The position numbers were made by a program, and so were the translations under genes. From NCBI RefSeq assembly GCF_030719295.1, contig NZ_CP120997.1, positions 2,728,001 to 2,792,000 on the forward strand: 64,000 nt of DNA. The letters are read 5' to 3'. The DNA comes from Streptomyces sp. Mut1. GTDB lineage: Bacteria > Actinomycetota > Actinomycetes > Streptomycetales > Streptomycetaceae. Numbering within the stretch: position 1 is the stretch's first letter; each line of letters starts with the position of its first letter. Positions 1 through 64,000 of this stretch are shown here, in pieces. A model generated the notes under the pieces. It was given only the letters and a program-made list of their open reading frames with translations. It made no database searches and was not told the DNA's origin.

Positions 1-683
1 TCTGGGAGCCCATCGGCGACGGCATATCCAACTTCGGCGAGTGGATGACCGGTCTCGGCGCCGGCGGCGCCGGCCTCTTCGGCCTGATCAACCGCGCGCT
101 GATCCCCGTCGGCATGCACCAGTTCGTCAACACGGTCTCGTGGTTCCAGCTGGGTGACTTCACCGACGCCGCCGGCACGGTCGTGCACGGTGACCTGAAC
201 CGCTTCTTCGCCCACGACCCGACCGCCGGTCAGTTCATGTCGGGCTTCTTCCCGATCATGATGTTCGGTCTCCCGGCCGCGGCCATCGCCATCGCGCACT
301 CCGCCCGTCCCGAGCGCCGCAAGGCCGTGATGGGCATGATGGTCTCCCTGGCGCTGACCTCGTTCGTCACTGGTGTGACCGAGCCGATCGAGTTCTCGTT
401 CATGTTCATCGCGCCGCTGCTGTACGCGATCCACGCGGTTCTCACCGCGATCTCGATGGCCGTCACCTGGGCGCTGGGCGTGCACGCCGGGTTCACGTTC
501 TCGGCCGGCTTCATCGACTACGCCCTGAACTGGAACCTGGCGACCAAGCCATGGCTGATCATCCCGATCGGGCTCGTCTTCGCGGTGATCTACTACGTGG
601 TCTTCCGCTTCGCGATCACCAAGTTCAACCTCACCACCCCGGGCCGCGAGCCCGAGGAGGAGATCGAGGACCTGACCAAGTAG
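1..683 (+). CDS. PTS glucose/N-acetylglucosamine-type EIIC permease, C-terminal part
   Basis: The reading frame is open at the left edge (first full codon at 3), so only about 226 C-terminal residues are visible. They contain several hydrophobic segments and the motif GVTEPIEFSFMF, typical of the EIIC domain of the glucose/GlcNAc PTS family, which transports and phosphorylates sugar at the membrane. The protein ends in an acidic tail (EPEEEIEDLTK) with no EIIB domain, so EIIB is a separate gene as in Streptomyces. By position and sequence it is probably the GlcNAc permease NagE2, but glucose specificity cannot be excluded from the fragment. A strong hairpin terminator follows 18 bases downstream. 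Confidence 0.88.
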   Translation, partial: WEPIGDGISNFGEWMTGLGAGGAGLFGLINRALIPVGMHQFVNTVSWFQLGDFTDAAGTVVHGDLNRFFAHDPTAGQFMSGFFPIMMFGLPAAAIAIAHSARPERRKAVMGMMVSLALTSFVTGVTEPIEFSFMFIAPLLYAIHAVLTAISMAVTWALGVHAGFTFSAGFIDYALNWNLATKPWLIIPIGLVFAVIYYVVFRFAITKFNLTTPGREPEEEIEDLTK

Positions 684-700
684 GTCCCGGTCCCCGTACG

Positions 701-751
701 GACACGGGGAAGCCCCTCACCTTCCGGGAAGGTGAGGGGCTTCCCCGTGTC
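701..751. terminator. Bidirectional terminator between convergent PTS and MBL genes
   Basis: A perfect 25-bp inverted repeat (701-725 with 727-751) lies between the convergent genes ending at 683 and 764. It is GC-rich with almost no loop in the written form, so the last few pairs probably open. It should terminate both transcripts. Confidence 0.85.
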
Positions 752-763
752 CGTTTCAGAGCT

Positions 764-1516
764 TCAGACCTGGTACACCGCGCCCGGCGCCGCGAGCTCG
801 GTCGGCCCGGTGAACACCTCGCGGGCGTCGGCGAGGTTGCGCTCCGCGTCGGTCCACGGCGGGATGTGGGTGAGCACCAGCCGCCCCACCCCGGCCCGCT
901 CGGCCAGCTCGCCGGCCTCCCGGCCGTTGAGGTGGAGGTCCGGGATGTCCTCCTTGCCGTGCACGAACGATGCCTCGCAGAGGAAGAGATCCGTGCCCTC
1001 GGCCAGCTCGTCCAGCGCCTCGCAGGTGCCGGTGTCCCCGGAGTACGTGAGCGAGGAGCCGCCGTGCTCGATGCGGATGCCGTACGTGTCCACGGGGTGG
1101 CAGAGCTTCTCCGTACGCACCGCGAAGGGGCCGATGTCGAACGAGCCCGGCTTCAGGGTGTGGAAGTCGAAGACCTCGCCCATCGCGTGGTCGGACGGGG
1201 TGTCGGCGTGGGCGGTGGTGAGCCGTTGTTCCGTGCCGTCGGGGCCGTAGACCGGGATGCGGGCGGGGCGGTCGCCGCCGTGGGGGTAGTACCGGACGAC
1301 GAAGTACGCGCACATGTCGATGCAGTGATCGGCGTGCAGGTGGCTGAGGAAGATGGCGTCGAGGTCGTACAGACCGATGTAACGCTGCAGCTCGCCGAGG
1401 GCTCCGTTGCCCATGTCGAGGAGCAGCCTGAAGCCGTCGGCCTCTACGAGGTAGCTCGAGCATGCCGATCCCGCGGAGGGGAACGAGCCGGAGCAGCCGA
1501 CGACGGTGAGCTTCAT
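764..1516 (-). CDS. MBL-fold metallo-hydrolase, probable Rv1339-like cyclic-nucleotide phosphodiesterase
   Basis: 250 residues. The metallo-beta-lactamase motif HLHADH is at residues 59-64, a second metal ligand region is YSGDTG near 160, and HIPPW near 218 supplies a late histidine. The N-terminal GCSGSFPSAGSACSSY is the signature of the actinobacterial branch that includes M. tuberculosis Rv1339. That protein sits in the same order downstream of mec-cysO-cysM and has been reported as an atypical cAMP phosphodiesterase. The assignment to that activity is by family and synteny only; RNase Z-like or other phosphodiesterase activity is possible. It starts at ATG 1516, 364 bases beyond the end of cysM, and is convergent with the PTS gene. 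Confidence 0.8.
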   Translation of the reverse strand: MKLTVVGCSGSFPSAGSACSSYLVEADGFRLLLDMGNGALGELQRYIGLYDLDAIFLSHLHADHCIDMCAYFVVRYYPHGGDRPARIPVYGPDGTEQRLTTAHADTPSDHAMGEVFDFHTLKPGSFDIGPFAVRTEKLCHPVDTYGIRIEHGGSSLTYSGDTGTCEALDELAEGTDLFLCEASFVHGKEDIPDLHLNGREAGELAERAGVGRLVLTHIPPWTDAERNLADAREVFTGPTELAAPGAVYQV

Positions 1517-1757
1517 GGAGCGTGAACCTCCGAGACGTGGGAACGGGGAGGGTTCGTGCGGTGCGGTTCTTGCGGGGCGATGCGGTTTGTTGAGCGTAAG
1601 GCGCGAAAGAGCTGGTCGCTCCTTCGGGGAGTGCCGTTGTGGGGGAACTCACCTGTGGTGTCACCGGTTCGGGTGGCGGGGGTGGGGTGCGCGCCTGCGG
1701 CGGGCCTGTTCCCCTGCCCGCCCCTTCCCGGAACCGGGGCTCGGCCCCGGACCCTGC

Positions 1758-1780
1758 TCCTCAAGCGCCGGAGGGGCTGA
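1758..1780 (+). repeat. Dispersed intergenic repeat, copy 1
   Basis: Contains CAAGCGCCGGAGGGGCTGA. It resembles the elements at 8124-8147 (plus strand) and 27631-27652 (minus strand). All three lie just downstream of a gene 3' end. Its tail differs from the other two copies. Confidence 0.55.
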
Positions 1781-1810
1781 CTTTTCGGGGTTCCGCCCCC
1801 GTGAAACGGC

Positions 1811-1855
1811 GGACGCCGGGGACCCGGACCGATGTGGTCCCGGTCCCCGGCGTCC
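1811..1855 (-). terminator. cysM terminator hairpin
   Basis: A 20-bp inverted repeat (1811-1830 with 1836-1855, one mismatch, loop GATGT) lies just beyond the cysM stop at 1881. Confidence 0.8.
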
Positions 1856-1880
1856 GGGGTGAACAAGGTGCGCGAGGGCG

Positions 1881-3109
<1,229 letters not shown>

Positions 3110-3166
3110 GGCGTGGGCTCCTGTCGAAGCGGAGTGGTGGCGGTGGGCGTGGGGCGCGCGGCTCTG

Positions 3167-3217
3167 CCCCCGCGCGGGGGTCGGTGCGTGGTGTGTGGCG
3201 CCCGGCCGGGCGGCGCC
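3167..3217 (-). promoter_or_regulatory. Two hairpins between leader peptide and cysO (attenuator candidate)
   Basis: On the minus strand, immediately after the leader stop, come GGCGCC arms (3212-3217 with 3197-3202) around a CCCGGCCGGG core, then CCCCC-GCGC-GGGGG (3167-3180). They lie 58-108 bases upstream of the cysO start. With the Cys-containing leader they could form a translation-dependent attenuator or a structure that hides the cysO start. The pairing alternatives are inferred, not folded. Confidence 0.45.
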
Positions 3218-3227
3218 GGGACCGGGC

Positions 3228-3353
3228 TCAGGCCTCGCGGCCGGCTGACCGGTGGTTCGTACAGATGGCGCTGGAGAGGCGGCACAGGTCGACGTGCAGG
3301 CGCGCCACGAGCAGCGTGCCCGGCGTCTTGTCACTCACGTCATGGGGAACCAT
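3228..3353 (-). CDS. Cysteine leader peptide of cysO-cysM (41 aa)
   Basis: 41 codons. The core LHVDLCRLSSAIC matches the short actinobacterial leader-peptide pattern (R-x-H-x-D-L-x-R-x-x-S-A-x-C) usually found ahead of sulfur-assimilation genes. The two cysteine codons sit 10 codons apart. In mycobacteria such leaders attenuate downstream cysteine genes when Cys-tRNA is scarce or abundant; that this one does so is inference. No Shine-Dalgarno precedes ATG 3353, but a TACGAT -10 hexamer ends 6 bases before it, so the peptide may be translated from a leaderless mRNA. A GTG at 3338 in the same frame is an alternative start. It lies between mec and cysO. Confidence 0.72.
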   Translation of the reverse strand: MVPHDVSDKTPGTLLVARLHVDLCRLSSAICTNHRSAGREA

Positions 3354-3359
3354 GCGGTC

Positions 3360-3365
3360 ATCGTA
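3360..3365 (-). promoter_or_regulatory. -10 hexamer of leader-cysO-cysM promoter
   Basis: TACGAT on the minus strand, 6 bases before the leader ATG, places the transcript start at or within a base or two of the start codon. No good -35 is visible. Confidence 0.45.
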
Positions 3366-3486
3366 TCGATTCCCGGTCGGGGATTCGGAGTGTGATCTCA
3401 CCTGGTGGATGTTCGGTGTTCGCTGGGTGGACAGGGCCGGGGTGCGGCGGCCCTGTCCGGGCCCTGCGGAGGCGGTGCGGGCGGGG

Positions 3487-3918
3487 TCAGGCGGCCGGGT
3501 ACGCCTCGACGACCTGGACTTCCTCCTCGGTGATCTCGCCGTCCAGGATGCGGTACGAGCGGAACTGGAAGGGGCCCGCGTCGTCGGCGTCCGCGGTGGA
3601 GACGAGGACGTAGTGCGCGCCGGGCTCGTTGGCGTAGGTGACATCGGTGCGCGAGGGGTAGGCCTCGGTCGCGGTGTGCGAGTGGTAGATGATCACGGGC
3701 TCCTCGTCGCGGTCGTCCATGTCGCGGTAGAGCTTGAGGAGGTCCGCCGAGTCGAACTCGTAGAACGTGGGTGAGCGGGCCGCGTTCAGCATGGGGATGA
3801 AGCGTTCGGGGCGGCCGGAGCCGACGGGTCCGGCGACGACGCCGCAGGCCTCGTCGGGGTGGTCGGCGCGGGAGTGCGCCACGATCTGGTCGTGGAGCGT
3901 CTGGGTGATGGTCAGCAT
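3487..3918 (-). CDS. mec: JAMM/Mov34 metalloprotease Mec, CysO-processing
   Basis: 143 residues. The complete JAMM zinc site is visible: E23 in DEACG and H79-x-H81-x7-S89-x-x-D92. In M. tuberculosis Mec releases cysteine from the CysO-cysteine adduct. Related JAMM enzymes also trim C-terminal extensions from ThiS/MoaD proteins, which would fit the Met-Asn tail of CysO here. ATG 3918 lacks a Shine-Dalgarno, but a TATCCT hexamer ends 7 bases before it, suggesting a leaderless mRNA. The cysO leader follows 133 bases downstream. Confidence 0.9.
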   Translation of the reverse strand: MLTITQTLHDQIVAHSRADHPDEACGVVAGPVGSGRPERFIPMLNAARSPTFYEFDSADLLKLYRDMDDRDEEPVIIYHSHTATEAYPSRTDVTYANEPGAHYVLVSTADADDAGPFQFRSYRILDGEITEEEVQVVEAYPAA

Positions 3919-3925
3919 GGCGCCC

Positions 3926-3931
3926 AGGATA
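3926..3931 (-). promoter_or_regulatory. -10 hexamer of mec promoter
   Basis: TATCCT on the minus strand, 7 bases before the mec ATG. The -35 region is weak (TCGGTA at about the right spacing). Confidence 0.4.
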
Positions 3932-4009
3932 GGACGACGGGCCGCGGTGTACCGAGGAGTGGTACGTGGGGGTCCGTATCGTGGGAACGCCCTGGTGGGG
4001 GCGGGTCGC

Positions 4010-5449
4010 TCAGCGGCGGACGAATGCCTTGCCCTGCGGGTCGCGGGACTTCAGGACGAGGTAGGAGACGCCGAGGATCAGCGCCCAGAGCGGGGCGCAG
4101 TAGAGCGAGATCCTGGTGTCCTCGTCGATGGCCATCATGACGATGACCAGGGCGATGAACGCCAGGGCGTAGACGCTGGTGTACGGGGCTCCGGGGGCCC
4201 GGAAGGCGGACTGCGGGAGGACTCCGCGGTCGGCGAGGCGGCGGTAGCGGAGCTGGCTGATGAGGATCATGATCCAGGCCCACATGCCGGAGATGGTGGC
4301 GAAGGAGACGACGTAGGTGAAGGCCTCGCCGGGCCACTGGTAGTTGATCCAGACGCCGACGAGCATGAGGGCGGCGGAGAAGGTGGTGCCGATGAGCGGG
4401 GTGCCGCCGCGGGTGAGCCGGGTGAAGAGCGCCGGGCCCTGGCCGTTGAGCGCGAGGTCGCGCAGCATGCGGCCGGTGGAGTACATGCCGGAGTTGCAGG
4501 AGGAGAGCGCGGCGGTCAGGACGACGAAGTTGACGATGCCCGCGCCGATGCCGAGGCCCATCTTCTCGAAGGCTTCGACGAACGGGGAGACGCCGGCGGA
4601 GAACTCGGTCCAGGGCACCACGGCGAGGATCATGACGAGCGCGCCGACGTAGAAGACGGCGATGCGCCAGGGCACGGTGTTGATGGCCTTGGGCAGGACG
4701 GTCCGGGGGTCCTTGGACTCACCGGCGGTGACGCCGACGAGTTCGACGGCGAGGAAGGCGAACATCACGATCTGCAGGGTCATCAGGGTGCCCTTGACGC
4801 CGTGCGGGAAGAAGCCGCCGGCGGACCACAGGTGGGTGACGCTCGCGGTGTCCCCGGCGTCGGAGAAGCCGAGGGTGAGGATTCCGGCGCAGATGAGGAT
4901 CATGCCGACGATGGCGGTGACCTTGACCATCGAGAACCAGAATTCCAGCTCTCCGAAGACTTTGACGGAGATGAGGTTCACGGCGTAGAGGATGACGGTG
5001 AAGAGGAGGGCCGACACCCATTGCGGAATGGCGAACCAGAAGGTCATGTACTGGGCGGCGGCGGTGACTTCGGTGATTCCGGTGACGACCCAGAACAGCC
5101 AGTACGTCCAGCCGGTGACGAATCCGGCGAAGGGGCCGATGAATTCGCGGGCGTACTCCGAGAAGGAGCCGGACACCGGGCGGTACATGAGGAGTTCGCC
5201 CAGGGCCCGCATGATGAAGAAGATGACCAGGCCGGCGACGGCGTAGGCCAGGACGAGGCTGGGTCCGGCCTTGGCGATGGCCTTGCCGGCGCCGAGGAAG
5301 AGGCCGGTGCCGATGGCCCCGCCGATCGCGATCATCTGGATCTGGCGGGCGCCGAGGGCTCTGCGGTATCCCTCGGCGGAGGTGGCGGCATCCGCGACCG
5401 CGGCGTGCGGGCCGTCGGGCTCCTTGTCGTCGATCTGCGCCGATGTCAT
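4010..5449 (-). CDS. Amino-acid permease, APC/AAT family
   Basis: 479 residues with about twelve membrane segments. The first helix carries GGAIGTGLFLGAG, the substrate-binding signature of the AAT family (GabP, AnsP, CycA type proton-coupled amino-acid symporters). Further family motifs are MYRPVSGSFSEYA and ELEFWFSMVK. The exact amino acid cannot be read from the sequence. ATG 5449 (MTSAQIDD) follows GGAG and AAAGG and is preferred to the 32-residue longer frame, which is basic and low in hydrophobicity. It lies between clpS-DUF2017 and mec, all on the minus strand, but has its own 5' leader with a hairpin. Confidence 0.88.
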   Translation of the reverse strand: MTSAQIDDKEPDGPHAAVADAATSAEGYRRALGARQIQMIAIGGAIGTGLFLGAGKAIAKAGPSLVLAYAVAGLVIFFIMRALGELLMYRPVSGSFSEYAREFIGPFAGFVTGWTYWLFWVVTGITEVTAAAQYMTFWFAIPQWVSALLFTVILYAVNLISVKVFGELEFWFSMVKVTAIVGMILICAGILTLGFSDAGDTASVTHLWSAGGFFPHGVKGTLMTLQIVMFAFLAVELVGVTAGESKDPRTVLPKAINTVPWRIAVFYVGALVMILAVVPWTEFSAGVSPFVEAFEKMGLGIGAGIVNFVVLTAALSSCNSGMYSTGRMLRDLALNGQGPALFTRLTRGGTPLIGTTFSAALMLVGVWINYQWPGEAFTYVVSFATISGMWAWIMILISQLRYRRLADRGVLPQSAFRAPGAPYTSVYALAFIALVIVMMAIDEDTRISLYCAPLWALILGVSYLVLKSRDPQGKAFVRR

Positions 5450-5470
5450 GTGGCTGCGCCTTTCTCCACG

Positions 5471-5499
5471 CCGGTCCGCGCCTTTCGGCCGCGGACCGG
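5471..5499 (-). promoter_or_regulatory. 5'-leader hairpin of the permease gene
   Basis: A 10-bp stem (CCGGTCCGCG at 5471-5480 with 5490-5499) lies 22-50 bases upstream of the permease start. It could be a control element or simply a terminator remnant. Confidence 0.3.
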
Positions 5500-5593
5500 G
5501 TCGGGCACAACGACGGTCCGGCGGACGTTTTGTGGCGGACACCACAAGTAAAGGCGGGCGGGGCGGTTCGGGCGCCGCGGGAAAGGCCGTTCA

Positions 5594-5618
5594 GGTGACG
5601 CGGGCGCGCCCGGTCACC
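5594..5618 (-). terminator. Terminator overlapping the DUF2017 stop
   Basis: GGTGAC/GTCACC arms around a CGGGCGCGCCCG core form a near-continuous palindrome that overlaps the stop codon at 5614-5616. It is the likely end of the clpS-DUF2017 transcript. Confidence 0.5.
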
Positions 5619-6249
5619 GCATCAGGGTCTCGACCAGGGTTTCCTGGAGGGCGCCGAGCCAGAGGTAGGCCATGACCATGGGCTTGCGGGGGTCGCTGTC
5701 GGGGAGCCGGTACAGCGAGCCCTCGTCGCCCTCGTCCTCGTCGGAGACTTCCAGGCGGGTGCCGATGGTGAGGCGGAGGTCGTTGAGGGAGCCGAGCCAG
5801 TTGCGGCACTCGTCGGCGGTGAGGGTGAGCACGGCGGCGCCGCCCTCCTGTCGCCCGCCGCCGCCCTTGCCCGAGTCGCCGGGCGAGGTCCCTTCCGACT
5901 GCGGGGTGAGCGCGTCCAGTGTGCGGACGACGACGAGGGCGTCCTCGCGCTTGCGGGTGCGCAGGTCGTTCTCGGTGAACCGGCGGAACTCGGAGGAGGC
6001 GGCGCGCAGTTCGTCGTCCTCGTCGCCGTACGCCTCGGGGAAGAGGCGGGCCAGGGCCGGGTCGGCGGGCGGCTCGCTGGGGCCCTCGGTGAACAGCGCG
6101 GCGAGCGGGTCCTCGCCCTCGGCGGGCTCGTCGCCGGGGCCGATGAGTTCCAGCAGCTGGACGGCGAGGGAGCGCAGGATCGCGATCTCCACCTCGTCGA
6201 GCGCGACGGCCGCGCCGCCGCCGGGGGTGGCCTCGAAGTGGCCGGCCAT
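5614..6249 (-). CDS. DUF2017 family protein
   Basis: 211 residues. This actinobacterial family of unknown function almost always sits next to clpS, as here and in mycobacteria. The N-terminal half is acidic (LDEVEIAILRSLAVQLLELI, then many D/E residues); the C-terminal half has TADECRNWLGSLNDLRLTIG and ends in a helix (MVMAYLWLGALQETLVETLM). No catalytic motif is apparent. ATG 6249 has GGAG 8 bases upstream. The conserved pairing suggests a role around ClpS/ClpAP substrate choice, which is inference. Confidence 0.85.
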   Translation of the reverse strand: MAGHFEATPGGGAAVALDEVEIAILRSLAVQLLELIGPGDEPAEGEDPLAALFTEGPSEPPADPALARLFPEAYGDEDDELRAASSEFRRFTENDLRTRKREDALVVVRTLDALTPQSEGTSPGDSGKGGGGRQEGGAAVLTLTADECRNWLGSLNDLRLTIGTRLEVSDEDEGDEGSLYRLPDSDPRKPMVMAYLWLGALQETLVETLMR

Positions 6250-6302
6250 GGGTTGTCTCCGATGGTGGTCGGGCGGGACGGACGGGGGCGGTGCGGAGCG
6301 GG

Positions 6303-6608
6303 TCAGTTGCGGTCCTGGGTGAGCGTGGCCCACAGTCCGTAGCCGTGCATGGCCTGGACGTCGCGTTCCATCTCCTCGCGGCTGCCGCTGGAGACGACGG
6401 CGCGGCCCTTCTGGTGGACGTCGAGCATGAGCTTGTGCGCCTTGTCCTTGGAGTAGCCGAAGTAGGCCTGGAAGACATAGGTCACGTAGCTCATGAGGTT
6501 GACCGGGTCGTTGTGGACCAGCGTCACCCAGGGGACGTCGGGCTCGGGGACGACGAGGTTCTCCTCGGCCGATTCGGGACGTTCGATCTCTACGGGGGCG
6601 ACACTCAC
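6303..6608 (-). CDS. clpS: ATP-dependent Clp protease adaptor ClpS
   Basis: 101 residues. ClpS delivers N-degron proteins to ClpC/ClpA. The recognition core is present: [20 protein letters not shown] with the Asn-Asp pair of the N-degron pocket, followed by [16 protein letters not shown], in which the histidine contacts the Clp N-domain. The first about 25 residues are flexible and acidic. It is divergent from pncB and followed by DUF2017 54 bases on. Confidence 0.95.
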
Positions 6609-6683
6609 CTACCCCATGCTGCCACTCACAGTGGCCCATCGCACAAACGGCCCCCGCGCCGCGCCCGGCCCCGGACCCCCATC

Positions 6684-6712
6684 TCGTCACTTTGACGAAA
6701 TAGGGGTAGCAT
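6684..6712 (+). promoter_or_regulatory. Inverted repeat and -10 hexamer ahead of pncB
   Basis: TCGTCA-CTT-TGACGA (6684-6698) is a perfect 6-3-6 palindrome in the 111-base clpS/pncB divergent gap. TAGCAT at 6707-6712 lies 7 bases before the pncB ATG, with no Shine-Dalgarno, so pncB may be leaderless and the palindrome an operator in its promoter. A canonical -35 is missing. Confidence 0.4.
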
Positions 6713-6719
6713 CCCTGGC

Positions 6720-8048
6720 ATGAACTCTGCGGACCTTGGGCGACGGGTCGGTGTGCCGTCGACAGCTCTCTTCACCGACCAGTACGAGCTCACGATGGTG
6801 CAGGCCGCGCTGAAGGCCGGCACCGCCGACCGGCGCTCGGTCTTCGAGGCATTCACCCGCCGGCTGCCCGAGGGGCGGCGCTACGGCGTCGTCGCGGGCA
6901 CCGGGCGGGTCCTGGACGCGGTGGAGAACTTCCACTTCGAGGACGAGATGCTCGGCTTCCTGCGCGACCAGGACGTCGTCGACGGGCCGACCCTGGACTA
7001 CCTGGCCGACTACCGCTTCAGCGGCGACATCTGGGGCTACCCGGAGGGCGAGGTGTACTTCCCGGGCTCGCCGGTCCTGCGGGTCGAGGGCTCCTTCGCC
7101 GAGTGCGTGCTGCTGGAGACGGTGATCCTCTCGATCCTCAACCACGACTCGGCCATCGCCGCCGCGGCCTCCCGGATGTCGGCGGCCGCGGGCGGGCGCG
7201 GGCTGATCGAGATGGGCGCGCGGCGCACCCACGAGCTGTCGGCGGTGGCCTCGTCCCGGGCGGCGTACATCGGCGGCTTCGACACCACGTCCGACCTGGC
7301 CGCCGGCTTCCGCTACAACATCCCGACGGTCGGGACGAGCGCCCACGCCTTCACCCTGCTGCACGACTCCGAGCGCGACGCGTTCCGCGCCCAGGTCGAC
7401 TCGCTGGGGCGCGGCACGACGCTGCTGGTGGACACGTACGACGTGACGGAGGCGGTCCGTACCGCGGTCGAGATCGCCGGGCCGGAGCTGGGGGCGGTAC
7501 GGATCGACTCCGGCGACCTGCTGCTGGTGGCCCACCGGGTGCGCCAGCAGCTGGACGAGCTGGGTGCCACGGAGACGAGGATCGTGGTCACCTCGGACCT
7601 GGACGAGTACGCCATCGCCTCGCTGGCGGCGGCGCCGGTGGACGCGTACGGGGTGGGCACCCAGCTGGTGACCGGCAGCGGGCAGCCGACCTGCTCGATG
7701 GTCTACAAGCTGGTCGCCCGCGCGGCCTCGGCCGATCCGGCGGACGAGCTGCGGCCGGTGGCGAAGAAGTCGATGGGCTCGAAGTCCTCGAAGGGCGGCC
7801 GCAAGTGGGCGGCGCGCCGGCGGGACGAGGAGGGCGTGGCCGAGGCCGAGGTGATCGGCACCGGACCGGTCCCCGACGAGCTGGCCGGGCAGCAGCTGCT
7901 GGTGGAGCTGGTCAAGGGCGGCGAGGTGGTCGCGCGTGAGCCGCTGGACGAGGCGCGGGAGCGGCACATCGCGGCGCGGGCGGGGCTGCCGATGTCGGCG
8001 ATGCAGTTGTCCCGGGGGGAGCCGGTGCTGCCCACGGAGTACGTGTGA
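6720..8048 (+). CDS. pncB: Nicotinate phosphoribosyltransferase
   Basis: 442 residues. It converts nicotinate and PRPP to nicotinate mononucleotide in NAD salvage. Visible family features are FTDQYELTMVQAAL at the N-terminus, FEAFTRRLPEGRRYGVVAG, the active-site strand TVGTSAHAFTLLH, and RIDSGDLLLVAHRVR for the PRPP/phosphate region. ATG 6720 begins directly before the conserved N-terminus. It is divergent from clpS, an order also known from mycobacteria. pncA follows 261 bases downstream in the same direction, so two sequential steps of salvage are encoded together. Confidence 0.95.
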   Translation: MNSADLGRRVGVPSTALFTDQYELTMVQAALKAGTADRRSVFEAFTRRLPEGRRYGVVAGTGRVLDAVENFHFEDEMLGFLRDQDVVDGPTLDYLADYRFSGDIWGYPEGEVYFPGSPVLRVEGSFAECVLLETVILSILNHDSAIAAAASRMSAAAGGRGLIEMGARRTHELSAVASSRAAYIGGFDTTSDLAAGFRYNIPTVGTSAHAFTLLHDSERDAFRAQVDSLGRGTTLLVDTYDVTEAVRTAVEIAGPELGAVRIDSGDLLLVAHRVRQQLDELGATETRIVVTSDLDEYAIASLAAAPVDAYGVGTQLVTGSGQPTCSMVYKLVARAASADPADELRPVAKKSMGSKSSKGGRKWAARRRDEEGVAEAEVIGTGPVPDELAGQQLLVELVKGGEVVAREPLDEARERHIAARAGLPMSAMQLSRGEPVLPTEYV

Positions 8049-8065
8049 GGGCGGGGCGGTGGGCC

Positions 8066-8183
8066 GGGTGCGTGGTGCCGGGGGCCGGTGCGTGGTGCCG
8101 GGTGCGTCCGGATGACCGCTCTGTCCTCAATCGCCGGACGGGCTTGAAATGCGCGCGGCCCGGCTTGATTTTGTGCGGCCCGG
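8066..8183 (+). repeat. Short tandem duplication and mosaic repeat, copy 2
   Basis: 8066-8103 repeats a ~20-base unit (GGTGCGTGGTGCCGG) twice. 8124-8147 carries CAATCGCCGGACGGGCTTGA. It is followed by two degenerate units of the form GCGCGGCCCGGCTTG. The same arrangement, inverted, occurs at 27554-27652. No gene is visible between pncB and pncA. Confidence 0.6.
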
Positions 8184-8309
8184 ACCGGTTTGGTGCGGGC
8201 GGGCCCGAATTTTCCCGGGGCGCTTGATTGCGGCGCCCGAATCCCTAGGCTCAAGCCACCCCCGTCACCTCGTGACCACCGCTCGCTCCCCCACCGAAGG
8301 ACACCCAGC

Positions 8310-8894
8310 ATGCACCGCGCCTTGATCGTCGTGGACGTTCAGAACGACTTCTGTGAGGGCGGGAGCCTCGCCGTGGCGGGGGGTGCCGATGTCGCCGCCG
8401 CCATCACGGACCTGATCGGCGGAAGCCGGCCCGGCTACCGGTACGTGGTGGCCACCCGGGACCACCACATCGACCCCGGTGACCACTTCTCGTCGGAGCC
8501 GGACTTCGAGCACTCCTGGCCGCCGCACTGCGTCGCCGGTACGGAGGGCGTGGGCTTCCACCCCAATTTCGCTCCGGCGGTCGCCTCGGGGGTGATCGAC
8601 ACGGTCTTCGACAAGGGCGCGCACGCGGCGGCGTACAGCGGTTTCGAGGGGCTGGACGAGAACGGCACGGGGCTCGCCGCCTGGCTGCGGGAGCGGGAGG
8701 TCCGCGAGGTCGACGTGGTCGGCATCGCGACCGACCACTGTGTGCGGGCCACCGCACTGGACGCCGTCCGTGAGGGCTTCGCCACGCAGGTGCTGCTCGG
8801 CCTGACCGCGGGTGTCGCCGAGGCCACGACGGACCGGGCGCTGGACGAGATGCGCGACGCGGGCGTGGTGCTGACCGGCGAGCCGGTGGTCTGA
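8310..8894 (+). CDS. pncA: Nicotinamidase
   Basis: 194 residues. It hydrolyses nicotinamide to nicotinate, feeding PncB. The catalytic triad of the cysteine-hydrolase fold is present: D9 (VVDVQNDF), K102 (VFDKG) and C144 (TDHCVRATA). The metal site is in ATRDHHIDPGDHF. ATG 8310 was chosen because the beta-strand with the catalytic Asp begins at residue 4; the longer frame upstream is the intergenic repeat. Homologous to the enzyme that activates pyrazinamide in mycobacteria. Confidence 0.95.
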   Translation: MHRALIVVDVQNDFCEGGSLAVAGGADVAAAITDLIGGSRPGYRYVVATRDHHIDPGDHFSSEPDFEHSWPPHCVAGTEGVGFHPNFAPAVASGVIDTVFDKGAHAAAYSGFEGLDENGTGLAAWLREREVREVDVVGIATDHCVRATALDAVREGFATQVLLGLTAGVAEATTDRALDEMRDAGVVLTGEPVV

Positions 8895-8968
8895 GCGGCC
8901 CCGGGGCCCTCGGCCCCGTCCGGGCCCCGGAGGGCGACAGCCCCGTCCGGGGGCCCGGGAAGGCTCCC

Positions 8969-9301
8969 TCAGCCCTGTCCGGCCGCCACGGCGGGCCGCA
9001 GGAGGGCGCGGATGGGGTGCCAGAGCTCCTGGGCCCGCTCCGGTCTCGCGCGCCACAGGAGGCCGTCCGGGTGGTGCAGGACGGCGGTGATCTCGTCCGG
9101 CGTGGGCGGCTCGGCGTTGCCGCGCAGGTAGACGGCGCGCAGGCCCAGGTTGCGGAGCCTGGTCAGGGCCCGCGCCCGGTTGCCCGCGTGCACCAGGACG
9201 CGGACGGGGGTGCCCCCCGCCGCGCACTCCGCCGGTCTCGGCAGGGTGATCGCGACGACCACACTGCCGTTCGGCAACTTGCTGAATCCTCCGCCTGCCA
9301 T
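8969..9301 (-). CDS. Small conserved hypothetical protein
   Basis: 110 residues starting at ATG 9301 with GGGGGAG upstream. No membrane segment or known motif is seen. It has an alpha/beta look: VRVLVHAGNRARALTRLRNLGLRAVYLRG followed by PTPDEITAVLHHPDGLLWR. Arginine-rich. It sits between convergent pncA and the secreted protease. Function unknown. Confidence 0.65.
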   Translation of the reverse strand: MAGGGFSKLPNGSVVVAITLPRPAECAAGGTPVRVLVHAGNRARALTRLRNLGLRAVYLRGNAEPPTPDEITAVLHHPDGLLWRARPERAQELWHPIRALLRPAVAAGQG

Positions 9302-9364
9302 ACTTCCGCGCTCCCCCGTGAGACGTCGTGTCAATAAGAAAGTGAACAAGAGGCACCTAAACAC

Positions 9365-9400
9365 GATCGGCCGCCGCCCGCTAGGGGGCGACGGCCGATC
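9365..9400 (-). terminator. Terminator of the M6 protease gene
   Basis: 15-bp stem (9365-9379 with 9386-9400, one mismatch) with a 6-base loop, 27 bases beyond the protease stop. Confidence 0.75.
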
Positions 9401-9426
9401 ATGCTGTGACCTGCGGTGATGCCGGA

Positions 9427-11823
9427 TTACTTGGTCGAGGACCCCACCTGGACGGTCATCGTGGAGCCGTTGAGCGGCTCGCTGATGATCGTGATCTTGG
9501 TGTTGGTGTCAGGAACCTTCACGCTTCCGGTCGGGTTCTCCTTGTACCAGTAGGTGCCCTTGCGGTCGTCGAAGGCCGGCACGCCGAGCTGCGGCTTGAT
9601 CTTCGTGGCCACGTCGGCGTTGTGCAGCGTGAAGCCGTCCGTCGGGTACCAGCTGAACGGCGCGTCGAAGGGCTGGATCTTGTTGCGGATGATCGTGCCG
9701 TTCGACCACGTCAGCGGCTTCGCGTGCGCGTCGACCGGCAGGATCAGACCCTGGCCCGGGTGCTGCGAGACGTTGTTGTTCTTCTGCGAGGTGTCCCACA
9801 GCCAGATGAGCAGACCGTTCTGGTACGGGAAGTGCTCGACCCAGTCCGGACGGGTCGTGGAGAAACCGAAGTTGTACGGGCCGACCTTGAGGGTCTCGTC
9901 GTAGCTGACGTACTGACGGTTCTCCGCGATGTAGTACTGCGGGTAGTCCTTGGTGAACGACTTGCCGACCCGCGAGAAGCCGTCGCTGGTCCAGCCGTTG
10001 TCGTCGCCCTCGGCGTCGTCGCTGAAGAGCGTGGCACCGTCGGCGGTGACCGAGATGGTGTCGGCCGCGAAGCCCACGCCGCCCGCGCCGCCGTCGGTGG
10101 CGTAGCGGAAGCGGATGTCGATCTTCTTGCCCGCGTAGGCGTTCAGCGGGTACGAGAGCTTCTGGTACTTGCCGGAGACGTCGGTCAGGGCCGGCTTGTC
10201 ACTGGCGTCGCGCGGGATGGCCTTGCCGTCGGCGGTGCCGTCGATCGCGGTCCAGCTGCTGCCGCCGTTCGTGGACACCTCGGTGTAGAGGTAGTCGTAG
10301 TCGGCCTCGATGTCCCACCAGCCCTGGAGGTCCAGGGACGCCTCGGTCTTGCCGGTCAGGTCGACCGGGCGGGACAGCGTGTTGCTGAGGTTGTCGCCCA
10401 TGTCGCTCCACCACTGCTTGGCGCCCTCCGCGGGCGTCGTGACCGGGGTGGTGACGGGCTTGGCGGGCAGCGTGACGACGAGCGCCTGCTTGTCCTTGGT
10501 GTTGTACTCGGAGACGCCCAGCTTGTGGGTCGACTTCGTCGCGGCCTTCGCCTCGGCGTAGTCGAGCCAGCCCAGCTGGAGCTTGTCCCAGGCGGTCATG
10601 TCACCGGGCATGTCCCCGATGCTGTCCTTGCCGGTGCCGAGCCAGGAGCCCGCCGACATCAGGGACCAGAAACCGACCGAGTTCTCGGCGGTGTTGGTGG
10701 TGTCGTAGAGGTCCGGGAGACCGAGGTCGTGGCCGTACTCGTGGGCGAAGACGCCCAGGCCGCCGTTCTCGGGCTGCGCGGTGTAGTCGCCGACCCAGAT
10801 GCCGGTGTCGCCGATCTCGGTGCCGCCGGCCTTGTTCTCGGCCGGGCCCGTGGCGCCGACGTTGGTGCCGTACGCGTACCAGCGGTGCGCCCAGATGGCG
10901 TCGGTGCCCTCGAAGCCGCCGCCGGCGGACTCGTCCTCACCCGCGTGCACGATCTGGAAGTGATCGATGTAGCCGTCGGGCTCGTTGAAGTCGCCGTCGT
11001 TGTCGTAGTCGTACCGGTCCCACTGGTCGTACTGGGCGAGGTCCGCCTTGATCTGCTCGGCGGTACGGCCCTTGGCCTTCTGGTCGGCGGCCCAGGCGTT
11101 CACGCCGTCCTTGATCATGTCCCAGGCGTTGGAGCAGTTGGTCGAACCGCAGAAGTTCGAGCCGTAACGCGCCTCGTTGTACGGGACCTTGACCCAGTCG
11201 GAGACCTCGCCGTCGACCGAGTAGCGGCCGGAGGAGGTCTTCTCGTAGTACGTCTTGAGGGAGTTCTTGCCCGCGCCCTCGCCGAAGTACAGGTCCTGGA
11301 AGTGGGCCTGGTTGTAATCGGCCTGCCAGGCGGTGCTGTTGTCCTTCTTGGGGTCCGGCTCGGCTATCTTGTTGTGCGCCGGTCCGGGCGTGCCGCCGTA
11401 CTTCTTGACGGGGGGCTTGGGGCCCTCGCCGTCCGGGTCGTACATGGTCGTGTCGTCGACCTGGTCGCCGAACTCCACCAGAATGGTGAAGATCTTGTCG
11501 GTCTTCTCACGGCCGAGTTCGACGTACTTGTTGTCGTCGAGCTTGACGACGTTGGAGCCGCCGCGCGGCGACACCTTCTTGTCGCCGGATATGACCTGTT
11601 CCAGAGCGGCCTGACGCTGGGCGTCCTGCTGCTTGCTGAACGGGCCCTCCAGGTTATGTGCGTTGCCCTCGGCCGACCCCGGATCCCGGCGTTCGATGGA
11701 GGCGGGGGCGCCTGACGCCTGGTCATCGGCCTGAGCGGTGGCAAAGGCGGATGCGGTGGCGGCGGTCGCGGCCATGGCCACGACAACCGCTCCGGTGCGA
11801 AGCGCCCGTCTCTTAATGATCAC
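9427..11823 (-). CDS. Secreted M6-family (immune inhibitor A type) metalloprotease
   Basis: 798 residues. The signal peptide has a basic start (MIIKRRALR) and a hydrophobic stretch to about residue 30. A pro-region follows. The zinc motif HEYGH is at 361-365, followed by DLGLPDLYD, giving the M6 ligand pattern. DYDNDGDFNEPDGYID (about 272-287) looks like a calcium-binding loop. The C-terminal third has VEHFPYQNGLLIWLWDTS and beta-rich segments typical of InhA-like enzymes, including an immunoglobulin-like or MAM-like region around 540-600. Secreted protein degradation is the likely role. The gene is monocistronic, with its own terminator. Confidence 0.93.
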   Translation of the reverse strand: MIIKRRALRTGAVVVAMAATAATASAFATAQADDQASGAPASIERRDPGSAEGNAHNLEGPFSKQQDAQRQAALEQVISGDKKVSPRGGSNVVKLDDNKYVELGREKTDKIFTILVEFGDQVDDTTMYDPDGEGPKPPVKKYGGTPGPAHNKIAEPDPKKDNSTAWQADYNQAHFQDLYFGEGAGKNSLKTYYEKTSSGRYSVDGEVSDWVKVPYNEARYGSNFCGSTNCSNAWDMIKDGVNAWAADQKAKGRTAEQIKADLAQYDQWDRYDYDNDGDFNEPDGYIDHFQIVHAGEDESAGGGFEGTDAIWAHRWYAYGTNVGATGPAENKAGGTEIGDTGIWVGDYTAQPENGGLGVFAHEYGHDLGLPDLYDTTNTAENSVGFWSLMSAGSWLGTGKDSIGDMPGDMTAWDKLQLGWLDYAEAKAATKSTHKLGVSEYNTKDKQALVVTLPAKPVTTPVTTPAEGAKQWWSDMGDNLSNTLSRPVDLTGKTEASLDLQGWWDIEADYDYLYTEVSTNGGSSWTAIDGTADGKAIPRDASDKPALTDVSGKYQKLSYPLNAYAGKKIDIRFRYATDGGAGGVGFAADTISVTADGATLFSDDAEGDDNGWTSDGFSRVGKSFTKDYPQYYIAENRQYVSYDETLKVGPYNFGFSTTRPDWVEHFPYQNGLLIWLWDTSQKNNNVSQHPGQGLILPVDAHAKPLTWSNGTIIRNKIQPFDAPFSWYPTDGFTLHNADVATKIKPQLGVPAFDDRKGTYWYKENPTGSVKVPDTNTKITIISEPLNGSTMTVQVGSSTK

Positions 11824-12193
11824 GTGATGCAGTCCTCCCCGGCGCCCGCGGCGTCGGCCCGGGAGTGTGGAGAGGCCGCGCGCGGAAACGCGTCACAAGT
11901 GACGCCATTCGACCGGAGTTACGGGAGAAAAGACAGACCTTGACTTGAACAGAGCAAGTGCACTATGCAGGAGCACCATTCCGGTATCCGGACGAAGCGT
12001 TCGCGAACCACCGGCGCGTCAGACCCCGGTACGGGCGCGCGAGATGACTCCGTGCGCCCCCCATGCACCGGCACTGTGGGTTAGGTTACGCTTACTAGCC
12101 GTTCCTCGCGGGCATCCACCGTCGTAGAGTCGCTTGACAGTACGACCGTGTCGAGAGATCGCCCATCCGACGTCCCGAGGACTGGAAAACGCC
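11824..12193. other. Divergent intergenic region, protease / small membrane protein
   Basis: No gene is visible. It contains TTGACT at 11940-11945 and TTGACA at 12134-12139 on the plus strand, neither with a convincing -10 partner. A 19-base candidate iron box lies at 12081-12099. Confidence 0.5.
12081..12099 (+). promoter_or_regulatory. Weak IdeR/DmdR-like iron box
   Basis: TTAGGTTACGCTTACTAGC agrees at 13 of 19 positions with the actinobacterial iron box. The left half is perfect and the right half poor. It lies 95 bases before the gene at 12194. Confidence 0.3.
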
Positions 12194-12472
12194 ATGCCGC
12201 GTCCCACTGCCGCGCAGCTCTTCTACGGTTCGGTCACCGTCGTCTTCTCGACCCTGGCCATGTTGCTGCTGTTCCGGACCAGTTCGGGCCTCGGTATCGC
12301 CGCCGTCGGCACGGTCGCGCTCGCCCTCGGGCTGCTGGTGTCCGTCACCGTACCCGCGCCGGCCCGACGGCACACGGCGCGTCCGGCGAGGACGGACGCC
12401 CCCGTCTCCCTGCGGAGCGGGATTCCCGCCGCGCGTACCGCCACGCAGCGCGAGCACTCACTGCGCCACTGA
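12194..12472 (+). CDS. Small membrane protein, unknown
   Basis: 92 residues beginning MPRPTAAQLFYGSV at ATG 12194, with GAGGA about 12 bases upstream. Two predicted membrane segments (about 9-28 and 33-52) are followed by an arginine/alanine-rich cytoplasmic-type tail. No family is recognised. It is convergent with the RDD gene, with 6 bases between the stops. Confidence 0.65.
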   Translation: MPRPTAAQLFYGSVTVVFSTLAMLLLFRTSSGLGIAAVGTVALALGLLVSVTVPAPARRHTARPARTDAPVSLRSGIPAARTATQREHSLRH

Positions 12473-12478
12473 GCCCGT

Positions 12479-13141
12479 TCAGTTGACGGTCACCACCACG
12501 GTCTTGGCCGCCTTGTCCTGGAGCCCCTGGCGGTAGGGCTTGTCGGTGAACATCAGCACGATGTTGATCAGCCACCACAGGCACGGGCAGCACAGCAGCG
12601 CCGGCAGCCACAGCACCACGGCCCGCAGGAAGGCGGCCCCGGTGTCCGGCACCCGGCCGTCGTTGAGCATCGCGACCCGCAGTTTCAGCAGCCGCTTGCC
12701 GAGGGTGCGGCCGTCCTTGTGCGTGAAGTACGTGTCGTACGCGACGTAGACCACCAGGCCGATCAGCGACCAGATCAGCTGATGCCCGCTGTAGGTCTGG
12801 GCGAAGATGTCGCCCACGTTGTCGTCGTTCCCGTTGCCGCTGGACCCCCCGACCGCGCCGCCCCAGGGCAGCGAGATCAGGTACAGCGGGATCGAGATGA
12901 TCAGGAAGTCGATCAGCCGGGCCAGGATGCGCTTGCCGGGTTCCGCGAGCGGCGGCATCCCCGCCAGCGGGTCCGCCCCGCCGTACGGCCCGCCGCCCCC
13001 GTAGGGACCCGGATCGTACGGCGGCGGAGGCGGCGCGCTGTCGTAGGGCGAGCCCGAGGGCGGCGGCTGGTCCCCCGGCGGCCTCTTCCGGAACGGGTCG
13101 TCATCGGGCGGCGGACCGGACGGCGGCTGATCGTTGCTCAT
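12479..13141 (-). CDS. RDD-family membrane protein with proline-rich N-terminus
   Basis: 220 residues. The first about 65 are Pro/Gly/Asp-rich and disordered (PPSGPPPDDD, GPYGGGGPYGG). The RDD domain follows: the R-x-x-x-x-x-D-D-type helix KRILARLIDFLIISIPLYL, a second helix, then the signature HKDGRTLGKRLLKLRV and a final helix near CCPCLWW. RDD proteins are small integral membrane proteins, some acting as ion antiporters or in secretion, but the role here is unknown. A second RDD gene lies 65 bases upstream and the two are probably co-transcribed. Confidence 0.88.
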   Translation of the reverse strand: MSNDQPPSGPPPDDDPFRKRPPGDQPPPSGSPYDSAPPPPPYDPGPYGGGGPYGGADPLAGMPPLAEPGKRILARLIDFLIISIPLYLISLPWGGAVGGSSGNGNDDNVGDIFAQTYSGHQLIWSLIGLVVYVAYDTYFTHKDGRTLGKRLLKLRVAMLNDGRVPDTGAAFLRAVVLWLPALLCCPCLWWLINIVLMFTDKPYRQGLQDKAAKTVVVTVN

Positions 13142-13205
13142 GGGGGTCAGTGCATCGCGCCGCCCGGGGCCCCGCAACGGCTCAGGTGCGTTCGGGGGAC
13201 GGGGT

Positions 13206-14783
13206 TCAGCCCGCCACGAAGGTGCGCGCCGCCTTGTCGTGCCAGCACTGCCGCCACGGCCGGTCGACCAGGCACCACAGCACATCGACCACCCCGACCA
13301 CGAGGACGCCCAGCACCCCGTACACCAGCCAGCGGCGCAGCGCGGCGCCGAAGCCGGGCGCCTCGTGCGACTCGATGTCCCGTACGTCGAGCCCGCACAG
13401 CTTCTTGCCGAGCGTCCGGCCCCACTTGGCGGTGGGCAGCGCCTCCAGGAGGACGCCCAGCACCAGGAACACGCCCAGCACCGCGCCCGCCAGTGCGGCC
13501 GTGGTGGAGTCCAGCAGCCAGACGGTGACCGTCTCGCCGGACAGTTCGGCCGCGTCGATCTTGTCGTTGATGTGGTCCACGGCCCGGCCGGCGAGCGGCA
13601 CCGCGGCCGCAGCGGTGAGCGCCCCGACGACGACGGTGTCGATGAGCCGGGCGGCCAGCCGCTTGCCGAGCGGGGCGGGGCGCCCGGCGGTCCGGGCGGC
13701 CGCGAGCTGCTGGAAGTGGTCGTCGACCGGGGGCTTCCACGGCACGACCGGCTCGTCGGACCGGCCCTGCTGCGGGAAGGCGGGCTGCGCGGGAGTGGCG
13801 GGTGCCGCCGGTGCCTGATGCCCCCAGGCCCCGGAGCCCGCTCCGGCTCCGGCTCCGGCTCCCGGGCCGGCCTGCCGGGAGGGTCCGGGGGCGGGACGGG
13901 CGGCCTGCCGCGGGGGCGTGGGCGTCGGTGCGGGCATCGGTGCGGGCGGGCTTTGCCGAGCGGCGGCGGGGCCGGTGCCCGCACCGATCGCGCGGATGGT
14001 CACCGTGCCATCGGTGGGGGGCTGCCGGTCACCGCCCGTGCGGCGCAGGGCCCGGATCGCGACGGTGTTCTCGGCGGGCGGCCGCGGGGCCTCCCCGCTC
14101 GTGGCGCCGGGGCGGCCGACGCGGATGGCGACCGTGTTCTCGGGCGCCGGGGCCCCGTCCTCCCGCATGCCCGGCACCCCGCCACCGGCCGCCCCGGGCG
14201 CGGCGGGAGCGGCGGGGCGGCGCGGGTCCACGGGGGTGCGGCCGGCCGGCTCGCCGCCCGCCGGGGCCCGGCGGGCCACCTCGGCGGAGGCGGGACTGCG
14301 GCGGGCCACCTCGGCGGAGGGAGCGGAAGGAGCGGAGGAGGAAGGGGAAGGGGTGGCGGGCTGGGCTTCCGCCGGGGCGGGGTACGCGGCGGGCGCGCCC
14401 GCCCCCGTGGTGGTACCGGCGCCCGTGTCCCCGTCCGTTTCCCCTCCCGCGCCGCCCCAGGAGACCCGGCGGTCGCGGTCGCCGCCGAAGCCGGCCTGGC
14501 GGGAGGCGTCGGCCTGCCAGGCGGTGGCGGGTTCGGGGCGGGTGGCCCCGTACGGCTCCTCCAGGAAGACCGGACCGGTCTCGTCCACCGGAGCGGGGGT
14601 CGGGGCGGGCGTGGGAGCGGGTGCGGCGGCGGGCGGTGCCTCGCCCTGTTCCGGGGCCGGGCGGCTCGTGCCGGGCACCCAGGAGGCGCCGTTCCAGTAG
14701 CGGACGTATCCGGGGATGGACGGGTCGGGGTAGTACCCCTCGCGGGGGGCTTCGTCACCGGGTGCCGGGGTTGGGGCGCTCAT
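13206..14783 (-). CDS. DUF2510-RDD membrane protein with long disordered linker
   Basis: 525 residues from ATG 14783; a GTG at 14786 is an alternative. It begins with a DUF2510-like module (REGYYPDPSIPGYVRYWNGASW, about 15-37). About 300 residues of Pro/Ala/Gly/Thr low complexity follow, with internal repeats (PASAEVARR, ENTVAIR, TVTIRAI). It ends in an RDD domain (LGKRLAARLIDTVVVGALTAA, then WGRTLGKKLCGLDVRD). Both ends suggest a membrane-anchored cytoplasmic protein. The ENTVAIR-type blocks recur three times in the linker and might be docking motifs, for example for FHA domains, though that is speculation. Confidence 0.85.
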   Translation of the reverse strand: MSAPTPAPGDEAPREGYYPDPSIPGYVRYWNGASWVPGTSRPAPEQGEAPPAAAPAPTPAPTPAPVDETGPVFLEEPYGATRPEPATAWQADASRQAGFGGDRDRRVSWGGAGGETDGDTGAGTTTGAGAPAAYPAPAEAQPATPSPSSSAPSAPSAEVARRSPASAEVARRAPAGGEPAGRTPVDPRRPAAPAAPGAAGGGVPGMREDGAPAPENTVAIRVGRPGATSGEAPRPPAENTVAIRALRRTGGDRQPPTDGTVTIRAIGAGTGPAAARQSPPAPMPAPTPTPPRQAARPAPGPSRQAGPGAGAGAGAGSGAWGHQAPAAPATPAQPAFPQQGRSDEPVVPWKPPVDDHFQQLAAARTAGRPAPLGKRLAARLIDTVVVGALTAAAAVPLAGRAVDHINDKIDAAELSGETVTVWLLDSTTAALAGAVLGVFLVLGVLLEALPTAKWGRTLGKKLCGLDVRDIESHEAPGFGAALRRWLVYGVLGVLVVGVVDVLWCLVDRPWRQCWHDKAARTFVAG

Positions 14784-15027
14784 CACCGTGGTCCCGTATC
14801 TCTTCGAGGCGTCAGACCGGCCGGCCGTCGGGGGATGGGGTCGGTCTCAATACAAGGGTCCACATCTATCAGACCACCGCGTATCCCCGGGCCGGTCCGG
14901 CTGTTTGGACCACTTTCCGGTCACCCAGAACTTTTTTCGCGAAGTCGCGTAATGGATGGCGGGGAGGGCGCTCTCTGTCTGTGCGGGCCGGTCGTGGGAC
15001 CGGCCGCGGGCAACGAAAGGACGCCTC

Positions 15028-15504
15028 ATGCACACCGTCGTGGAACACGAGCTGGAGCTCAAGCTGGTCCTGTCCCCCGAGCGCTCCATCCCGGTGCCGG
15101 CCCGGCTGACGTACCGCACACAGGACCCGTACGCCGTGCACATCACCTTCCACATCGGCTCCGACTCGCCGGTGTACTGGACGTTCGCCCGCGATCTGCT
15201 GGTGGAAGGGGTGTTCCGGCCGTGCGGGCAGGGGGACGTGCGGATCTGGCCCACCAAGATCGACGGGAGCAGCGTCATCTGTGTGGCGCTGACGTCTCCG
15301 GACGGCAACGCCCTGCTCGAAGTGCCGGCCGTCGCGGTGGCGGTGTGGGTGGAGCGGACGCTGCGGGTGGTGCCGCCCGGTACGGAGAGCGGGCGGCTCG
15401 GCATCGACGAGGGGCTGGCGGATCTGCTGGCGCCGCTGCCGGCCGACGACCTGTGGATGAGCGACCCGTGGCCCTCGGACGAGTCGCAGGACGGGGAGAG
15501 TTGA
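15028..15504 (+). CDS. ssgG: SsgA-like sporulation protein, SsgG type
   Basis: 158 residues of the SALP family, found only in morphologically complex actinomycetes. These proteins control septum placement and spore maturation; SsgG mutants of S. coelicolor skip septa and make oversized spores. Family features are LTYRTQDPYAVHITFHIGSDSPVYWTFARDLL and GDVRIWP. ATG 15028 follows GAAAGGA; the 24-residue longer frame is rejected because it lies over the spacer. The SsgG type is assigned partly from its position between the RDD genes and the FAD oxidase. Confidence 0.85.
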   Translation: MHTVVEHELELKLVLSPERSIPVPARLTYRTQDPYAVHITFHIGSDSPVYWTFARDLLVEGVFRPCGQGDVRIWPTKIDGSSVICVALTSPDGNALLEVPAVAVAVWVERTLRVVPPGTESGRLGIDEGLADLLAPLPADDLWMSDPWPSDESQDGES

Positions 15505-15524
15505 GCGGCGTGGCCGGGGGCCGG

Positions 15525-16892
15525 TCAGAACACCTTGCCCGGGTTGAGCAGCCCCAGCGGGTCGAAGGCCTGCTTGATGCCCCGGTGCAGTTCCACGCTC
15601 ACGTCGCCGAGTTCGCGGGCGAGCCATTCCTTCTTCAGTACGCCGACGCCGTGTTCGCCGGTGATCGTGCCGCCGAGTCCGAGGCCGAGCGCCATGATCG
15701 CGTCGAAGGACTCCCTGGCCCGCCGGGACTCGTCGGCGTCGGCCGGGTCGAAGCAGACGACGGGGTGGGTGTTGCCGTCGCCCGCGTGGGCGCAGACGCC
15801 GATGGTGAGGCCGTATTTCTCGGCGATCTCCGCCGTGCCCTCCAGCATGGCGCCGAGCCGCGAGCGGGGTACGCACACGTCGTCGATCATCGTCGCCGGT
15901 TTGACGGTCTCCAGCGCGGTCAGCGACATGCGCCGGGCCTGGAGCAGCATCTCGGACTCGGCGGTGTCCTCGGCGGGGACGACCGCGGTGGCGCCCGCGG
16001 CCGTGCACAGTTCGCCGACGGCGGCGAGGTCGGCGGAGGGGTCGGGGGTGTCGAAGGCGGCGAGCAGCAGCGCCTCGGTGGTCTCGGGGAGGCCCATGTG
16101 CGCCATCCGGTTGACGGCCTGGACGGTTGTACGGTCCATCAGTTCGAGGAGTGACGGGGTGTGTCCGCTTTCCATGATCCGGCAGACGGCGTCGCAGGCG
16201 GCGGCCGCGCCGGGGAACTCGGCGGCCAGGACGAGCTGCCGGGGCGGCTGCGGTTTGAGTGCGAGCACGGCCTTCACGACGATGCCGAGGCTGCCCTCGG
16301 AGCCGACGAAGAGCCGGGTCAGGTCGTATCCGGCGACGCCCTTGGCGGTGCGGTGGCCGGTGGTGAGCAGGCGTCCGTCGGCGAGGACGACATCGAGGCC
16401 GAGTACGTATTCGGCGGTGACTCCGTACTTCACGCAGCACAGGCCGCCGGACGCGGTGCCGATGTTGCCGCCGATGGTGCACATCTCCCAGCTGGAGGGG
16501 TCCGGCGGGTAGAAGAGGCCGTGTTCCCCGACCGCGCGGGACAGCGCGGCGTTGATGACGCCGGGCTCGACGACGGCGATGCGGTCGGCGGGGCTGATCT
16601 CCAGGATGCGGTCCATCTTGACCAGGGAGAGCACGACGCAGCCGTCGGTGGCGTTGGCCGCGCCCGACAGCCCGGTGCGGGCGCCCTGCGGGACGACCGG
16701 GACGCGCAGCGCGGTGGCGGTGCGCATGACGTGCTGGACCTGCTCGACGGTGCGTGGGAGTGCGACGACCGCGGGGGCGCCGGCCTCGCAGAAGCTCGCC
16801 ATGTCGTGGGAGTAGGAGGCGGTGATGTCCGGATCGGTGATCAGGGCATCGGCGGGGAGACCCGCCCGCAGGAGTTCCAGGAGATCGTCCAT
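15525..16892 (-). CDS. FAD-linked oxidase (glycolate oxidase / D-lactate dehydrogenase GlcD type)
   Basis: 455 residues from ATG 16892. The PCMH-type FAD-binding domain is visible: PRTVEQVQHVMRTA, VVPQGARTGLSGAANA and EPGVINAALSRAVGEHGLFYPPDPSS, then the FAD-contact IGGNIGTASGGLCCVKYG. The C-terminal half has the oxidase cap and ends GTITGEHGVGVLKKEW...LLNPGKVF, the usual C-terminus for GlcD and D-lactate dehydrogenases. The substrate is probably a 2-hydroxyacid. It is convergent with ssgG and 97 bases from the divergent TPR gene. Confidence 0.88.
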   Translation of the reverse strand: MDDLLELLRAGLPADALITDPDITASYSHDMASFCEAGAPAVVALPRTVEQVQHVMRTATALRVPVVPQGARTGLSGAANATDGCVVLSLVKMDRILEISPADRIAVVEPGVINAALSRAVGEHGLFYPPDPSSWEMCTIGGNIGTASGGLCCVKYGVTAEYVLGLDVVLADGRLLTTGHRTAKGVAGYDLTRLFVGSEGSLGIVVKAVLALKPQPPRQLVLAAEFPGAAAACDAVCRIMESGHTPSLLELMDRTTVQAVNRMAHMGLPETTEALLLAAFDTPDPSADLAAVGELCTAAGATAVVPAEDTAESEMLLQARRMSLTALETVKPATMIDDVCVPRSRLGAMLEGTAEIAEKYGLTIGVCAHAGDGNTHPVVCFDPADADESRRARESFDAIMALGLGLGGTITGEHGVGVLKKEWLARELGDVSVELHRGIKQAFDPLGLLNPGKVF

Positions 16893-16989
16893 GATCCAAG
16901 CGTGGCACCCGGGCCCATTGGTGTGAACCCGTCTGCGGTGACGTTCCCAAGACGCGGTGTGATCTTCGTACTGACGCACAGTGATCGGC

Positions 16990-18699
16990 ATGGACGTCAC
17001 GCCTCAGCAGCCTCCGAAGGCCCCCGGGCCGGACCTCGCCCCCGATTACGCCCCTGACGCCGACTGGCCCCCGCCCGGCCAGCCCCCGCCGGGGCTGCCG
17101 CCGGACCCGGTGTCCCTGGCCGAGCCGCCGCCCGCCACGATGCGGACGACGCTGCGCAGGGCCGCGTTCGGGATGGTGGCGGGCGCGGTGCTGGTGACGG
17201 GGGCGGTGGTCGCGGTGCCCGACGACGACAAGGACGCGGCGCCGCCCGTGCCGGGGCCCGTCTCCCGTGCGATGACCGCGACGGCCGCCGGCTCCCCCGC
17301 CTCGCTCTCCGATCTGACCGCGCTCATCGGGGACCGGCAGAAGTGGGTGGGCACGCATCCCTCGGACGCGGGGTCGTGGGCGGTACTCGGGTCGGCGTAC
17401 GTGGAGTGGGGGCGGCGGGCCGCCGACCCGGCGTACTACACCCGGGCCGAACAGGCGCTGAAGCGGTCGCTGGACGTGCGGCCCGGCGAGAGCGGCAACA
17501 CGGCGGCCTGGGTGGGCCTCGCCTCGCTGGCCAACGCCCGGCACGACTTCGTGACGGCGAAGAAGTGGGGCGAGACGGTACGGGCGCGGCAGCCGAAGGA
17601 GTGGTCGGTCTACCCGGAGCTGATCGACGCGTACAACGGCCTCGGCGACCGGAAGTCGGCGATCACGGCGGTGGAGAAGTTCACCGCGCTGCGGGCCGGG
17701 GTGCCGGCGCTGGGCCGGGCGGCCGAGATGTACCGGGACCGGGGCTGGCGCGAGGACGCGCTGGCCACCGCCCAGGACGCGGCGAACCGGGCGACGGCAC
17801 CCGCCGAGAAGACCGCCTGCCTGGCCCGGCTCGGCGAACTGGCCTGGGAGCGGGGCGAGCCGAAGGAGGCCGTGGCGCAGTACGGGGCCGCGCTGCGGAT
17901 CGACAAGGGCCACCACGCCTCGCTGGCCGGCCGGGCGCGTGCGCTGGCGGCCCTCGGGCGCACCGACGAGGCGCTGCGCGACTACCAGGCGGCGCTGGCG
18001 AAGTCGCCGCGCCCGGCGTATCTGCTGGAGCTGGGTGAGCTGTACGAGTCGCTGGGGCTGGACGGCGACTCGGTCGGCCAGTACGAGAAGCTCCGCGCGG
18101 CGCTGGACGCGGGCAAGGCGCGGGGCGTGGACGAGTCGTTGCTGCTCGGCCGGTTCGAGGCGGCGCACGGGGACGCGGACGCGGCGGTGGAGGTGCTGCG
18201 GGCCGAGTGGGACCGGGGGCACCGCAGCGCGGCGGTGGCGGACGCGCTGGGCTGGGCGCTGCACCGGTCGGGTGACTCGGACGGGGCGCTGGAGTACGCG
18301 GAGCGGGCGGTCGACTCGGGCGGCCAGAACGCCTCGTACGCGTACCACCTGGGCATGGTCCAGCGCGCGTTGAACGATTACGGGCCGGCCCGCCGCCATC
18401 TGGAGGAGGCCCTGCGGACGAACCCGAAGTTCTCCCCGCTGGACGCGCCCCTGGCGCAGGAGGCCCTGGACGCGATGGGGCAGCCTCCGGCGGGCGGGCC
18501 GCGGGACATGCGGCCGGACCCGGCACCGGAGCCGCCGCAGGCGCCCGAGCCGGAGCCGGCCGCTCCGGCGGGGCCCGGCCCGGACGCGGGTCAGGCACCC
18601 GGTGGCGCGCCGGCCCCGGCGGCGGGACCGCCGGCCGGGCAGCAGGCGCGGCCCTCCGCGCCCGCTCAGCCGTCCGCGGGGCCCTCGGCGGCCGGCTGA
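16990..18699 (+). CDS. TPR-repeat membrane-anchored protein
   Basis: 569 residues from ATG 16990 (GTG 16981 is possible). Order of parts: a Pro-rich cytoplasmic N-terminus of about 50 residues; one membrane helix (AAFGMVAGAVLVTGAVVAV, about 57-75); then about nine tetratricopeptide-like helical repeats to about residue 490 (for example GSWAVLGSAYVEWGRRAADP, ALAALGRTDEALRDYQAAL, ALDYAERAVDSG-like units); then a Pro/Ala/Gly-rich tail of about 75 residues. It is a scaffold-type protein outside the membrane. No enzyme motif is seen. Partners are unknown. Confidence 0.82.
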   Translation: MDVTPQQPPKAPGPDLAPDYAPDADWPPPGQPPPGLPPDPVSLAEPPPATMRTTLRRAAFGMVAGAVLVTGAVVAVPDDDKDAAPPVPGPVSRAMTATAAGSPASLSDLTALIGDRQKWVGTHPSDAGSWAVLGSAYVEWGRRAADPAYYTRAEQALKRSLDVRPGESGNTAAWVGLASLANARHDFVTAKKWGETVRARQPKEWSVYPELIDAYNGLGDRKSAITAVEKFTALRAGVPALGRAAEMYRDRGWREDALATAQDAANRATAPAEKTACLARLGELAWERGEPKEAVAQYGAALRIDKGHHASLAGRARALAALGRTDEALRDYQAALAKSPRPAYLLELGELYESLGLDGDSVGQYEKLRAALDAGKARGVDESLLLGRFEAAHGDADAAVEVLRAEWDRGHRSAAVADALGWALHRSGDSDGALEYAERAVDSGGQNASYAYHLGMVQRALNDYGPARRHLEEALRTNPKFSPLDAPLAQEALDAMGQPPAGGPRDMRPDPAPEPPQAPEPEPAAPAGPGPDAGQAPGGAPAPAAGPPAGQQARPSAPAQPSAGPSAAG

Positions 18700-18718
18700 C
18701 CGCGGGACGGGCAACGGT

Positions 18719-18748
18719 GAGGGGCGGGCCGCCGACGGCCCGCCCCTC
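18719..18748. terminator. Bidirectional terminator TPR gene / hpd
   Basis: A perfect 13-bp stem (18719-18731 with 18736-18748) and CCGA loop lie between convergent stops at 18699 and 18766. Confidence 0.85.
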
Positions 18749-18765
18749 TGCTCGCAGCGCAGCCG

Positions 18766-20003
<1,238 letters not shown>

Positions 20004-20046
20004 CTGTACATGGTGCTCATCACAGTGAACCCCTCGGAGGCGGACC

Positions 20047-20520
20047 GTGGCCATCGATCATCTGGACGGGCGGCTCATCGTGCTGCTGGCACGTGAACCC
20101 AGGATCGGGGTCCTGGAGGCGTCGCGCAGGCTGGGCGTGGCGCGCGGGACGGTGCAGGCGCGTCTCGACCGCCTTCAGTCGAATGGCGTCATCCGGGGAT
20201 TCGGCCCCGATGTCGACCCGGCGGCGCTCGGCTATCCCGTCACCGCGTTCGCGACGCTGGAGATCAAACAGGGCCAAGGCGCCGACGTACGCGCGCACTT
20301 GGGCTCCGTACCGGAAGTGCTGGAGCTGCACACCACCACCGGGCAGGGCGACATGCTCTGCCGGCTCGTCGCGCGGTCCAACGCCGATCTCCAGCGGGTG
20401 ATCGACCGGGTTGTCGGATTTGATGGCATTGTCCGGGCCTCCACGGCCATCGTCATGGAGAACCCGGTGCCACTGCGCGTCATCCCGCTCGTCGAACAGG
20501 CGGCGCAGGACACCGACTGA
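20047..20520 (+). CDS. Lrp/AsnC family transcriptional regulator
   Basis: 157 residues. N-terminal helix-turn-helix (LDGRLIVLLAREPRIGVLEASRRLGVARGTVQARLDRLQSNGVI, about 5-50), followed by a RAM/ACT ligand domain (VTAFATLEIKQGQGADVRAHL, then EVLELHTTTGQGDMLCRLVA). GTG 20047 has GGAGG 6 bases upstream. It is divergent from hpd and 15 bases ahead of an ABC transporter operon in the same direction. It may therefore control tyrosine catabolism, the transporter, or both. Local regulation of hpd is the more usual arrangement. Confidence 0.92.
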   Translation: MAIDHLDGRLIVLLAREPRIGVLEASRRLGVARGTVQARLDRLQSNGVIRGFGPDVDPAALGYPVTAFATLEIKQGQGADVRAHLGSVPEVLELHTTTGQGDMLCRLVARSNADLQRVIDRVVGFDGIVRASTAIVMENPVPLRVIPLVEQAAQDTD

Positions 20521-20535
20521 GCCGAGGAGTGACGG

Positions 20536-21183
20536 GTGAGCTTCTGGGAGTATCTGGCGAACCGGCACCAGCAGTTGCTCACCGACGCGTTCCAGCACGT
20601 GAGCGCCGTCTTCCAGTGCATGGTCATCGCCACCGTGCTCGGCGTCCTGATCGGGGTCGTCAGCTACCGCAGCGGCTGGGGGGCGTCGGTGGCGATCACC
20701 TCGACGGCGACCGTCCTGACGATCCCGTCGCTCGCCGCCATCGGTCTGCTCATCCCGCTGGTCGGCCTCGGTGTGGCGCCGACGGTGATCACCCTGACGC
20801 TGTACGGGCTGCTGCCGGTCGTCCGCAACTCGATCGTGGGGCTGCGCGGCGTCGATCCCGCGCTGGTGGACGCGGCCAAGGGCATCGGGATGTCGCGGAC
20901 CGCGCGGCTGTGCCGGGTGGAGCTGCCGCTGGCCTGGCCACCGATCCTGACCGGCATCCGGGTCTCCACGCAGATGCTGATGGGGATCGCCGCCATCGCC
21001 GCGTACGCCTCCGGGCCCGGCCTCGGCAACGAGATCTTCCGTGGCATCGCCTCGCTGGGCAGCGCCAACGCGATCAACCAGGTGCTCGCCGGCACGCTCG
21101 GCATCGTCATCCTCGCCCTGCTCTTCGACGCCGCGTACGTGCTGCTGGGGCGGCTCACCATCCCGAGGGGGATCCGTGTCTGA
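20536..21183 (+). CDS. Osmoprotectant-type ABC transporter permease 1
   Basis: 215 residues, about five or six membrane helices, with the binding-protein-dependent EAA loop VDAAKGIGMSRTARLCRVELPLA. The length and pattern fit OpuCB/ProW-like permeases for glycine betaine, choline or carnitine. GTG 20536. Its last 8 bases overlap the next gene. It is the first of four genes that together make a complete importer: permease, ATPase-CBS, permease, binding lipoprotein. Confidence 0.9.
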   Translation: MSFWEYLANRHQQLLTDAFQHVSAVFQCMVIATVLGVLIGVVSYRSGWGASVAITSTATVLTIPSLAAIGLLIPLVGLGVAPTVITLTLYGLLPVVRNSIVGLRGVDPALVDAAKGIGMSRTARLCRVELPLAWPPILTGIRVSTQMLMGIAAIAAYASGPGLGNEIFRGIASLGSANAINQVLAGTLGIVILALLFDAAYVLLGRLTIPRGIRV

Positions 21184-22438
21184 GACCGCGGCCGAGACCG
21201 GGCAACAGCCCGCCGCCGACGCCACATCCGGCGCCCCGATCCAGCTGGAGAGCCTGTCCAAGCGCTACCCGGGCAACCCGAGCCCGGCCGTGGACAACGT
21301 CTCGATGGAGATCAGGGCCGGTGAGACGGTGATCCTCGTGGGACCGTCCGGCTGCGGGAAGTCGACCACGCTGAAGATGATCAACCGGCTGATCGAGCCG
21401 ACGTCGGGCCGGATCAGGATCGGCGACGAGGACGTCACGGACATCGACCCGGTGAGGCTGCGCCGCAAGATCGGGTACGCGATCCAGTCGTCCGGTCTCT
21501 TCCCGCACATGACGGTCGCCGAGAACATCGCCCTCGTCCCGAAGATGGTGGGCTGGTCGAAGTCGCGGGTCAAGGAGCGGGTCGAGGAGATGCTCGACCT
21601 GGTCGGGCTGGACCCGCGCGAGTTCCACGGCCGCTATCCGCGCGCCCTCTCCGGCGGTCAGCAGCAGCGCGTGGGCGTGGCGCGGGCGCTGGCCGCCGAT
21701 CCGCCGGTGCTCCTGATGGACGAGCCGTTCGGCGCGGTCGACCCGATCACCCGCGACCACCTCCAGGACGAGCTGATCCGGCTCCAGCACGAACTGCACA
21801 AGACGATCGTCTTCGTCACCCACGACTTCGACGAGGCCATCAAGCTGGGCGACCGGATCGCGGTGCTGCGCGAGCACTCGCACATCGCGCAGTTCGACAC
21901 CCCGGAGGCCATCCTCACCAACCCGACGGACGACTTCGTCTCCGGTTTCGTCGGCGCGGGCGCGGCGCTGAAGCGGCTCAACCTGACCCGCGTGCGGGAC
22001 GTGGAGATCGCCGAGTTCCCGACCGTGACGGTGGACGACCCGCTCCAGTCGATCTTCAACAAGCTGCGCAGCGGTCCGCACAACGAGCTGCTGATGCTGG
22101 ACCGCAGGAACCGCCCGTACAAGTGGCTGCGGCGCGGCGACCTGATGCGGGCGAGGGGTTCGCTGGCGCGGGCCGGGCAGCTGGTCCATGACACGGTGAC
22201 CAGGGACGCGACGCTGCACGACGCGCTGGAGGCGGTGCTCACCGACAGCGGCGGGCGGGTCGCGGTGACCGGCCGGCGCGGGGAGTTCACCGGGGTCGTG
22301 GACATGCACACCCTGATGAACTCGGTGCACGAACTCCTTGAGGCCGACCGGCTCACCGCCATCGAGCACCAGCACGACCTGGAGGAGCTGCGCGTCCAGC
22401 AGACCGCCCAGGAGCAGGAGGGCGGTGCGGGCGCATGA
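21176..22438 (+). CDS. Osmoprotectant-type ABC transporter ATPase with CBS domains
   Basis: 420 residues from GTG 21176, overlapping the permease stop. Walker A GPSGCGKST is at about 57-65, the ABC signature LSGGQQQRVGVARAL about 157, and Walker B LLMDEPFGAVD about 178. A C-terminal tandem CBS region (about 275-400; VTVDDPLQSIFNKLR and VTRDATLHDALEAVLTDSGGRVAV) matches OpuA/OpuCA-type ATPases, where CBS domains sense ionic strength. This strengthens the quaternary-ammonium-compound assignment. It overlaps the next gene by 4 bases. Confidence 0.93.
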   Translation: MSETAAETGQQPAADATSGAPIQLESLSKRYPGNPSPAVDNVSMEIRAGETVILVGPSGCGKSTTLKMINRLIEPTSGRIRIGDEDVTDIDPVRLRRKIGYAIQSSGLFPHMTVAENIALVPKMVGWSKSRVKERVEEMLDLVGLDPREFHGRYPRALSGGQQQRVGVARALAADPPVLLMDEPFGAVDPITRDHLQDELIRLQHELHKTIVFVTHDFDEAIKLGDRIAVLREHSHIAQFDTPEAILTNPTDDFVSGFVGAGAALKRLNLTRVRDVEIAEFPTVTVDDPLQSIFNKLRSGPHNELLMLDRRNRPYKWLRRGDLMRARGSLARAGQLVHDTVTRDATLHDALEAVLTDSGGRVAVTGRRGEFTGVVDMHTLMNSVHELLEADRLTAIEHQHDLEELRVQQTAQEQEGGAGA

Positions 22439-23307
22439 CCCCCGACTCCCCCTCCGGCTCCTCCCGGGCTCCCGGCAGGGACCGGCCGCCCGGCGAGCAC
22501 GACGTGAAGGGTCTCGCCTTCCGCGACAAGGAGGAGGACGAGCCGGCCCCGGCGCCCTCGCGCCCGCCGCGCCGGATCACCTGGCGCAAGCTGGTGGTGC
22601 TCCCGGCGGCGCTGGCGGTGGTGCTGGTCCTCACGTACGTCTGGATCAACAACGTCCATCTGGACTCGATCGCGGAGAACTCGCTGGCCGGTGACACGGT
22701 CCAGGTGCGCTGGTGGCAGCACGTGCGGCTGACCGCGATCTCGACGTTCTGGGTGCTGATCATCGCCATTCCGCTGGGCATCGCGCTGACCCGGCGCGGC
22801 GTGAGCAGGGCGGCGCCCGTGGTCACGGCCATCGCCAACATCGGGCAGGCGACCCCGGCGATCGGCCTGCTGGCCCTGCTGGTGATCTGGCTCGGCATCG
22901 GCCCGTCCACGGCCATCACCGGCATGGTGATCTACGCGGTGCTGCCGGTGCTCTCCAACACGGTCGCCGGCCTCAAGGCGATCGAGCCGAGCATGGTGGA
23001 GGCGTCGCGCGGCATCGGCATGTCGGCCATGGGCACCCTCACCAAGGTCGAACTCCCCCTCGCCGTCCCGCTGATCCTGGCCGGTGTCCGCACCGCGCTC
23101 GTCCTGAACGTCGGCACGGCGACCCTGGCGACGTTCGGGGGCGGCGGCGGGCTCGGCGACCTGATCACCTCGGGCATCCAGACCCAGCGCATGCCGGTGC
23201 TCGTGCTCGGCTCCGTACTGACGGTGGTGCTGGCGCTCCTGGTGGACTGGCTGGCCTCGCTGGCCGAGGTGGCGCTCACCCCGCGCGGACTGGAGGTGGG
23301 GCGATGA
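22435..23307 (+). CDS. Osmoprotectant-type ABC transporter permease 2
   Basis: 290 residues. A charged cytoplasmic N-terminus of about 55 residues precedes the first helix (LVVLPAALAVVLVLTYVWI). The EAA loop is VEASRGIGMSAMGTLTKVELPLA, almost the same as in permease 1. ATG overlaps the ATPase stop (ATGA). Its own stop overlaps the binding-protein ATG. Confidence 0.9.
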   Translation: MTPDSPSGSSRAPGRDRPPGEHDVKGLAFRDKEEDEPAPAPSRPPRRITWRKLVVLPAALAVVLVLTYVWINNVHLDSIAENSLAGDTVQVRWWQHVRLTAISTFWVLIIAIPLGIALTRRGVSRAAPVVTAIANIGQATPAIGLLALLVIWLGIGPSTAITGMVIYAVLPVLSNTVAGLKAIEPSMVEASRGIGMSAMGTLTKVELPLAVPLILAGVRTALVLNVGTATLATFGGGGGLGDLITSGIQTQRMPVLVLGSVLTVVLALLVDWLASLAEVALTPRGLEVGR

Positions 23308-24308
23308 GGACCCGGCGGACGGCGCGGCGGGCGGCGCGGCGGATGCGTACGGCCCTGTTGGGCGGGGCGGCGCTGGCGCTGGTGCTGGCCGGGTGCGGGC
23401 TGAAGAGCGGTTCCCCGATGGTGGACGACGTGGCGCCCGGGTCGGTCGGGCAGGGGCAGCCGCTGGACGGCGCTTCGCTGACGGTCACCTCGAAGAACTT
23501 CAGCGAGAACATCATCCTGGGCCAGATGATCGGCCTCGTCTTCAAGGCGGCCGGCGCGGAGGTCCTGGACCGGACGAACCTGCCCGGCTCGATCAGCGCC
23601 CGCGAGGCGATCGTCAAGGGCGACGCGGACGCGATGTACGAGTACACGGGCACCGGCTGGATCACCTACCTCGGGCACGCGAAGCCGATCACCGACCCGA
23701 TGAAGCAGTGGCGTGCGGTGCGCGACGCCGACCTCAGGAAGGGGGTGACCTGGCTGCGGCCCTCCACCCTCAACAACACGTACGCGCTCGCCATCAGCCG
23801 GAAGAACAACGCGAAGTACCACCTCAGGACGCTCTCCGACGTCGCCGCCCTGGCGAAGAAGAACCCGTCGGCGGTGACGGTCTGCGTGGAGAACGAGTTC
23901 GCCTCGCGCGACGACGGGCTGCCCGGCATGGAGAAGGCGTACGGGATGTCCCTGCCGGCCGGCAACATCAAGAAGATGGACGCGGGCATCGTCTACACCC
24001 AGGTCTCGAAGTCCAACTCCTGCCTGCTGGGCGAGGTGTTCACCACGGACGGCCGCATCAAGGCGATGCACCTGGACGTCCTGGAGGACAACAAGCACTT
24101 CTTCCCCAACTACAACGCGGCGCCCGTCGTGCACACCGCGACGCTGGACAAGTACCCGGAGATCGCCGGCCTCCTGAACCCGCTCAGCGCCCGGCTGACG
24201 ACGGAGGTCGCGCAGGTGCTGAACGCCAAGGTGGACGTGGACGGCGAGGACCCGCACGAGGTGGCGAAGGACTGGCTGGTCGCGGAGGGGTTCATCAAGG
24301 AGGGGTGA
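23304..24308 (+). CDS. Osmoprotectant-type ABC substrate-binding lipoprotein
   Basis: 334 residues. A basic, arginine-rich start (possibly twin-arginine-like), a hydrophobic core and the lipobox LVLAGC (Cys at about 33) give a lipoprotein. The mature part has LTVTSKNFSENIILGQMIGL, EYTGTGWITYLG and LDKYPEIAGLLNPL, all typical of the OpuBC/OpuCC glycine-betaine-binding family. Substrate among betaine, choline, carnitine and ergothioneine-like compounds cannot be fixed by eye. Confidence 0.92.
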   Translation: MRTRRTARRAARRMRTALLGGAALALVLAGCGLKSGSPMVDDVAPGSVGQGQPLDGASLTVTSKNFSENIILGQMIGLVFKAAGAEVLDRTNLPGSISAREAIVKGDADAMYEYTGTGWITYLGHAKPITDPMKQWRAVRDADLRKGVTWLRPSTLNNTYALAISRKNNAKYHLRTLSDVAALAKKNPSAVTVCVENEFASRDDGLPGMEKAYGMSLPAGNIKKMDAGIVYTQVSKSNSCLLGEVFTTDGRIKAMHLDVLEDNKHFFPNYNAAPVVHTATLDKYPEIAGLLNPLSARLTTEVAQVLNAKVDVDGEDPHEVAKDWLVAEGFIKEG

Positions 24309-24335
24309 GAGCCGGGAGAAGCGGGCCCCGAGAAG

Positions 24336-24390
24336 TTGCAAAGATTCTTTGCAAAGCACTGTTGCAAAAGCTTCTTTGCAACTCTACTGT
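24336..24390 (+). promoter_or_regulatory. Promoter with two operators for the ArsR-type gene
   Basis: TTGCAAAGATTCTTTGCAA (24336-24354) is a perfect 9-1-9 palindrome. TTGCAAAAGCTTCTTTGCAA (24362-24381) has 7-bp arms with 6 between. The second box supplies TTGCAA (24362-24367) as a -35 with TACTGT (24385-24390) as -10 at 17-bp spacing. Six bases later comes the ATG. Bound regulator would block the promoter, so autorepression is likely. Confidence 0.72.
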
Positions 24391-24396
24391 TGAGCC

Positions 24397-25008
24397 ATGC
24401 CCACCAAGGAACCGAACGACGACCACACCGCCACGGCGTCCGACCCCAACGTCCTCAGCATCGACGCCCGCGCCCTGCGCGGCCTCGCCCACCCGCTGCG
24501 GCTGCGCCTGCTCAGCGCCCTGCGGGAGTTCGGCCCCGCCACCGCCTCCGGCCTCGCCGACCGGCTCGGCGAGTCCAGCGGCGCCACCAGCTACCACCTG
24601 CGCCAGCTGGCCTCGTTCGGCTTCGTCGAGGACGACCCGACCCGCGGCAAGGGCCGCGAGCGCTGGTGGCGGGCGGTGCACGCCGGCGCCTCCTTCGACG
24701 CCGAGTTCCTGTACGACGCCGATCCCGAGGTCCGCAGCGCCATGGGTGTCGTCCTCCACGAGGTCGCGACGGTGCACGCACAGGAGCTGAGCACCTGGCT
24801 CGGCACGATGCAGGAGTGGCCGCGCGAGTGGTACGAGGGCTCGGACCTCAGCGACTTCAAGGTGCGGCTCACCCCGGACCTCTCCCGCGAACTGGCAGAC
24901 AAGATGCACGACTTGATCAACAGCTACCGCGGCCGCGTCCCCGAGGGCACCGAGGGATCCGCCGTCGTCCGCACCCACCTGCACGTCTTCCCGCGCCCCA
25001 CGGACTGA
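24397..25008 (+). CDS. ArsR-type winged-helix regulator
   Basis: 203 residues. The winged helix covers about 22-95: ARALRGLAHPLRLRLLSALREFGPAT, then LGESSGATSYHLRQLASFGFVED as recognition helix and the wing GKGRERWWRAV. The C-terminal half is a helical region of unknown ligand with no cysteine metal site, so it is not a classical metal sensor. It has no Shine-Dalgarno and a -10 6 bases before ATG, so probably a leaderless mRNA. It heads a likely unit with a 65-residue protein and an MFS exporter, suggesting control of drug or metabolite export. Confidence 0.9.
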   Translation: MPTKEPNDDHTATASDPNVLSIDARALRGLAHPLRLRLLSALREFGPATASGLADRLGESSGATSYHLRQLASFGFVEDDPTRGKGRERWWRAVHAGASFDAEFLYDADPEVRSAMGVVLHEVATVHAQELSTWLGTMQEWPREWYEGSDLSDFKVRLTPDLSRELADKMHDLINSYRGRVPEGTEGSAVVRTHLHVFPRPTD

Positions 25009-25076
25009 ACCAGCTCGACCGTCCGAACCGGCCCAGCCTCCTCAGCGAACCGAACCGAACCGAAGGGACCACCGTC

Positions 25077-25274
25077 ATGCACCCCGAGGCCCACCTCGCC
25101 CTGTACCGCGTCCACAACACCGAACTGCGCTTCCACACCGAGAGCCTCCGTCTCGCCCGCCGCACCGCCCGGCGTCAGGAGCTGCGGAGCAAGCTGGGCT
25201 GGACCCTGATCGAGTGCGGCCTGCGCCTGGTGCCGGCCCGCGTCGGCCAGGCCCATGCCGCTCGCACGGCGTAG
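25077..25274 (+). CDS. Small basic protein, unknown
   Basis: 65 residues from ATG 25077 with GAAGGGACC upstream. Arginine-rich helical sequence (RLARRTARRQELRSKLGWTLIECGLRLV). It has no membrane segment. It lies between the ArsR-type regulator and the MFS gene and ends 4 bases before the MFS ATG. Confidence 0.6.
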   Translation: MHPEAHLALYRVHNTELRFHTESLRLARRTARRQELRSKLGWTLIECGLRLVPARVGQAHAARTA

Positions 25275-25278
25275 CGCC

Positions 25279-26775
25279 ATGGACGGGGGGAAGAACACGC
25301 AGCACACACCCGGCCGGATGCCGCTCGTCGCCGTCCTCGCCGCCAACTCCATCTCCACAGCGGGTACCTCACTCACCCTGATCGGCGTCCCCTGGTTCGT
25401 CCTGGAGACGACCGGCAGCGCCGGGAAGGCCGGACTGGTCGCCTTCTGCGCGACGCTCCCGATCGTCGTCTCCGCGCTGATCGGCGGTCCCGTCATCGAC
25501 CGGATCGGCCGGCGCCGGGTCGCCATCGCCTCCGACACGGTCTGCGGACTCGCCGTCGGCGCGGTGCCGTTGCTGTACTTCGCCGACGCGCTCGCCTTCT
25601 GGATGCTGTGCGCCCTGATGGCGCTCAACGGACTCGTCCACACCCCGGGCAACACCGCCCGCTACGTCCTCGTGCCCGACCTCGCCGAGCACGCCGGCAC
25701 CACGCTCCCCCGCGCCGCCAGCCTCTTCGACGCGGTCTCGCGCGGGGCCCGGATGGTCGGTGCCGCGCTGGCCGGAGTGCTGATCGCGCTGGTCGGCGCC
25801 GAGACCGTGCTCCTGCTGGACGCGGCGACCTTCCTCGCCTCGGCGGCGCTGGTCGCGGCGGGCCTGCGGGGCGTACGCGCGGCGCAGCCGGTCAAGGCCG
25901 CCGCACCGGTCTCGCTGCGCACCTACCGCCACGAACTGCGCGAGGGCTACGCGTACTTGTTCGGCAACCGGCTGCTGCTGGGCGTCGTGGTGATGGTCCT
26001 GTTCATGAACGGCACCGACCAGGGCTGGAACGCCGTCCTGCTCCCGGTGCACACCTCGGCCGAACTCGGCGGGGCCCGCGACCTCGGACTGCTCACCGCG
26101 CTGTTCGGGGCGGGCGGGCTGACCGGCGCCCTCGTGTACGGGGCGGTGGGGCACCGCTACTCCGCGCGGGCCGTGTTCAGCGTGTGCGTGGTGCTGTGCG
26201 GGGCGCCGAGGTTCCTGGTCGCCGCGCTGACCGGTACGACGCTGCCGCTCGCCGTGACGATGGTCCTGAGCGGGATCGCGGGCGGCGTCCTCAACCCGAT
26301 CCTCACGACGGTGATCTACGGGAGCGTGCCCGACGCGCTGCGCAGCCGGGTCTCCGGGGCGATCACCGCGGGTGCCGAGCTGGCCATGCCGGTGGGCGGC
26401 CTGGCGGCCGGCCTGCTGGTGGAGAGCGCGGGCGCGGACGGGGCGCTGCTGGCCATGGGCGCGGTGTATCTGCTCGCCACGCTGAGCCCGCTGGTCTTCC
26501 CGTCCTGGCGGACGCTGGACGACGTGACGCCGGGGGCGGCCGGGGCGTCGGGGGCCGGTTCGGCCGGGGCGGCCGAGGCGCCGGGGGCGTCGGGAGCCGG
26601 TTCGGCCCAGGTCTCCGGGGCGTCGGGGGCCGGTTCGGCCGACGCGTCCGGTGCGGCCGGTATGTCCGGGGCGCCGGAGGCGGCGGGGGCCGGGACCCCC
26701 GGGGCGGCCCCGGTCAGCAGCTCGGGATCCTGCCCCCGTGATCCAGGGCCCGCAGCGAGTTCACCGCGTCCTTGA
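25279..26775 (+). CDS. MFS exporter with Ala/Gly/Ser-repeat tail
   Basis: 498 residues from ATG 25279. About twelve membrane segments to residue 410; the GxLaDrxGRR-type loop is GGPVIDRIGRRRVAIASD. It resembles the EntS/macrolide-efflux branch of the MFS. The last about 75 residues are a low-complexity tail with GASGAGSA repeated three times, encoded by near-identical DNA blocks (about 26545-26640). The 3' end overlaps the convergent S16 gene by 62 bases. The upstream ArsR-type regulator is the likely controller. Confidence 0.86.
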   Translation: MDGGKNTQHTPGRMPLVAVLAANSISTAGTSLTLIGVPWFVLETTGSAGKAGLVAFCATLPIVVSALIGGPVIDRIGRRRVAIASDTVCGLAVGAVPLLYFADALAFWMLCALMALNGLVHTPGNTARYVLVPDLAEHAGTTLPRAASLFDAVSRGARMVGAALAGVLIALVGAETVLLLDAATFLASAALVAAGLRGVRAAQPVKAAAPVSLRTYRHELREGYAYLFGNRLLLGVVVMVLFMNGTDQGWNAVLLPVHTSAELGGARDLGLLTALFGAGGLTGALVYGAVGHRYSARAVFSVCVVLCGAPRFLVAALTGTTLPLAVTMVLSGIAGGVLNPILTTVIYGSVPDALRSRVSGAITAGAELAMPVGGLAAGLLVESAGADGALLAMGAVYLLATLSPLVFPSWRTLDDVTPGAAGASGAGSAGAAEAPGASGAGSAQVSGASGAGSADASGAAGMSGAPEAAGAGTPGAAPVSSSGSCPRDPGPAASSPRP

Positions 26776-27502
26776 GCGTCGTGACCGGGATCAGCCGCAG
26801 GCCCTTCGGCAGCTCGGACTTCGCCTCCTTGCACTCGGCCTTCGGTACGAGAAAGACGGTCGCCCCGTCCCGCCGGGCCGCCTGAGTCTTCAGCGAGACA
26901 CCGCCGACCGCGCCGACCTTGCCGTCCGCGTCGATGGTGCCGGTGCCCGCGACGGTGCGGCCGCCGGTCAGGTCGCCGCCCGAGCCGTCGCCGTCGAGCT
27001 TGTCCACGATGCCGAGCGCGAAGAAGAGGCCGGCGCTGGGGCCGCCCACGTCGGCCAGGTGCAGGGTCACGTCCACCGAGCCCGGCTTCCTGCCGAGGTG
27101 GTTGAGCGCGGCGTCGACGGCGTCGTCCTGGGACCGCGCCATGTCGTCCAGGTTGTGCTTCTCGATCTCCTTCTCGGAGCCGCCGGTCGGGTACACGGAG
27201 TCGCGGGGCAGCACGGCCCGGTCCGTACGGAACCAGCTGTCGACCACGTCACCGATGCCGACGTCGGCCTTGGGCCCCGTCGCCACGATCGTCGTCATCC
27301 GCAGCTCGCCCTTGGTGTCCCGGGTGGGGGCCCCCTCGATACTGATCACCGGGGCCCCGTGATCGTCCCCCAGCACATTCGCGGTCGTCCCCGGCTGCGC
27401 CAACGTGAACGGCAACGGCGCGAAGGCGGCGACCCCGAGGAGGGCGACGACGGGAAGGCCGCAGAGGGCGAGGGTGCGGGGGCGGGTACCGGGTGTGAAC
27501 AC
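26714..27502 (-). CDS. Membrane-anchored Lon-like S16 serine protease lacking PDZ
   Basis: 262 residues. One N-terminal membrane helix (LALCGLPVVALLGVAAFAPL, about 11-30) is followed by an extracytoplasmic Lon proteolytic domain. The Ser-Lys dyad is visible: S156 in GGPSAGLFFALG and K205 in GAVGGVSLK. The related YlbL-type proteins carry a PDZ domain between helix and protease; here that space is about 110 residues with no clear PDZ. The start at 27502 is a GTG. Role: cell-surface protein processing, by family. Its 3' end overlaps the MFS gene. Confidence 0.85.
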   Translation of the reverse strand: MFTPGTRPRTLALCGLPVVALLGVAAFAPLPFTLAQPGTTANVLGDDHGAPVISIEGAPTRDTKGELRMTTIVATGPKADVGIGDVVDSWFRTDRAVLPRDSVYPTGGSEKEIEKHNLDDMARSQDDAVDAALNHLGRKPGSVDVTLHLADVGGPSAGLFFALGIVDKLDGDGSGGDLTGGRTVAGTGTIDADGKVGAVGGVSLKTQAARRDGATVFLVPKAECKEAKSELPKGLRLIPVTTLKDAVNSLRALDHGGRIPSC

Positions 27503-27553
27503 CCGCCCAATCTAACCCGCCCACCCCGGCACGCCGCCGGGGACGCCCAGGCC

Positions 27554-27652
27554 GCCCGGGCCGCGCGGCACACCCAAGCCCGCCCGGGCCGCGCGGCACA
27601 CCCAAGCCCGCCCGGGCCGCGCGGCACACCCAAGCCCGCCCGGCGCTTGAGG
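27554..27652 (-). repeat. 28-bp tandem repeat (three copies) and mosaic repeat, copy 3
   Basis: Three perfect 28-base units start at 27554, 27582 and 27610 (GCCCGGGCCGCGCGGCACAC begins each) and run into 27631-27652. That segment, read on the minus strand, is the dispersed element also seen at 8124-8147. There are no unique spacers between units. It lies between the S16 start and the IclR stop. Confidence 0.85.
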
Positions 27653-27732
27653 GCGGAACCGGCCCGCCGGGGGCCGGCACCACGCGGCGGGCCCGAACCG
27701 CAGAGCGGGCCCGCCCGCACACCGCACCCGCG

Positions 27733-28374
27733 CTAGCGAAGCGCGTCCGCGACCTCCCGGGCCGCGTCGATCACGCGGGGCCCCACCCGTTCCGGGACGG
27801 AGTCCGCCAGCATGACCACGCCGACGCTGCCCTCCACCCCCGTGACGCCCATCAGCGCGGCCGCCGCCCCGCTCGCGCCCGCTTCGAGTTCGCCGTGGGT
27901 GAGGGTGAAGGCCGTCTCGCTCACCGGCTTGCGGCGGGCGGCCAGGATCGCCCGGCCGGCCGCGCCCCGGTCGAGGGGATGGCGGAAGCCCGCCCGGTAG
28001 GCCACGTGGTAGTCGGTCCAGGTGGGTTCGACGACCGCGACCGCCAACGCGTCGGCGCCGTCGACCAGCGTCAGATGGGCGGTGGCCCCGATGTCCTCGG
28101 CCAGCGACCGCAGCGCCGGCAGCGCCGCCTCGCGTACGAGCGGATGCACCTGACGGCCCAGGCGCAGGACGCCCAGACCGACCCGTGCCCGGCCGCCCAA
28201 GTCGCGGCGGATCAGGGTGTGTTGTTCCAGGGTGGCGAGCAGACGATAGACCACGGTGCGATTGACGCCGAGTTTGTTGGACAACTCGGTGACCGTCAGG
28301 CCGTGATCGGTGTCGGCGAGCAGTTTGAGGACACGCAGTCCTCGGTCGAGCGTCTGGGAGGTCTCCGCGGTCAC
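27733..28374 (-). CDS. IclR-family transcriptional regulator
   Basis: 213 residues from GTG 28374, preceded by AGAGGAGAGG. Winged helix: TLDRGLRVLKLLADTDHGLTVTELSNKLGVNRTVVYRLLATLEQHTLIRR (about 8-57). The C-terminal effector domain is shorter than usual (about 140 instead of about 170 residues), with WTDYHVAYRAGFRHPLDRGAAGRAIL as core. The ligand is unknown. The 38-residue longer frame upstream is not supported. It has no obvious target gene alongside. Confidence 0.88.
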   Translation of the reverse strand: MTAETSQTLDRGLRVLKLLADTDHGLTVTELSNKLGVNRTVVYRLLATLEQHTLIRRDLGGRARVGLGVLRLGRQVHPLVREAALPALRSLAEDIGATAHLTLVDGADALAVAVVEPTWTDYHVAYRAGFRHPLDRGAAGRAILAARRKPVSETAFTLTHGELEAGASGAAAALMGVTGVEGSVGVVMLADSVPERVGPRVIDAAREVADALR

Positions 28375-28710
28375 GACGCCCTCTCCTCTGTGGTGAGCGG
28401 CGGCGGCTGGTTCCCGTGGATTGTGCGTCGCCGGTCCCAGCGGCGACGCACGGAGAGGCCGCCGGCCTGGCCAAGGCACCGGCTGCTCCGCGGCGGCGTT
28501 GCCACGGGGCGTTCACATTTTTGGGACAGTAGCGAGCGAGTCCGCTCAGCGGAAGACCTCGTCCAGAATCCGGTCTCCTCCAAGGACGCGGCCGCGCCGC
28601 GGGAGCATAAGCGCCGGTCAGCGGCGCGTCGGCCGATCACGGCGCATCTACGCGCGTCCATGTCGGCCGACTCCCCTCGCGACGCTCCGTAGACGGGATG
28701 TAAACCGCCG
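28375..28710. other. Intergenic stretch IclR / surface protein
   Basis: The iclR promoter region on one side and the 3' end of the surface gene on the other. I see no gene or clear hairpin terminator. The stretch near 28520-28560 is the least GC-rich part. Confidence 0.4.
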
Positions 28711-30726
28711 TTAACTCACCGTGAACATTTTCTGGACGATTTTTCCGTTGACGAGGACCTCGCAGGCTCTGATCGACCTCGTCGAGGGGTCCCGCACAGT
28801 GAAGTTGAGGGCAAAGGTGCCGTCGAGCCCGATGACCCGGGTGACGTAGCCGTCGGAGGTCCGGTCCCCGGAAGCCGTGCGCCCGGTGACGGAGACCGTG
28901 GCGACGGGGGCGAAGCCCTTGCCGGTCACCTGGACGACCGTGCCGGGCGGCCCCTCGGGCGGCGAGAGCGCGAAGGACGCGCCGGCCGGCGCGGTGCCGT
29001 CCTGGACGGTGAACGCGGCGGTCTCGGTCCGGGGGTTGACGAGGACCTCGCGGACCTGGATCGCCACGGTGTCGGCCGCGCCCACGGTGAACGTCTGCGA
29101 GAACGCCCCGTCGAGCCCGACGACCTTGGTCCGCACCGGGTCGGAGGTCCTGGAGCCGTCCGCCCGCAGCCCGGTGATCGACACGGTGGCCACCTTCGCG
29201 AAGCCCTGGCCCAGGACGGTGACGGCGGTGCCCTTCGGCCCGGCGTCCGGGGTGAGGACGACGAACGTCGGGGAGACCGTCAGCTGGGTCAGTGCCTCGG
29301 AGACTCCGGCGGTGACCCGGAGGGCGTAGACCCCGCGCGGGGTGGAACCGGCCGGGGTGACCGTACCGGCGAGGGTGCCGTCGGCGGCGATCCGCAGGGT
29401 GGAGCCGCTGATCCCGGCCGCGTCGCAGCCGCTGCCGTCGGCCGCGCACAGGGCGGCGGAGGGGGCGACGCCGGAGGGCCAGCCGTCACCGGACACCCCG
29501 ATCGTGGCACCGGGCTTCACCTTGGCGGCACCGGCCGAGAGCGTCGCGGTGGCCTCGGTGACGGTGAACGGGGTGGTCAGGACGGTCGCCGGGTCGTTGC
29601 CCTCGTCCACCTGGACGGCGGCGACGGCGGGGTCGGAGACGGTGAACTCGGCCGAGAACGTGCCGTCGGGCCGGCTCTTGACGTAGACCGCGGTGTCGTC
29701 GAGCGTCGCCCCGGTGGCGTCGAGACCGACCGTGTTGATCCACCGGTCCTGGTAGTAGTCGCTACCGGTGACGGTGACGACGCTGCCGACGGGCCCGCTG
29801 CTCCGGGACAGCGCGATCGTGCGGGGCCCGGCGGGGACGAAGGACTGGACGGTCAGGGACGCGGTCGCCTCCTTCGTACCGTCGCCGACCTTCAGGAGGT
29901 ACGAGCCGTCCGGCACGGCGCCGGCCTCCGCGAGGACCGCGTTGCCGGTCAGCAGGCTGGAGCCGTCGATGGCGAGGGTGGAGCCGGCGAACTTCCCGGC
30001 GTCGCAGCCGCCGCCGTCCGCCGCGCAGAGCGAGGGCACGGGGGTGGCGCCCGCGGTCCAGCGGCTGCCGGAGAGGGTGACGGCCGTGGACGGCCGGACG
30101 GGTGTGGTGGGGGCGATCAGGGTGGGCGGTTTCCCGGCGCTGCCCTCCGCCGTCACCGTGCCGACGGGCCCGCCGCCCGCGGTGATGGCGCAGGTGGTCT
30201 CGTAGGTGGAGCCGAGGACCTTGGTGCGGGTGAGGTTGCGCAGCGGGGTGAAGGTGATGGGCCCGCTCGCGTCGGCGGGGATGAGGAAGTCCCCCTCGTA
30301 GGGCGGGATCTCGATCGGCTTGCCGGACGGCACGTCGAGGTTGATCTGCGGCCCGGTGACGGTGACCGTGCCGGTGGCGCCGCCGGACATGGCGAGGTCG
30401 AGGCTCGGGGTGGTCGGTACGTCGCTGAGGCTGAGCCCGCTGGTGGCGGGGGACGGGCCGAGCGTCACCTTGGCGTGCACCTTGCCCCCGGGGTCGACCA
30501 CGTCGGGGGTCAGCTCCACGCCGAACTCCTGCGGCCCGTCCGCCTGGCCCTGGCCGGCGGGCAGCGTGCAGTGGACGGTGGGGGTGATGGTGCCGGCGTG
30601 GGCGACGGGGGCGAGGGCGACGGCTCCGCCGGTCCAGACGAGTAGGGCTGTGGCGCCGAGGGCGACGGCCCGGCATAAAGCCGGGCGGCGGCCGGGACCG
30701 CCGGTGGATCCGCGCTGCGCGAACAT
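28711..30726 (-). CDS. Secreted Ig-like-repeat surface protein
   Basis: 671 residues from ATG 30726 (GGAGGA upstream). A signal peptide runs to about residue 44 (ending VAHAG). An N-terminal module of about 170 residues follows (TVHCTLPAGQGQ; GGKVHAKVTLGPSPATS; MSGGATGTVTVTGP). About five IPT/TIG-like or neocarzinostatin-like beta modules come next, each with a start such as VTLSGSRW, VTVTGSDYY, VTVLGQGF or VQVTGKGF. There is no LPxTG or membrane anchor, so it is secreted or held non-covalently. The N-terminal module is about 70 % identical by eye to that of the next gene upstream. Confidence 0.8.
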   Translation of the reverse strand: MFAQRGSTGGPGRRPALCRAVALGATALLVWTGGAVALAPVAHAGTITPTVHCTLPAGQGQADGPQEFGVELTPDVVDPGGKVHAKVTLGPSPATSGLSLSDVPTTPSLDLAMSGGATGTVTVTGPQINLDVPSGKPIEIPPYEGDFLIPADASGPITFTPLRNLTRTKVLGSTYETTCAITAGGGPVGTVTAEGSAGKPPTLIAPTTPVRPSTAVTLSGSRWTAGATPVPSLCAADGGGCDAGKFAGSTLAIDGSSLLTGNAVLAEAGAVPDGSYLLKVGDGTKEATASLTVQSFVPAGPRTIALSRSSGPVGSVVTVTGSDYYQDRWINTVGLDATGATLDDTAVYVKSRPDGTFSAEFTVSDPAVAAVQVDEGNDPATVLTTPFTVTEATATLSAGAAKVKPGATIGVSGDGWPSGVAPSAALCAADGSGCDAAGISGSTLRIAADGTLAGTVTPAGSTPRGVYALRVTAGVSEALTQLTVSPTFVVLTPDAGPKGTAVTVLGQGFAKVATVSITGLRADGSRTSDPVRTKVVGLDGAFSQTFTVGAADTVAIQVREVLVNPRTETAAFTVQDGTAPAGASFALSPPEGPPGTVVQVTGKGFAPVATVSVTGRTASGDRTSDGYVTRVIGLDGTFALNFTVRDPSTRSIRACEVLVNGKIVQKMFTVS

Positions 30727-30788
30727 GTGGCTCCTCCGAAGGAAAGGGGAATGCGGAGACCCCGAATGCGGGGCGAAATGGCGGCGCC

Positions 30789-30818
30789 CGCCCGTTCCAT
30801 TGCCGTACGGAACGGGCG
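30789..30818 (-). terminator. Hairpin between the two surface genes
   Basis: A perfect 10-bp stem CGCCCGTTCC (30789-30798) with 30809-30818, loop of 10 bases, lies 40 bases beyond the stop at 30858. Confidence 0.65.
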
Positions 30819-30857
30819 ACGGAACAGGCGGGCGTCGGCGGATCTTTCCCGGCCCCT

Positions 30858-32504
30858 TTAGAGCAGGGTCAGGGTGAGCGTTGCGCTGTAATCTCCGGGG
30901 CGGGTGAATTCGGGAACGGTGAGTGCGAGTCCCGCGTCGGCGTCGAATTTTCCGCCGGTGAACGGACGTGATCCGTCCGGGTTCATCCGGCACAGGCTCG
31001 CCGCCTCGCCGCCGAGCGTGGTGGGCGATCCGGCCACCGGGGTCCCCACGCTGCCGTCCTGCGGGGTGCAGGCGGGTGCCCAGCGCACGGCTCCGGCCGG
31101 GATGGTGTCCCCGCCCGCGCTGGTGAAGGCGGTCAGGGTGCCGGTGAGGGACCAGCCGCTGTTGACGCCCCGGGCGTCCTCCACCTCCACCCGGTTGAGC
31201 CGGGCGCGCTGCACCCCGCCGCCTTCGCCGAGCACCGTCGTACCGAAGTCGACGGAATCGCCGTCCTGGGTCATGGACAGCGTCCCGGCCCTGATCTCGG
31301 TGGTCAGGCGCTGCTCGGCCGTACCGCCGCCGCCCCCGCCGCCTTCGGTGGTGACGGTGAACGGCGCGGTGCGTACGGTCGCCGGGTCGTTGCCCTCGTC
31401 CGCCTGGACGGCCGTCACCGCGTCCGAGATCACGGTGAAGTCGACGGCGAAGGTGCCGTCCGCGCCGCTCTTGACGTAGACCGCGCTGTCGTCGAGCGCG
31501 GTGCCCGACGCGTCGAGGCCGATGACGTTGATCCAGCGGTCGGGGTTGTAGTTGCGGCCGCTGACGGTGATCACGCCGCCGACCGGGCCGCTGTCGGGGG
31601 TCAGCGCGATCTCCCGGTTGCCGGCCGCGACGGCCTCGACGGTGAGGGGGGCGGTTGCCTCCTTCGTACCGTCGCCGACCTTCACCAGGTACGAACCGTT
31701 CGGCACCGCCCCGGCCTCGCCGAGGGTCGCGGTGCCCGTGAGGGTCCCGTAGGCGTCGATCCGCAGGGTGTGCGAGGTGAACTTCAGCGGGTCGCAGCCT
31801 CCGCCGCCGGCCGCGCACAGCGACGGCACGGGTGAGGCGTCCGGGGTCCAGCCGGAACCGCTCAGCCTGACCGCGGTGTTGGGGCGTACCGGGTCGGCGG
31901 GAGCGGTCAGAGTGGCCGGGTCGGATGCGGAGCCCTCCGCCGTGACGGTGCCGACACCGGCCTCGCCGCCGACGATGTCGCAGGGCGTCTCGAAGACGGA
32001 GCCGAGCACCTTGGTCTGGGTCAGCGTGCGGACCACCGCGAACGCGATGTCTCCGGACGCGTCCGCCGGGACCAGGAAGTCACCCTCGTACGCCGGGATC
32101 TCGATGGGCACCCCGGCCGGGATGTCCATGACGATCTCGGGGCCGCGCACGGTGACCGTACCCGTGGCGCCGCCGGACATCGCGAGGTCGATGCTGGGGA
32201 TCGTCGGCACTTCGGCGAGGGCGAGCGCGCTGGTGGCCGGGGACGGGCCCAGCGTCACCTTGGCATGCACCTTGCCGCCGGGTTCGACGACGGCGGGCGA
32301 CAGCTCCACGTCCATCTGCTGCGGCCCGGTCGCCTCGCCCTGCCCGGCCGGCAGGGTGCAGTGGACGGTCGGGGTGACCGTCCCCGCCGCCGATTCCGGA
32401 AGGGGGACCGGGCGCGGGGAGGCCGAGGCACCGGCGCAGCCCAGCGACAGCACGAAGCAGGCAGCGAGCAGCCCGGTCACTCCGGGTCTTCGTCGTCGGA
32501 TCAC
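30858..32504 (-). CDS. Secreted surface protein with Ig-like modules and WxL-like C-terminus
   Basis: 548 residues from GTG 32504, preceded by GGAAAGGG. Signal peptide with LGCAGASAS. The same N-terminal module as the neighbour at 28711 follows, then two Ig-like modules (VRLSGSGWT; ITVSGRNYN). After a poly-glycine linker of 7 Gly comes a C-terminal domain with GWSLTGTLTAF and EFTRPGDYSATLTLTLL. That ending resembles the WxL-type cell-wall-binding domain of Gram-positive surface proteins, an assignment by motif only. Confidence 0.78.
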   Translation of the reverse strand: MIRRRRPGVTGLLAACFVLSLGCAGASASPRPVPLPESAAGTVTPTVHCTLPAGQGEATGPQQMDVELSPAVVEPGGKVHAKVTLGPSPATSALALAEVPTIPSIDLAMSGGATGTVTVRGPEIVMDIPAGVPIEIPAYEGDFLVPADASGDIAFAVVRTLTQTKVLGSVFETPCDIVGGEAGVGTVTAEGSASDPATLTAPADPVRPNTAVRLSGSGWTPDASPVPSLCAAGGGGCDPLKFTSHTLRIDAYGTLTGTATLGEAGAVPNGSYLVKVGDGTKEATAPLTVEAVAAGNREIALTPDSGPVGGVITVSGRNYNPDRWINVIGLDASGTALDDSAVYVKSGADGTFAVDFTVISDAVTAVQADEGNDPATVRTAPFTVTTEGGGGGGGTAEQRLTTEIRAGTLSMTQDGDSVDFGTTVLGEGGGVQRARLNRVEVEDARGVNSGWSLTGTLTAFTSAGGDTIPAGAVRWAPACTPQDGSVGTPVAGSPTTLGGEAASLCRMNPDGSRPFTGGKFDADAGLALTVPEFTRPGDYSATLTLTLL

Positions 32505-32792
32505 CTGACACCCTTTCCTGGAGCGTTGATTGCGCACATTGAGGAGGCCGCGTCCAGAGAAGTCAAGAGACACCGAATTGATCCTTTTCGGAGCCGCTCC
32601 GGCCGCCCCCGAAAGGAATTCCCGACGGTTTTCCGCAGCGCCCCCGCACGCCTGTTGACTTCTTCGAAGATCACCGTTTCACTGCACCCGACATGCCGGG
32701 CCCGGCACGCAGATCCGTACGTACGAGCAAGGCATCGCACACGGCGCGTACGGCGAATCCGCGGAATTCAACCGGAAGGAGTTCCACCCGTC
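32505..32792. promoter_or_regulatory. Divergent region of the surface-protein cluster
   Basis: Plus-strand TTGACT (32655-32660) is a plausible -35, with a poor -10 (TTCACT at 32678-32683). TCTTCGAAGA (32661-32670) is a perfect 10-bp palindrome between them. Distinctly lower GC than the neighbours. No gene seen. Confidence 0.35.
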
Positions 32793-33350
32793 ATGTCGAT
32801 CTCTTCACGCGCTTCGAGAGCGCCGGGCCGAAGACGATTGCCGCTGGTCCTGGCGGCGGCGTGTTCGACCGGAGCGCTGCTCGCCCTGTCCGCCCCCACG
32901 GCGTCGGCGGTGGCCCCGCTCACGGCGACGGCCACCTACGACTGCGGCTCCTGGGGCAGCGGTCTCGCCACCCTGACCGCCGCCGACGGCGCCTCGGGCA
33001 AGACCATCAAGGTCACGTCCACGGCGATCACGATGCCGGCCGGCACGAGTGCCGACCCGAACAGCATCACGACGACGCTCAAGCTCACCAAGAGCTCGGG
33101 CGGTGTCACCAGTCAGGTGCAGTTCTCCGCGAAGACCAACCCCGGTCTGAGCGGCGGCAATCCGATCACGCTCGGACCGCTGAAGCTCACCTCCGGCACG
33201 CTCGCGGCCGGGGACAGCACCGATTCCGTGGTGCTGCCCACTCCCCCGGGCGCCTCCAACTGGTCACTGCAGATCGTGGCCTCGTCCCCGACGTCCGCCA
33301 CCGTGCCGTGTGTGGCGACGTCCGCCCTGTCCGCGCCGTTCGTCTGGTAG
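32793..33350 (+). CDS. Small secreted beta-rich protein of the surface cluster
   Basis: 185 residues from ATG 32793 with GGAAGGA upstream. Signal peptide to about residue 39 (ending TASAVA). The mature protein has two cysteines, one near each end (YDCGSWGSG and TVPCVAT), probably a disulfide. It is Ser/Thr/Gly-rich, with alternating hydrophobic residues typical of a beta-sandwich. Its layout echoes the N-terminal module of the two large surface proteins (early Cys, KVTSTAITMPAG, later Cys). Family unknown. Confidence 0.75.
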   Translation: MSISSRASRAPGRRRLPLVLAAACSTGALLALSAPTASAVAPLTATATYDCGSWGSGLATLTAADGASGKTIKVTSTAITMPAGTSADPNSITTTLKLTKSSGGVTSQVQFSAKTNPGLSGGNPITLGPLKLTSGTLAAGDSTDSVVLPTPPGASNWSLQIVASSPTSATVPCVATSALSAPFVW

Positions 33351-33366
33351 CGGGCCCGGTATGACG

Positions 33367-33406
33367 CCGGCCCGGGGCGGGGACGGCCGTCCCTGCCCCG
33401 GGCCGG
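33367..33406. terminator. Bidirectional terminator
   Basis: 20-bp arms (33367-33386 with 33387-33406, one mismatch) lie between the convergent genes ending at 33350 and 33432. Confidence 0.8.
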
Positions 33407-33431
33407 TGCCCGCACGTGTGCCGTACGGGGC

Positions 33432-35213
33432 TCACCTCATCCGGGTGGCCCACTCCTGGACCTTCTTGATGCGCTGCTCGATCTGCCCGGCCGTGGCCTC
33501 CGCGCTCGGCGGCCCGCCGCAGACCCGGCGCAGCTCGGTGTGGATGACGCCGTGCGGCTTGCCGCTCTGGTGGGTGTAGGCCGAGACCATGGTGTTCAGC
33601 TGCTTGCGCAGGCCGAGCAGCTGCTTGTGCGTGACGACCGGCCGGTCCTCGGCCGGCTTCTCCAGCAGGTCGGCCTCCGACGCGGGCTTCTGCCGGCTGT
33701 GCGCGATCTGCCGGGTCTGCCGCTTCTGGAGCAGCAGCTGCACCTGGTCGGGTTCGAGCAGCCCGGGGATGCCGAGGTAGTCCTGCTCCTCCTCGCTGCC
33801 GGGGTGCGCCTGCATGCCGAACTCGGCGCCGTCGTACAGCACCCGGTCGAAGACCGCGTCGGACTCCAGCGCCTCGAAGGGCAGCTGCTCCTCGGTCTCC
33901 TCGTCCTCCAGCCTCTCGGCGTCGGCGAGGAGCTGGTCCTCCTCGGCGAACGGGTTCTCCTCGTCGCTGCCCTTCTTGGGCTTGTCGAGGACGTGGTCCC
34001 GTTCGACCTCCATCTCGTTGGCGAAGTCGAGGAGCATCGGGATGGTGGGGACGAAGACGGACGCGGTCTCGCCGCGCCTGCGGGAGCGCACGAAGCGGCC
34101 GACGGCCTGGGCGAAGAACAGCGGCGTCGAGATGGTGGTGGCGTACACGCCGACGGCCAGGCGGGGCACGTCGACGCCCTCGGACACCATGCGGACGGCG
34201 ACCATCCAGCGCGAGTCGTCCGCGCTGAACTTGTCGATCTTCTTGGAGGCGGCCTTCTCGTCGGAGAGGACGACGGCCGGTGTCTCCCCGGTGACCTTCT
34301 TCAGGATCTTGGCGTACGCGCGCGCCGACTCCTGGTCGGTCGCGATGACGAGCCCGCCCGCGTCCGGGATGCCCTTGCGGACCTCGGTGAGGCGCTTGTC
34401 GGCGGCGCTGAGCACGTTGGGGATCCACTCGCCGGTCGGCGCGAGCGCGGTGCGCCAGGCCTGCCCGATGGCGTCCTTGGTCATCGGCTCGCCGAGCCGG
34501 GCGGCGATCTCGTCGCCGGCCTTGGTGCGCCAGCGCATGTTGCCGCTGTAGCTGAGGAAGATCACCGGGCGCACGACGCCGTCGGCCAGGGCGTTGCCGT
34601 AGCCGTAGGTGTAGTCGGCCGAGGACCTGCGGATTCCGTCGTTGCCCTCCTCGTACACGACGAACGGGATCGGGTTGGTGTCCGACCGGAACGGCGTACC
34701 GGTGAGCGCGAGCCGCCGGGTCGCCGGGTCGAACGCCTCCTGGCAGGCCTCGCCCCAGGACTTCGAGTCACCGGCGTGGTGGATCTCGTCCAGGATCACC
34801 AGGGTCTTGCGCTGCTCGCACCGGTTGCGGTGCAGCATCGGGCGCACCCCGACGCCGGCGTATGTGACGGCGACCCCGTGGTACTCCTTGCTCAGCGGCC
34901 CCGCGCTGTATTCCGGGTCGAGCTTGATCCCTATCCGGGCGGCCGCCTCCGCCCACTGCTTCTTCAGGTGCTCGGTGGGTGCGACGACGGTGACCTGCTG
35001 CACGACGTGGTGGTGCAGCAGCCAGGACGCGAGGGTCAGCGCGAAGGTGGTCTTCCCCGCGCCGGGGGTGGCGACCGCGAGGAAGTCGCGCGGCTGCTCC
35101 TGGATGTACTTCTCCATGGCGCCCTGCTGCCAGGCTCGCAGCTTGCCGGCCGTGCCCCAGGGGGCGCGGCCGGGAAAGGCGGGTGAGAGGTGGTGGGAGG
35201 CGGTAGTAGTCAC
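33432..35213 (-). CDS. SF2 DEAD/DEAH-box helicase (restriction-helicase-like)
   Basis: 593 residues from GTG 35213. Motif I AVATPGAGKTTFAL, motif II VILDEIHHAGD, motif III LTGTPFRSDTNP, and motif VI QAVGRFVRSRRRGE. It resembles the stand-alone UvrB/ResIII-like helicases common in actinobacteria. An acidic linker (ENPFAEEDQLLADAERLEDEETEEQ) precedes a C-terminal helical region. DNA substrate and pathway are not known. It lies alone between convergent and codirectional neighbours. Confidence 0.88.
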   Translation of the reverse strand: MTTTASHHLSPAFPGRAPWGTAGKLRAWQQGAMEKYIQEQPRDFLAVATPGAGKTTFALTLASWLLHHHVVQQVTVVAPTEHLKKQWAEAAARIGIKLDPEYSAGPLSKEYHGVAVTYAGVGVRPMLHRNRCEQRKTLVILDEIHHAGDSKSWGEACQEAFDPATRRLALTGTPFRSDTNPIPFVVYEEGNDGIRRSSADYTYGYGNALADGVVRPVIFLSYSGNMRWRTKAGDEIAARLGEPMTKDAIGQAWRTALAPTGEWIPNVLSAADKRLTEVRKGIPDAGGLVIATDQESARAYAKILKKVTGETPAVVLSDEKAASKKIDKFSADDSRWMVAVRMVSEGVDVPRLAVGVYATTISTPLFFAQAVGRFVRSRRRGETASVFVPTIPMLLDFANEMEVERDHVLDKPKKGSDEENPFAEEDQLLADAERLEDEETEEQLPFEALESDAVFDRVLYDGAEFGMQAHPGSEEEQDYLGIPGLLEPDQVQLLLQKRQTRQIAHSRQKPASEADLLEKPAEDRPVVTHKQLLGLRKQLNTMVSAYTHQSGKPHGVIHTELRRVCGGPPSAEATAGQIEQRIKKVQEWATRMR

Positions 35214-35364
35214 GGTCTCCGGTTCGGGTCTCTCGGGTACGTGTGGCGCTGTCCGCAAGGGCCGGGCCGGCCCCGCACGCGATACGACAACCGGGCCACC
35301 CTACCGGGACCGGCACCCGGCTCCGCCGCGTACCGCACCGCCCCGCACGGAATTGCGACGGCTC

Positions 35365-35766
35365 TCACACGGGGTCGGCCGTCAGGTCGCAAAGGCCCTG
35401 GGAGATGACCTTCACCTCGTCCGTCTCGCCCGTCGCGACCGCGATGATGAGGCGTTCCGCCGCGTCGATATCGGGGCGGAGACCGACCCCGTTCATGGCG
35501 AGGAAGGTGACGCACGACAGCCAGGCGGTGCGCTTGTTGCCGTCGAAGAGCGGATGGTTGATCGCCAGGGACTGCAGGAGTGCGGCCGCCTTGTCGATAA
35601 CGTCCGTATATGCCTCCTGATATGCCTCCTGGCCGAACATGGACGCCGACGGCCGGTGGGCCGCCGACTCCAGGAGGCCGACGTCGCGGAGCACGATCTG
35701 CATGTCCGGGCAGGCGTGCTCGGCGATGACGAGGATGTCCTCGGAGCTCGGGTGGACACAGCTCAC
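35365..35766 (-). CDS. doc: Fic/Doc-family toxin
   Basis: 133 residues from GTG 35766. The Doc/Fic motif HPLFDGNKRTAWLSC begins at H71 and matches H-P-F-x-D/E-G-N-K-R. Doc phosphorylates EF-Tu and stops translation; the length and motif favour Doc over AMPylating Fic. The start overlaps the antitoxin stop by 4 bases (GTGA), so the two are coupled and form a toxin-antitoxin module. Confidence 0.87.
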   Translation of the reverse strand: MSCVHPSSEDILVIAEHACPDMQIVLRDVGLLESAAHRPSASMFGQEAYQEAYTDVIDKAAALLQSLAINHPLFDGNKRTAWLSCVTFLAMNGVGLRPDIDAAERLIIAVATGETDEVKVISQGLCDLTADPV

Positions 35767-35957
35767 TTGAGCCGCTCCATGAGCTCGCCCCACTTGGCGG
35801 CCTGCTCCTTGGCGGTCCGGCGGACGATGGCCTGCTGAGCGGTCCGGGCCAGGTAGTCGTCCACGGCCCGGAGCACTATGGCGTGCAAGCTCGTGCCCTC
35901 CTGCTCGGCGCGCTGCTTGAGGGCTTCGGTCTGGTCGTCGCGGAGGCGCAGGTTCAT
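35763..35957 (-). CDS. Ribbon-helix-helix antitoxin of the Doc pair
   Basis: 64 residues. The N-terminus has the RHH pattern: a beta strand MNLRLRDDQ, then two helices TEALKQRAEQEGTSLHAIVLRAVDDYL. The C-terminal 25 residues (QQAIVRRTAKEQAAKWGELMERLK) would bind and neutralise the toxin. It is not a Phd/YefM-fold antitoxin, the partner in the classic phage P1 pair. ATG 35957. Confidence 0.83.
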   Translation of the reverse strand: MNLRLRDDQTEALKQRAEQEGTSLHAIVLRAVDDYLARTAQQAIVRRTAKEQAAKWGELMERLK

Positions 35958-36002
35958 AGCCGTACCGAAACGCTACGCCGCCTGGGGCCGGACTGGCACC
36001 AG

Positions 36003-37496
36003 TTACGTCGTCCGCACCCGCGCCGCCACCCACGCCCCCGCCAGGGCCACCGCCGCCATCGGCAGGAAGACCACCGCGAACGCGGCCGGGTGTGAGGTGG
36101 CGGAGCCCGCTTCCACCGCCTCGTGGGCGGCGTCCACCGCGCCGCCGCCGAGGGCCGCGAACGCGGCGCCGCCCGCGGCCAGCAGGAGGACGTTGGAGAG
36201 GCCGTCGGAAATCTGGAGGGCGGCCGAGTTGGCGCCGGCCTCCTCGGGGGCGGACAGCTTCAGGAGCAGGACGCTGGTCGATGCGATCACCATGCCCATG
36301 CCGAAGCAGCCGAAGGTCCAGGCGACCGCCACGGTCCAGACCGGCACGGAGTGGATCAGCACGGCGGGGGCCGCCGCGATGGCGGCGGCGACCAGGATCA
36401 TGCCGCCGACCATCAGCCGCTCGCGATGCGGTTCCAGGCGGGGCCGGGACTGTACGTAGGAGCCCAGCGCCCACGTACCGCCGCCGGCCGCGAGGGAGAG
36501 CCCCGCCAGGGTCGGGGACATGCCGCGCTCGGTGACCAGCATCAGCGGGACGAACGATTCGGCGGCGATGAACGACCCGGCCGCGACCCCGCGCAGCAGC
36601 ACCACCGACGGCAGCCCGCGCGCCGCGCGGCCCGTGCCCGGGGGCAGCAGGCCCCGGATCGCGGGGACGAGCAGCGCGACCCCGGCGGCGGCCGGCAGCA
36701 GCGAGAGCCAGTTCCGCTCCTGACCGGCGTACTGGAGCAGCCCGGCGCCCACCGAGATGCCCAGCGCGAGCGCGATGCGCCGGCGGTCGTACGGCTCGAC
36801 GGGCGCCGCCGGGTCGGCGGGCCCGGACGCCATGCGCCGGATCTCGGGCAGCGCGAGCGCCAGCGGGAAGACGACCAGGACCGGGATGCCGACGAAGACC
36901 CAGCGCCAGCCCAGGTGCTCGGTGACGCTTCCGGAGGCCAGCGGCCCGACGACCGAGGGGATCACCCAGCTCGCGGCGAACGCGGCCAGGATCCCCGGCC
37001 GCAGACGCTCCGGGTAGGCCCGGCTGATCACCACGTACAACGCGACGATCACCAGCCCGCCACCGAGCCCCTGCACGGCCCGGCCCGCGATGAACATCCA
37101 CATGGAGCCCGCGGTCCCGGACAGCAGCAGCCCCACCGCGAAGGCGCTGATCCCGGCGGCCAGCGGGGCCAGCGGCCCGCGCCGGTCGGCCCACTGCCCG
37201 GACAGCACCATCGCGAAGAGGCTGGTCGTGAAGTACGCCGAGAACGCGAACGCGTACAGCGGGATGCCGTGCAGCTCCCGGGCGGCGACCGGCATCGCGG
37301 TCCCCACGGCGGTCGCCTCGAAGGCGATCAGGAACACCACGGAGACGATGCCGATGCTCAGCGCCCGGTAGGTCCGCCCGAGAACCCCCTCCGGCGACGC
37401 GGGGCCGGAGGGGTCTGTGTGATCGATGGGGCCGGTGCCGTCGGTGGCTTCGATGAGGGGCGAGACATCGGCGTCACGCGGTTCCAGGGCGGTCAT
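36003..37496 (-). CDS. MFS drug/metabolite exporter
   Basis: 497 residues from ATG 37496. About fourteen hydrophobic segments; motif A is LSGQWADRRGPLAPL and motif C-like glycines lie in the fifth segment (LASGSVTEHLGWRWVFVGIPVLV). This pattern suits the DHA2 (EmrB/QacA-like) family. The acidic 40-residue N-terminus is cytoplasmic. Substrate not known. No regulator adjoins it except the TA module 46 bases downstream. Confidence 0.85.
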   Translation of the reverse strand: MTALEPRDADVSPLIEATDGTGPIDHTDPSGPASPEGVLGRTYRALSIGIVSVVFLIAFEATAVGTAMPVAARELHGIPLYAFAFSAYFTTSLFAMVLSGQWADRRGPLAPLAAGISAFAVGLLLSGTAGSMWMFIAGRAVQGLGGGLVIVALYVVISRAYPERLRPGILAAFAASWVIPSVVGPLASGSVTEHLGWRWVFVGIPVLVVFPLALALPEIRRMASGPADPAAPVEPYDRRRIALALGISVGAGLLQYAGQERNWLSLLPAAAGVALLVPAIRGLLPPGTGRAARGLPSVVLLRGVAAGSFIAAESFVPLMLVTERGMSPTLAGLSLAAGGGTWALGSYVQSRPRLEPHRERLMVGGMILVAAAIAAAPAVLIHSVPVWTVAVAWTFGCFGMGMVIASTSVLLLKLSAPEEAGANSAALQISDGLSNVLLLAAGGAAFAALGGGAVDAAHEAVEAGSATSHPAAFAVVFLPMAAVALAGAWVAARVRTT

Positions 37497-37680
37497 GAGC
37501 CAAGAGTAAGGGGCGAAACCCACGATGGGCCCTGTCGGAAGTCGCCCCCGCGCTCCACCGTTGGTCGTAGGCCCGGCGCCCGGATCGTGAACGCGGCATG
37601 GCAGTCGCGTTGCACACCGCCACGCACCCTTTCGCACCCCACCCGTCCGGGCCTACCTTCATTCCAGCGACACCACGCAG

Positions 37681-37755
37681 GACCGTGTGCCCGAGAGGCT
37701 CAGGGGCTCGACTGCAACTCGAGTTACACCGGTTCGAATCCGGTCACGGTCTCCA
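37681..37755 (+). tRNA. tRNA-Cys (GCA)
   Basis: A full cloverleaf is visible. The acceptor stem GACCGTG pairs with CACGGTC. The D arm has CCC/GGG. The anticodon stem CTCGA/TCGAG encloses loop CTGCAAC with anticodon GCA. The T arm ACCGG/CCGGT has loop TTCGAAT. The discriminator is T, as expected for tRNA-Cys, and the CCA end is encoded. A strong terminator follows. Confidence 0.96.
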
Positions 37756-37758
37756 CAC

Positions 37759-37793
37759 CACCGCCCGCCCCTCACTCCGAGGGGCGGGCGGTG
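37759..37793 (+). terminator. tRNA-Cys terminator
   Basis: A perfect 15-bp stem (37759-37773 with 37779-37793) and ACTCC loop begin 4 bases after the tRNA. It also ends the convergent cassette stopping at 37806. Confidence 0.85.
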
Positions 37794-37805
37794 CGGCGTT
37801 ACGGG

Positions 37806-38387
37806 TCAGCGCGGCACACCGGTGACGGACCAGTGGGGCGAGTGCTCCCGGGGCCTGAGGTCCGGCTCGTCGGGGCCGCCTGGAAGGCCGGGTGTCCCTG
37901 CCGGGTAGGTCATTGCGGAATCCGCGACACAGCCGGCACCCGCCTCGATGAAAACGTTTCCGATGCTGCCGACCTGCAGGATGACAGCGAATCCGTCAGC
38001 TGTCCGGGCCCGCATACGCGGCATTCCCTTGCCGGAGTGAACGGTGAAGCCCCGTGCGCCCTGCTGCTCCCAGTACTGCCGGACCTGTTTCAACAGCTCG
38101 TCCCGCCGCTGCTCGGAAACCACGGTGGTGATGTTCCGGCTACGGAAGACGGTCGTGGTGCCGGACGGCTCGTTGAGACCGGTGCTGCACGCCGTGTCCG
38201 AAGGGTTCCCGTAGGACCACGTCACCGGCGGCCGGATCGCCGCCATCGTGCCGTCCAGGATTTCCTCCGCCCGCTCCCCCGCTCGCTGCATGTTCATCTG
38301 GGGGTCTTCCCTTTCCTTGCCACCCTGGCAGGCAGTGAGCAGCACGGCCAGAAGTACACAGCCCAGCAGCCGCACCGGCTTCCTCAC
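37806..38387 (-). CDS. Lipoprotein, paralogue of the next gene
   Basis: 193 residues from GTG 38387, which overlaps the stop of the upstream gene (GTGA). Signal and lipobox VLLAVLLTAC give a lipoprotein. The mature part shares about half its residues by eye with its neighbour (ILDGTMAAI, CSTGLNEP-GTTTV, EQRRDELL-, YWEQQG). No recognised family. It is the last gene of the tRNA-adjacent cassette. Confidence 0.78.
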   Translation of the reverse strand: MRKPVRLLGCVLLAVLLTACQGGKEREDPQMNMQRAGERAEEILDGTMAAIRPPVTWSYGNPSDTACSTGLNEPSGTTTVFRSRNITTVVSEQRRDELLKQVRQYWEQQGARGFTVHSGKGMPRMRARTADGFAVILQVGSIGNVFIEAGAGCVADSAMTYPAGTPGLPGGPDEPDLRPREHSPHWSVTGVPR

Positions 38388-38968
38388 GGACCGGTGACGG
38401 ACCAGTAGGGCGAGTGCTCCCGGGGAATCCGCTCCACCTTTTTCGGCCCCCCTGGCCGGCCGGGCGTCCCCTCCGGGTAGGTCATCTCGGAGTCCTGCGC
38501 ACACCCGAACCCGGCGTGGATGTAGACATTGCCGATATTGCCGACGTCCAGGATCACGGTGAGTCCGTCGGCAGCCGTGGCACGGATCTGCGGCATCTTC
38601 TTGTCGTGGTCGATGTCGAAGTCCCGGAACCCTTGATCCTCCCAGTACCGCTGGACCATCTCCAGCAATTCGCCACGTCGATGCTCGGAGATCACGGTAA
38701 GGATGTTTCTGCCACGCATGACGGTCGTCGTCCCGGTCGGCTCATTGAGGCCGGTGCTGCACGGCGATTCCGACGTTGACCCTCGGACCCATTCCACCGG
38801 CGGCTGGATCGCCGCCATCGTGCCATCGAGAATCGCCTCCGCGCGCTGACCCGCCTGCTGCATGTCCATTTTGGGTTCTTCCTGATCCTTCTCGACTCGA
38901 CAAGCAGTGAGCAACACGGCCAGAAGCACACAGCCCAGCAGCCGCACCGACCTCCTCACACTCGTCAC
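38384..38968 (-). CDS. Lipoprotein, tandem paralogue
   Basis: 194 residues from ATG 38968, overlapping the hydrolase stop (ATGA). Lipobox VLLTAC. Almost the same signal sequence as the gene at 37806, so the pair arose by tandem duplication. Mature sequence PPVEWVRGSTSESPCSTGLN and YWEDQGFRDFDIDHDKKMPQIRA; two conserved cysteines. Unknown function. By its place after a secreted-type hydrolase it could be an inhibitor or immunity-like protein, which is only a guess. Confidence 0.78.
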   Translation of the reverse strand: MTSVRRSVRLLGCVLLAVLLTACRVEKDQEEPKMDMQQAGQRAEAILDGTMAAIQPPVEWVRGSTSESPCSTGLNEPTGTTTVMRGRNILTVISEHRRGELLEMVQRYWEDQGFRDFDIDHDKKMPQIRATAADGLTVILDVGNIGNVYIHAGFGCAQDSEMTYPEGTPGRPGGPKKVERIPREHSPYWSVTGP

Positions 38969-40671
38969 CTCGGTGCCGTCGTCTTGATCGCCTCACCGTG
39001 ACCGGCTACGACGCTCGCGATGTTGTACAGAGAGTTGCCCCCCTCTTTCGGATCGAAATAGATCGAATGCGCTGGGGTATTTCCGGTCACAAGTCCCACA
39101 ATGCCGGTGTCCTCGCCGGCTGCGACGCTGAAGTGATGCCCTCCGAAGTGGCTGTCGGCCGGGTCGGTGCCGAACCAGTTGCGCTTCTCGCCCCCGTACT
39201 CTCTCCCCGGAGGTGCCGCCGTCAGGTCGGTCACTTGATCATTCTCCGCCGCACCGACGTAGACGTGGTCGGCGCCCACACCCAGATGTGCGGCCCGGTC
39301 GACGCCGACGCCCGGGCTGCCCACAAGGACCACATCGTCGGCGGGGATTCCGCCGGGCAACTGGGTGGCTTGGCCCACGGTCAGAGATCCGTAGGAGTGG
39401 CCGATGGCCGTCACATGCGGCGATCCGGATTCGTGCGTGGCACGAATGCCGTTCAGGAAGCTGTTGTAGGCCGGAGCACCTTCCTTGGCGTCACCCTCGC
39501 GCGTGACCTCGGTGGACGACCACGTGAAGCCGTCCAACTGCGGTGCGTCGTAGCCGAGCCAGACGATGGACGCGGTCGTGGTGCCCGGGTACTTGTCGTG
39601 CGCCATCTGCGCCACATTCCACGCGCGTTCCACGTCCGCCGACGCGAAATGGCCACTGAGCTTCGTATTGAGACCCGGCACGTACGCGGACACGTTCTGC
39701 GACGTATCCGGGTTGCCGAACGACACAATGGCCCGACCGTTGCCCTGAGCCCCGAGACCCAGCAGGTACGGGCGAAACTCACGGTCCTGGTCCAACTGCT
39801 GCTGGATCCCCTTCACGCCCTCGATCTTGTCCTTGAGCGCCGCCGCCTCGTCCCCCGAGGCCGCAGCGTACTGGGCCTCCAGGCTGTCCAGGAGGATCGG
39901 CAGGTACGTGCGGTTGGCCCGGTCCCGGTCGACGGCCGGGATGCCGTCGCGGTTGCCGATCACCTCCGGGTGGTTCTGGATCAGCTCGGCCCGCAGCGCG
40001 GGTGAGAGCGAGGACCACCAGGACTGGACGGCGTCGGCCGGGGCCTTGGCGTCCGGCATGCCGAGCCTGGTCAGCAGCTCGTTGTCGAGCGCGCTCACCG
40101 TCGCCAGCTCCATCAGAAGACGGGACCAGTCGCCCTTGGCGCACCGCTCGGCCGCGTCGGTGAAGAGCTTGATCCTCGCCGCGTACGCCTTGTCCGCCGC
40201 CTGCGCCCCGCGCCACGCATCGGCGATCCGGTCGGCGTACTCCTGGGCGCGGGCCGCCTGGTCCCGGTGCATCATCCCGACGTCGCCCGGCGCCATGTGG
40301 GCGGTGTCGACAGTGGGGGCGGTGACCGAGCCGTCGTCGGCGACCTTGTAGCCGGCGCCGGACGCGTCCGCGAGCGCGGTCTTGAGCAGGTCCTGCTGGT
40401 TCATCAGTTCCTCGCCGCAGGCCCGCAGCACGGTGCACACGCTGTCGAGTTCCGTCTTGGCGACGTTCATGTACGACCGGATCCGGCCGAGCCGTTCCGC
40501 GACGGACTCGGCGGTGATCCCGCCCCACGCCTGCTCCTCGACGAGAGGACGGTGCAGGTACGTGCCGAACTCGCCGGCCCGCGTGGTGATCCTCTCCGCC
40601 AGCGCGGACCAGGCGTCGCCCGCGTCGGTCATCAGGAGGGGCTCCGCGTCACGGAGTTCGGGCAACCGCAT
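38965..40671 (-). CDS. DUF1023 alpha/beta hydrolase with WXG-like helical N-terminus
   Basis: 568 residues. The first about 210 are helical (ALAERITTRAGEFGTYLHRP, then ESVAERLGRIRSYMNVAKTEL), like WXG100/LXG-type secretion domains. The C-terminal half is an alpha/beta hydrolase: the nucleophile elbow GHSYGS, the acid in a strand before VLVGSPGVGVD, and the late His in SHFGGHHFSV. DUF1023 proteins are actinobacterial esterase-like enzymes of unknown substrate. No signal peptide. Base composition of the 3' half is visibly less GC-rich than its surroundings. Confidence 0.82.
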   Translation of the reverse strand: MRLPELRDAEPLLMTDAGDAWSALAERITTRAGEFGTYLHRPLVEEQAWGGITAESVAERLGRIRSYMNVAKTELDSVCTVLRACGEELMNQQDLLKTALADASGAGYKVADDGSVTAPTVDTAHMAPGDVGMMHRDQAARAQEYADRIADAWRGAQAADKAYAARIKLFTDAAERCAKGDWSRLLMELATVSALDNELLTRLGMPDAKAPADAVQSWWSSLSPALRAELIQNHPEVIGNRDGIPAVDRDRANRTYLPILLDSLEAQYAAASGDEAAALKDKIEGVKGIQQQLDQDREFRPYLLGLGAQGNGRAIVSFGNPDTSQNVSAYVPGLNTKLSGHFASADVERAWNVAQMAHDKYPGTTTASIVWLGYDAPQLDGFTWSSTEVTREGDAKEGAPAYNSFLNGIRATHESGSPHVTAIGHSYGSLTVGQATQLPGGIPADDVVLVGSPGVGVDRAAHLGVGADHVYVGAAENDQVTDLTAAPPGREYGGEKRNWFGTDPADSHFGGHHFSVAAGEDTGIVGLVTGNTPAHSIYFDPKEGGNSLYNIASVVAGHGEAIKTTAPR

Positions 40672-40672
40672 C

Positions 40673-41089
40673 TCAGCGCCCCCCGTTCGCCGACGGCGGG
40701 GTGGTGAAGTCCGGGGTGTACGGGGTGTACGAGGAGTAGTACATGTCCGGCGGCTCGGCGCCCGGCGCGTAGGGGCCGAGGAACGCCTCGCGCCGTTGCC
40801 GGTCGTCGTGCGCGAAGCCGTTGTTCGATTCGCGTACCGCGTCCGCGGCGCCCCCCACCAGGCCCGCCAGCGCGCGCAGCGCCTTCGTCCATGCCTCCAC
40901 GCACTCGTCGAGCGCGTGGGCGGACTGGAAACCCGCCAGCCCCGTCACCGCCGCGTCCGTCGGTGCGAACAAGCCCTTGATGTCGCCGGGTACGTCCTCG
41001 GCGACCTTGTCGGCGGCCTTGGCCGCCTTCCCCACCTCGTGCGGATCGATCCAGAGTCCTCGCGTGCCGCCGCTGATCGGCGTGCCCAT
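40673..41089 (-). CDS. WXG100-like small helical protein
   Basis: 138 residues from ATG 41089. The helical core (PHEVGKAAKAADKVAEDVPGD; FQSAHALDECVEAWTKALRALAGLVGGAADAVRESN) has the size and heptad pattern of WXG100 proteins, with VEAWTKAL in place of a clear Trp-x-Gly. The tail is Pro/Tyr/Ser-rich (PPDMYYSSYTPYTPDFTTPP). It ends 1 base before the hydrolase start. Such proteins often pair with a larger partner for type VII secretion, but no ESX machinery is in the window. Confidence 0.72.
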   Translation of the reverse strand: MGTPISGGTRGLWIDPHEVGKAAKAADKVAEDVPGDIKGLFAPTDAAVTGLAGFQSAHALDECVEAWTKALRALAGLVGGAADAVRESNNGFAHDDRQRREAFLGPYAPGAEPPDMYYSSYTPYTPDFTTPPSANGGR

Positions 41090-41123
41090 GCTTCCCCCCT
41101 CGGTCGCAGGTCCGCCACAAATT

Positions 41124-41184
41124 AACCCCGGTGGCGGCCGGTGACTTGAGTACGGATACTCAGTCACCGACCGCCACCGGGGTT
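41124..41184 (-). terminator. Long terminator of the molybdenum-hydroxylase operon
   Basis: 23-bp arms (41124-41146 with 41162-41184, one mismatch) continue inward through GAGTA/TACTC, giving a stem of about 28 bp with one bulge. It lies just beyond the stop at 41200. Confidence 0.8.
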
Positions 41185-41199
41185 GCGTCTACGGACCGC

Positions 41200-43524
41200 T
41201 CAGACCTTCGGCGCCGCCACCGCCGCCTGCGGGCGGATCGGGAGGCGGTTGACCGGGCGGCCGGTCGCCGAGCGGACCGCGGCGGCGACCGCGGCCGGGG
41301 AGGTCACGACGGGGACCGCGGACGCGGGCTTGGCGCCGAAGGGGGCCACCACGTCGCGCTCCTCGATCAGTTCGACGATGCGGATCTCCGGGGCGTCGAG
41401 GGAGGTCGGCAGCGCGTACCCGGTGAGGTCGGGGTGGCGGACCAGGCCGCGGGCGGTGCGCAGGTTCTCCGTGAGGGCGGCGCCGATGCCCTGGGTGACG
41501 CCCGCCTCGATGCGGGTCGCCAGCTGGGAGGGGTTGAGGACGCGGCCGACGTCCTGGGCGACCGCCATCTCGACCACCCGGACCGAGCCGAGCTCGATGT
41601 CGACGTCCACCACCGCGCGGACCGCGCAGAACGCCAGGCCCACGAAGGCGTCGCCCTGGCCGGACCCGTCCAGGGGTTCGGTGGGGTGGGGGCGGCACTG
41701 GGCGGTGGCCCACAGCTCCTTGCCGTCCAGCGCCTCCGCCACGGTCGTGGAGAGCACCCCGTCGTACGAGGTGATCTTGCCGTCGGCGATCTGGAGCAGC
41801 TCCGTGGACATGCCGAACTTGTGGGCCAGCGGCTGGAGGAGCTGGGTGCGGACCATCTTCGCCGCGCGTTCGACGGCGCCGGCGGAGACCCAGGTGTGGC
41901 GTCCGTGGGTGGCCGGGCCCGCCGGGGGCTGGTCGGTGTCGACGGAGGCGACGTGCACCTCCTCGACGCCCAGGGTCTCCTGGACGACCTGGCGGGCCAG
42001 TGTCGAGAAGCCCTGGCCCGTCTCGACGGCCGCGCAGATGACGGTGGCGACCGAGTCGTGGACCCGGACCGTGGCCGTGGACACCTCGTCGGCGCCCTCG
42101 GCACCGAGCATGTGGACCATGCCGAGCGCGTACCCGACGCCACGCCGCACCGCGCCCGGCTCGCCCGCGCCCTCGGGGCCACCGGGCAGCAGCCAGTCGT
42201 CCTGGGGGTCGTCCTTGGGCAACGCGGGCAGCGGGAAGTCCCGTACCGCGCTGAGGAGTTCGGCGACGGGGGCGGGGCAGGTGACCGTCTGCCCGGTGGG
42301 CAGGATGTCGCCGGTGGACAGGACGTTGCGCAGCCGCAGCTCGGCCGGGTCGATGGACAGCTTGGCGGCCAGCTTGTCCATCTGGCCCTCGTAGGCGGCG
42401 CAGACCTGCATCGCGCCCTCGCCCCGGACATGGCCGGAGGGCGGGTTGTTCGTACGGACGGCCCAGCCCTCGATGAAGGCGTGCGGGACGACGTACGGGC
42501 CGCAGGCGAAGGCGACCGCGGCGGCCAGGGACTCGGACGAGGAGTCGGCGTACGCGCCCGCGTCCAGCAGGAGCTGGGCCTCGACCTTGACCAGGCGGCC
42601 CTCGGCGTCCGCGTGGTGGCGGTAGCGCAGCAGGCTCGGGTGGCGGTGGGCGTGGCCGAGGAAGGACTCCTCGCGGGTGGCGGCCAGTTTGACCGGGCAG
42701 CCGGTGCGCAGGGCGAGCAGGCCGAGCGGCAGCTGGAAGCCGGGTTCCTCGCGGTCGCCGGTCGCGCCGGGCACTCCGGTGACGACGACCTTGACCCGGT
42801 CCGGTTCCAGGCCGAAGCAGGCGGCGGCGAGGTCGCGGTCGGTGTGCGGGTCGGTGGAGGCGGTGTAGAGCTCCACGCCGCCGTCCGGCCGGGGCACGGC
42901 GAGCCCGGCCTCGGCGCCGATCGGGGCCGGGTCCTGGCGGCCGATGCGGTACAGGCCCTCCACGACGACCTCGCCGGCCGCCTCCGGGTCGCCGTAGCGC
43001 AGCGGGATGTGGCGGATGAGGTTGCCGTCGGGGTGCAGCGGCTCGGCGGCGAAGGCCTTCTCCGGGTCGGTGACCGCTTCCAGCACCTCGTACTCGACGG
43101 CGATGGCGGCGGCGGCCAGCCGGGCGGTGTCGGGGTGGTCGGCGGCGACGGCGGCGATCGGCTCGCCGTGGTGGCGGACCAGGTCGGACGCGAAGACCGG
43201 GCGGTCCACGACCTTGCGGCCGTACAGGGCTTCGCCGGGGATGTCCTCGTGGGTGACGACCGCCCGGACGCCCGGCATCTCCACGGCGGCCGAGGTGTCG
43301 ATGGACAGGATGCGGGCGTGCGCGTGCGGGGAGCGCAGGACGGCCGCCCAGAGCAGGCCCTCGGCCCACAGGTCGGCGGCGTACGGGAAGGTGCCCTCGG
43401 TCTTGGCGCGGGCGTCGGCCGGCGGCAGCGAGGCGCCGATGCCCAGCAGCGGGCGCTCGGCCTCCGGGCCGCCGGGGCCGTCCAGTGACGGGATGCTGAT
43501 CGCCGTGGCCGCGTCGTTGCTCAC
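41200..43524 (-). CDS. Xanthine dehydrogenase-type molybdopterin-binding subunit
   Basis: 774 residues. The large subunit of the molybdenum hydroxylase family. Motifs include the entry domain GTFPYAADLWAEGLLWAAVLRSPHAHARI, GVPGATGDREEP, HVRGEGAMQVCAAYEGQMD for the molybdopterin region, and ETGQGFSTLARQVVQETLG, with the invariant Glu-Thr-Gly-Gln-Gly. Near the C-terminus GQGDAFVGLAFCAVRAVVDVDIELGSVRV is as in XdhA/CoxL-type proteins. Substrate may be a purine or another heterocycle or aldehyde. The start overlaps the iron-sulfur subunit stop by 4 bases. Confidence 0.9.
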   Translation of the reverse strand: MSNDAATAISIPSLDGPGGPEAERPLLGIGASLPPADARAKTEGTFPYAADLWAEGLLWAAVLRSPHAHARILSIDTSAAVEMPGVRAVVTHEDIPGEALYGRKVVDRPVFASDLVRHHGEPIAAVAADHPDTARLAAAAIAVEYEVLEAVTDPEKAFAAEPLHPDGNLIRHIPLRYGDPEAAGEVVVEGLYRIGRQDPAPIGAEAGLAVPRPDGGVELYTASTDPHTDRDLAAACFGLEPDRVKVVVTGVPGATGDREEPGFQLPLGLLALRTGCPVKLAATREESFLGHAHRHPSLLRYRHHADAEGRLVKVEAQLLLDAGAYADSSSESLAAAVAFACGPYVVPHAFIEGWAVRTNNPPSGHVRGEGAMQVCAAYEGQMDKLAAKLSIDPAELRLRNVLSTGDILPTGQTVTCPAPVAELLSAVRDFPLPALPKDDPQDDWLLPGGPEGAGEPGAVRRGVGYALGMVHMLGAEGADEVSTATVRVHDSVATVICAAVETGQGFSTLARQVVQETLGVEEVHVASVDTDQPPAGPATHGRHTWVSAGAVERAAKMVRTQLLQPLAHKFGMSTELLQIADGKITSYDGVLSTTVAEALDGKELWATAQCRPHPTEPLDGSGQGDAFVGLAFCAVRAVVDVDIELGSVRVVEMAVAQDVGRVLNPSQLATRIEAGVTQGIGAALTENLRTARGLVRHPDLTGYALPTSLDAPEIRIVELIEERDVVAPFGAKPASAVPVVTSPAAVAAAVRSATGRPVNRLPIRPQAAVAAPKV

Positions 43525-45104
43525 GCCATGCCTCCGTCCTGCTGGTGGGCCTGCACACTACCCGCGCCGGGCGCCGCCTGGTGCGGGATGCGGGCCTCTT
43601 CCGGTTCCGCGGATTCCGGCGGGGGCGCGGCGGCCTCGGCGGCGGCCTCGCGGCCGGCGATGACCTCGTTGACGGCGTCCAGGACGCCCCGGTAGCCGGA
43701 GCAGCGGCAGAGGTTGCCGCACAGCGCCCGGCGGGTCTCCAGCTCGCTGGGGGCGTGGTTGCCCTCCAGGAGGTCGTGGACGGTCATCGCCATGCCGGGG
43801 ATGCAGAAGCCGCACTGGACGGCCCCGCAGGAGGCCAGCGCCCGCTGCACGTCGGACGGTTCCCCGTCGACGGCCAGGCCCTCGACCGTACGGACCTCGC
43901 TGCCGGCCGTGGTGGCGGCGGGGACCAGGCAGGAGGCGACGAGACGGCCGTCCACCTGGACGTTGCACGCCCCGCACTCGCCCTGCGAGCAGCCGTCCTT
44001 GGCACCGGCCAGGCCGAGGCGCTCGCGCAGCACGTAGAGCAGCGACTCACCGATCCAGGCATCGGTGACGGGCCGGTCCACGCCGTTCACGTGCAGCGTG
44101 TACGAGGCGGCGGGGTGCTCGCTGGGCAGCGGGGGCCCGGCGGCGGGCGGGGTGTCGGACGCCTCCGCCACGGGCTCCGGTCCGGCGTCCGGGACGACGT
44201 CCTCGTCCGCCGGTACGGATGCGGGTGCCGGCCGTTCGGCGGCTTCGGGCTGCTCTCCGGCGGCCGGCCGCGCCTCGGGGAGTTCCGACGGGACACCCGG
44301 GGTGGCGTCGGAGGGGACGTTCGAGAGCGCGTCCGAGAGCGCGTCCGACGGAGCGTCTTCGCGGCTCCGGGCAGGCGCGTCATCAGCGGCGGCGGCATCG
44401 GGCGCGTTCTCGGCGGCCTGTTCCGCTTCCGCTTCGGCGTCCGTTTCGGCTTCCGTTTCCGCTTCCGCGGCCGAAGGCTCCGCCGGCGGAGGCTCCGGCG
44501 CCAAAGGCTCCGGCGCCGGTTCCCGCGTCGCCCACGGCGCGGTCGCGCCGCCCGGCAGGGTCGCGGGGCGGTCCGCGTACCAGTCGGCGGCCGGCGGGGC
44601 GGTGTAGAGCTCGCCGGAGTCGTCGGAGAGCGGCCCGGACGCCGGGGTCTCCGGGGCCTCCGGGGCAGGCGGCGGCCAGGCCGTGGCGTCGACGGACCAC
44701 TGACCGGTGGCGGCCGGGTCGCCCGCGTACGGCTCCTGGTAGGGGCTCGGCGGCTGCTGCGCCCCGGGGGGCGGGTAGCCGTAGCCGGACTGCTGGTTCG
44801 GGTCGGGCCAGTGCACCGCGCCCTGCGCGGGCGGCTGCGCCTGCGTGCCGTGCTCCTGCTGCCCGGCCTGCGGCGGCGGGGGCTGGACGGCCCAGTTGCC
44901 GGTGGCGGCGGGGTCGAGCCCGGCGGCGGGGGTCAGCGGCAGGATCATCGGCGGCACGTATCCGTGGCCGGGGGCGGCCAGCGGGATGTCCGCGAGATCC
45001 TCCGGCGGCAGGTGGACGAAGGCGGTCGCCTCGCCGTCGTACTCCCCGCCCTGCGGGGTCGGCTCCCAGCCGCCGTGCTGCTCGGCGGGGTTCTCCTTGC
45101 TCAC
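43521..45104 (-). CDS. 2Fe-2S subunit of the molybdenum hydroxylase with long disordered extension
   Basis: 527 residues, where the family usually has about 160-200. Residues 333-490 are the normal two-domain iron-sulfur subunit: plant-type cluster C372, C377, C380, C392 (DGCSQGECGAC) and second cluster C431, C434, C466, C468 (CGFC and CRCSG). The first 332 residues are Pro/Ala/Glu/Gly-rich without predicted fold (AEAETEAETDAEAEAEQA; SDALSDALSNVPSD). A short Ala/Pro/Gln tail ends the protein. It overlaps both partners by 4 bases (ATGA). Confidence 0.9.
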   Translation of the reverse strand: MSKENPAEQHGGWEPTPQGGEYDGEATAFVHLPPEDLADIPLAAPGHGYVPPMILPLTPAAGLDPAATGNWAVQPPPPQAGQQEHGTQAQPPAQGAVHWPDPNQQSGYGYPPPGAQQPPSPYQEPYAGDPAATGQWSVDATAWPPPAPEAPETPASGPLSDDSGELYTAPPAADWYADRPATLPGGATAPWATREPAPEPLAPEPPPAEPSAAEAETEAETDAEAEAEQAAENAPDAAAADDAPARSREDAPSDALSDALSNVPSDATPGVPSELPEARPAAGEQPEAAERPAPASVPADEDVVPDAGPEPVAEASDTPPAAGPPLPSEHPAASYTLHVNGVDRPVTDAWIGESLLYVLRERLGLAGAKDGCSQGECGACNVQVDGRLVASCLVPAATTAGSEVRTVEGLAVDGEPSDVQRALASCGAVQCGFCIPGMAMTVHDLLEGNHAPSELETRRALCGNLCRCSGYRGVLDAVNEVIAGREAAAEAAAPPPESAEPEEARIPHQAAPGAGSVQAHQQDGGMA

Positions 45105-45997
45105 GACAGTGCCCTCCCCAGCGCGCGTCGGGCCAGCGCGGCGACGGTGCGCCGCAGATGCAGTACGGCGGGGGGCAGCGGCGGTGCCTGGCCCCCGTCG
45201 GCGGGTGGTTCCTGGTCCGGGATGCAGGCGGCCGCGACGTACTCGCCGAAGGCGGCCAGCGCGTCGGGCGCGAGGCCGCGCGCCCCGTCCCAGTCGATCA
45301 GCGAGGCGATCCAGCGCTCGGCCTCCAGCGGGCGCAGCGGCATCGGCGCGATGGCGCCGACCGCGCAGCGCACCCCGCGCCTGGCCGGGTCGAGGACGAT
45401 CGCGACGGAGGCGGTGGCGCGGCCGGGGCCGGTGCGCCCGGTGGCCTTGAGGAAGACCTGCGGGGCGTGCAGCAGGGGCACGCGGACGAAGCCGATCAGC
45501 TCGGCGGGCTCCAGCATCTCGCGCCCGGCCAGCAGGTGCGAGACCGGGATCTCACGGCGGGCGCCGCCGGGTCCCGCGATGACGAGTTCGGCCTCCAGCG
45601 CGGCGAGCACCGGAAGCGCGTCGCCGGTCGGGGCGGCGGTGGCGATGTTGCCGCCGAGCGTCCCGGCGTTGCGGATCTGCGGGGGGCCCGCGGCACGCGC
45701 GGAGGCGGCGAGCGCGGGGATGAGGGCCGCGAAGTCGGGCCGTCCCATGCGGGCGTGGGTCAGGCCGGCGCCCAGCAGGGCGTGACCGTCCTGGTAGTGC
45801 CAGCCGCGCAGCTCACTGATCCGGCCGAGACCGACCAGACCGGAGGGGCGCAGGAGCCCCTTGTTGACGGCCGACATCAGGTCCGTGCCGCCTGCCACGG
45901 GGACGGCGGCCGGCATGGCGCCGAGTGCCGCCACGGCCTCGTCCAGTGAGGCAGGCAGCGTGACGGACTGCGCCGCCTGCGGTGCGTGCGTGGTCAA
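45101..45997 (-). CDS. FAD-binding subunit of the molybdenum hydroxylase
   Basis: 298 residues if it starts at TTG 45997 (LTTHAPQ, with AAGGGG upstream); ATG 46087 would add 30 unlikely residues. The FAD-binding pattern is VPVAGGTDLMSAVNKGLLRPSGLVGL and IRNAGTLGGNIATAAPTGDALPVLAAL. Its C-terminal domain begins near GFVRVPLL. It transfers electrons to NAD or another acceptor. It is the first gene of the three-subunit operon. Confidence 0.85.
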   Translation of the reverse strand: MTTHAPQAAQSVTLPASLDEAVAALGAMPAAVPVAGGTDLMSAVNKGLLRPSGLVGLGRISELRGWHYQDGHALLGAGLTHARMGRPDFAALIPALAASARAAGPPQIRNAGTLGGNIATAAPTGDALPVLAALEAELVIAGPGGARREIPVSHLLAGREMLEPAELIGFVRVPLLHAPQVFLKATGRTGPGRATASVAIVLDPARRGVRCAVGAIAPMPLRPLEAERWIASLIDWDGARGLAPDALAAFGEYVAAACIPDQEPPADGGQAPPLPPAVLHLRRTVAALARRALGRALS

Positions 45998-46300
45998 CCC
46001 AGCTGCCCCTTCCCGGTGTCCCGGCGCTCCCGCCTGTTTCGCCGTACGGTACGTGCTCGAAGCCCGGACGTGGCAACTCTGGCACATCTTCGGACCGGCC
46101 CGACGCGCAGGTCCGCGAAGGGAGCATCCGTCCGCAGTCAGGGTAATGGTCCCGGTTTCCCGACTGTTCGGCGGTGAGTTCCCTTTGCCGGTCTTCTGTG
46201 TACTCGTACGGCTTCATCCGTTCCGGGAGTACCCCGCTTCATGACGCCGCCACCACGGTCGCAGGGACCGTGGTGGCGGGAGAGGGCGTTGCGGCCTGGC
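45998..46300. other. Spacer between hexosaminidase 3' end and the hydroxylase operon
   Basis: Holds the hydroxylase-operon promoter region and, at 46247-46279, a 13-bp hairpin (CCGCCACCACGGT with its complement, loop CGCAGGG) that should end the hexosaminidase transcript. No gene seen. Confidence 0.55.
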
Positions 46301-47935
46301 TCACACGTTCGGGGGTGCTCCCTCGATCGGGCGTCCGAGAATGCCGGGGCGCTTCTGCCAGGGCAGCGGGCCGGACGGCGGCCGGTAGCCGACGCCGAGC
46401 GCGTCGAGCCGGGCGTAGTGGGCGTTCATGCGGCGCTCGAAGCCGGCGAAGTCCCGTTCGGCGGGGGCGGGCAGGGCCGACCAGGCGACCTCGGCGAAGG
46501 CGGCGAGACGGGGGAAGACCTGGTAGTCGACGCGGGAGCGGTTCTGCATGACCTCGGACCAGACGTTGGCCTGGGTGCCGAGGACGTGCCGGGCCGCTTC
46601 CTCGCCCAGGGCCGGCGGAACGGGTTCGAAGCGGTAGACGTCCTCCAGGGTGCGGACGTATCCGATGGGCATCGGCTCGTCGGGGCCGCCGTGCTGACGG
46701 TGGTCCAGGTAGACCTGCTGCTCGGGGCACATCACCACGTCGTGCCCGGCCTCGGCGGCCGCGATGCCGCCGGCGTAGCCGCGCCAGGAGGAGACGGCGG
46801 CGCCGGGGGCGAGGCCGCCCTCCAGGATCTCGTCCCAGCCGATGAGCCGGCGGCCGCGCGCGGTGAGCCAGGTGTCGAAGTGGCGGATGAACCAGGACTG
46901 GAGCTCGTCCTCGTCGGCGAGGCCGAGTTCCTTGATGCGGGCCTGGGCGGCCGGCGACTGCTTCCACTGGTCCTTGGGGCACTCGTCGCCGCCGATGTGG
47001 ACGAACGGCGAGGTCTCCGGCGGGAAGAGTTCGAGGAGTTCCTCGAAGACGCCCTCGTAGAACCGCAGGACGTGGTCGGTGGGGGCCAGGACGTTCGGGG
47101 TGACGCCCCAGTCGTCCCAGACGGTGAGGGCCGCGGTGTCGACGACGTCGGTGTTGCCGAGCTCCGGGTAGGCGCTGATGGCGGCCTGCGAGTGGCCCGG
47201 GATGTCGATCTCGGGGACGACCCGGATGTGCCGGGCGGCGGCGTACGCCACGATCTCGCGGATGTCGTCCTGGGTGTAGTAGCCGCCGTGCGGCATCTCG
47301 TCCCAGAGCTCGGACGCGCGGTGGCCGTACTTGGTGCGGGCCCGCCAGGCGCCGATCTCGGTCAGGCGCGGGTGGCGCTTGATCTCGACGCGCCAGCCCT
47401 GGTCGTCGCTGAGGTGGAAGTGGAAGACGTTCAGCTTGTGGGCGGCGAGCAGGTCGAGGTAGCGCAGGACGTCGTCCTTGGGCATGAAGTGCCGCGCCAC
47501 GTCGAGCATCAGGCCGCGCCAGCCGAAGCGGGGCGCGTCCTCGATGTCGGTGAATCCGAAGCCGGCCGTGGCGGCTTCGCCGACGGGCGCCCGGCGGAAG
47601 GCCTCGGGGCCGAGCAGCTGGCGCAGTGTCTGGGCGCCCCAGAAGACCCCGGCGGGGCTGCCGCCGGTGATGGCGACGCTCTCGTCCGGTCCGGTGGTCA
47701 GCCGGTAGCCCTCGGGCTCCAGGGAGTCGTCGGTGCGCAGCACGATCGCGCGCGGGGCGGTGTCGGTGCCGGGCGCGAGGGGCAGGCCGAAGGCGGCGCC
47801 CAGGGTGGCGCGCAGCCAGCGCTCGGTGGTTTCGGTGCCGGGGGCCGCCGCGATGGTGGTGGACGGATCGAGGACGAATCCGCACCGCCCCCGGTCGTCG
47901 GCGCGCAGGGGCGCCGGGATCAGTTCCAGGTCCAT
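46301..47935 (-). CDS. GH20 beta-N-acetylhexosaminidase
   Basis: 544 residues. It removes terminal GlcNAc from chito-oligosaccharides. N-terminal GH20b-like domain to about 130, then the catalytic TIM barrel starting RFGWRGLMLDVARHFMP. The substrate-assisted pair D317-E318 is in FVHIGGDECPK; further active-site residues are in FHFHLSDDQGWRVE. No signal peptide is seen, so it acts inside the cell on imported oligosaccharides. It lies 4 bases after the sugar permease and is the last gene of the importer operon. Confidence 0.93.
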   Translation of the reverse strand: MDLELIPAPLRADDRGRCGFVLDPSTTIAAAPGTETTERWLRATLGAAFGLPLAPGTDTAPRAIVLRTDDSLEPEGYRLTTGPDESVAITGGSPAGVFWGAQTLRQLLGPEAFRRAPVGEAATAGFGFTDIEDAPRFGWRGLMLDVARHFMPKDDVLRYLDLLAAHKLNVFHFHLSDDQGWRVEIKRHPRLTEIGAWRARTKYGHRASELWDEMPHGGYYTQDDIREIVAYAAARHIRVVPEIDIPGHSQAAISAYPELGNTDVVDTAALTVWDDWGVTPNVLAPTDHVLRFYEGVFEELLELFPPETSPFVHIGGDECPKDQWKQSPAAQARIKELGLADEDELQSWFIRHFDTWLTARGRRLIGWDEILEGGLAPGAAVSSWRGYAGGIAAAEAGHDVVMCPEQQVYLDHRQHGGPDEPMPIGYVRTLEDVYRFEPVPPALGEEAARHVLGTQANVWSEVMQNRSRVDYQVFPRLAAFAEVAWSALPAPAERDFAGFERRMNAHYARLDALGVGYRPPSGPLPWQKRPGILGRPIEGAPPNV

Positions 47936-47939
47936 GACG

Positions 47940-48788
47940 TCAGTCCTTAACCGCTCCGCCGAGTCCGGAGACCAGGCGTCGCTGTACGAGTACGAAGAAG
48001 ACCAGCACGGGCACGGTCATCACCGTCGAGGCTGCCATGATCCCGCCCCAGTCGTTCTCGTCGGGTTTGAAGAAGACCAGCAGCGCCATCGGGAGCGTCG
48101 ACTGGGAGGTGTCGCTGATGATGAAGGACTTCGCGAAGAGGAAGTCGTTCCAGGTGGAGATGAACGAGAAGACGCTGGTCGCCACGAGGCCGGGGAGGAC
48201 CAGCGGGAAGAGGATCTGCCACAGGAAGCGGGTGCGGCTCGCCCCGTCGATGTAAGCGGCCTCCTCCAGGGCCTCCGGCACGGCCCGGACGAATCCGCGC
48301 AGCATCCAGATGGCGAAGGGCAGTGAGAACGCCAGGTGCGGCAGGATCAGCGAACCGAGCGTGTTCAGCTGCCCGAAGTCCCGCATCAGGAAGAACAGCG
48401 GGATGGTCAGCGCCTCGACCGGCACCATCTGCGCGACCAGGAACATGATCAGCAGCGTGGTGCGGAAGCGGAATCTGAACCGGGTGACCGCGGTGGCCGC
48501 CAGGAAGGCGATGAGCGCGGAGGCGACGACGACCGTGCCGGCGACGAGCAGGCTGTTGAGGAAGTAGCGCCCGAAGTCCTGCTGCTGGAAGACCCGCCGG
48601 TAGGAGTCCAGGGACGGCGACAGGGTCCAGGGCCTGGGGTGCGTGGACTGGATCTCGCCCGCCGGTTTGAACGCGGAGAGCACCATCCAGTAGAGCGGGA
48701 AGGCGACGGCGGCGGCGATCAGCAGGGCCGCCGCCTCGGCGGCGAGCCGGCCGGGCCGGCGGACGCGCCACAGGGTGGGCGGGCTCAC
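47940..48788 (-). CDS. Sugar ABC transporter permease, MalG type
   Basis: 282 residues from GTG 48788, overlapping the upstream stop. Six membrane helices. EAA loop EALEEAAYIDGASRTRFLWQILFPLVLPG, the MalG-type sequence of CUT1 importers. Together with the MalF-type permease it forms the membrane channel; no ATPase is encoded nearby. Confidence 0.93.
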   Translation of the reverse strand: MSPPTLWRVRRPGRLAAEAAALLIAAAVAFPLYWMVLSAFKPAGEIQSTHPRPWTLSPSLDSYRRVFQQQDFGRYFLNSLLVAGTVVVASALIAFLAATAVTRFRFRFRTTLLIMFLVAQMVPVEALTIPLFFLMRDFGQLNTLGSLILPHLAFSLPFAIWMLRGFVRAVPEALEEAAYIDGASRTRFLWQILFPLVLPGLVATSVFSFISTWNDFLFAKSFIISDTSQSTLPMALLVFFKPDENDWGGIMAASTVMTVPVLVFFVLVQRRLVSGLGGAVKD

Positions 48789-49753
48789 AGTTCCTCCCCC
48801 TGACGCCGGACCAGGCGCAGGTACACGAGCGTGACGGCGAGCAGGATCAGCAGCATCACGACGCCGATCGCCGAGCCGAGGCTGTACTGCGAGGACGCGA
48901 ACGCCTTCTGGTACGCGTACACGTTGAGCACCAGGTTCTGTCCGGCGATGCCGCCGCCGTTGGTCATGACGTAGATCTGCGTGAACACCTTGAAGTCCCA
49001 GATGACCGACTGGATGGTGACGACGGTCAGGATCGGCCGCAGCATCGGGGCCGTGACCGACCGCCAGATCCGCCACTGCGAGGCGCCGTCCAGCGCGGCC
49101 GCCTCCAGCACCTCGGCGGGGATCGCCCGGATGCCCGCGTAGACGGTCACCATCACGAACGGGAAGGAGCACCAGAGGACTTCGAGGAGCACCAGCGCGA
49201 AGGCGCTGTAGCGCCCGTACGTCCAGGAGTGGTCGCCGAGGCCGAGGATCCGGTTGACGGGGCCGAAGTCGGCGTCGAAGAGGAAGACCCAGACGGTGGA
49301 CCCGGTGATCGCGGGCGTCGCCCAGGCGCCGAGCGCGGCCATCATGAGCGCGAGCCGGGGCACGGCCCGTATCCGGGTCAGCAGGACGGCCAGGGCGCAG
49401 CCGACGAGGAGTGTGGCCAGGACGCAGGCCGTGGCGAAGACCACGGTGGCGGCGAGCACCTGCCAGAACTGGCTGTCGCCGAACAGGGCCGTGTAGTTGC
49501 CGAATCCCTGGAAGGTGGCCGGTTCGCCGCCGCTGACCTGGGCCTGGGTGTACTCCAGGAAGGAGATCAGGCCGAGCTGGTAGATCGGGTAGACCAGCAG
49601 CCCGCCGAGCAGGACGAGCGCGGGCAGCAGGTAGAGCCAGGGTGTCCAGCCCGGCCGCCGGGCCGGTGAGACCGGGCGGCGGCGCGGGGAGCGTGCGGGA
49701 CGGCCCGGCGCGGGCGTGGGGGGCGCGTGGTACGCCGTGCTGTTCGCGGTCAT
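48785..49753 (-). CDS. Sugar ABC transporter permease, MalF type
   Basis: 322 residues. A Pro/Arg-rich cytoplasmic N-terminus of about 35 residues and six helices. EAA loop EVLEAAALDGASQWRIWRSVTAPMLRP. CUT1 family. Its start is 2 bases from the binding-protein stop, so the four genes form one operon. Confidence 0.93.
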   Translation of the reverse strand: MTANSTAYHAPPTPAPGRPARSPRRRPVSPARRPGWTPWLYLLPALVLLGGLLVYPIYQLGLISFLEYTQAQVSGGEPATFQGFGNYTALFGDSQFWQVLAATVVFATACVLATLLVGCALAVLLTRIRAVPRLALMMAALGAWATPAITGSTVWVFLFDADFGPVNRILGLGDHSWTYGRYSAFALVLLEVLWCSFPFVMVTVYAGIRAIPAEVLEAAALDGASQWRIWRSVTAPMLRPILTVVTIQSVIWDFKVFTQIYVMTNGGGIAGQNLVLNVYAYQKAFASSQYSLGSAIGVVMLLILLAVTLVYLRLVRRQGEEL

Positions 49754-49755
49754 CG

Positions 49756-51060
49756 TCAGCCCGCGTCGGCGAACGCCGCGTCCATCTTCTTCGCGGCGTC
49801 GTCCGATGCCTTCGCCACGTCCTTACGGCCGCTGACGATCTCCTGGAACATCGTGGGCAGGATCAGCGAGGAGTCGATCTGTCCCCAGGCCGGGGACGCG
49901 GGGACGAACCTGGCTCCGGCGGCGAGCGTCCTGACGAAGGGTTCGACGAACGGCTCGCGCTTCGCGGCTGCGGCCCGTACGTCGCTGTAGGTCGGCAGGA
50001 AGCCCATCGCGTCGAACATCCGTGCCTGGGTCTCCTTGCCGGTCAGCTCCTTCATCAGGGCGACGGCCAGGGTGCGGTGCTTGCTGCTCTTCAGCACGCC
50101 GATGTTGTTGCCGCCCGCGAACGCGGGTGCGACGGAGCCCTCGGCGACGCCCGGCAGCGGCACCACGGCGTACTTGCCCTTGACGCTGCCGGCCTCCACG
50201 GCGGCGTGGCTGAAGTCGCCGCCGATGGCCATGGCGGCCTTGCCGGAGGCGAAGGCGGTGACGGTCGCGTTGCCGCCCATGGCCGCGCACTTGGCGGGCG
50301 GGCAGTTGGTGTCGCCGAACAGCGAGGTGTAGGCCTCGATGCCCTCGCGGGCCTTCGGGCTGTTGATGGCCGCCTTGTACGAGGAGCCGTCCCGGTCGGC
50401 CAGTTCGCCGCCGTTGGCCCAGATGAACGGCATCGCGCCGTAGGTGTAGGCGCCGCCGACGGCGAGCCCGTACATGCCGGGCTTCGCCTGGTGGACCTTC
50501 TTCGCGGTGGAGATCAGTTCGGCCTGGGACTTGGGTGCCTCGATCCCCAGGTCCGCGAAGACGTCGGTGCGGTAGTACAGGGCGCGTACGCCGACGAAGA
50601 GCGGGGCCCCGTAGACCTTTTCGCCGACCGTCACGGACTGCCTGGCGGCCGGGTCGGTGTCCTTGGCGTCCGCCCAGTCGCCGAACTCGCCGGTGATGTC
50701 GGCGAGTCCGCCGTCCTTGACGTATCCGGCGGTGTCGGTGTTGCCGTACTCGATGAGGTCGGGGGCGCTCTTCGGGTCGTTGAAGGCGGCCTTGACGCGC
50801 TGGGCGCGGGTCTCGACCGGGATGTACTCGATCTCGGCCTTCGCGCCCTCGTGGGCCTTCTCGAAGGCGGCGACCGCGGTGTCGACGACCTTCTCCTTGG
50901 GCTTGTTGCCGACCTCCTGGAACAGCCAGACGCGGAGTGTGCCGGTCTTCTCGTCCCCCTTGGCTCCGGTGTCGGAGGTCTGCGGCGCGCAGGCGGTGGC
51001 CGTGAGGCCCGCCAGGACCAGCGCCGCGGCCGGGGCGGCGATTCGGGCAGAAAGCTTCAT
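49756..51060 (-). CDS. Sugar-binding lipoprotein of CUT1 importer
   Basis: 434 residues. Signal peptide with lipobox LTATAC (Cys at about 24). SBP-type features: LRVWLFQEVGNKPKEKVVDTAVAAFEKAHEGAKAEIEYI at the N-terminus, APDLIEYGNTDTAGYVKDGGLADIT, and YGAPLFVGVRALYYRTDVF. With a GH20 enzyme in the operon, a GlcNAc-containing oligosaccharide such as chitobiose is a reasonable ligand. In streptomycetes MsiK often powers such importers. Confidence 0.92.
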   Translation of the reverse strand: MKLSARIAAPAAALVLAGLTATACAPQTSDTGAKGDEKTGTLRVWLFQEVGNKPKEKVVDTAVAAFEKAHEGAKAEIEYIPVETRAQRVKAAFNDPKSAPDLIEYGNTDTAGYVKDGGLADITGEFGDWADAKDTDPAARQSVTVGEKVYGAPLFVGVRALYYRTDVFADLGIEAPKSQAELISTAKKVHQAKPGMYGLAVGGAYTYGAMPFIWANGGELADRDGSSYKAAINSPKAREGIEAYTSLFGDTNCPPAKCAAMGGNATVTAFASGKAAMAIGGDFSHAAVEAGSVKGKYAVVPLPGVAEGSVAPAFAGGNNIGVLKSSKHRTLAVALMKELTGKETQARMFDAMGFLPTYSDVRAAAAKREPFVEPFVRTLAAGARFVPASPAWGQIDSSLILPTMFQEIVSGRKDVAKASDDAAKKMDAAFADAG

Positions 51061-51068
51061 CCGGAACC

Positions 51069-51080
51069 CCTACCGGTAGG
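51069..51080 (-). promoter_or_regulatory. Palindrome in the binding-protein leader
   Basis: CCTACCGGTAGG is a perfect 12-bp palindrome 9-20 bases upstream of the ATG. A TTGC-n7-GCAA element lies at 51083-51097. Either may be an operator for a sugar-responsive regulator. Confidence 0.35.
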
Positions 51081-51220
51081 CATTGCAACATACGCAACGC
51101 TCGTTTCGTTCTGCACAACAGGCAGGAGAGTAGGTGCGGACCAGGGCGGCGACAAGTGGTCTCCACCACTCTGTGACCCGGCGAAGCAGCCCGTGCAACG
51201 CACCCGGTCCCGGACGACGA

Positions 51221-51260
51221 AGAACCCCCGGGGCACGCGGATGCGTGCCCCGGGGGTTCT
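51221..51260 (-). terminator. DUF3039 terminator
   Basis: A perfect 18-bp stem (51221-51238 with 51243-51260) and GGAT loop lie 40 bases beyond the DUF3039 stop. Confidence 0.85.
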
Positions 51261-51299
51261 CCCGGGTCGTTCAGCTCCTGCCGGTACCGGCCGCTGCGC

Positions 51300-51587
51300 C
51301 TACTTCTTGTCCTTGCCGCCCTTGTCCTTGTCGCCGCCGGCGCCCATGGACTCGTAGATCTCCTTGCACATCGGACAGACCGGGTACTTCTTGGGGTCGC
51401 GCCCCGGTACCCAGACCTTGCCGCACAGTGCGACCACGGGGGTGCCCTCCAGGGCACTCGCCATGATCTTGTCCTTCTGGACGTAATGGGCGTAGCGCTC
51501 GTGGTCGCCGTCGCCGTTCGACACCTGTGGCGTCGGCTCCACGAGGGTTCCGGTACCTGCCCCGCGCTCGGGCTCAAGAGTGCTCAT
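51300..51587 (-). CDS. DUF3039 zinc-ribbon-like small protein
   Basis: 95 residues from ATG 51587. Central conserved part YAHYVQKDKIMASALEGTPVVALCGKVWVPGRDPKKYPVCPMCKEIYE, with one lone Cys and a C-x-x-C pair that could bind zinc. The tail is lysine/aspartate-rich (DKDKGGKDKK). It is a conserved actinobacterial family of unknown role. Encoded 29 bases after yqgE in the same direction. Confidence 0.88.
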   Translation of the reverse strand: MSTLEPERGAGTGTLVEPTPQVSNGDGDHERYAHYVQKDKIMASALEGTPVVALCGKVWVPGRDPKKYPVCPMCKEIYESMGAGGDKDKGGKDKK

Positions 51588-51616
51588 AACCGCCAAGCGT
51601 ACTGAAAGACGGGACA

Positions 51617-52177
51617 TCAGTTCAGCGAAGGGTCGTCCGGATACGTGGCGATCATGGCCAGTTCGCTGCGCTGGCGGCGCAGGACCGCACGCCACAGGCC
51701 CTCCGGGCGCGGCGAGGAGACATCTCCGGGTTCCGACTCGACGACGTACCAGGCGCCCTCGGACAGCTCCGACTCCAGCTGCCCCGGCCCCCAGCCCGCG
51801 TACCCCGCGAAGATCCGCAGCGATCCGACGGCCGCGGCCAGCAGCTCCGGCGGGGCCTCCAGGTCGACCAATCCGATCGCCCCGTACACCCGGCGCCAGC
51901 CGAGAGGCCCCTCGCCGCCCGGGATCACCGCCACGCCGAGCGCCGAGTCCAGCGAGACGGGTCCGCCCTGGAAGACGACCTCGGGCTCGCCGGTCAGCCC
52001 GGCCCAGGTCGCCAGGATGTCCACGACGCCCACCGGGGTGGGGCGGTTGAGGACCACGCCGAGTGAGCCCTCCTCGTCGTGGTCGAGGAGCAGCACGACC
52101 GCGCGGTCGAAGTTCGGGTCCGCCAGGGCGGGCGCGGCCACGAGCAGCCGCCCTGTGAGCGAGGACACCTCGGTCAT
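51617..52177 (-). CDS. YqgE/AlgH family protein (UPF0301)
   Basis: 186 residues, the usual size. Conserved family pattern: LTGRLLVAAPALADPNFDRAVVLLLDHDEEGSLGVVLNRPT, then VFQGGPVSLDSALGV and FAGYAGWGPGQLESELSEGAW. Function unclear in any organism. ATG 52177. It is divergent from murA across 276 bases. Confidence 0.93.
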   Translation of the reverse strand: MTEVSSLTGRLLVAAPALADPNFDRAVVLLLDHDEEGSLGVVLNRPTPVGVVDILATWAGLTGEPEVVFQGGPVSLDSALGVAVIPGGEGPLGWRRVYGAIGLVDLEAPPELLAAAVGSLRIFAGYAGWGPGQLESELSEGAWYVVESEPGDVSSPRPEGLWRAVLRRQRSELAMIATYPDDPSLN

Positions 52178-52453
52178 GGCAGAAATGATCCCGCATCTTC
52201 GGCCCTCGCGGGGCCCAAGTGACCCGGCCGTCGCACTGGGTGCCCGAGCGCAGCTCAGGGCGCACGGGTGCATGAGGAGCGCACGCCGGGGCCGGGCATC
52301 CGGACGGTGACCCTCCGCAAGAGCCGAACAGCAGAGCGTGGCGCGGCGGTTCCCCATCGTTCGTACACCGCCCGTTCCCTTACGGAAGGGGCGCGCGGGC
52401 CCATTACCCTTTCGTTTGGCCCCCCTGCCCGACCACTCCGGAACGCGAGATCC

Positions 52454-53794
52454 ATGACCGGCACAGACGATGTCCTGCTTGTCCACGGCGGAACCCCGCT
52501 GGAGGGCGAGATCCGCGTCCGAGGCGCCAAGAACCTGGTGCCCAAGGCGATGGTCGCCGCGCTGCTCGGCAGCGGGCCCAGCCGGCTGCGCAACGTGCCC
52601 GACATCCGTGACGTGCGGGTCGTGCGCGGACTGCTCCAGCTGCACGGGGTGACGGTCCGCCCCGGTGACGAGCCGGGCGAGCTGATCCTTGACCCCACCC
52701 ACGTCGAGAGCGCCAACGTCGCCGACATCGATGCCCACGCGGGCTCGTCGCGCATCCCGATCCTGTTCTGCGGGCCGCTGCTGCACCGGCTGGGCCACGC
52801 GTTCATCCCCGGTCTCGGCGGCTGCGACATCGGCGGCCGGCCGATCGACTTCCACTTCGACGTGCTGCGCCAGTTCGGCGCGACGATCGAGAAGCGGGCG
52901 GACGGCCAGTACCTGGAGGCCCCGCAGCGGCTGCGCGGCACCAAGATCCGGCTGCCGTACCCGTCGGTGGGCTCCACCGAGCAGGTGCTGCTGACGGCGG
53001 TGCTCGCCGAGGGCGTCACTGAGCTGTCCAACGCGGCCGTGGAGCCGGAGATCGAGGACCTGATCTGCGTCCTGCAGAAAATGGGCGCGATCATCTCGAT
53101 GGACACCGACCGGACCATCCGGATCACCGGTGTGGACCGCCTCGACGGCTATACGCACCGGGCCCTCCCGGACCGCCTGGAGGCCGCCTCGTGGGCGTCC
53201 GCCGCGCTGGCGACCGAGGGCAACATCTACGTGCGGGGCGCCCAGCAGCGCTCGATGATGACGTTCCTGAACACCTACCGCAAGGTCGGCGGCGCCTTCG
53301 AGATCGACGACGAGGGCATCCGCTTCTGGCACCCGGGCGGCGCGCTGAACGCCATCGCGCTGGAGACGGACGTGCACCCCGGCTTCCAGACCGACTGGCA
53401 GCAGCCGCTGGTCGTCGCGCTGACGCAGGCCGCGGGCCTGTCGATCGTGCACGAGACGGTGTACGAGTCCCGGCTCGGCTTCACCTCGGCGCTGAACCAG
53501 ATGGGCGCGCACATCCAGCTCTACCGCGAGTGCCTGGGCGGCTCCGACTGCCGCTTCGGCCAGCGCAACTTCCTGCATTCCGCGGTCGTCTCCGGCCCGA
53601 CGAAGCTCCAGGGCGCGGACCTGGTCATCCCGGACCTGCGCGGCGGCTTCTCGTACCTGATCGCCGCGCTGGCGGCCCAGGGCACGTCCCGGGTGCACGG
53701 GATCGACCTGATCAACCGCGGTTACGAGAACTTCATGCACAAGCTGGAGAAGCTCGGCGCGAAGGTGGAGCTGCCGGGCGGCTCACTGGTCTGA
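52454..53794 (+). CDS. murA: UDP-N-acetylglucosamine 1-carboxyvinyltransferase
   Basis: 446 residues. First committed step of peptidoglycan synthesis, transferring enolpyruvyl from PEP. K26-N27 in RGAKN bind substrate; C124 in LGGCDIGGRP is the PEP-loop cysteine that fosfomycin alkylates (an Asp here would give resistance, as in mycobacteria). TDWQQP carries the catalytic Asp region. ATG 52454. Streptomycetes often have two MurA genes; this one is in the position next to hupA. A perfect hairpin terminator follows. Confidence 0.93.
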   Translation: MTGTDDVLLVHGGTPLEGEIRVRGAKNLVPKAMVAALLGSGPSRLRNVPDIRDVRVVRGLLQLHGVTVRPGDEPGELILDPTHVESANVADIDAHAGSSRIPILFCGPLLHRLGHAFIPGLGGCDIGGRPIDFHFDVLRQFGATIEKRADGQYLEAPQRLRGTKIRLPYPSVGSTEQVLLTAVLAEGVTELSNAAVEPEIEDLICVLQKMGAIISMDTDRTIRITGVDRLDGYTHRALPDRLEAASWASAALATEGNIYVRGAQQRSMMTFLNTYRKVGGAFEIDDEGIRFWHPGGALNAIALETDVHPGFQTDWQQPLVVALTQAAGLSIVHETVYESRLGFTSALNQMGAHIQLYRECLGGSDCRFGQRNFLHSAVVSGPTKLQGADLVIPDLRGGFSYLIAALAAQGTSRVHGIDLINRGYENFMHKLEKLGAKVELPGGSLV

Positions 53795-53805
53795 CCGGCC
53801 TGTCC

Positions 53806-53861
53806 GCGCGGGGAAGCACCCGGGCCCCGCGCATGCGCGGGGCCCGGGTGCTTCCCCGCGC
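53806..53861. terminator. Bidirectional terminator murA / lipoprotein
   Basis: A perfect 56-base palindrome (28-bp arms, 53806-53833 with 53834-53861) lies between convergent stops at 53794 and 53864. As RNA a few central bases would form the loop. Confidence 0.88.
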
Positions 53862-53863
53862 GC

Positions 53864-54376
53864 TCAGAGGCGCTTGCAGTTGATCACGGCGCCCTTCTCG
53901 GTGCCCCGGGACAGCGTCAGCCGGACGTCGCGTCCCGTCACACGCATGTGGAGGCTGTCCACCGGCAGCCCGTCCCAGCCGGGCGCGTATGCGCAGTCGC
54001 CGTCGAAATCCGACGGAATCGCTCCCGGGAAGCCGCTGACCGACAGCGCGGACACGTCCTCCTCACCGGAGGCCCCGAAGCCGTTCGGGGCCTCCACGGA
54101 CACGCCGTCGCCGTCGGAGCGCCACGCGCCGGTGATGCCGTCCCACTGGTCGCTCTCCCAGGTCCCGTCCTCGTGGACGGTGAGGGTGGCGTCGACGGCC
54201 GTGCCCTCCGCCCGGTAACGCCACTTGCCCACGACGAAGGCCCTGATCGCCTGCCGCTTCGGCCCGCCGCCCGCCCCGTTGCCCCCGCAGGCCGAAACGA
54301 GTGACGCGGCGGCCCCCAGGGCCAGGTAGCGCAGCGCGGTCCGGCGCCGGATGTGCAGCGTGGCGTGTCTGGACAC
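53864..54376 (-). CDS. Probable Tat-exported lipoprotein
   Basis: 170 residues. The N-terminus has IRRRTALRYLALGAAASLVSAC: consecutive arginines ahead of a hydrophobic stretch suggest a twin-arginine signal, and LVSAC is a lipobox. The mature part is a small beta-rich domain (VGKWRYRAEGTAVDATLTVHEDGTWESD; GITGAWRSDGDGVSV) resembling lipocalin-like or DUF-type modules. Family unknown. Convergent with murA. Confidence 0.78.
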   Translation of the reverse strand: MSRHATLHIRRRTALRYLALGAAASLVSACGGNGAGGGPKRQAIRAFVVGKWRYRAEGTAVDATLTVHEDGTWESDQWDGITGAWRSDGDGVSVEAPNGFGASGEEDVSALSVSGFPGAIPSDFDGDCAYAPGWDGLPVDSLHMRVTGRDVRLTLSRGTEKGAVINCKRL

Positions 54377-54529
54377 GGTCCCCCCGGGTGCTGGTTCTCA
54401 GCGGTCGACGGCCCCACGTCCGAGGCCGAGGACTCAACGTAGGGGCGCCGTTCGCCGCGGCGGTAGCCCGGAACCGGCCTGTGTTGCCCCCCGGACGGCA
54501 CGGAACGGCTCTCTGCGGGCCGAACACCG

Positions 54530-54565
54530 AAGGGCGGCCACCCTGGTCGGGGTGACCGCCCTTCG
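54530..54565 (-). terminator. hupA terminator
   Basis: 15-bp arms (54530-54544 with 54551-54565, one mismatch), 15 bases beyond the hupA stop. Confidence 0.82.
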
Positions 54566-54580
54566 TCGTGCCCAGGGGTC

Positions 54581-54862
54581 CTACTTGCCCTTGGCGGCTT
54601 CCTTGAGCTTGGAGCCCGCGGAGACCTTCACGCTGTAGCCGGCCGGGATGTTGATCGGGTCGCCGGTCTGCGGGTTACGAGCGGTACGAGCGGCACGGTG
54701 GGTGCGCTCGAAGGTCAGGAAACCGGGGATGGTGACCTTCTCGTCGCCCTTGGCGACGATCTCACCGACGGTCTCGGCGAGCGCGGCCAGCACGGCGTCG
54801 GCGTCCTTGCGGGTCACCTCGGCACGGTCGGCCAGGGCGGCCACCAGCTCACTGCGGTTCAT
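54581..54862 (-). CDS. hupA: DNA-binding protein HU
   Basis: 93 residues, the short HU form without the long lysine-rich tail of HupS. Sequence MNRSELVAALADRAEVTRKDADAVLAALAETVGEIV and the DNA-arm motif GFLTFERTHRAARTARNPQTGDPINIPAG, including the proline that intercalates DNA. ATG 54862 with GGGAG upstream. It compacts the nucleoid. A long 354-base leader region lies upstream. Confidence 0.97.
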   Translation of the reverse strand: MNRSELVAALADRAEVTRKDADAVLAALAETVGEIVAKGDEKVTIPGFLTFERTHRAARTARNPQTGDPINIPAGYSVKVSAGSKLKEAAKGK

Positions 54863-55216
54863 GTTGTTACTCCCGTGTTCTTCTTGCCTGTGAGGCGTGA
54901 GATCGAAGCCGATGCTGCCAGGGCCCTCGGACAGTCCCCGTACCCGGGTCTGCCCTTCAGAGGGTCCGGTAGACCTCGCGCCCTGTGGGGTCTCCCCTGG
55001 ACGTAGTCCTTGAGGAAGCATCCTGCCCCCACCTGCGGCGGGAAAGCCAATCCGGCACCCTCCGGGAGTCGGACGAAAACCACCACTGCCTCGTCGTGGT
55101 GACGTCTCGTCGACTCCCCCAAAGCGGTCCGCAGCGGATGCGGGGCTCTGCGGGACGCGTCGCCCGCCCACCCTAAAGGGGCGTTTGGGGCACCGCGACC
55201 CGCGACGCGCCGTACG
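54863..55216. other. Intergenic stretch upstream of hupA
   Basis: No gene in either strand. Probably several hupA promoters, as the gene is highly expressed, but I cannot pick a clear -35/-10 pair. A short palindromic stretch, ACCACCACTG with CGTCGTGGT-type arms, lies at 55079-55100. Confidence 0.4.
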
Positions 55217-56650
55217 TCAGACGGACGTGGGCCCCGTCACAGCGACTCCGGCCGCCCTGGCGGCGTCCCGGACGGCCCCGGCGACCGCTCCGGCGACCTT
55301 GTCGTTGAAGACCGAGGGGATGATGTAGTTCGCGTTGATCTCGTCCTCGGCGACCACGTCGGCCAGGGCGCGCGCGGCGGCGAGCATCATCTCCGTGTTG
55401 ACGGTGCGGGACTGGGCGTCGAGCAGTCCGCGGAAGACGCCGGGGAAGACCAGCACGTTGTTGATCTGGTTGGGGAAGTCCGAGCGTCCGGTGGCGACGA
55501 CCGCCGCGGTGCGACGGGCGATGGCCGGGTCGACCTCCGGGTCCGGATTCGCGAGCGCGAACACGATCGCGCCCTCCGCCATGGCCGCCACGTCGTCCCC
55601 GTCCAGCACGTTGGGGGCGGAGACGCCGATGAAGACGTCGGCGCCGACGACGGCCTGCTTGAGGGTGCCGGTGACGTTCTCGGGGTTGGTGTTGTCGGCG
55701 ATCCAGCACAGCGGCGAGTCGGGGGCGGCGGAGCGCAGGTCCTCGCGGCCCGAGTGCACCACACCGTGGATGTCGGCGACCACGGCGTGCTTGACGCCGG
55801 CCGCGATGAGCAGCTTGAGGATCGCCGTACCCGCCGCGCCGGCGCCGGACATCACGACCCGCACGTCGCCGATCGCCTTGCCCACCACGCGCAGCGCGTT
55901 GGTCAGCGAGGCGAGGACCACGATGGCGGTGCCGTGCTGGTCGTCGTGGAAGACGGGGATGTCCAGGGCCTCGCGCAGCCGGGCCTCGATCTCGAAGCAG
56001 CGCGGCGCGGAGATGTCCTCCAGATTGATGCCCGCGAAGCCCGGCGCGATGGCCTTGACGATCTCCACGATGGCGTCGGTGTCCTGGGTGTCCAGGCAGA
56101 TCGGCCAGGCGTCGATGCCGGCGAAGCGCTTGAAGAGGGCCGCCTTGCCCTCCATCACGGGCAGCGCGGCCTTGGGGCCGATGTTGCCGAGGCCGAGGAC
56201 CGCGGAGCCGTCCGTCACGACTGCGACGGAGTTGCGCTTGATGGTGAGGCGGCGGGCGTCCTCGGGGTTCTCGGCGATCGCCATGCAGACGCGGGCCACC
56301 CCGGGGGTGTAGATCATCGAGAGGTCGTCACGGTTGCGGATGGGGTGCTTGGACGCCATCTCGATCTTGCCGCCGAGGTGCATGAGGAACGTACGGTCGG
56401 AGACCTTGCCGAGGACGACGCCCTCGATGGCCCGCAGCCCCTCGACGATCTCGTCGGCGTGCGTCGTGGAGGAGGCCGCGATCGTGACGTCGATCCGCAG
56501 CTTCTCGTGGCCGGAAGCGGTCACGTCGAGGCCGGTGACCGAGCCGCCGGAGGACTCCACGGCCGTGGTGAGCTGGGAGACCGCTGTGCCGCTCGCGGGC
56601 ACCTCCAGCCTGACCGTCATCGAGTACGAGACGCTGGGCGCCGTTGCCAT
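55217..56650 (-). CDS. NAD-dependent malic enzyme with N-terminal ACT domain
   Basis: 477 residues from ATG 56650. Residues 5-85 form an ACT-like regulatory domain (SMTVRLEVPASGTAVSQLTTAVESSGGSVTGLDV). The malic enzyme core follows: SMIYTPGVARVCMAIAENP, VVTDGSAVLGLGNIGPKAALPVMEGKA, then FHDDQHGTAIVVLASLTNAL, and the NAD fold VVMSGAGAAGTAILKLL with the GAGAAG dinucleotide loop. It decarboxylates malate to pyruvate. NAD rather than NADP preference is by family. Confidence 0.92.
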   Translation of the reverse strand: MATAPSVSYSMTVRLEVPASGTAVSQLTTAVESSGGSVTGLDVTASGHEKLRIDVTIAASSTTHADEIVEGLRAIEGVVLGKVSDRTFLMHLGGKIEMASKHPIRNRDDLSMIYTPGVARVCMAIAENPEDARRLTIKRNSVAVVTDGSAVLGLGNIGPKAALPVMEGKAALFKRFAGIDAWPICLDTQDTDAIVEIVKAIAPGFAGINLEDISAPRCFEIEARLREALDIPVFHDDQHGTAIVVLASLTNALRVVGKAIGDVRVVMSGAGAAGTAILKLLIAAGVKHAVVADIHGVVHSGREDLRSAAPDSPLCWIADNTNPENVTGTLKQAVVGADVFIGVSAPNVLDGDDVAAMAEGAIVFALANPDPEVDPAIARRTAAVVATGRSDFPNQINNVLVFPGVFRGLLDAQSRTVNTEMMLAAARALADVVAEDEINANYIIPSVFNDKVAGAVAGAVRDAARAAGVAVTGPTSV

Positions 56651-56777
56651 GGCCGAGTCCTTCGCTTTCCTTAGCTTCATTGCTACGCGTGTCCGAAGCC
56701 CGAGCATCCTCGGTAGCGGACATGCCTTCCGATATTCGCACCTACCGACGAGTAGCCGTTAATGACTGTCGCAGCGC

Positions 56778-56797
56778 GGAAACTGTTTTCCACCATA
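56778..56797 (-). promoter_or_regulatory. -10 and palindromic operator candidate of the malic enzyme gene
   Basis: On the minus strand TATGGT (56797-56792) could be the -10. Directly after it, GGAAAACAGTTTCC (56791-56778) has perfect 5-bp arms (GGAAA/TTTCC) across the expected transcript start. This is about 130 bases upstream of the ATG. Confidence 0.4.
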
Positions 56798-56860
56798 CGA
56801 GAAGACGGGGGTGCGATGGAACCCCTGCCGAGGGTCGCGAGGGGAACGGGGAGGGAACGC

Positions 56861-56900
56861 GAAGAGGCCCGCGCCACCGGAGGGTGACGCGGGCCTCTTC
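56861..56900 (-). terminator. Terminator of the small RNA candidate
   Basis: 18-bp arms (56861-56878 with 56883-56900, one mismatch) and a GGAG-type loop. It also separates the helicase region from the malic enzyme promoter. Confidence 0.8.
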
Positions 56901-57000
56901 GTTCAGTTGAACGGCACCGACCCGCCATGCTCGCCTCGCGGCAAGTGGTCGCTCGAAGCGACTAAGGTTGGGCCCGGGGGCTTGGATCGAGTCGGTGCCG
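56861..57000 (-). ncRNA. Candidate structured small RNA between helD-like gene and malic enzyme gene
   Basis: A perfect 10-bp closing stem (CGGCACCGAC at 56912-56921 with 56991-57000) encloses about 70 bases, including an inner GTCGCT/AGCGAC hairpin (56948-56962). It is followed on the minus strand by the strong terminator at 56861-56900. TAGCCT at 57011-57006 would place the transcript start at about 57000, exactly at the closing stem. No reading frame of note crosses it. A small RNA named scr2952 was, as I recall, reported near the corresponding S. coelicolor gene; I cannot verify that it is the same. Strand is inferred from terminator and -10. Confidence 0.6.
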
Positions 57001-57081
57001 CTTCCAGGCTAACAAACCACCTGGAAAAGTGATTCCCCCGCGCGGGTTGACCCCGGGAAGGGCCGTCCGCCGCCCCCGCCC

Positions 57082-59460
<2,379 letters not shown>

Positions 59461-59636
59461 CGAGGCCCCCTTCTGACGTGCATTGGGCAGCCGTCAAGCC
59501 TATGCGACGGGGGCCCTTCGCGCACCTGCCGCCCCGCCCGCGCGGGGCGCTTCCGGATATCGATTGCGTGACGGGCCCCCGGGGCGCACCGCCGGTGCCG
59601 GGGCGGCCGCGTCAACTCCCCTCGTACGATGACCGG

Positions 59637-60176
59637 ATGAACGCCGACCCGCGCGACGACCGTCTCCTGGCCGGTTCGCTGGTGCTCCGCCCCTGGCTGC
59701 CCGGCGACCTCGGGGTGCTGCTCGACGCCTACCGCGACCCGGCGATCCGGGCGGGCTCGCGGGCGCCCGTGGCGGACGAGGCGGCGGCCGCCGCGTGGCT
59801 GCGGACCCAGGAGGAGGGCCGGGCCTCGGGTCTGCGGTACGGCTTCGCGGTGGTGGACCCGGGGCTCGGGGACGGCCCGGTGGGCAACGTCGCCCTCTCC
59901 TTCCCGGCGCCCGGCTCGCCCTCGGCCGAGGTGGGGTACTGGACGGCGGCGCCCGCACGCGGCCGGGGCCTGGCCCCGCGCGCCCTCGAAGCGCTCTCGG
60001 ACTGGGCGTTCTCGCGGTTCGCCGGGGACGGGCTCGCCCGGCTCGAACTGCTGCACCAGGTGGGCAACGAGGCGTCGTGCCGGGTGGCGGAGAAGGCCGG
60101 GTACGCCTTCACGGAGCTGCTGCCCCCGTGCCCGCCGTGGCCGGACGAGGGCCACCGCCACACGCGCGAGGGGTAG
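59637..60176 (+). CDS. GNAT acetyltransferase (RimJ/RimL type)
   Basis: 179 residues from ATG 59637. The acetyl-CoA loop is VGYWTAAPARGRGLAPRAL (R/Q-x-x-G-x-G/A pattern RGRGLA), followed by LARLELLHQVGNEASCRVAEKAGY, typical of N-terminal Ala/Ser acetyltransferase-like GNATs. Substrate unknown. It is convergent with another GNAT gene, 10 bases between stops. The 53-residue longer frame upstream is not supported. Confidence 0.87.
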   Translation: MNADPRDDRLLAGSLVLRPWLPGDLGVLLDAYRDPAIRAGSRAPVADEAAAAAWLRTQEEGRASGLRYGFAVVDPGLGDGPVGNVALSFPAPGSPSAEVGYWTAAPARGRGLAPRALEALSDWAFSRFAGDGLARLELLHQVGNEASCRVAEKAGYAFTELLPPCPPWPDEGHRHTREG

Positions 60177-60186
60177 CCGGCCGGCC

Positions 60187-60759
60187 TCAGTCACACGCGC
60201 CGGTCACCGGGCCGTCGTGCAGGATGCGCTGGAAGAGCCGGTGGTCGCGCCACTCGCCGTCGATGTGGAGGTAGCGCGGGGCCATGCCGAACTCCTCGAA
60301 CCCGCATTTTTCGAGCACCCGTTGGGACGCCGTGTTGTGCGGGACCGTGCCCGCTTCGATCCGGTGCAGCCGCAGCTCGTCCCGGGCCAGCCCGCAGATG
60401 AGCCGCACCGCCGCCGTGGCCAGGCCCCGGCCCGCGTACGCGACGTCCACCCAGTAGCCGAGGGTCGCGCTGCGGAACGGGCCGAGCACCACGGCGTTGA
60501 GGTTGAACCCGCCGACCGCCCGGTCCTCGCCGTCGCACAGCACCCACGGCACCACGCGCCCCGCCTCCCGCTCCGCAAGGAGTCCGGCCAGCCGCTCGCG
60601 CTGCCCCTGCGGCGTGTAGAAGGAGTCGGGCCGCTCGGGCTCCCAGGGCTTCATGTACGCCCGGCTGCGGGTCAGCGAGGCGGCGAGGGAGGCGGCGTCG
60701 GACGCCGACGCGGGGCGCAGCCGGATCTCCGCGTCGAGCGGGTGCACGTCATCGATCAT
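60187..60759 (-). CDS. GNAT acetyltransferase (RimJ/RimL type)
   Basis: 190 residues. Features: LGYWVDVAYAGRGLATAAVRLICGLA with the acetyl-CoA loop AGRGLA, and LHRIEAGTVPHNTASQRVLEKCGF, the RimJ/RimL signature. N-terminal part IRLRPASASDAASLAASLTRSRAYMKPWEPERP. It is likely an N-terminal protein acetyltransferase or small-molecule N-acetyltransferase. Unrelated in detail to its convergent neighbour. Confidence 0.87.
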   Translation of the reverse strand: MIDDVHPLDAEIRLRPASASDAASLAASLTRSRAYMKPWEPERPDSFYTPQGQRERLAGLLAEREAGRVVPWVLCDGEDRAVGGFNLNAVVLGPFRSATLGYWVDVAYAGRGLATAAVRLICGLARDELRLHRIEAGTVPHNTASQRVLEKCGFEEFGMAPRYLHIDGEWRDHRLFQRILHDGPVTGACD

Positions 60760-60859
60760 GACCGCACGCTATCCGGGCCGCCGGTGGCGTGGACGCTCGC
60801 GTAGGCGGCTGCGCTTCCCGGCCATGGAACGGGCGCCTCGCCGCCCCTTCACTGGACCC

Positions 60860-61438
60860 ATGACCATCACCAACCGGCCCGACCGGCCGACCCCCGCATC
60901 CCGCCGTCTCGTCCTCGGCGCCGCCGCCGTCACCACCGGTCTGACGGCGGGCACCTTCTACGCGTTCTCCTGTGCGGTGATGCCCGCGCTCGGGCGCAGC
61001 GACGACCGGACCTTCATCGCGGTCATGCGGGACATCAACGACGTCATCGAGAACCCGGTCTTCTTCGCCGGCTTCTTCGGCGCCCTGCTGCTGACCGCCG
61101 TCGCCGCCTGGCAGCACCGCCGCTCCCCCGGGCCGCGCGGGTGGATCGTCGCCGCGCTCGTGGTGTACGCCGTGGCGTTCCTGCTCACCTCGGGCGTCAA
61201 CGTGCCCCTCAACAACGCCCTCGCCGACGCCGGGGATCCCGCGCGCCTCGCCGATCCGGCCACGGTGCGGGACCGGTTCGAGGACGCCTGGAACGCGTGG
61301 AACACCGTGCGTGCCCTCCTGTGCACCGCCGCGCTCGCGCTCCTGCTGCGCGCCCCGTACGCCGGTGCGCGCCGGAGCGGCCCCGCTCAGGAGCCGGCGT
61401 ACTTGGCGTCGGCCGCCGGGTCCAGGGCCAGCCGGTAG
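60860..61438 (+). CDS. DUF1772 (anthrone-oxygenase-like) membrane protein
   Basis: 192 residues from ATG 60860. Four membrane segments: VLGAAAVTTGLTAGTFYAFSCAV, FFAGFFGALLLTAVAAW, WIVAALVVYAVAFLLTSGVNVPLNNAL, and ALLCTAALALLL. MRDINDVIENPVFF and NVPLNNALA are family motifs. Fungal members are linked to anthrone oxidation; role here unknown. Its 3' end overlaps the convergent nnaR gene by 52 bases. Confidence 0.82.
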   Translation: MTITNRPDRPTPASRRLVLGAAAVTTGLTAGTFYAFSCAVMPALGRSDDRTFIAVMRDINDVIENPVFFAGFFGALLLTAVAAWQHRRSPGPRGWIVAALVVYAVAFLLTSGVNVPLNNALADAGDPARLADPATVRDRFEDAWNAWNTVRALLCTAALALLLRAPYAGARRSGPAQEPAYLASAAGSRASR

Positions 61439-62541
61439 CCGCGCTTGACCACGGTCTGGATCAGCCGGGGCACGCCCAGCGCGGTGCGCAGCCTGGCCAT
61501 CGCCGTCTCCACCGCGTGCTCGTCCGTACCGCTGCCGGGCAGGGCGCGCAGCAGATCGGAGCGGGAGACCACCCAGCCCGGCCGGCGGGCCAGGGTGTGC
61601 AGCAGGGCCATCCCGGCCGGCGGCACCGCGCGCAGCTCCTCGTCGACCAGGACGGCGTGGCCGCGGATCTCGACGCGGTGGCCGGCGACGGGCAGCGTGC
61701 GGGCGCGGGCGGGCAGCTCCCGGCAGATGAGCTGGACGAGCGGGCCGAGCCGGAAGCGCTCCGGCTGGACGGTGTCGATGCCGCGCGCCTGCAACGGCAC
61801 GGCGGTGACCGGGCCGACGCAGGCGGGCACGACGTCGCCGCGCAGGGCGGTCACCGCCTCGGCGAGCAGCCCGCGCTCCTCGGCCCGGCGCAGCAGCGAG
61901 GCGGCGGCCGGGGCGCTGGTGAAGGTCACCGCGTCCAGGGCGCGCGCGACGGTGAGGTCCAGGAGGCGGTCGAGGGGCGCGATGTCCTCCGGCGGCATCC
62001 AGCGGTAGACGGGGACGCCGACGACCTCGCCGCCGGCCTCCCGCAGCGACTCCACGAAACCGGGGAGGGGTTCGCCGTGCAGTTGGAGGGCGACGCGACG
62101 GCCGTCGACGCCCTGGGCCAGGAGCCGTTCGAGGACCTCGGCCATGGACTCGGACGCCGGTGACCAGGTTTCGGTCAGGCCGGCGGCGCGGACGGCGCCC
62201 TTCACCTTGGGGCCGCGCGCCAGGAGTTCGACGCCGCGCAGGGTCTCCAGGAGCCGGTCGCCGATGCCCCAGCCGTCGGCGGCCTCGATCCAGCCGCGGA
62301 AGCCGATCGCGGTGGTCGCGACGACCACGTCCGGGGCGTCGGCGATCAGTTCCTCGGTGGCGGCGAGCAGTTCGCCGTCGTCGGCGAGCGGCACGATCCG
62401 CAGGGCGGGGGCGTGCACCACGGCGGCGCCCCGGCGCCGCAGCAGGGTGCCCAGCTCCTCCGCCCGGCGTGCGGCGGTGACCCCGACCGTGAAGCCCGAA
62501 AGAGGCCCGTACTGTGCTTCGTCGTGCTGTCCGTCGTGCAT
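61387..62541 (-). CDS. nnaR: HemD-HTH fusion regulator, NnaR type
   Basis: 384 residues from ATG 62541; a TTG at 62601 would add 20. Residues about 15-270 are a uroporphyrinogen-III-synthase-like domain (VGVTAARRAEELGTLLRRRGA; GVPVYRWMPPEDIAPLDRLL; DAVTFTSAPAAASLLRRAE). A C-terminal OmpR-type winged helix follows (LVDEELRAVPPAGMALLHTLARRPGWVVSRSDLLRAL; AVETAMARLRTALG). In S. coelicolor such a protein, NnaR, co-activates nitrate/nitrite assimilation with GlnR. The upstream narK supports that. A pure heme-pathway HemD would lack the winged helix. Confidence 0.88.
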   Translation of the reverse strand: MHDGQHDEAQYGPLSGFTVGVTAARRAEELGTLLRRRGAAVVHAPALRIVPLADDGELLAATEELIADAPDVVVATTAIGFRGWIEAADGWGIGDRLLETLRGVELLARGPKVKGAVRAAGLTETWSPASESMAEVLERLLAQGVDGRRVALQLHGEPLPGFVESLREAGGEVVGVPVYRWMPPEDIAPLDRLLDLTVARALDAVTFTSAPAAASLLRRAEERGLLAEAVTALRGDVVPACVGPVTAVPLQARGIDTVQPERFRLGPLVQLICRELPARARTLPVAGHRVEIRGHAVLVDEELRAVPPAGMALLHTLARRPGWVVSRSDLLRALPGSGTDEHAVETAMARLRTALGVPRLIQTVVKRGYRLALDPAADAKYAGS

Positions 62542-62667
62542 GAGGTCTACCCGGCTCTCGTCCCGCTGCTGCTCGATGGTGCGGAGGACCGAGCCTGCCA
62601 ACGCCGCGTGACAGACCCGGTTCAGCCGTATTTCCCGCTCGTTACGGCGCCGGGCGCCGCCCGTACA

Positions 62668-64000
62668 TCATCCCACCTCGGCGTGGCTGAGCTGCGGCTT
62701 CGCCAGGGCGGCCGCGGCGGGGCGAAGGTATACCGCCCAGGTGAGTGCCGAACACACCGCGTAGAAGGCGAGGAAGGACCAGAAGGCGGCCGTTCCGGTG
62801 CCCGAGGTCTCGAAGGACCGGCGGAAGGCGAGGTTGACGGCGAGCCCGCCGAGCGCCCCGGCCGCGCCGATCAGGCCCATTGCCGCCCCGGACAGCCGCC
62901 GCCCCCGGGCCGCCGCCTCCTCGCCGCGCAGCCCACGGGCGAGGGCCTGGGCGTGGAAGACGCCGGGGATCATCTTGTACGTCGAGCCGTTGCCGAGCCC
63001 GGACAGCGCGAACAGGGCGGTGAAGCCGACGAGGAACACGGGCAGTGACGCGGTGCGGGACGCGTATACGACGACGCAGGTCGCGGCGGCCATCGCGGCG
63101 AAGTTGACGAGGGTGATGCGGGCGCCGCCGTACCGGTCGGCCAGCCGGCCGCCGACGGGCCGGACCAGCGAGCCGAGCAGCGGGCCGATGAAGGTGAGCG
63201 AGGCGGCCTGGAGCGGGGTGCGGCCGAACCCGGTCTGGAGGACGAGCCCGAACGCGAAGCTGTAGCCGATGAACGAGCCGAACGTGCCGATGTAGAGCAC
63301 CGCCATGATCCAGGTGTGCGGGTCGCGCACCGCGTCCTTCGCGGCCCCGGTGTCGTTCCGTACGGGCGCCAGGTTGTCCATGAAGAGCGCGGCGCACACC
63401 GCGGCCAGCAGGATCAGCGGGATGTACGCGCCGAGCACGATCCGCGGGTGCGCGGCCCCCGCCGTGCCGATCACCAGAAGCCCGGCCAGCTGCACCACGG
63501 GCACGCCGATGTTGCCGCCGCCCGCGTTGAGGCCGAGCGCCCAGCCCTTGTGGCGCAGCGGGAAGAAGGCGTTGATGTTGGTCATCGAGGAGGCGAAGTT
63601 GCCGCCGCCGATCCCGGTGAGCGCGGCCACCGCGAGGAAGGTGGCGTACGAGGTCCCCGGCTTCATCACCACGAGGGCGGCGACCGTCGGCACCAGCAGG
63701 GTGAGCGCGCTGAACACCGTCCAGTTCCGGCCACCGAACCGGGCCACCGCGAAGGTGTACGGCACCCGGACGAGGGCCCCGACCAGCGTCGCGGTGGAGA
63801 TCAGGAAGAACTTGCCGGCCGGGTCGACCCCGTACTCCGGTCCCATGAACAGGACCATCACGGACCACAGGGTCCAGACGGAGAAGCCGATGTGCTCGGA
63901 CAGGACGGAGAACCAGAGGTTGCGGCGGGCGATCCGCTCGCCCCTGGTCCGCCAGAAGGTCTCGTCCTCCGGGTCCCACTGCTCGATCCAACGGCCGGCC
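62668..64000 (-). CDS. narK: NarK-type nitrate/nitrite MFS transporter, 5' end missing
   Basis: The frame is open at the right edge (about 443 residues seen). Residues near the edge read RWIEQWDPEDETFWRTRGER, then FSVWTLWSVMVLFMGPEYG, the usual NarK N-terminus, so only a few residues are lost. The nitrate signatures are GIGGGNFASSMTNINAFFP and LNAGGGNIGVPVVQLAG. About twelve membrane segments in all. It moves nitrate in or nitrite out. It precedes nnaR in the same direction, about 125 bases apart. Confidence 0.92.
   Translation of the reverse strand, partial: AGRWIEQWDPEDETFWRTRGERIARRNLWFSVLSEHIGFSVWTLWSVMVLFMGPEYGVDPAGKFFLISTATLVGALVRVPYTFAVARFGGRNWTVFSALTLLVPTVAALVVMKPGTSYATFLAVAALTGIGGGNFASSMTNINAFFPLRHKGWALGLNAGGGNIGVPVVQLAGLLVIGTAGAAHPRIVLGAYIPLILLAAVCAALFMDNLAPVRNDTGAAKDAVRDPHTWIMAVLYIGTFGSFIGYSFAFGLVLQTGFGRTPLQAASLTFIGPLLGSLVRPVGGRLADRYGGARITLVNFAAMAAATCVVVYASRTASLPVFLVGFTALFALSGLGNGSTYKMIPGVFHAQALARGLRGEEAAARGRRLSGAAMGLIGAAGALGGLAVNLAFRRSFETSGTGTAAFWSFLAFYAVCSALTWAVYLRPAAAALAKPQLSHAEVG

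Follow-up and report, generated by a model that had tools for sequence, protein, structure and literature searches.

Results

A leader reading frame stands between mec and cysO

What, if anything, does the short open reading frame ahead of the sulfur-carrier gene cysO of Streptomyces sp. Mut1 sense, and which of its features would carry the signal? The locus lies in a 64,000-nucleotide stretch of contig NZ_CP120997.1 (hereafter the window, meaning the whole stretch that was analysed), for which the original prediction had proposed a 41-codon frame between mec and cysO, with two Cys codons in a conserved core, acting as a leader peptide. Both the frame and the two codons are present on the minus strand (Table 1). 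Along the direction of transcription the genes run from an amino-acid permease through a mec-like peptidase, the leader, cysO and cysM to a metallo-beta-lactamase-fold protein, with cysM and the end of cysO sharing a single base (2831). We take cysO and mec to be the appropriate names on the basis of family and gene order; the profiles themselves report the ThiS family and Prok-JAB.

Table 1 Features of the cysO leader locus, listed in the direction of transcription
Feature	Position	Strand	Evidence or remark
mec-like JAB-domain peptidase	3918-3487	minus	PF14464, 102 bits; upstream of leader
Dyad-like element GTGAGATCACAC	3401-3390 (-48 to -37 of leader start)	minus	ATCACA at the same offset in 70/80 loci
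-10 box TACGAT	3365-3360	minus	would make the transcript leaderless, beginning at the leader ATG; TACGAT-N6-ATG in 81/81 loci
Leader ORF	3353-3228	minus	41 codons plus TGA stop; NF042934 putative leader peptide
Leader start and stop	ATG 3353-3351, TGA 3230-3228	minus	read from the window sequence
Conserved core RLHVDLCRLSSAIC	3261..3302	minus	codon usage tabulated in 81 loci; residues 13-31 matched by NF042934
First Cys codon TGC (residue 24)	3284-3282	minus	TGC in 80/81 cysO leaders
Terminal Cys codon TGT (residue 31), proposed sensor codon	3263-3261	minus	TGT in 81/81 cysO leaders
Untranslated spacer, 118 nt, C-rich and G-poor	3110..3227	minus	possible Rho loading region; contains the cysO SD AGGAG; C-G skew 0.287
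cysO, sulfur-carrier protein (ThiS family)	3109-2831	minus	PF02597, 62.5 bits; own SD
cysM, cysteine synthase	2831-1881	minus	TIGR01136, 366 bits; PF00291
Metallo-beta-lactamase-fold protein	1516-764	minus	downstream of cysM

The encoded 41-residue peptide, MVPHDVSDKTPGTLLVARLHVDLCRLSSAICTNHRSAGREA, matches the whole 19-position profile NF042934 (cis_reg_atten, ‘putative leader peptide’) with 37.1 bits (E = 1.7e-9; curated cut-off 27 bits), while its scores with NF042933 and NF042936, at 15.1 and 16.4 bits, fall below the cut-off of 45 that applies to both. A protein search with the leader returned 215 matches and, among the 120 listed, many are named ‘putative leader peptide’ by NCBI. The peptide family is already known and annotated, and the leader is a member of it. 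A short frame upstream of a sulfur-metabolism operon is typical of the NF042934 family, and the leader is placed in this manner, 118 nt before cysO in a cysO-cysM pair identified by profiles. Because of the strength of the profile match and the presence of the frame in every related cysO locus described below, we regard it as more than a chance reading frame.

A search for the peptide in other Streptomyces, suggested together with the prediction, placed it ahead of cysO in all of 80 related loci (79 titled Streptomyces, and L047 Kitasatospora), which were gathered by cysO similarity and represent the best 80 of 523 confirmed stretches. In three of them (L024, L050 and L066) the leader has 57 codons and a longer segment between start and core, with the core and the terminal TGT kept. 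Extending the comparison to 16 other Streptomycetaceae genera recovered the leader in 20/20 loci, 17 of which have TGT at the terminal Cys position and three a stop exactly there. Among the 30 best cysO matches of a class-wide draw of 118 genomes, the leader was found in 8/8 Streptomyces loci (one being the window's own) and in none of the 22 non-Streptomyces loci, and a looser expression that did not require Cys gave the same result. In those 22 loci the end of mec falls anywhere from 260 nt before the cysO start to 4 nt past it, and in 17 of them within 110 nt; mec was detected in 63 of the 81 Streptomyces-type loci, in 57 of these at 260-410 nt before cysO (detection was by motif search, so that a miss is not proof of absence, and cysO starts are approximate). 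Streptomycetaceae have the leader, which lies between cysO and its partner peptidase gene; none of the 22 other class loci that were read showed it.

As to whether mec belongs to the same unit, 14 of the 80 loci carry ahead of the leader an ORF with the same tail as that of L009, which by eye reads as an ABC-type ATPase, and the leader is still beside cysO. That the leader stays with cysO where an ABC-type ORF replaces mec, and that it has a promoter-like box of its own, agrees with the earlier proposal that mec is left outside the control. A tRNA-Cys gene with anticodon GCA also lies in the window (37681-37755, plus strand), whose product would read the leader Cys codons; its presence there is probably a coincidence. 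A scan of the window with Rfam at gathering thresholds matched the tRNA alone.

The leader transcript likely starts at the ATG

The original prediction had described the frame as lacking a Shine-Dalgarno sequence and as preceded, six bases before its ATG, by TACGAT. Both features recur across the set: TACGAT, six bases and ATG are found in 81/81 loci including the window, and of the 80 loci scanned none has an SD-like sequence ahead of the leader ATG, as opposed to 81/81 for cysO. In the S. lividans transcript map, the mean distance from -10 to start is 6.3 nt and 17% of transcripts are leaderless (PMC8079986); a leaderless start of the leader transcript is therefore likely.

Across the wider family, TANNNT lies 4-9 nt before an in-frame ATG or GTG in 61/119 leaders, compared with 79/2380 for an equal number of random starts, a matched control that replaced an earlier, unmatched one with two random starts per locus (20/595). 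The remaining 58 of the 119 family leaders have no TANNNT at leaderless spacing. No -35 consensus is present at the leader, the corresponding place (3388-3383) reading CCGAAT, and the conserved GTGAGATCACAC element further upstream is possibly an activator site of the cysO leader. By eye, TTGAC was seen upstream of four other leaders of the Mut1 genome (L002, L003, L004 and L191).

The terminal Cys codon follows a codon rule

The two Cys codons of the core differ in their usage. In the 81 cysO leaders the terminal Cys is invariably encoded by TGT and the first by TGC in all cases but one, whereas TGT makes up 6-9% of Cys codons in neighbouring genes, among them 60 of 1023 in the long GC3-rich ORFs of the window and the 80 loci. 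The same preference extends to the family at large, for which 119 of 122 loci were parsed (the others being L139, which has TGT, L177 and L195) and thinned to 110 unique leaders: the terminal codon is TGT in 107, TGC in two (L185 and L201) and GGG in one (L193). TGT is thus used by 107 of the 109 that have Cys at this place, while the other Cys codons within the same leaders are TGC in 128 cases and TGT in 28. The presence of a terminal Cys is partly built into these figures, as the model ends on Cys and the parser favoured it; the preference for TGT over TGC is unaffected by this. The family searches contributed loci for at most the 30 best matches each, and a narrow expression missed 21 of 63 family loci, 19 of which were read separately.

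At class level the leaders show 72 TGT and 2 TGC, versus 19 TGT and 187 TGC (19/206) in the downstream ORFs (Fisher p = 4e-46, p-values here ignoring relatedness), and all 28 loci from 22 genera of the class have the terminal TGT. In a set already restricted to TGT, third bases vary at the core residues while the T of TGT is constant; therefore, the core appears to be held at the peptide level and its last codon at the codon level. What is new is this codon use at the terminal Cys and not the leader itself. The leader-peptide reading of the original prediction is supported in part, by family membership, the leaderless-start features and the link to sulfur genes, and is refined in that its two Cys codons are not equivalent, the terminal one being nearly always the rare TGT and the first following ordinary usage. 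A literature search returned no paper recognisable as describing the cysO leader or the TGT rule, a weak negative given that subscription papers lay mostly outside its reach.

Two simple causes of the rule were considered and rejected. Pairing of a leader CUGU with the ACAGG of the cysO SD fails as a general cause, both because L052 and L070 have an SD of the AAAAGGAG type and yet TGT, and because TGT also occurs in leaders of unrelated operons. Cysteine generally has a single kind of tRNA-Cys. Selective tRNA charging requires, in the theory as set out in the part consulted, several isoacceptors (PMC1183508), and the tRNA-Cys found in a scan of the window is GCA. Separately, the Arg codon after the first Cys (CGC at 3281-3279 in the window) is the rare AGG in 51/81 cysO loci versus 233/5842 background Arg codons; AGG there would extend a CUGCAC/GUGCAG stem.

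Some cysO leaders replace the terminal Cys

An invariant terminal TGT is ruled out by the two TGC and one GGG among the unique family leaders and by eleven cysO leaders without terminal Cys, which came from a targeted search and are cases rather than a rate (L246/L255, L252/L253 and L250/L270 are the same places and were counted once). All eleven keep HVDLCR or HLDLCR. Five stop at the terminal-Cys codon (TAG, TAG, TGA, TGA and TGA; L246, L250, L252, L254 and L278), and six read GGG, GGC or AGG there, for Gly or Arg (L266-L269, L275 and L276). A search of 394 Streptomycetaceae genomes for an HVDLC-type core gave no genome with TGC as the terminal codon and three with TRR (two TGA, one TAG). 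Among 297 genomes, the terminal TGT form matched in 211 and a form left free at codon 11 in 219; the latter pattern, which leaves out cores whose codon 10 ends in T, added nine matches, eight in further genomes and one a second match within a genome. A follow-up of 25 genomes yielded 16 matches in 12 of them: ten TGT, two stops, two Gly or Arg, and two that were no leaders (L272 and L281).

These variants bear on the idea that the leader is an arrest peptide, its HVDLxR nascent chain sensing a small molecule (cysteine, sulfide or another thiol) in the manner of TnaC, with the next codon only slow and Cys-tRNA charging not the signal. A peptide conserved through synonymous variation fits this idea, as do the five cysO leaders that stop at the terminal codon with the core kept, an arrangement resembling the stop-codon arrest of TnaC. 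However, Cys occupies the place in 109 of the 110 unique family leaders, which is better explained by codon reading even if the figure is partly built in, and six leaders have Gly or Arg there. We consider a pure arrest peptide unlikely.

The RNA after the stop is C-rich and G-poor

The stretch that follows the leader stop has a consistent base composition. Its mean C-G skew is 0.269 in the 81 cysO leaders (positive in 81/81), compared with 0.097 in 261 other 5' regions of the same loci; the corresponding values are 0.224 for 109 family leaders and 0.059 for 71 other 5' regions, and the 27 5' regions of the window average 0.016. Such a spacer favours a Rho-loading region, C-richness alone being no proof of one. 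No terminator-like site was found between 2800 and 3500, nor was a classical trp-type terminator hairpin with a U run.

The original prediction had placed GC-rich hairpins directly after the stop and read them as an attenuator. Hairpins do form there in the predicted fold, but their role as an attenuator was rejected: the post-stop stretch folds no better than shuffles (z = +1.13, with 180/200 shuffles at least as stable), no well-supported hairpin or unusual fold stability was found, and an alignment of 22 of the 81 loci shows a single covarying pair out of 39, with a covariation term of 0.1. The same data speak against translational attenuation acting alone, in which the cysO ribosome site would be paired with leader RNA or spacer until freed by a stalled ribosome, with no early end of transcription. 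Translational attenuation is the mode named for the cysteine genes of M. smegmatis in the part of that work consulted (PMC13236596), and a simulated ribosome stall raised the predicted access of the cysO SD by over 0.1 in 21/80 loci and lowered it in one; the mean moved only from 0.20 to 0.25, and a general SD switch is not supported by the folding. We regard this alternative, a branch that the reading proposed below itself leaves open, as a fair one, though less than probable.

Other members of the family often precede sulfur-related genes

The Mut1 genome contains six NF042934-family matches, and the five outside cysO lie ahead of ORFs with matches to cysteine dioxygenase, a family-5 solute-binding protein, flavin reductase, nitrite/sulfite reductase and rhodanese. 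In 31 genomes the family matches number 3 to 13 each, an indication that a Streptomyces genome contains a set of several cysteine-linked leaders. Twenty downstream ORFs, chosen to cover different leader types, were scanned with an ORF picker that skips short genes such as cysO and may miss the first gene. They also include sulfatase, PAPS reductase (twice), APS kinase, DUF4395, luciferase-like monooxygenase (twice), CbiX, TauE/SafE, NMT1-like and transporter components and a second cysteine dioxygenase, along with ROK-type, GST-like and dicarboxylate symporter ORFs that have no evident sulfur link. The terminal-TGT leader L002 of the Mut1 genome stands before cysteine dioxygenase, a catabolic gene for which the opposite response would be expected.

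Discussion

A cysteine-responsive attenuator is the best reading

Taken together, our analysis points with moderate confidence to cysteine-responsive, ribosome-mediated attenuation of cysO-cysM, the mode being probably Rho-dependent or translational. According to this scheme, a leaderless transcript would begin at the leader ATG, allowing a ribosome to load at once and make the peptide. When Cys-tRNA is scarce, the ribosome would be held at the terminal UGU, wobble-read by tRNA-Cys(GCA), with the conserved RxHVDLxR in the exit tunnel, and the parked ribosome would shield the end of the leader and the adjacent C-rich RNA, so that cysO-cysM are expressed. With ample cysteine it would finish and depart, leaving the C-rich spacer bare, and expression would be cut, most likely by Rho and otherwise through a hidden cysO ribosome site, with mec outside. 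The UGU adjoins the stop codon in 33/81 cysO leaders; stalled and terminating ribosomes would therefore occupy nearly the same place, and dwell time rather than position must carry the signal. Of this scheme, the sequences themselves establish the frame and its conservation, the -10 spacing, the codon rule, the C-rich spacer and the gene order, whereas leaderless transcription, stalling, the cysteine response and the Rho step are deduced from them.

Several observations count against this attenuation scheme. There are only two Cys codons and no run; eleven cysO leaders have no terminal Cys; one family member precedes cysteine dioxygenase, where induction by shortage makes little sense, and others have no sulfur link; and nearly half of the family leaders, as counted above, lack TANNNT at leaderless spacing. 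A further alternative is that the ORF senses nothing, its leaderless start and short peptide merely coupling or tuning translation. The loss of the terminal Cys in eleven cysO leaders is in keeping with this, as is the fact that all the functional steps of attenuation are deduced from sequence, but without a link to cysteine it is difficult to account for the codon rule or for how often sulfur genes lie downstream, and we judge such a passive role very improbable.

Within the attenuation scheme, we tentatively suggest that the actinomycete leaders could be dual sensors, in which a fixed nascent peptide (RxHVDLxR and a few residues) primes the ribosome to wait at a UGU that is wobble-read by the tRNA-Cys also serving UGC; those cysO leaders that have a stop at this place might then be derived, slow termination having taken over from slow decoding. 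If so, a synonymous exchange of UGU for UGC would switch off regulation, an effect that selective isoacceptor charging cannot explain because cysteine generally has one isoacceptor, in line with the one tRNA-Cys(GCA) in the window. The codon-level signature tells apart two Cys codons of a single 14-residue core, and leaders of 22 genera of the class conform to it, so the old question of why attenuation leaders prefer certain synonymous codons becomes a one-base test in a single-tRNA case.

Comparison with known leader peptides

The window leader is a full member of NF042934, a protein model that cannot hold the TGT rule and whose name does not point to a mechanism. Poly-cysteine leaderless short ORFs of mycobacteria were reportedly described by Canestrari et al. 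in 2020. The cysO leader shares with them the sulfur genes downstream and would also share the leaderless arrangement, predicted here from the -10 box and the missing SD; the models of mycobacterial Ms5788A and Ms4527A match the window peptide weakly (15.1 and 16.4 bits), and a VDLCR-type core is shared in family loci. The mycobacterial ORFs differ in having a Cys run, in place of two separated Cys codons (residues 24 and 31) in a fixed core. In the mycobacterial attenuators, RNA structure hides the downstream ribosome site, an arrangement that was not recovered at the cysO leader by folding, shuffles or the 22-locus alignment.

TnaC of E. coli is a conserved leader peptide under Rho-dependent control, in which the stalled ribosome masks a Rho site beside the stop. 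The cysO leader resembles it through its conserved peptide and proposed Rho step; TnaC differs in sensing tryptophan, no evidence for a free ligand having been found at the cysO leader. Candidate cys leader peptides with Cys runs were reported for Mycobacterium, Propionibacterium and Bifidobacterium by Seliverstov et al. 2005 (PMC1262725); like the leader described here they stand before cys genes without a visible terminator, and Rho was proposed there too, but they contain Cys runs, and the cysteine passage of that paper names no Streptomyces. The uORFC-8-2 that precedes cysS in Rhodobacterales (PMC8632094) is likewise a Cys-codon leader for a cysteine-related gene. Its Cys codons are in tandem and predominantly UGC, the opposite codon choice, and its expression platform is a different one, an intrinsic terminator. 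For S. lividans TK24, the portion consulted lists eight attenuators, none of them for cysteine (PMC8079986); the metL leader before metNIQ in its Table 4 ends in CMCRRMCAF, with three Cys, and its methionine-dependent assignment could be revisited. Set beside these systems, the cysO leader is a variant of the known cysteine-leader kind, distinguished from a poly-Cys ORF by its fixed core and by a single preferred sensor codon.
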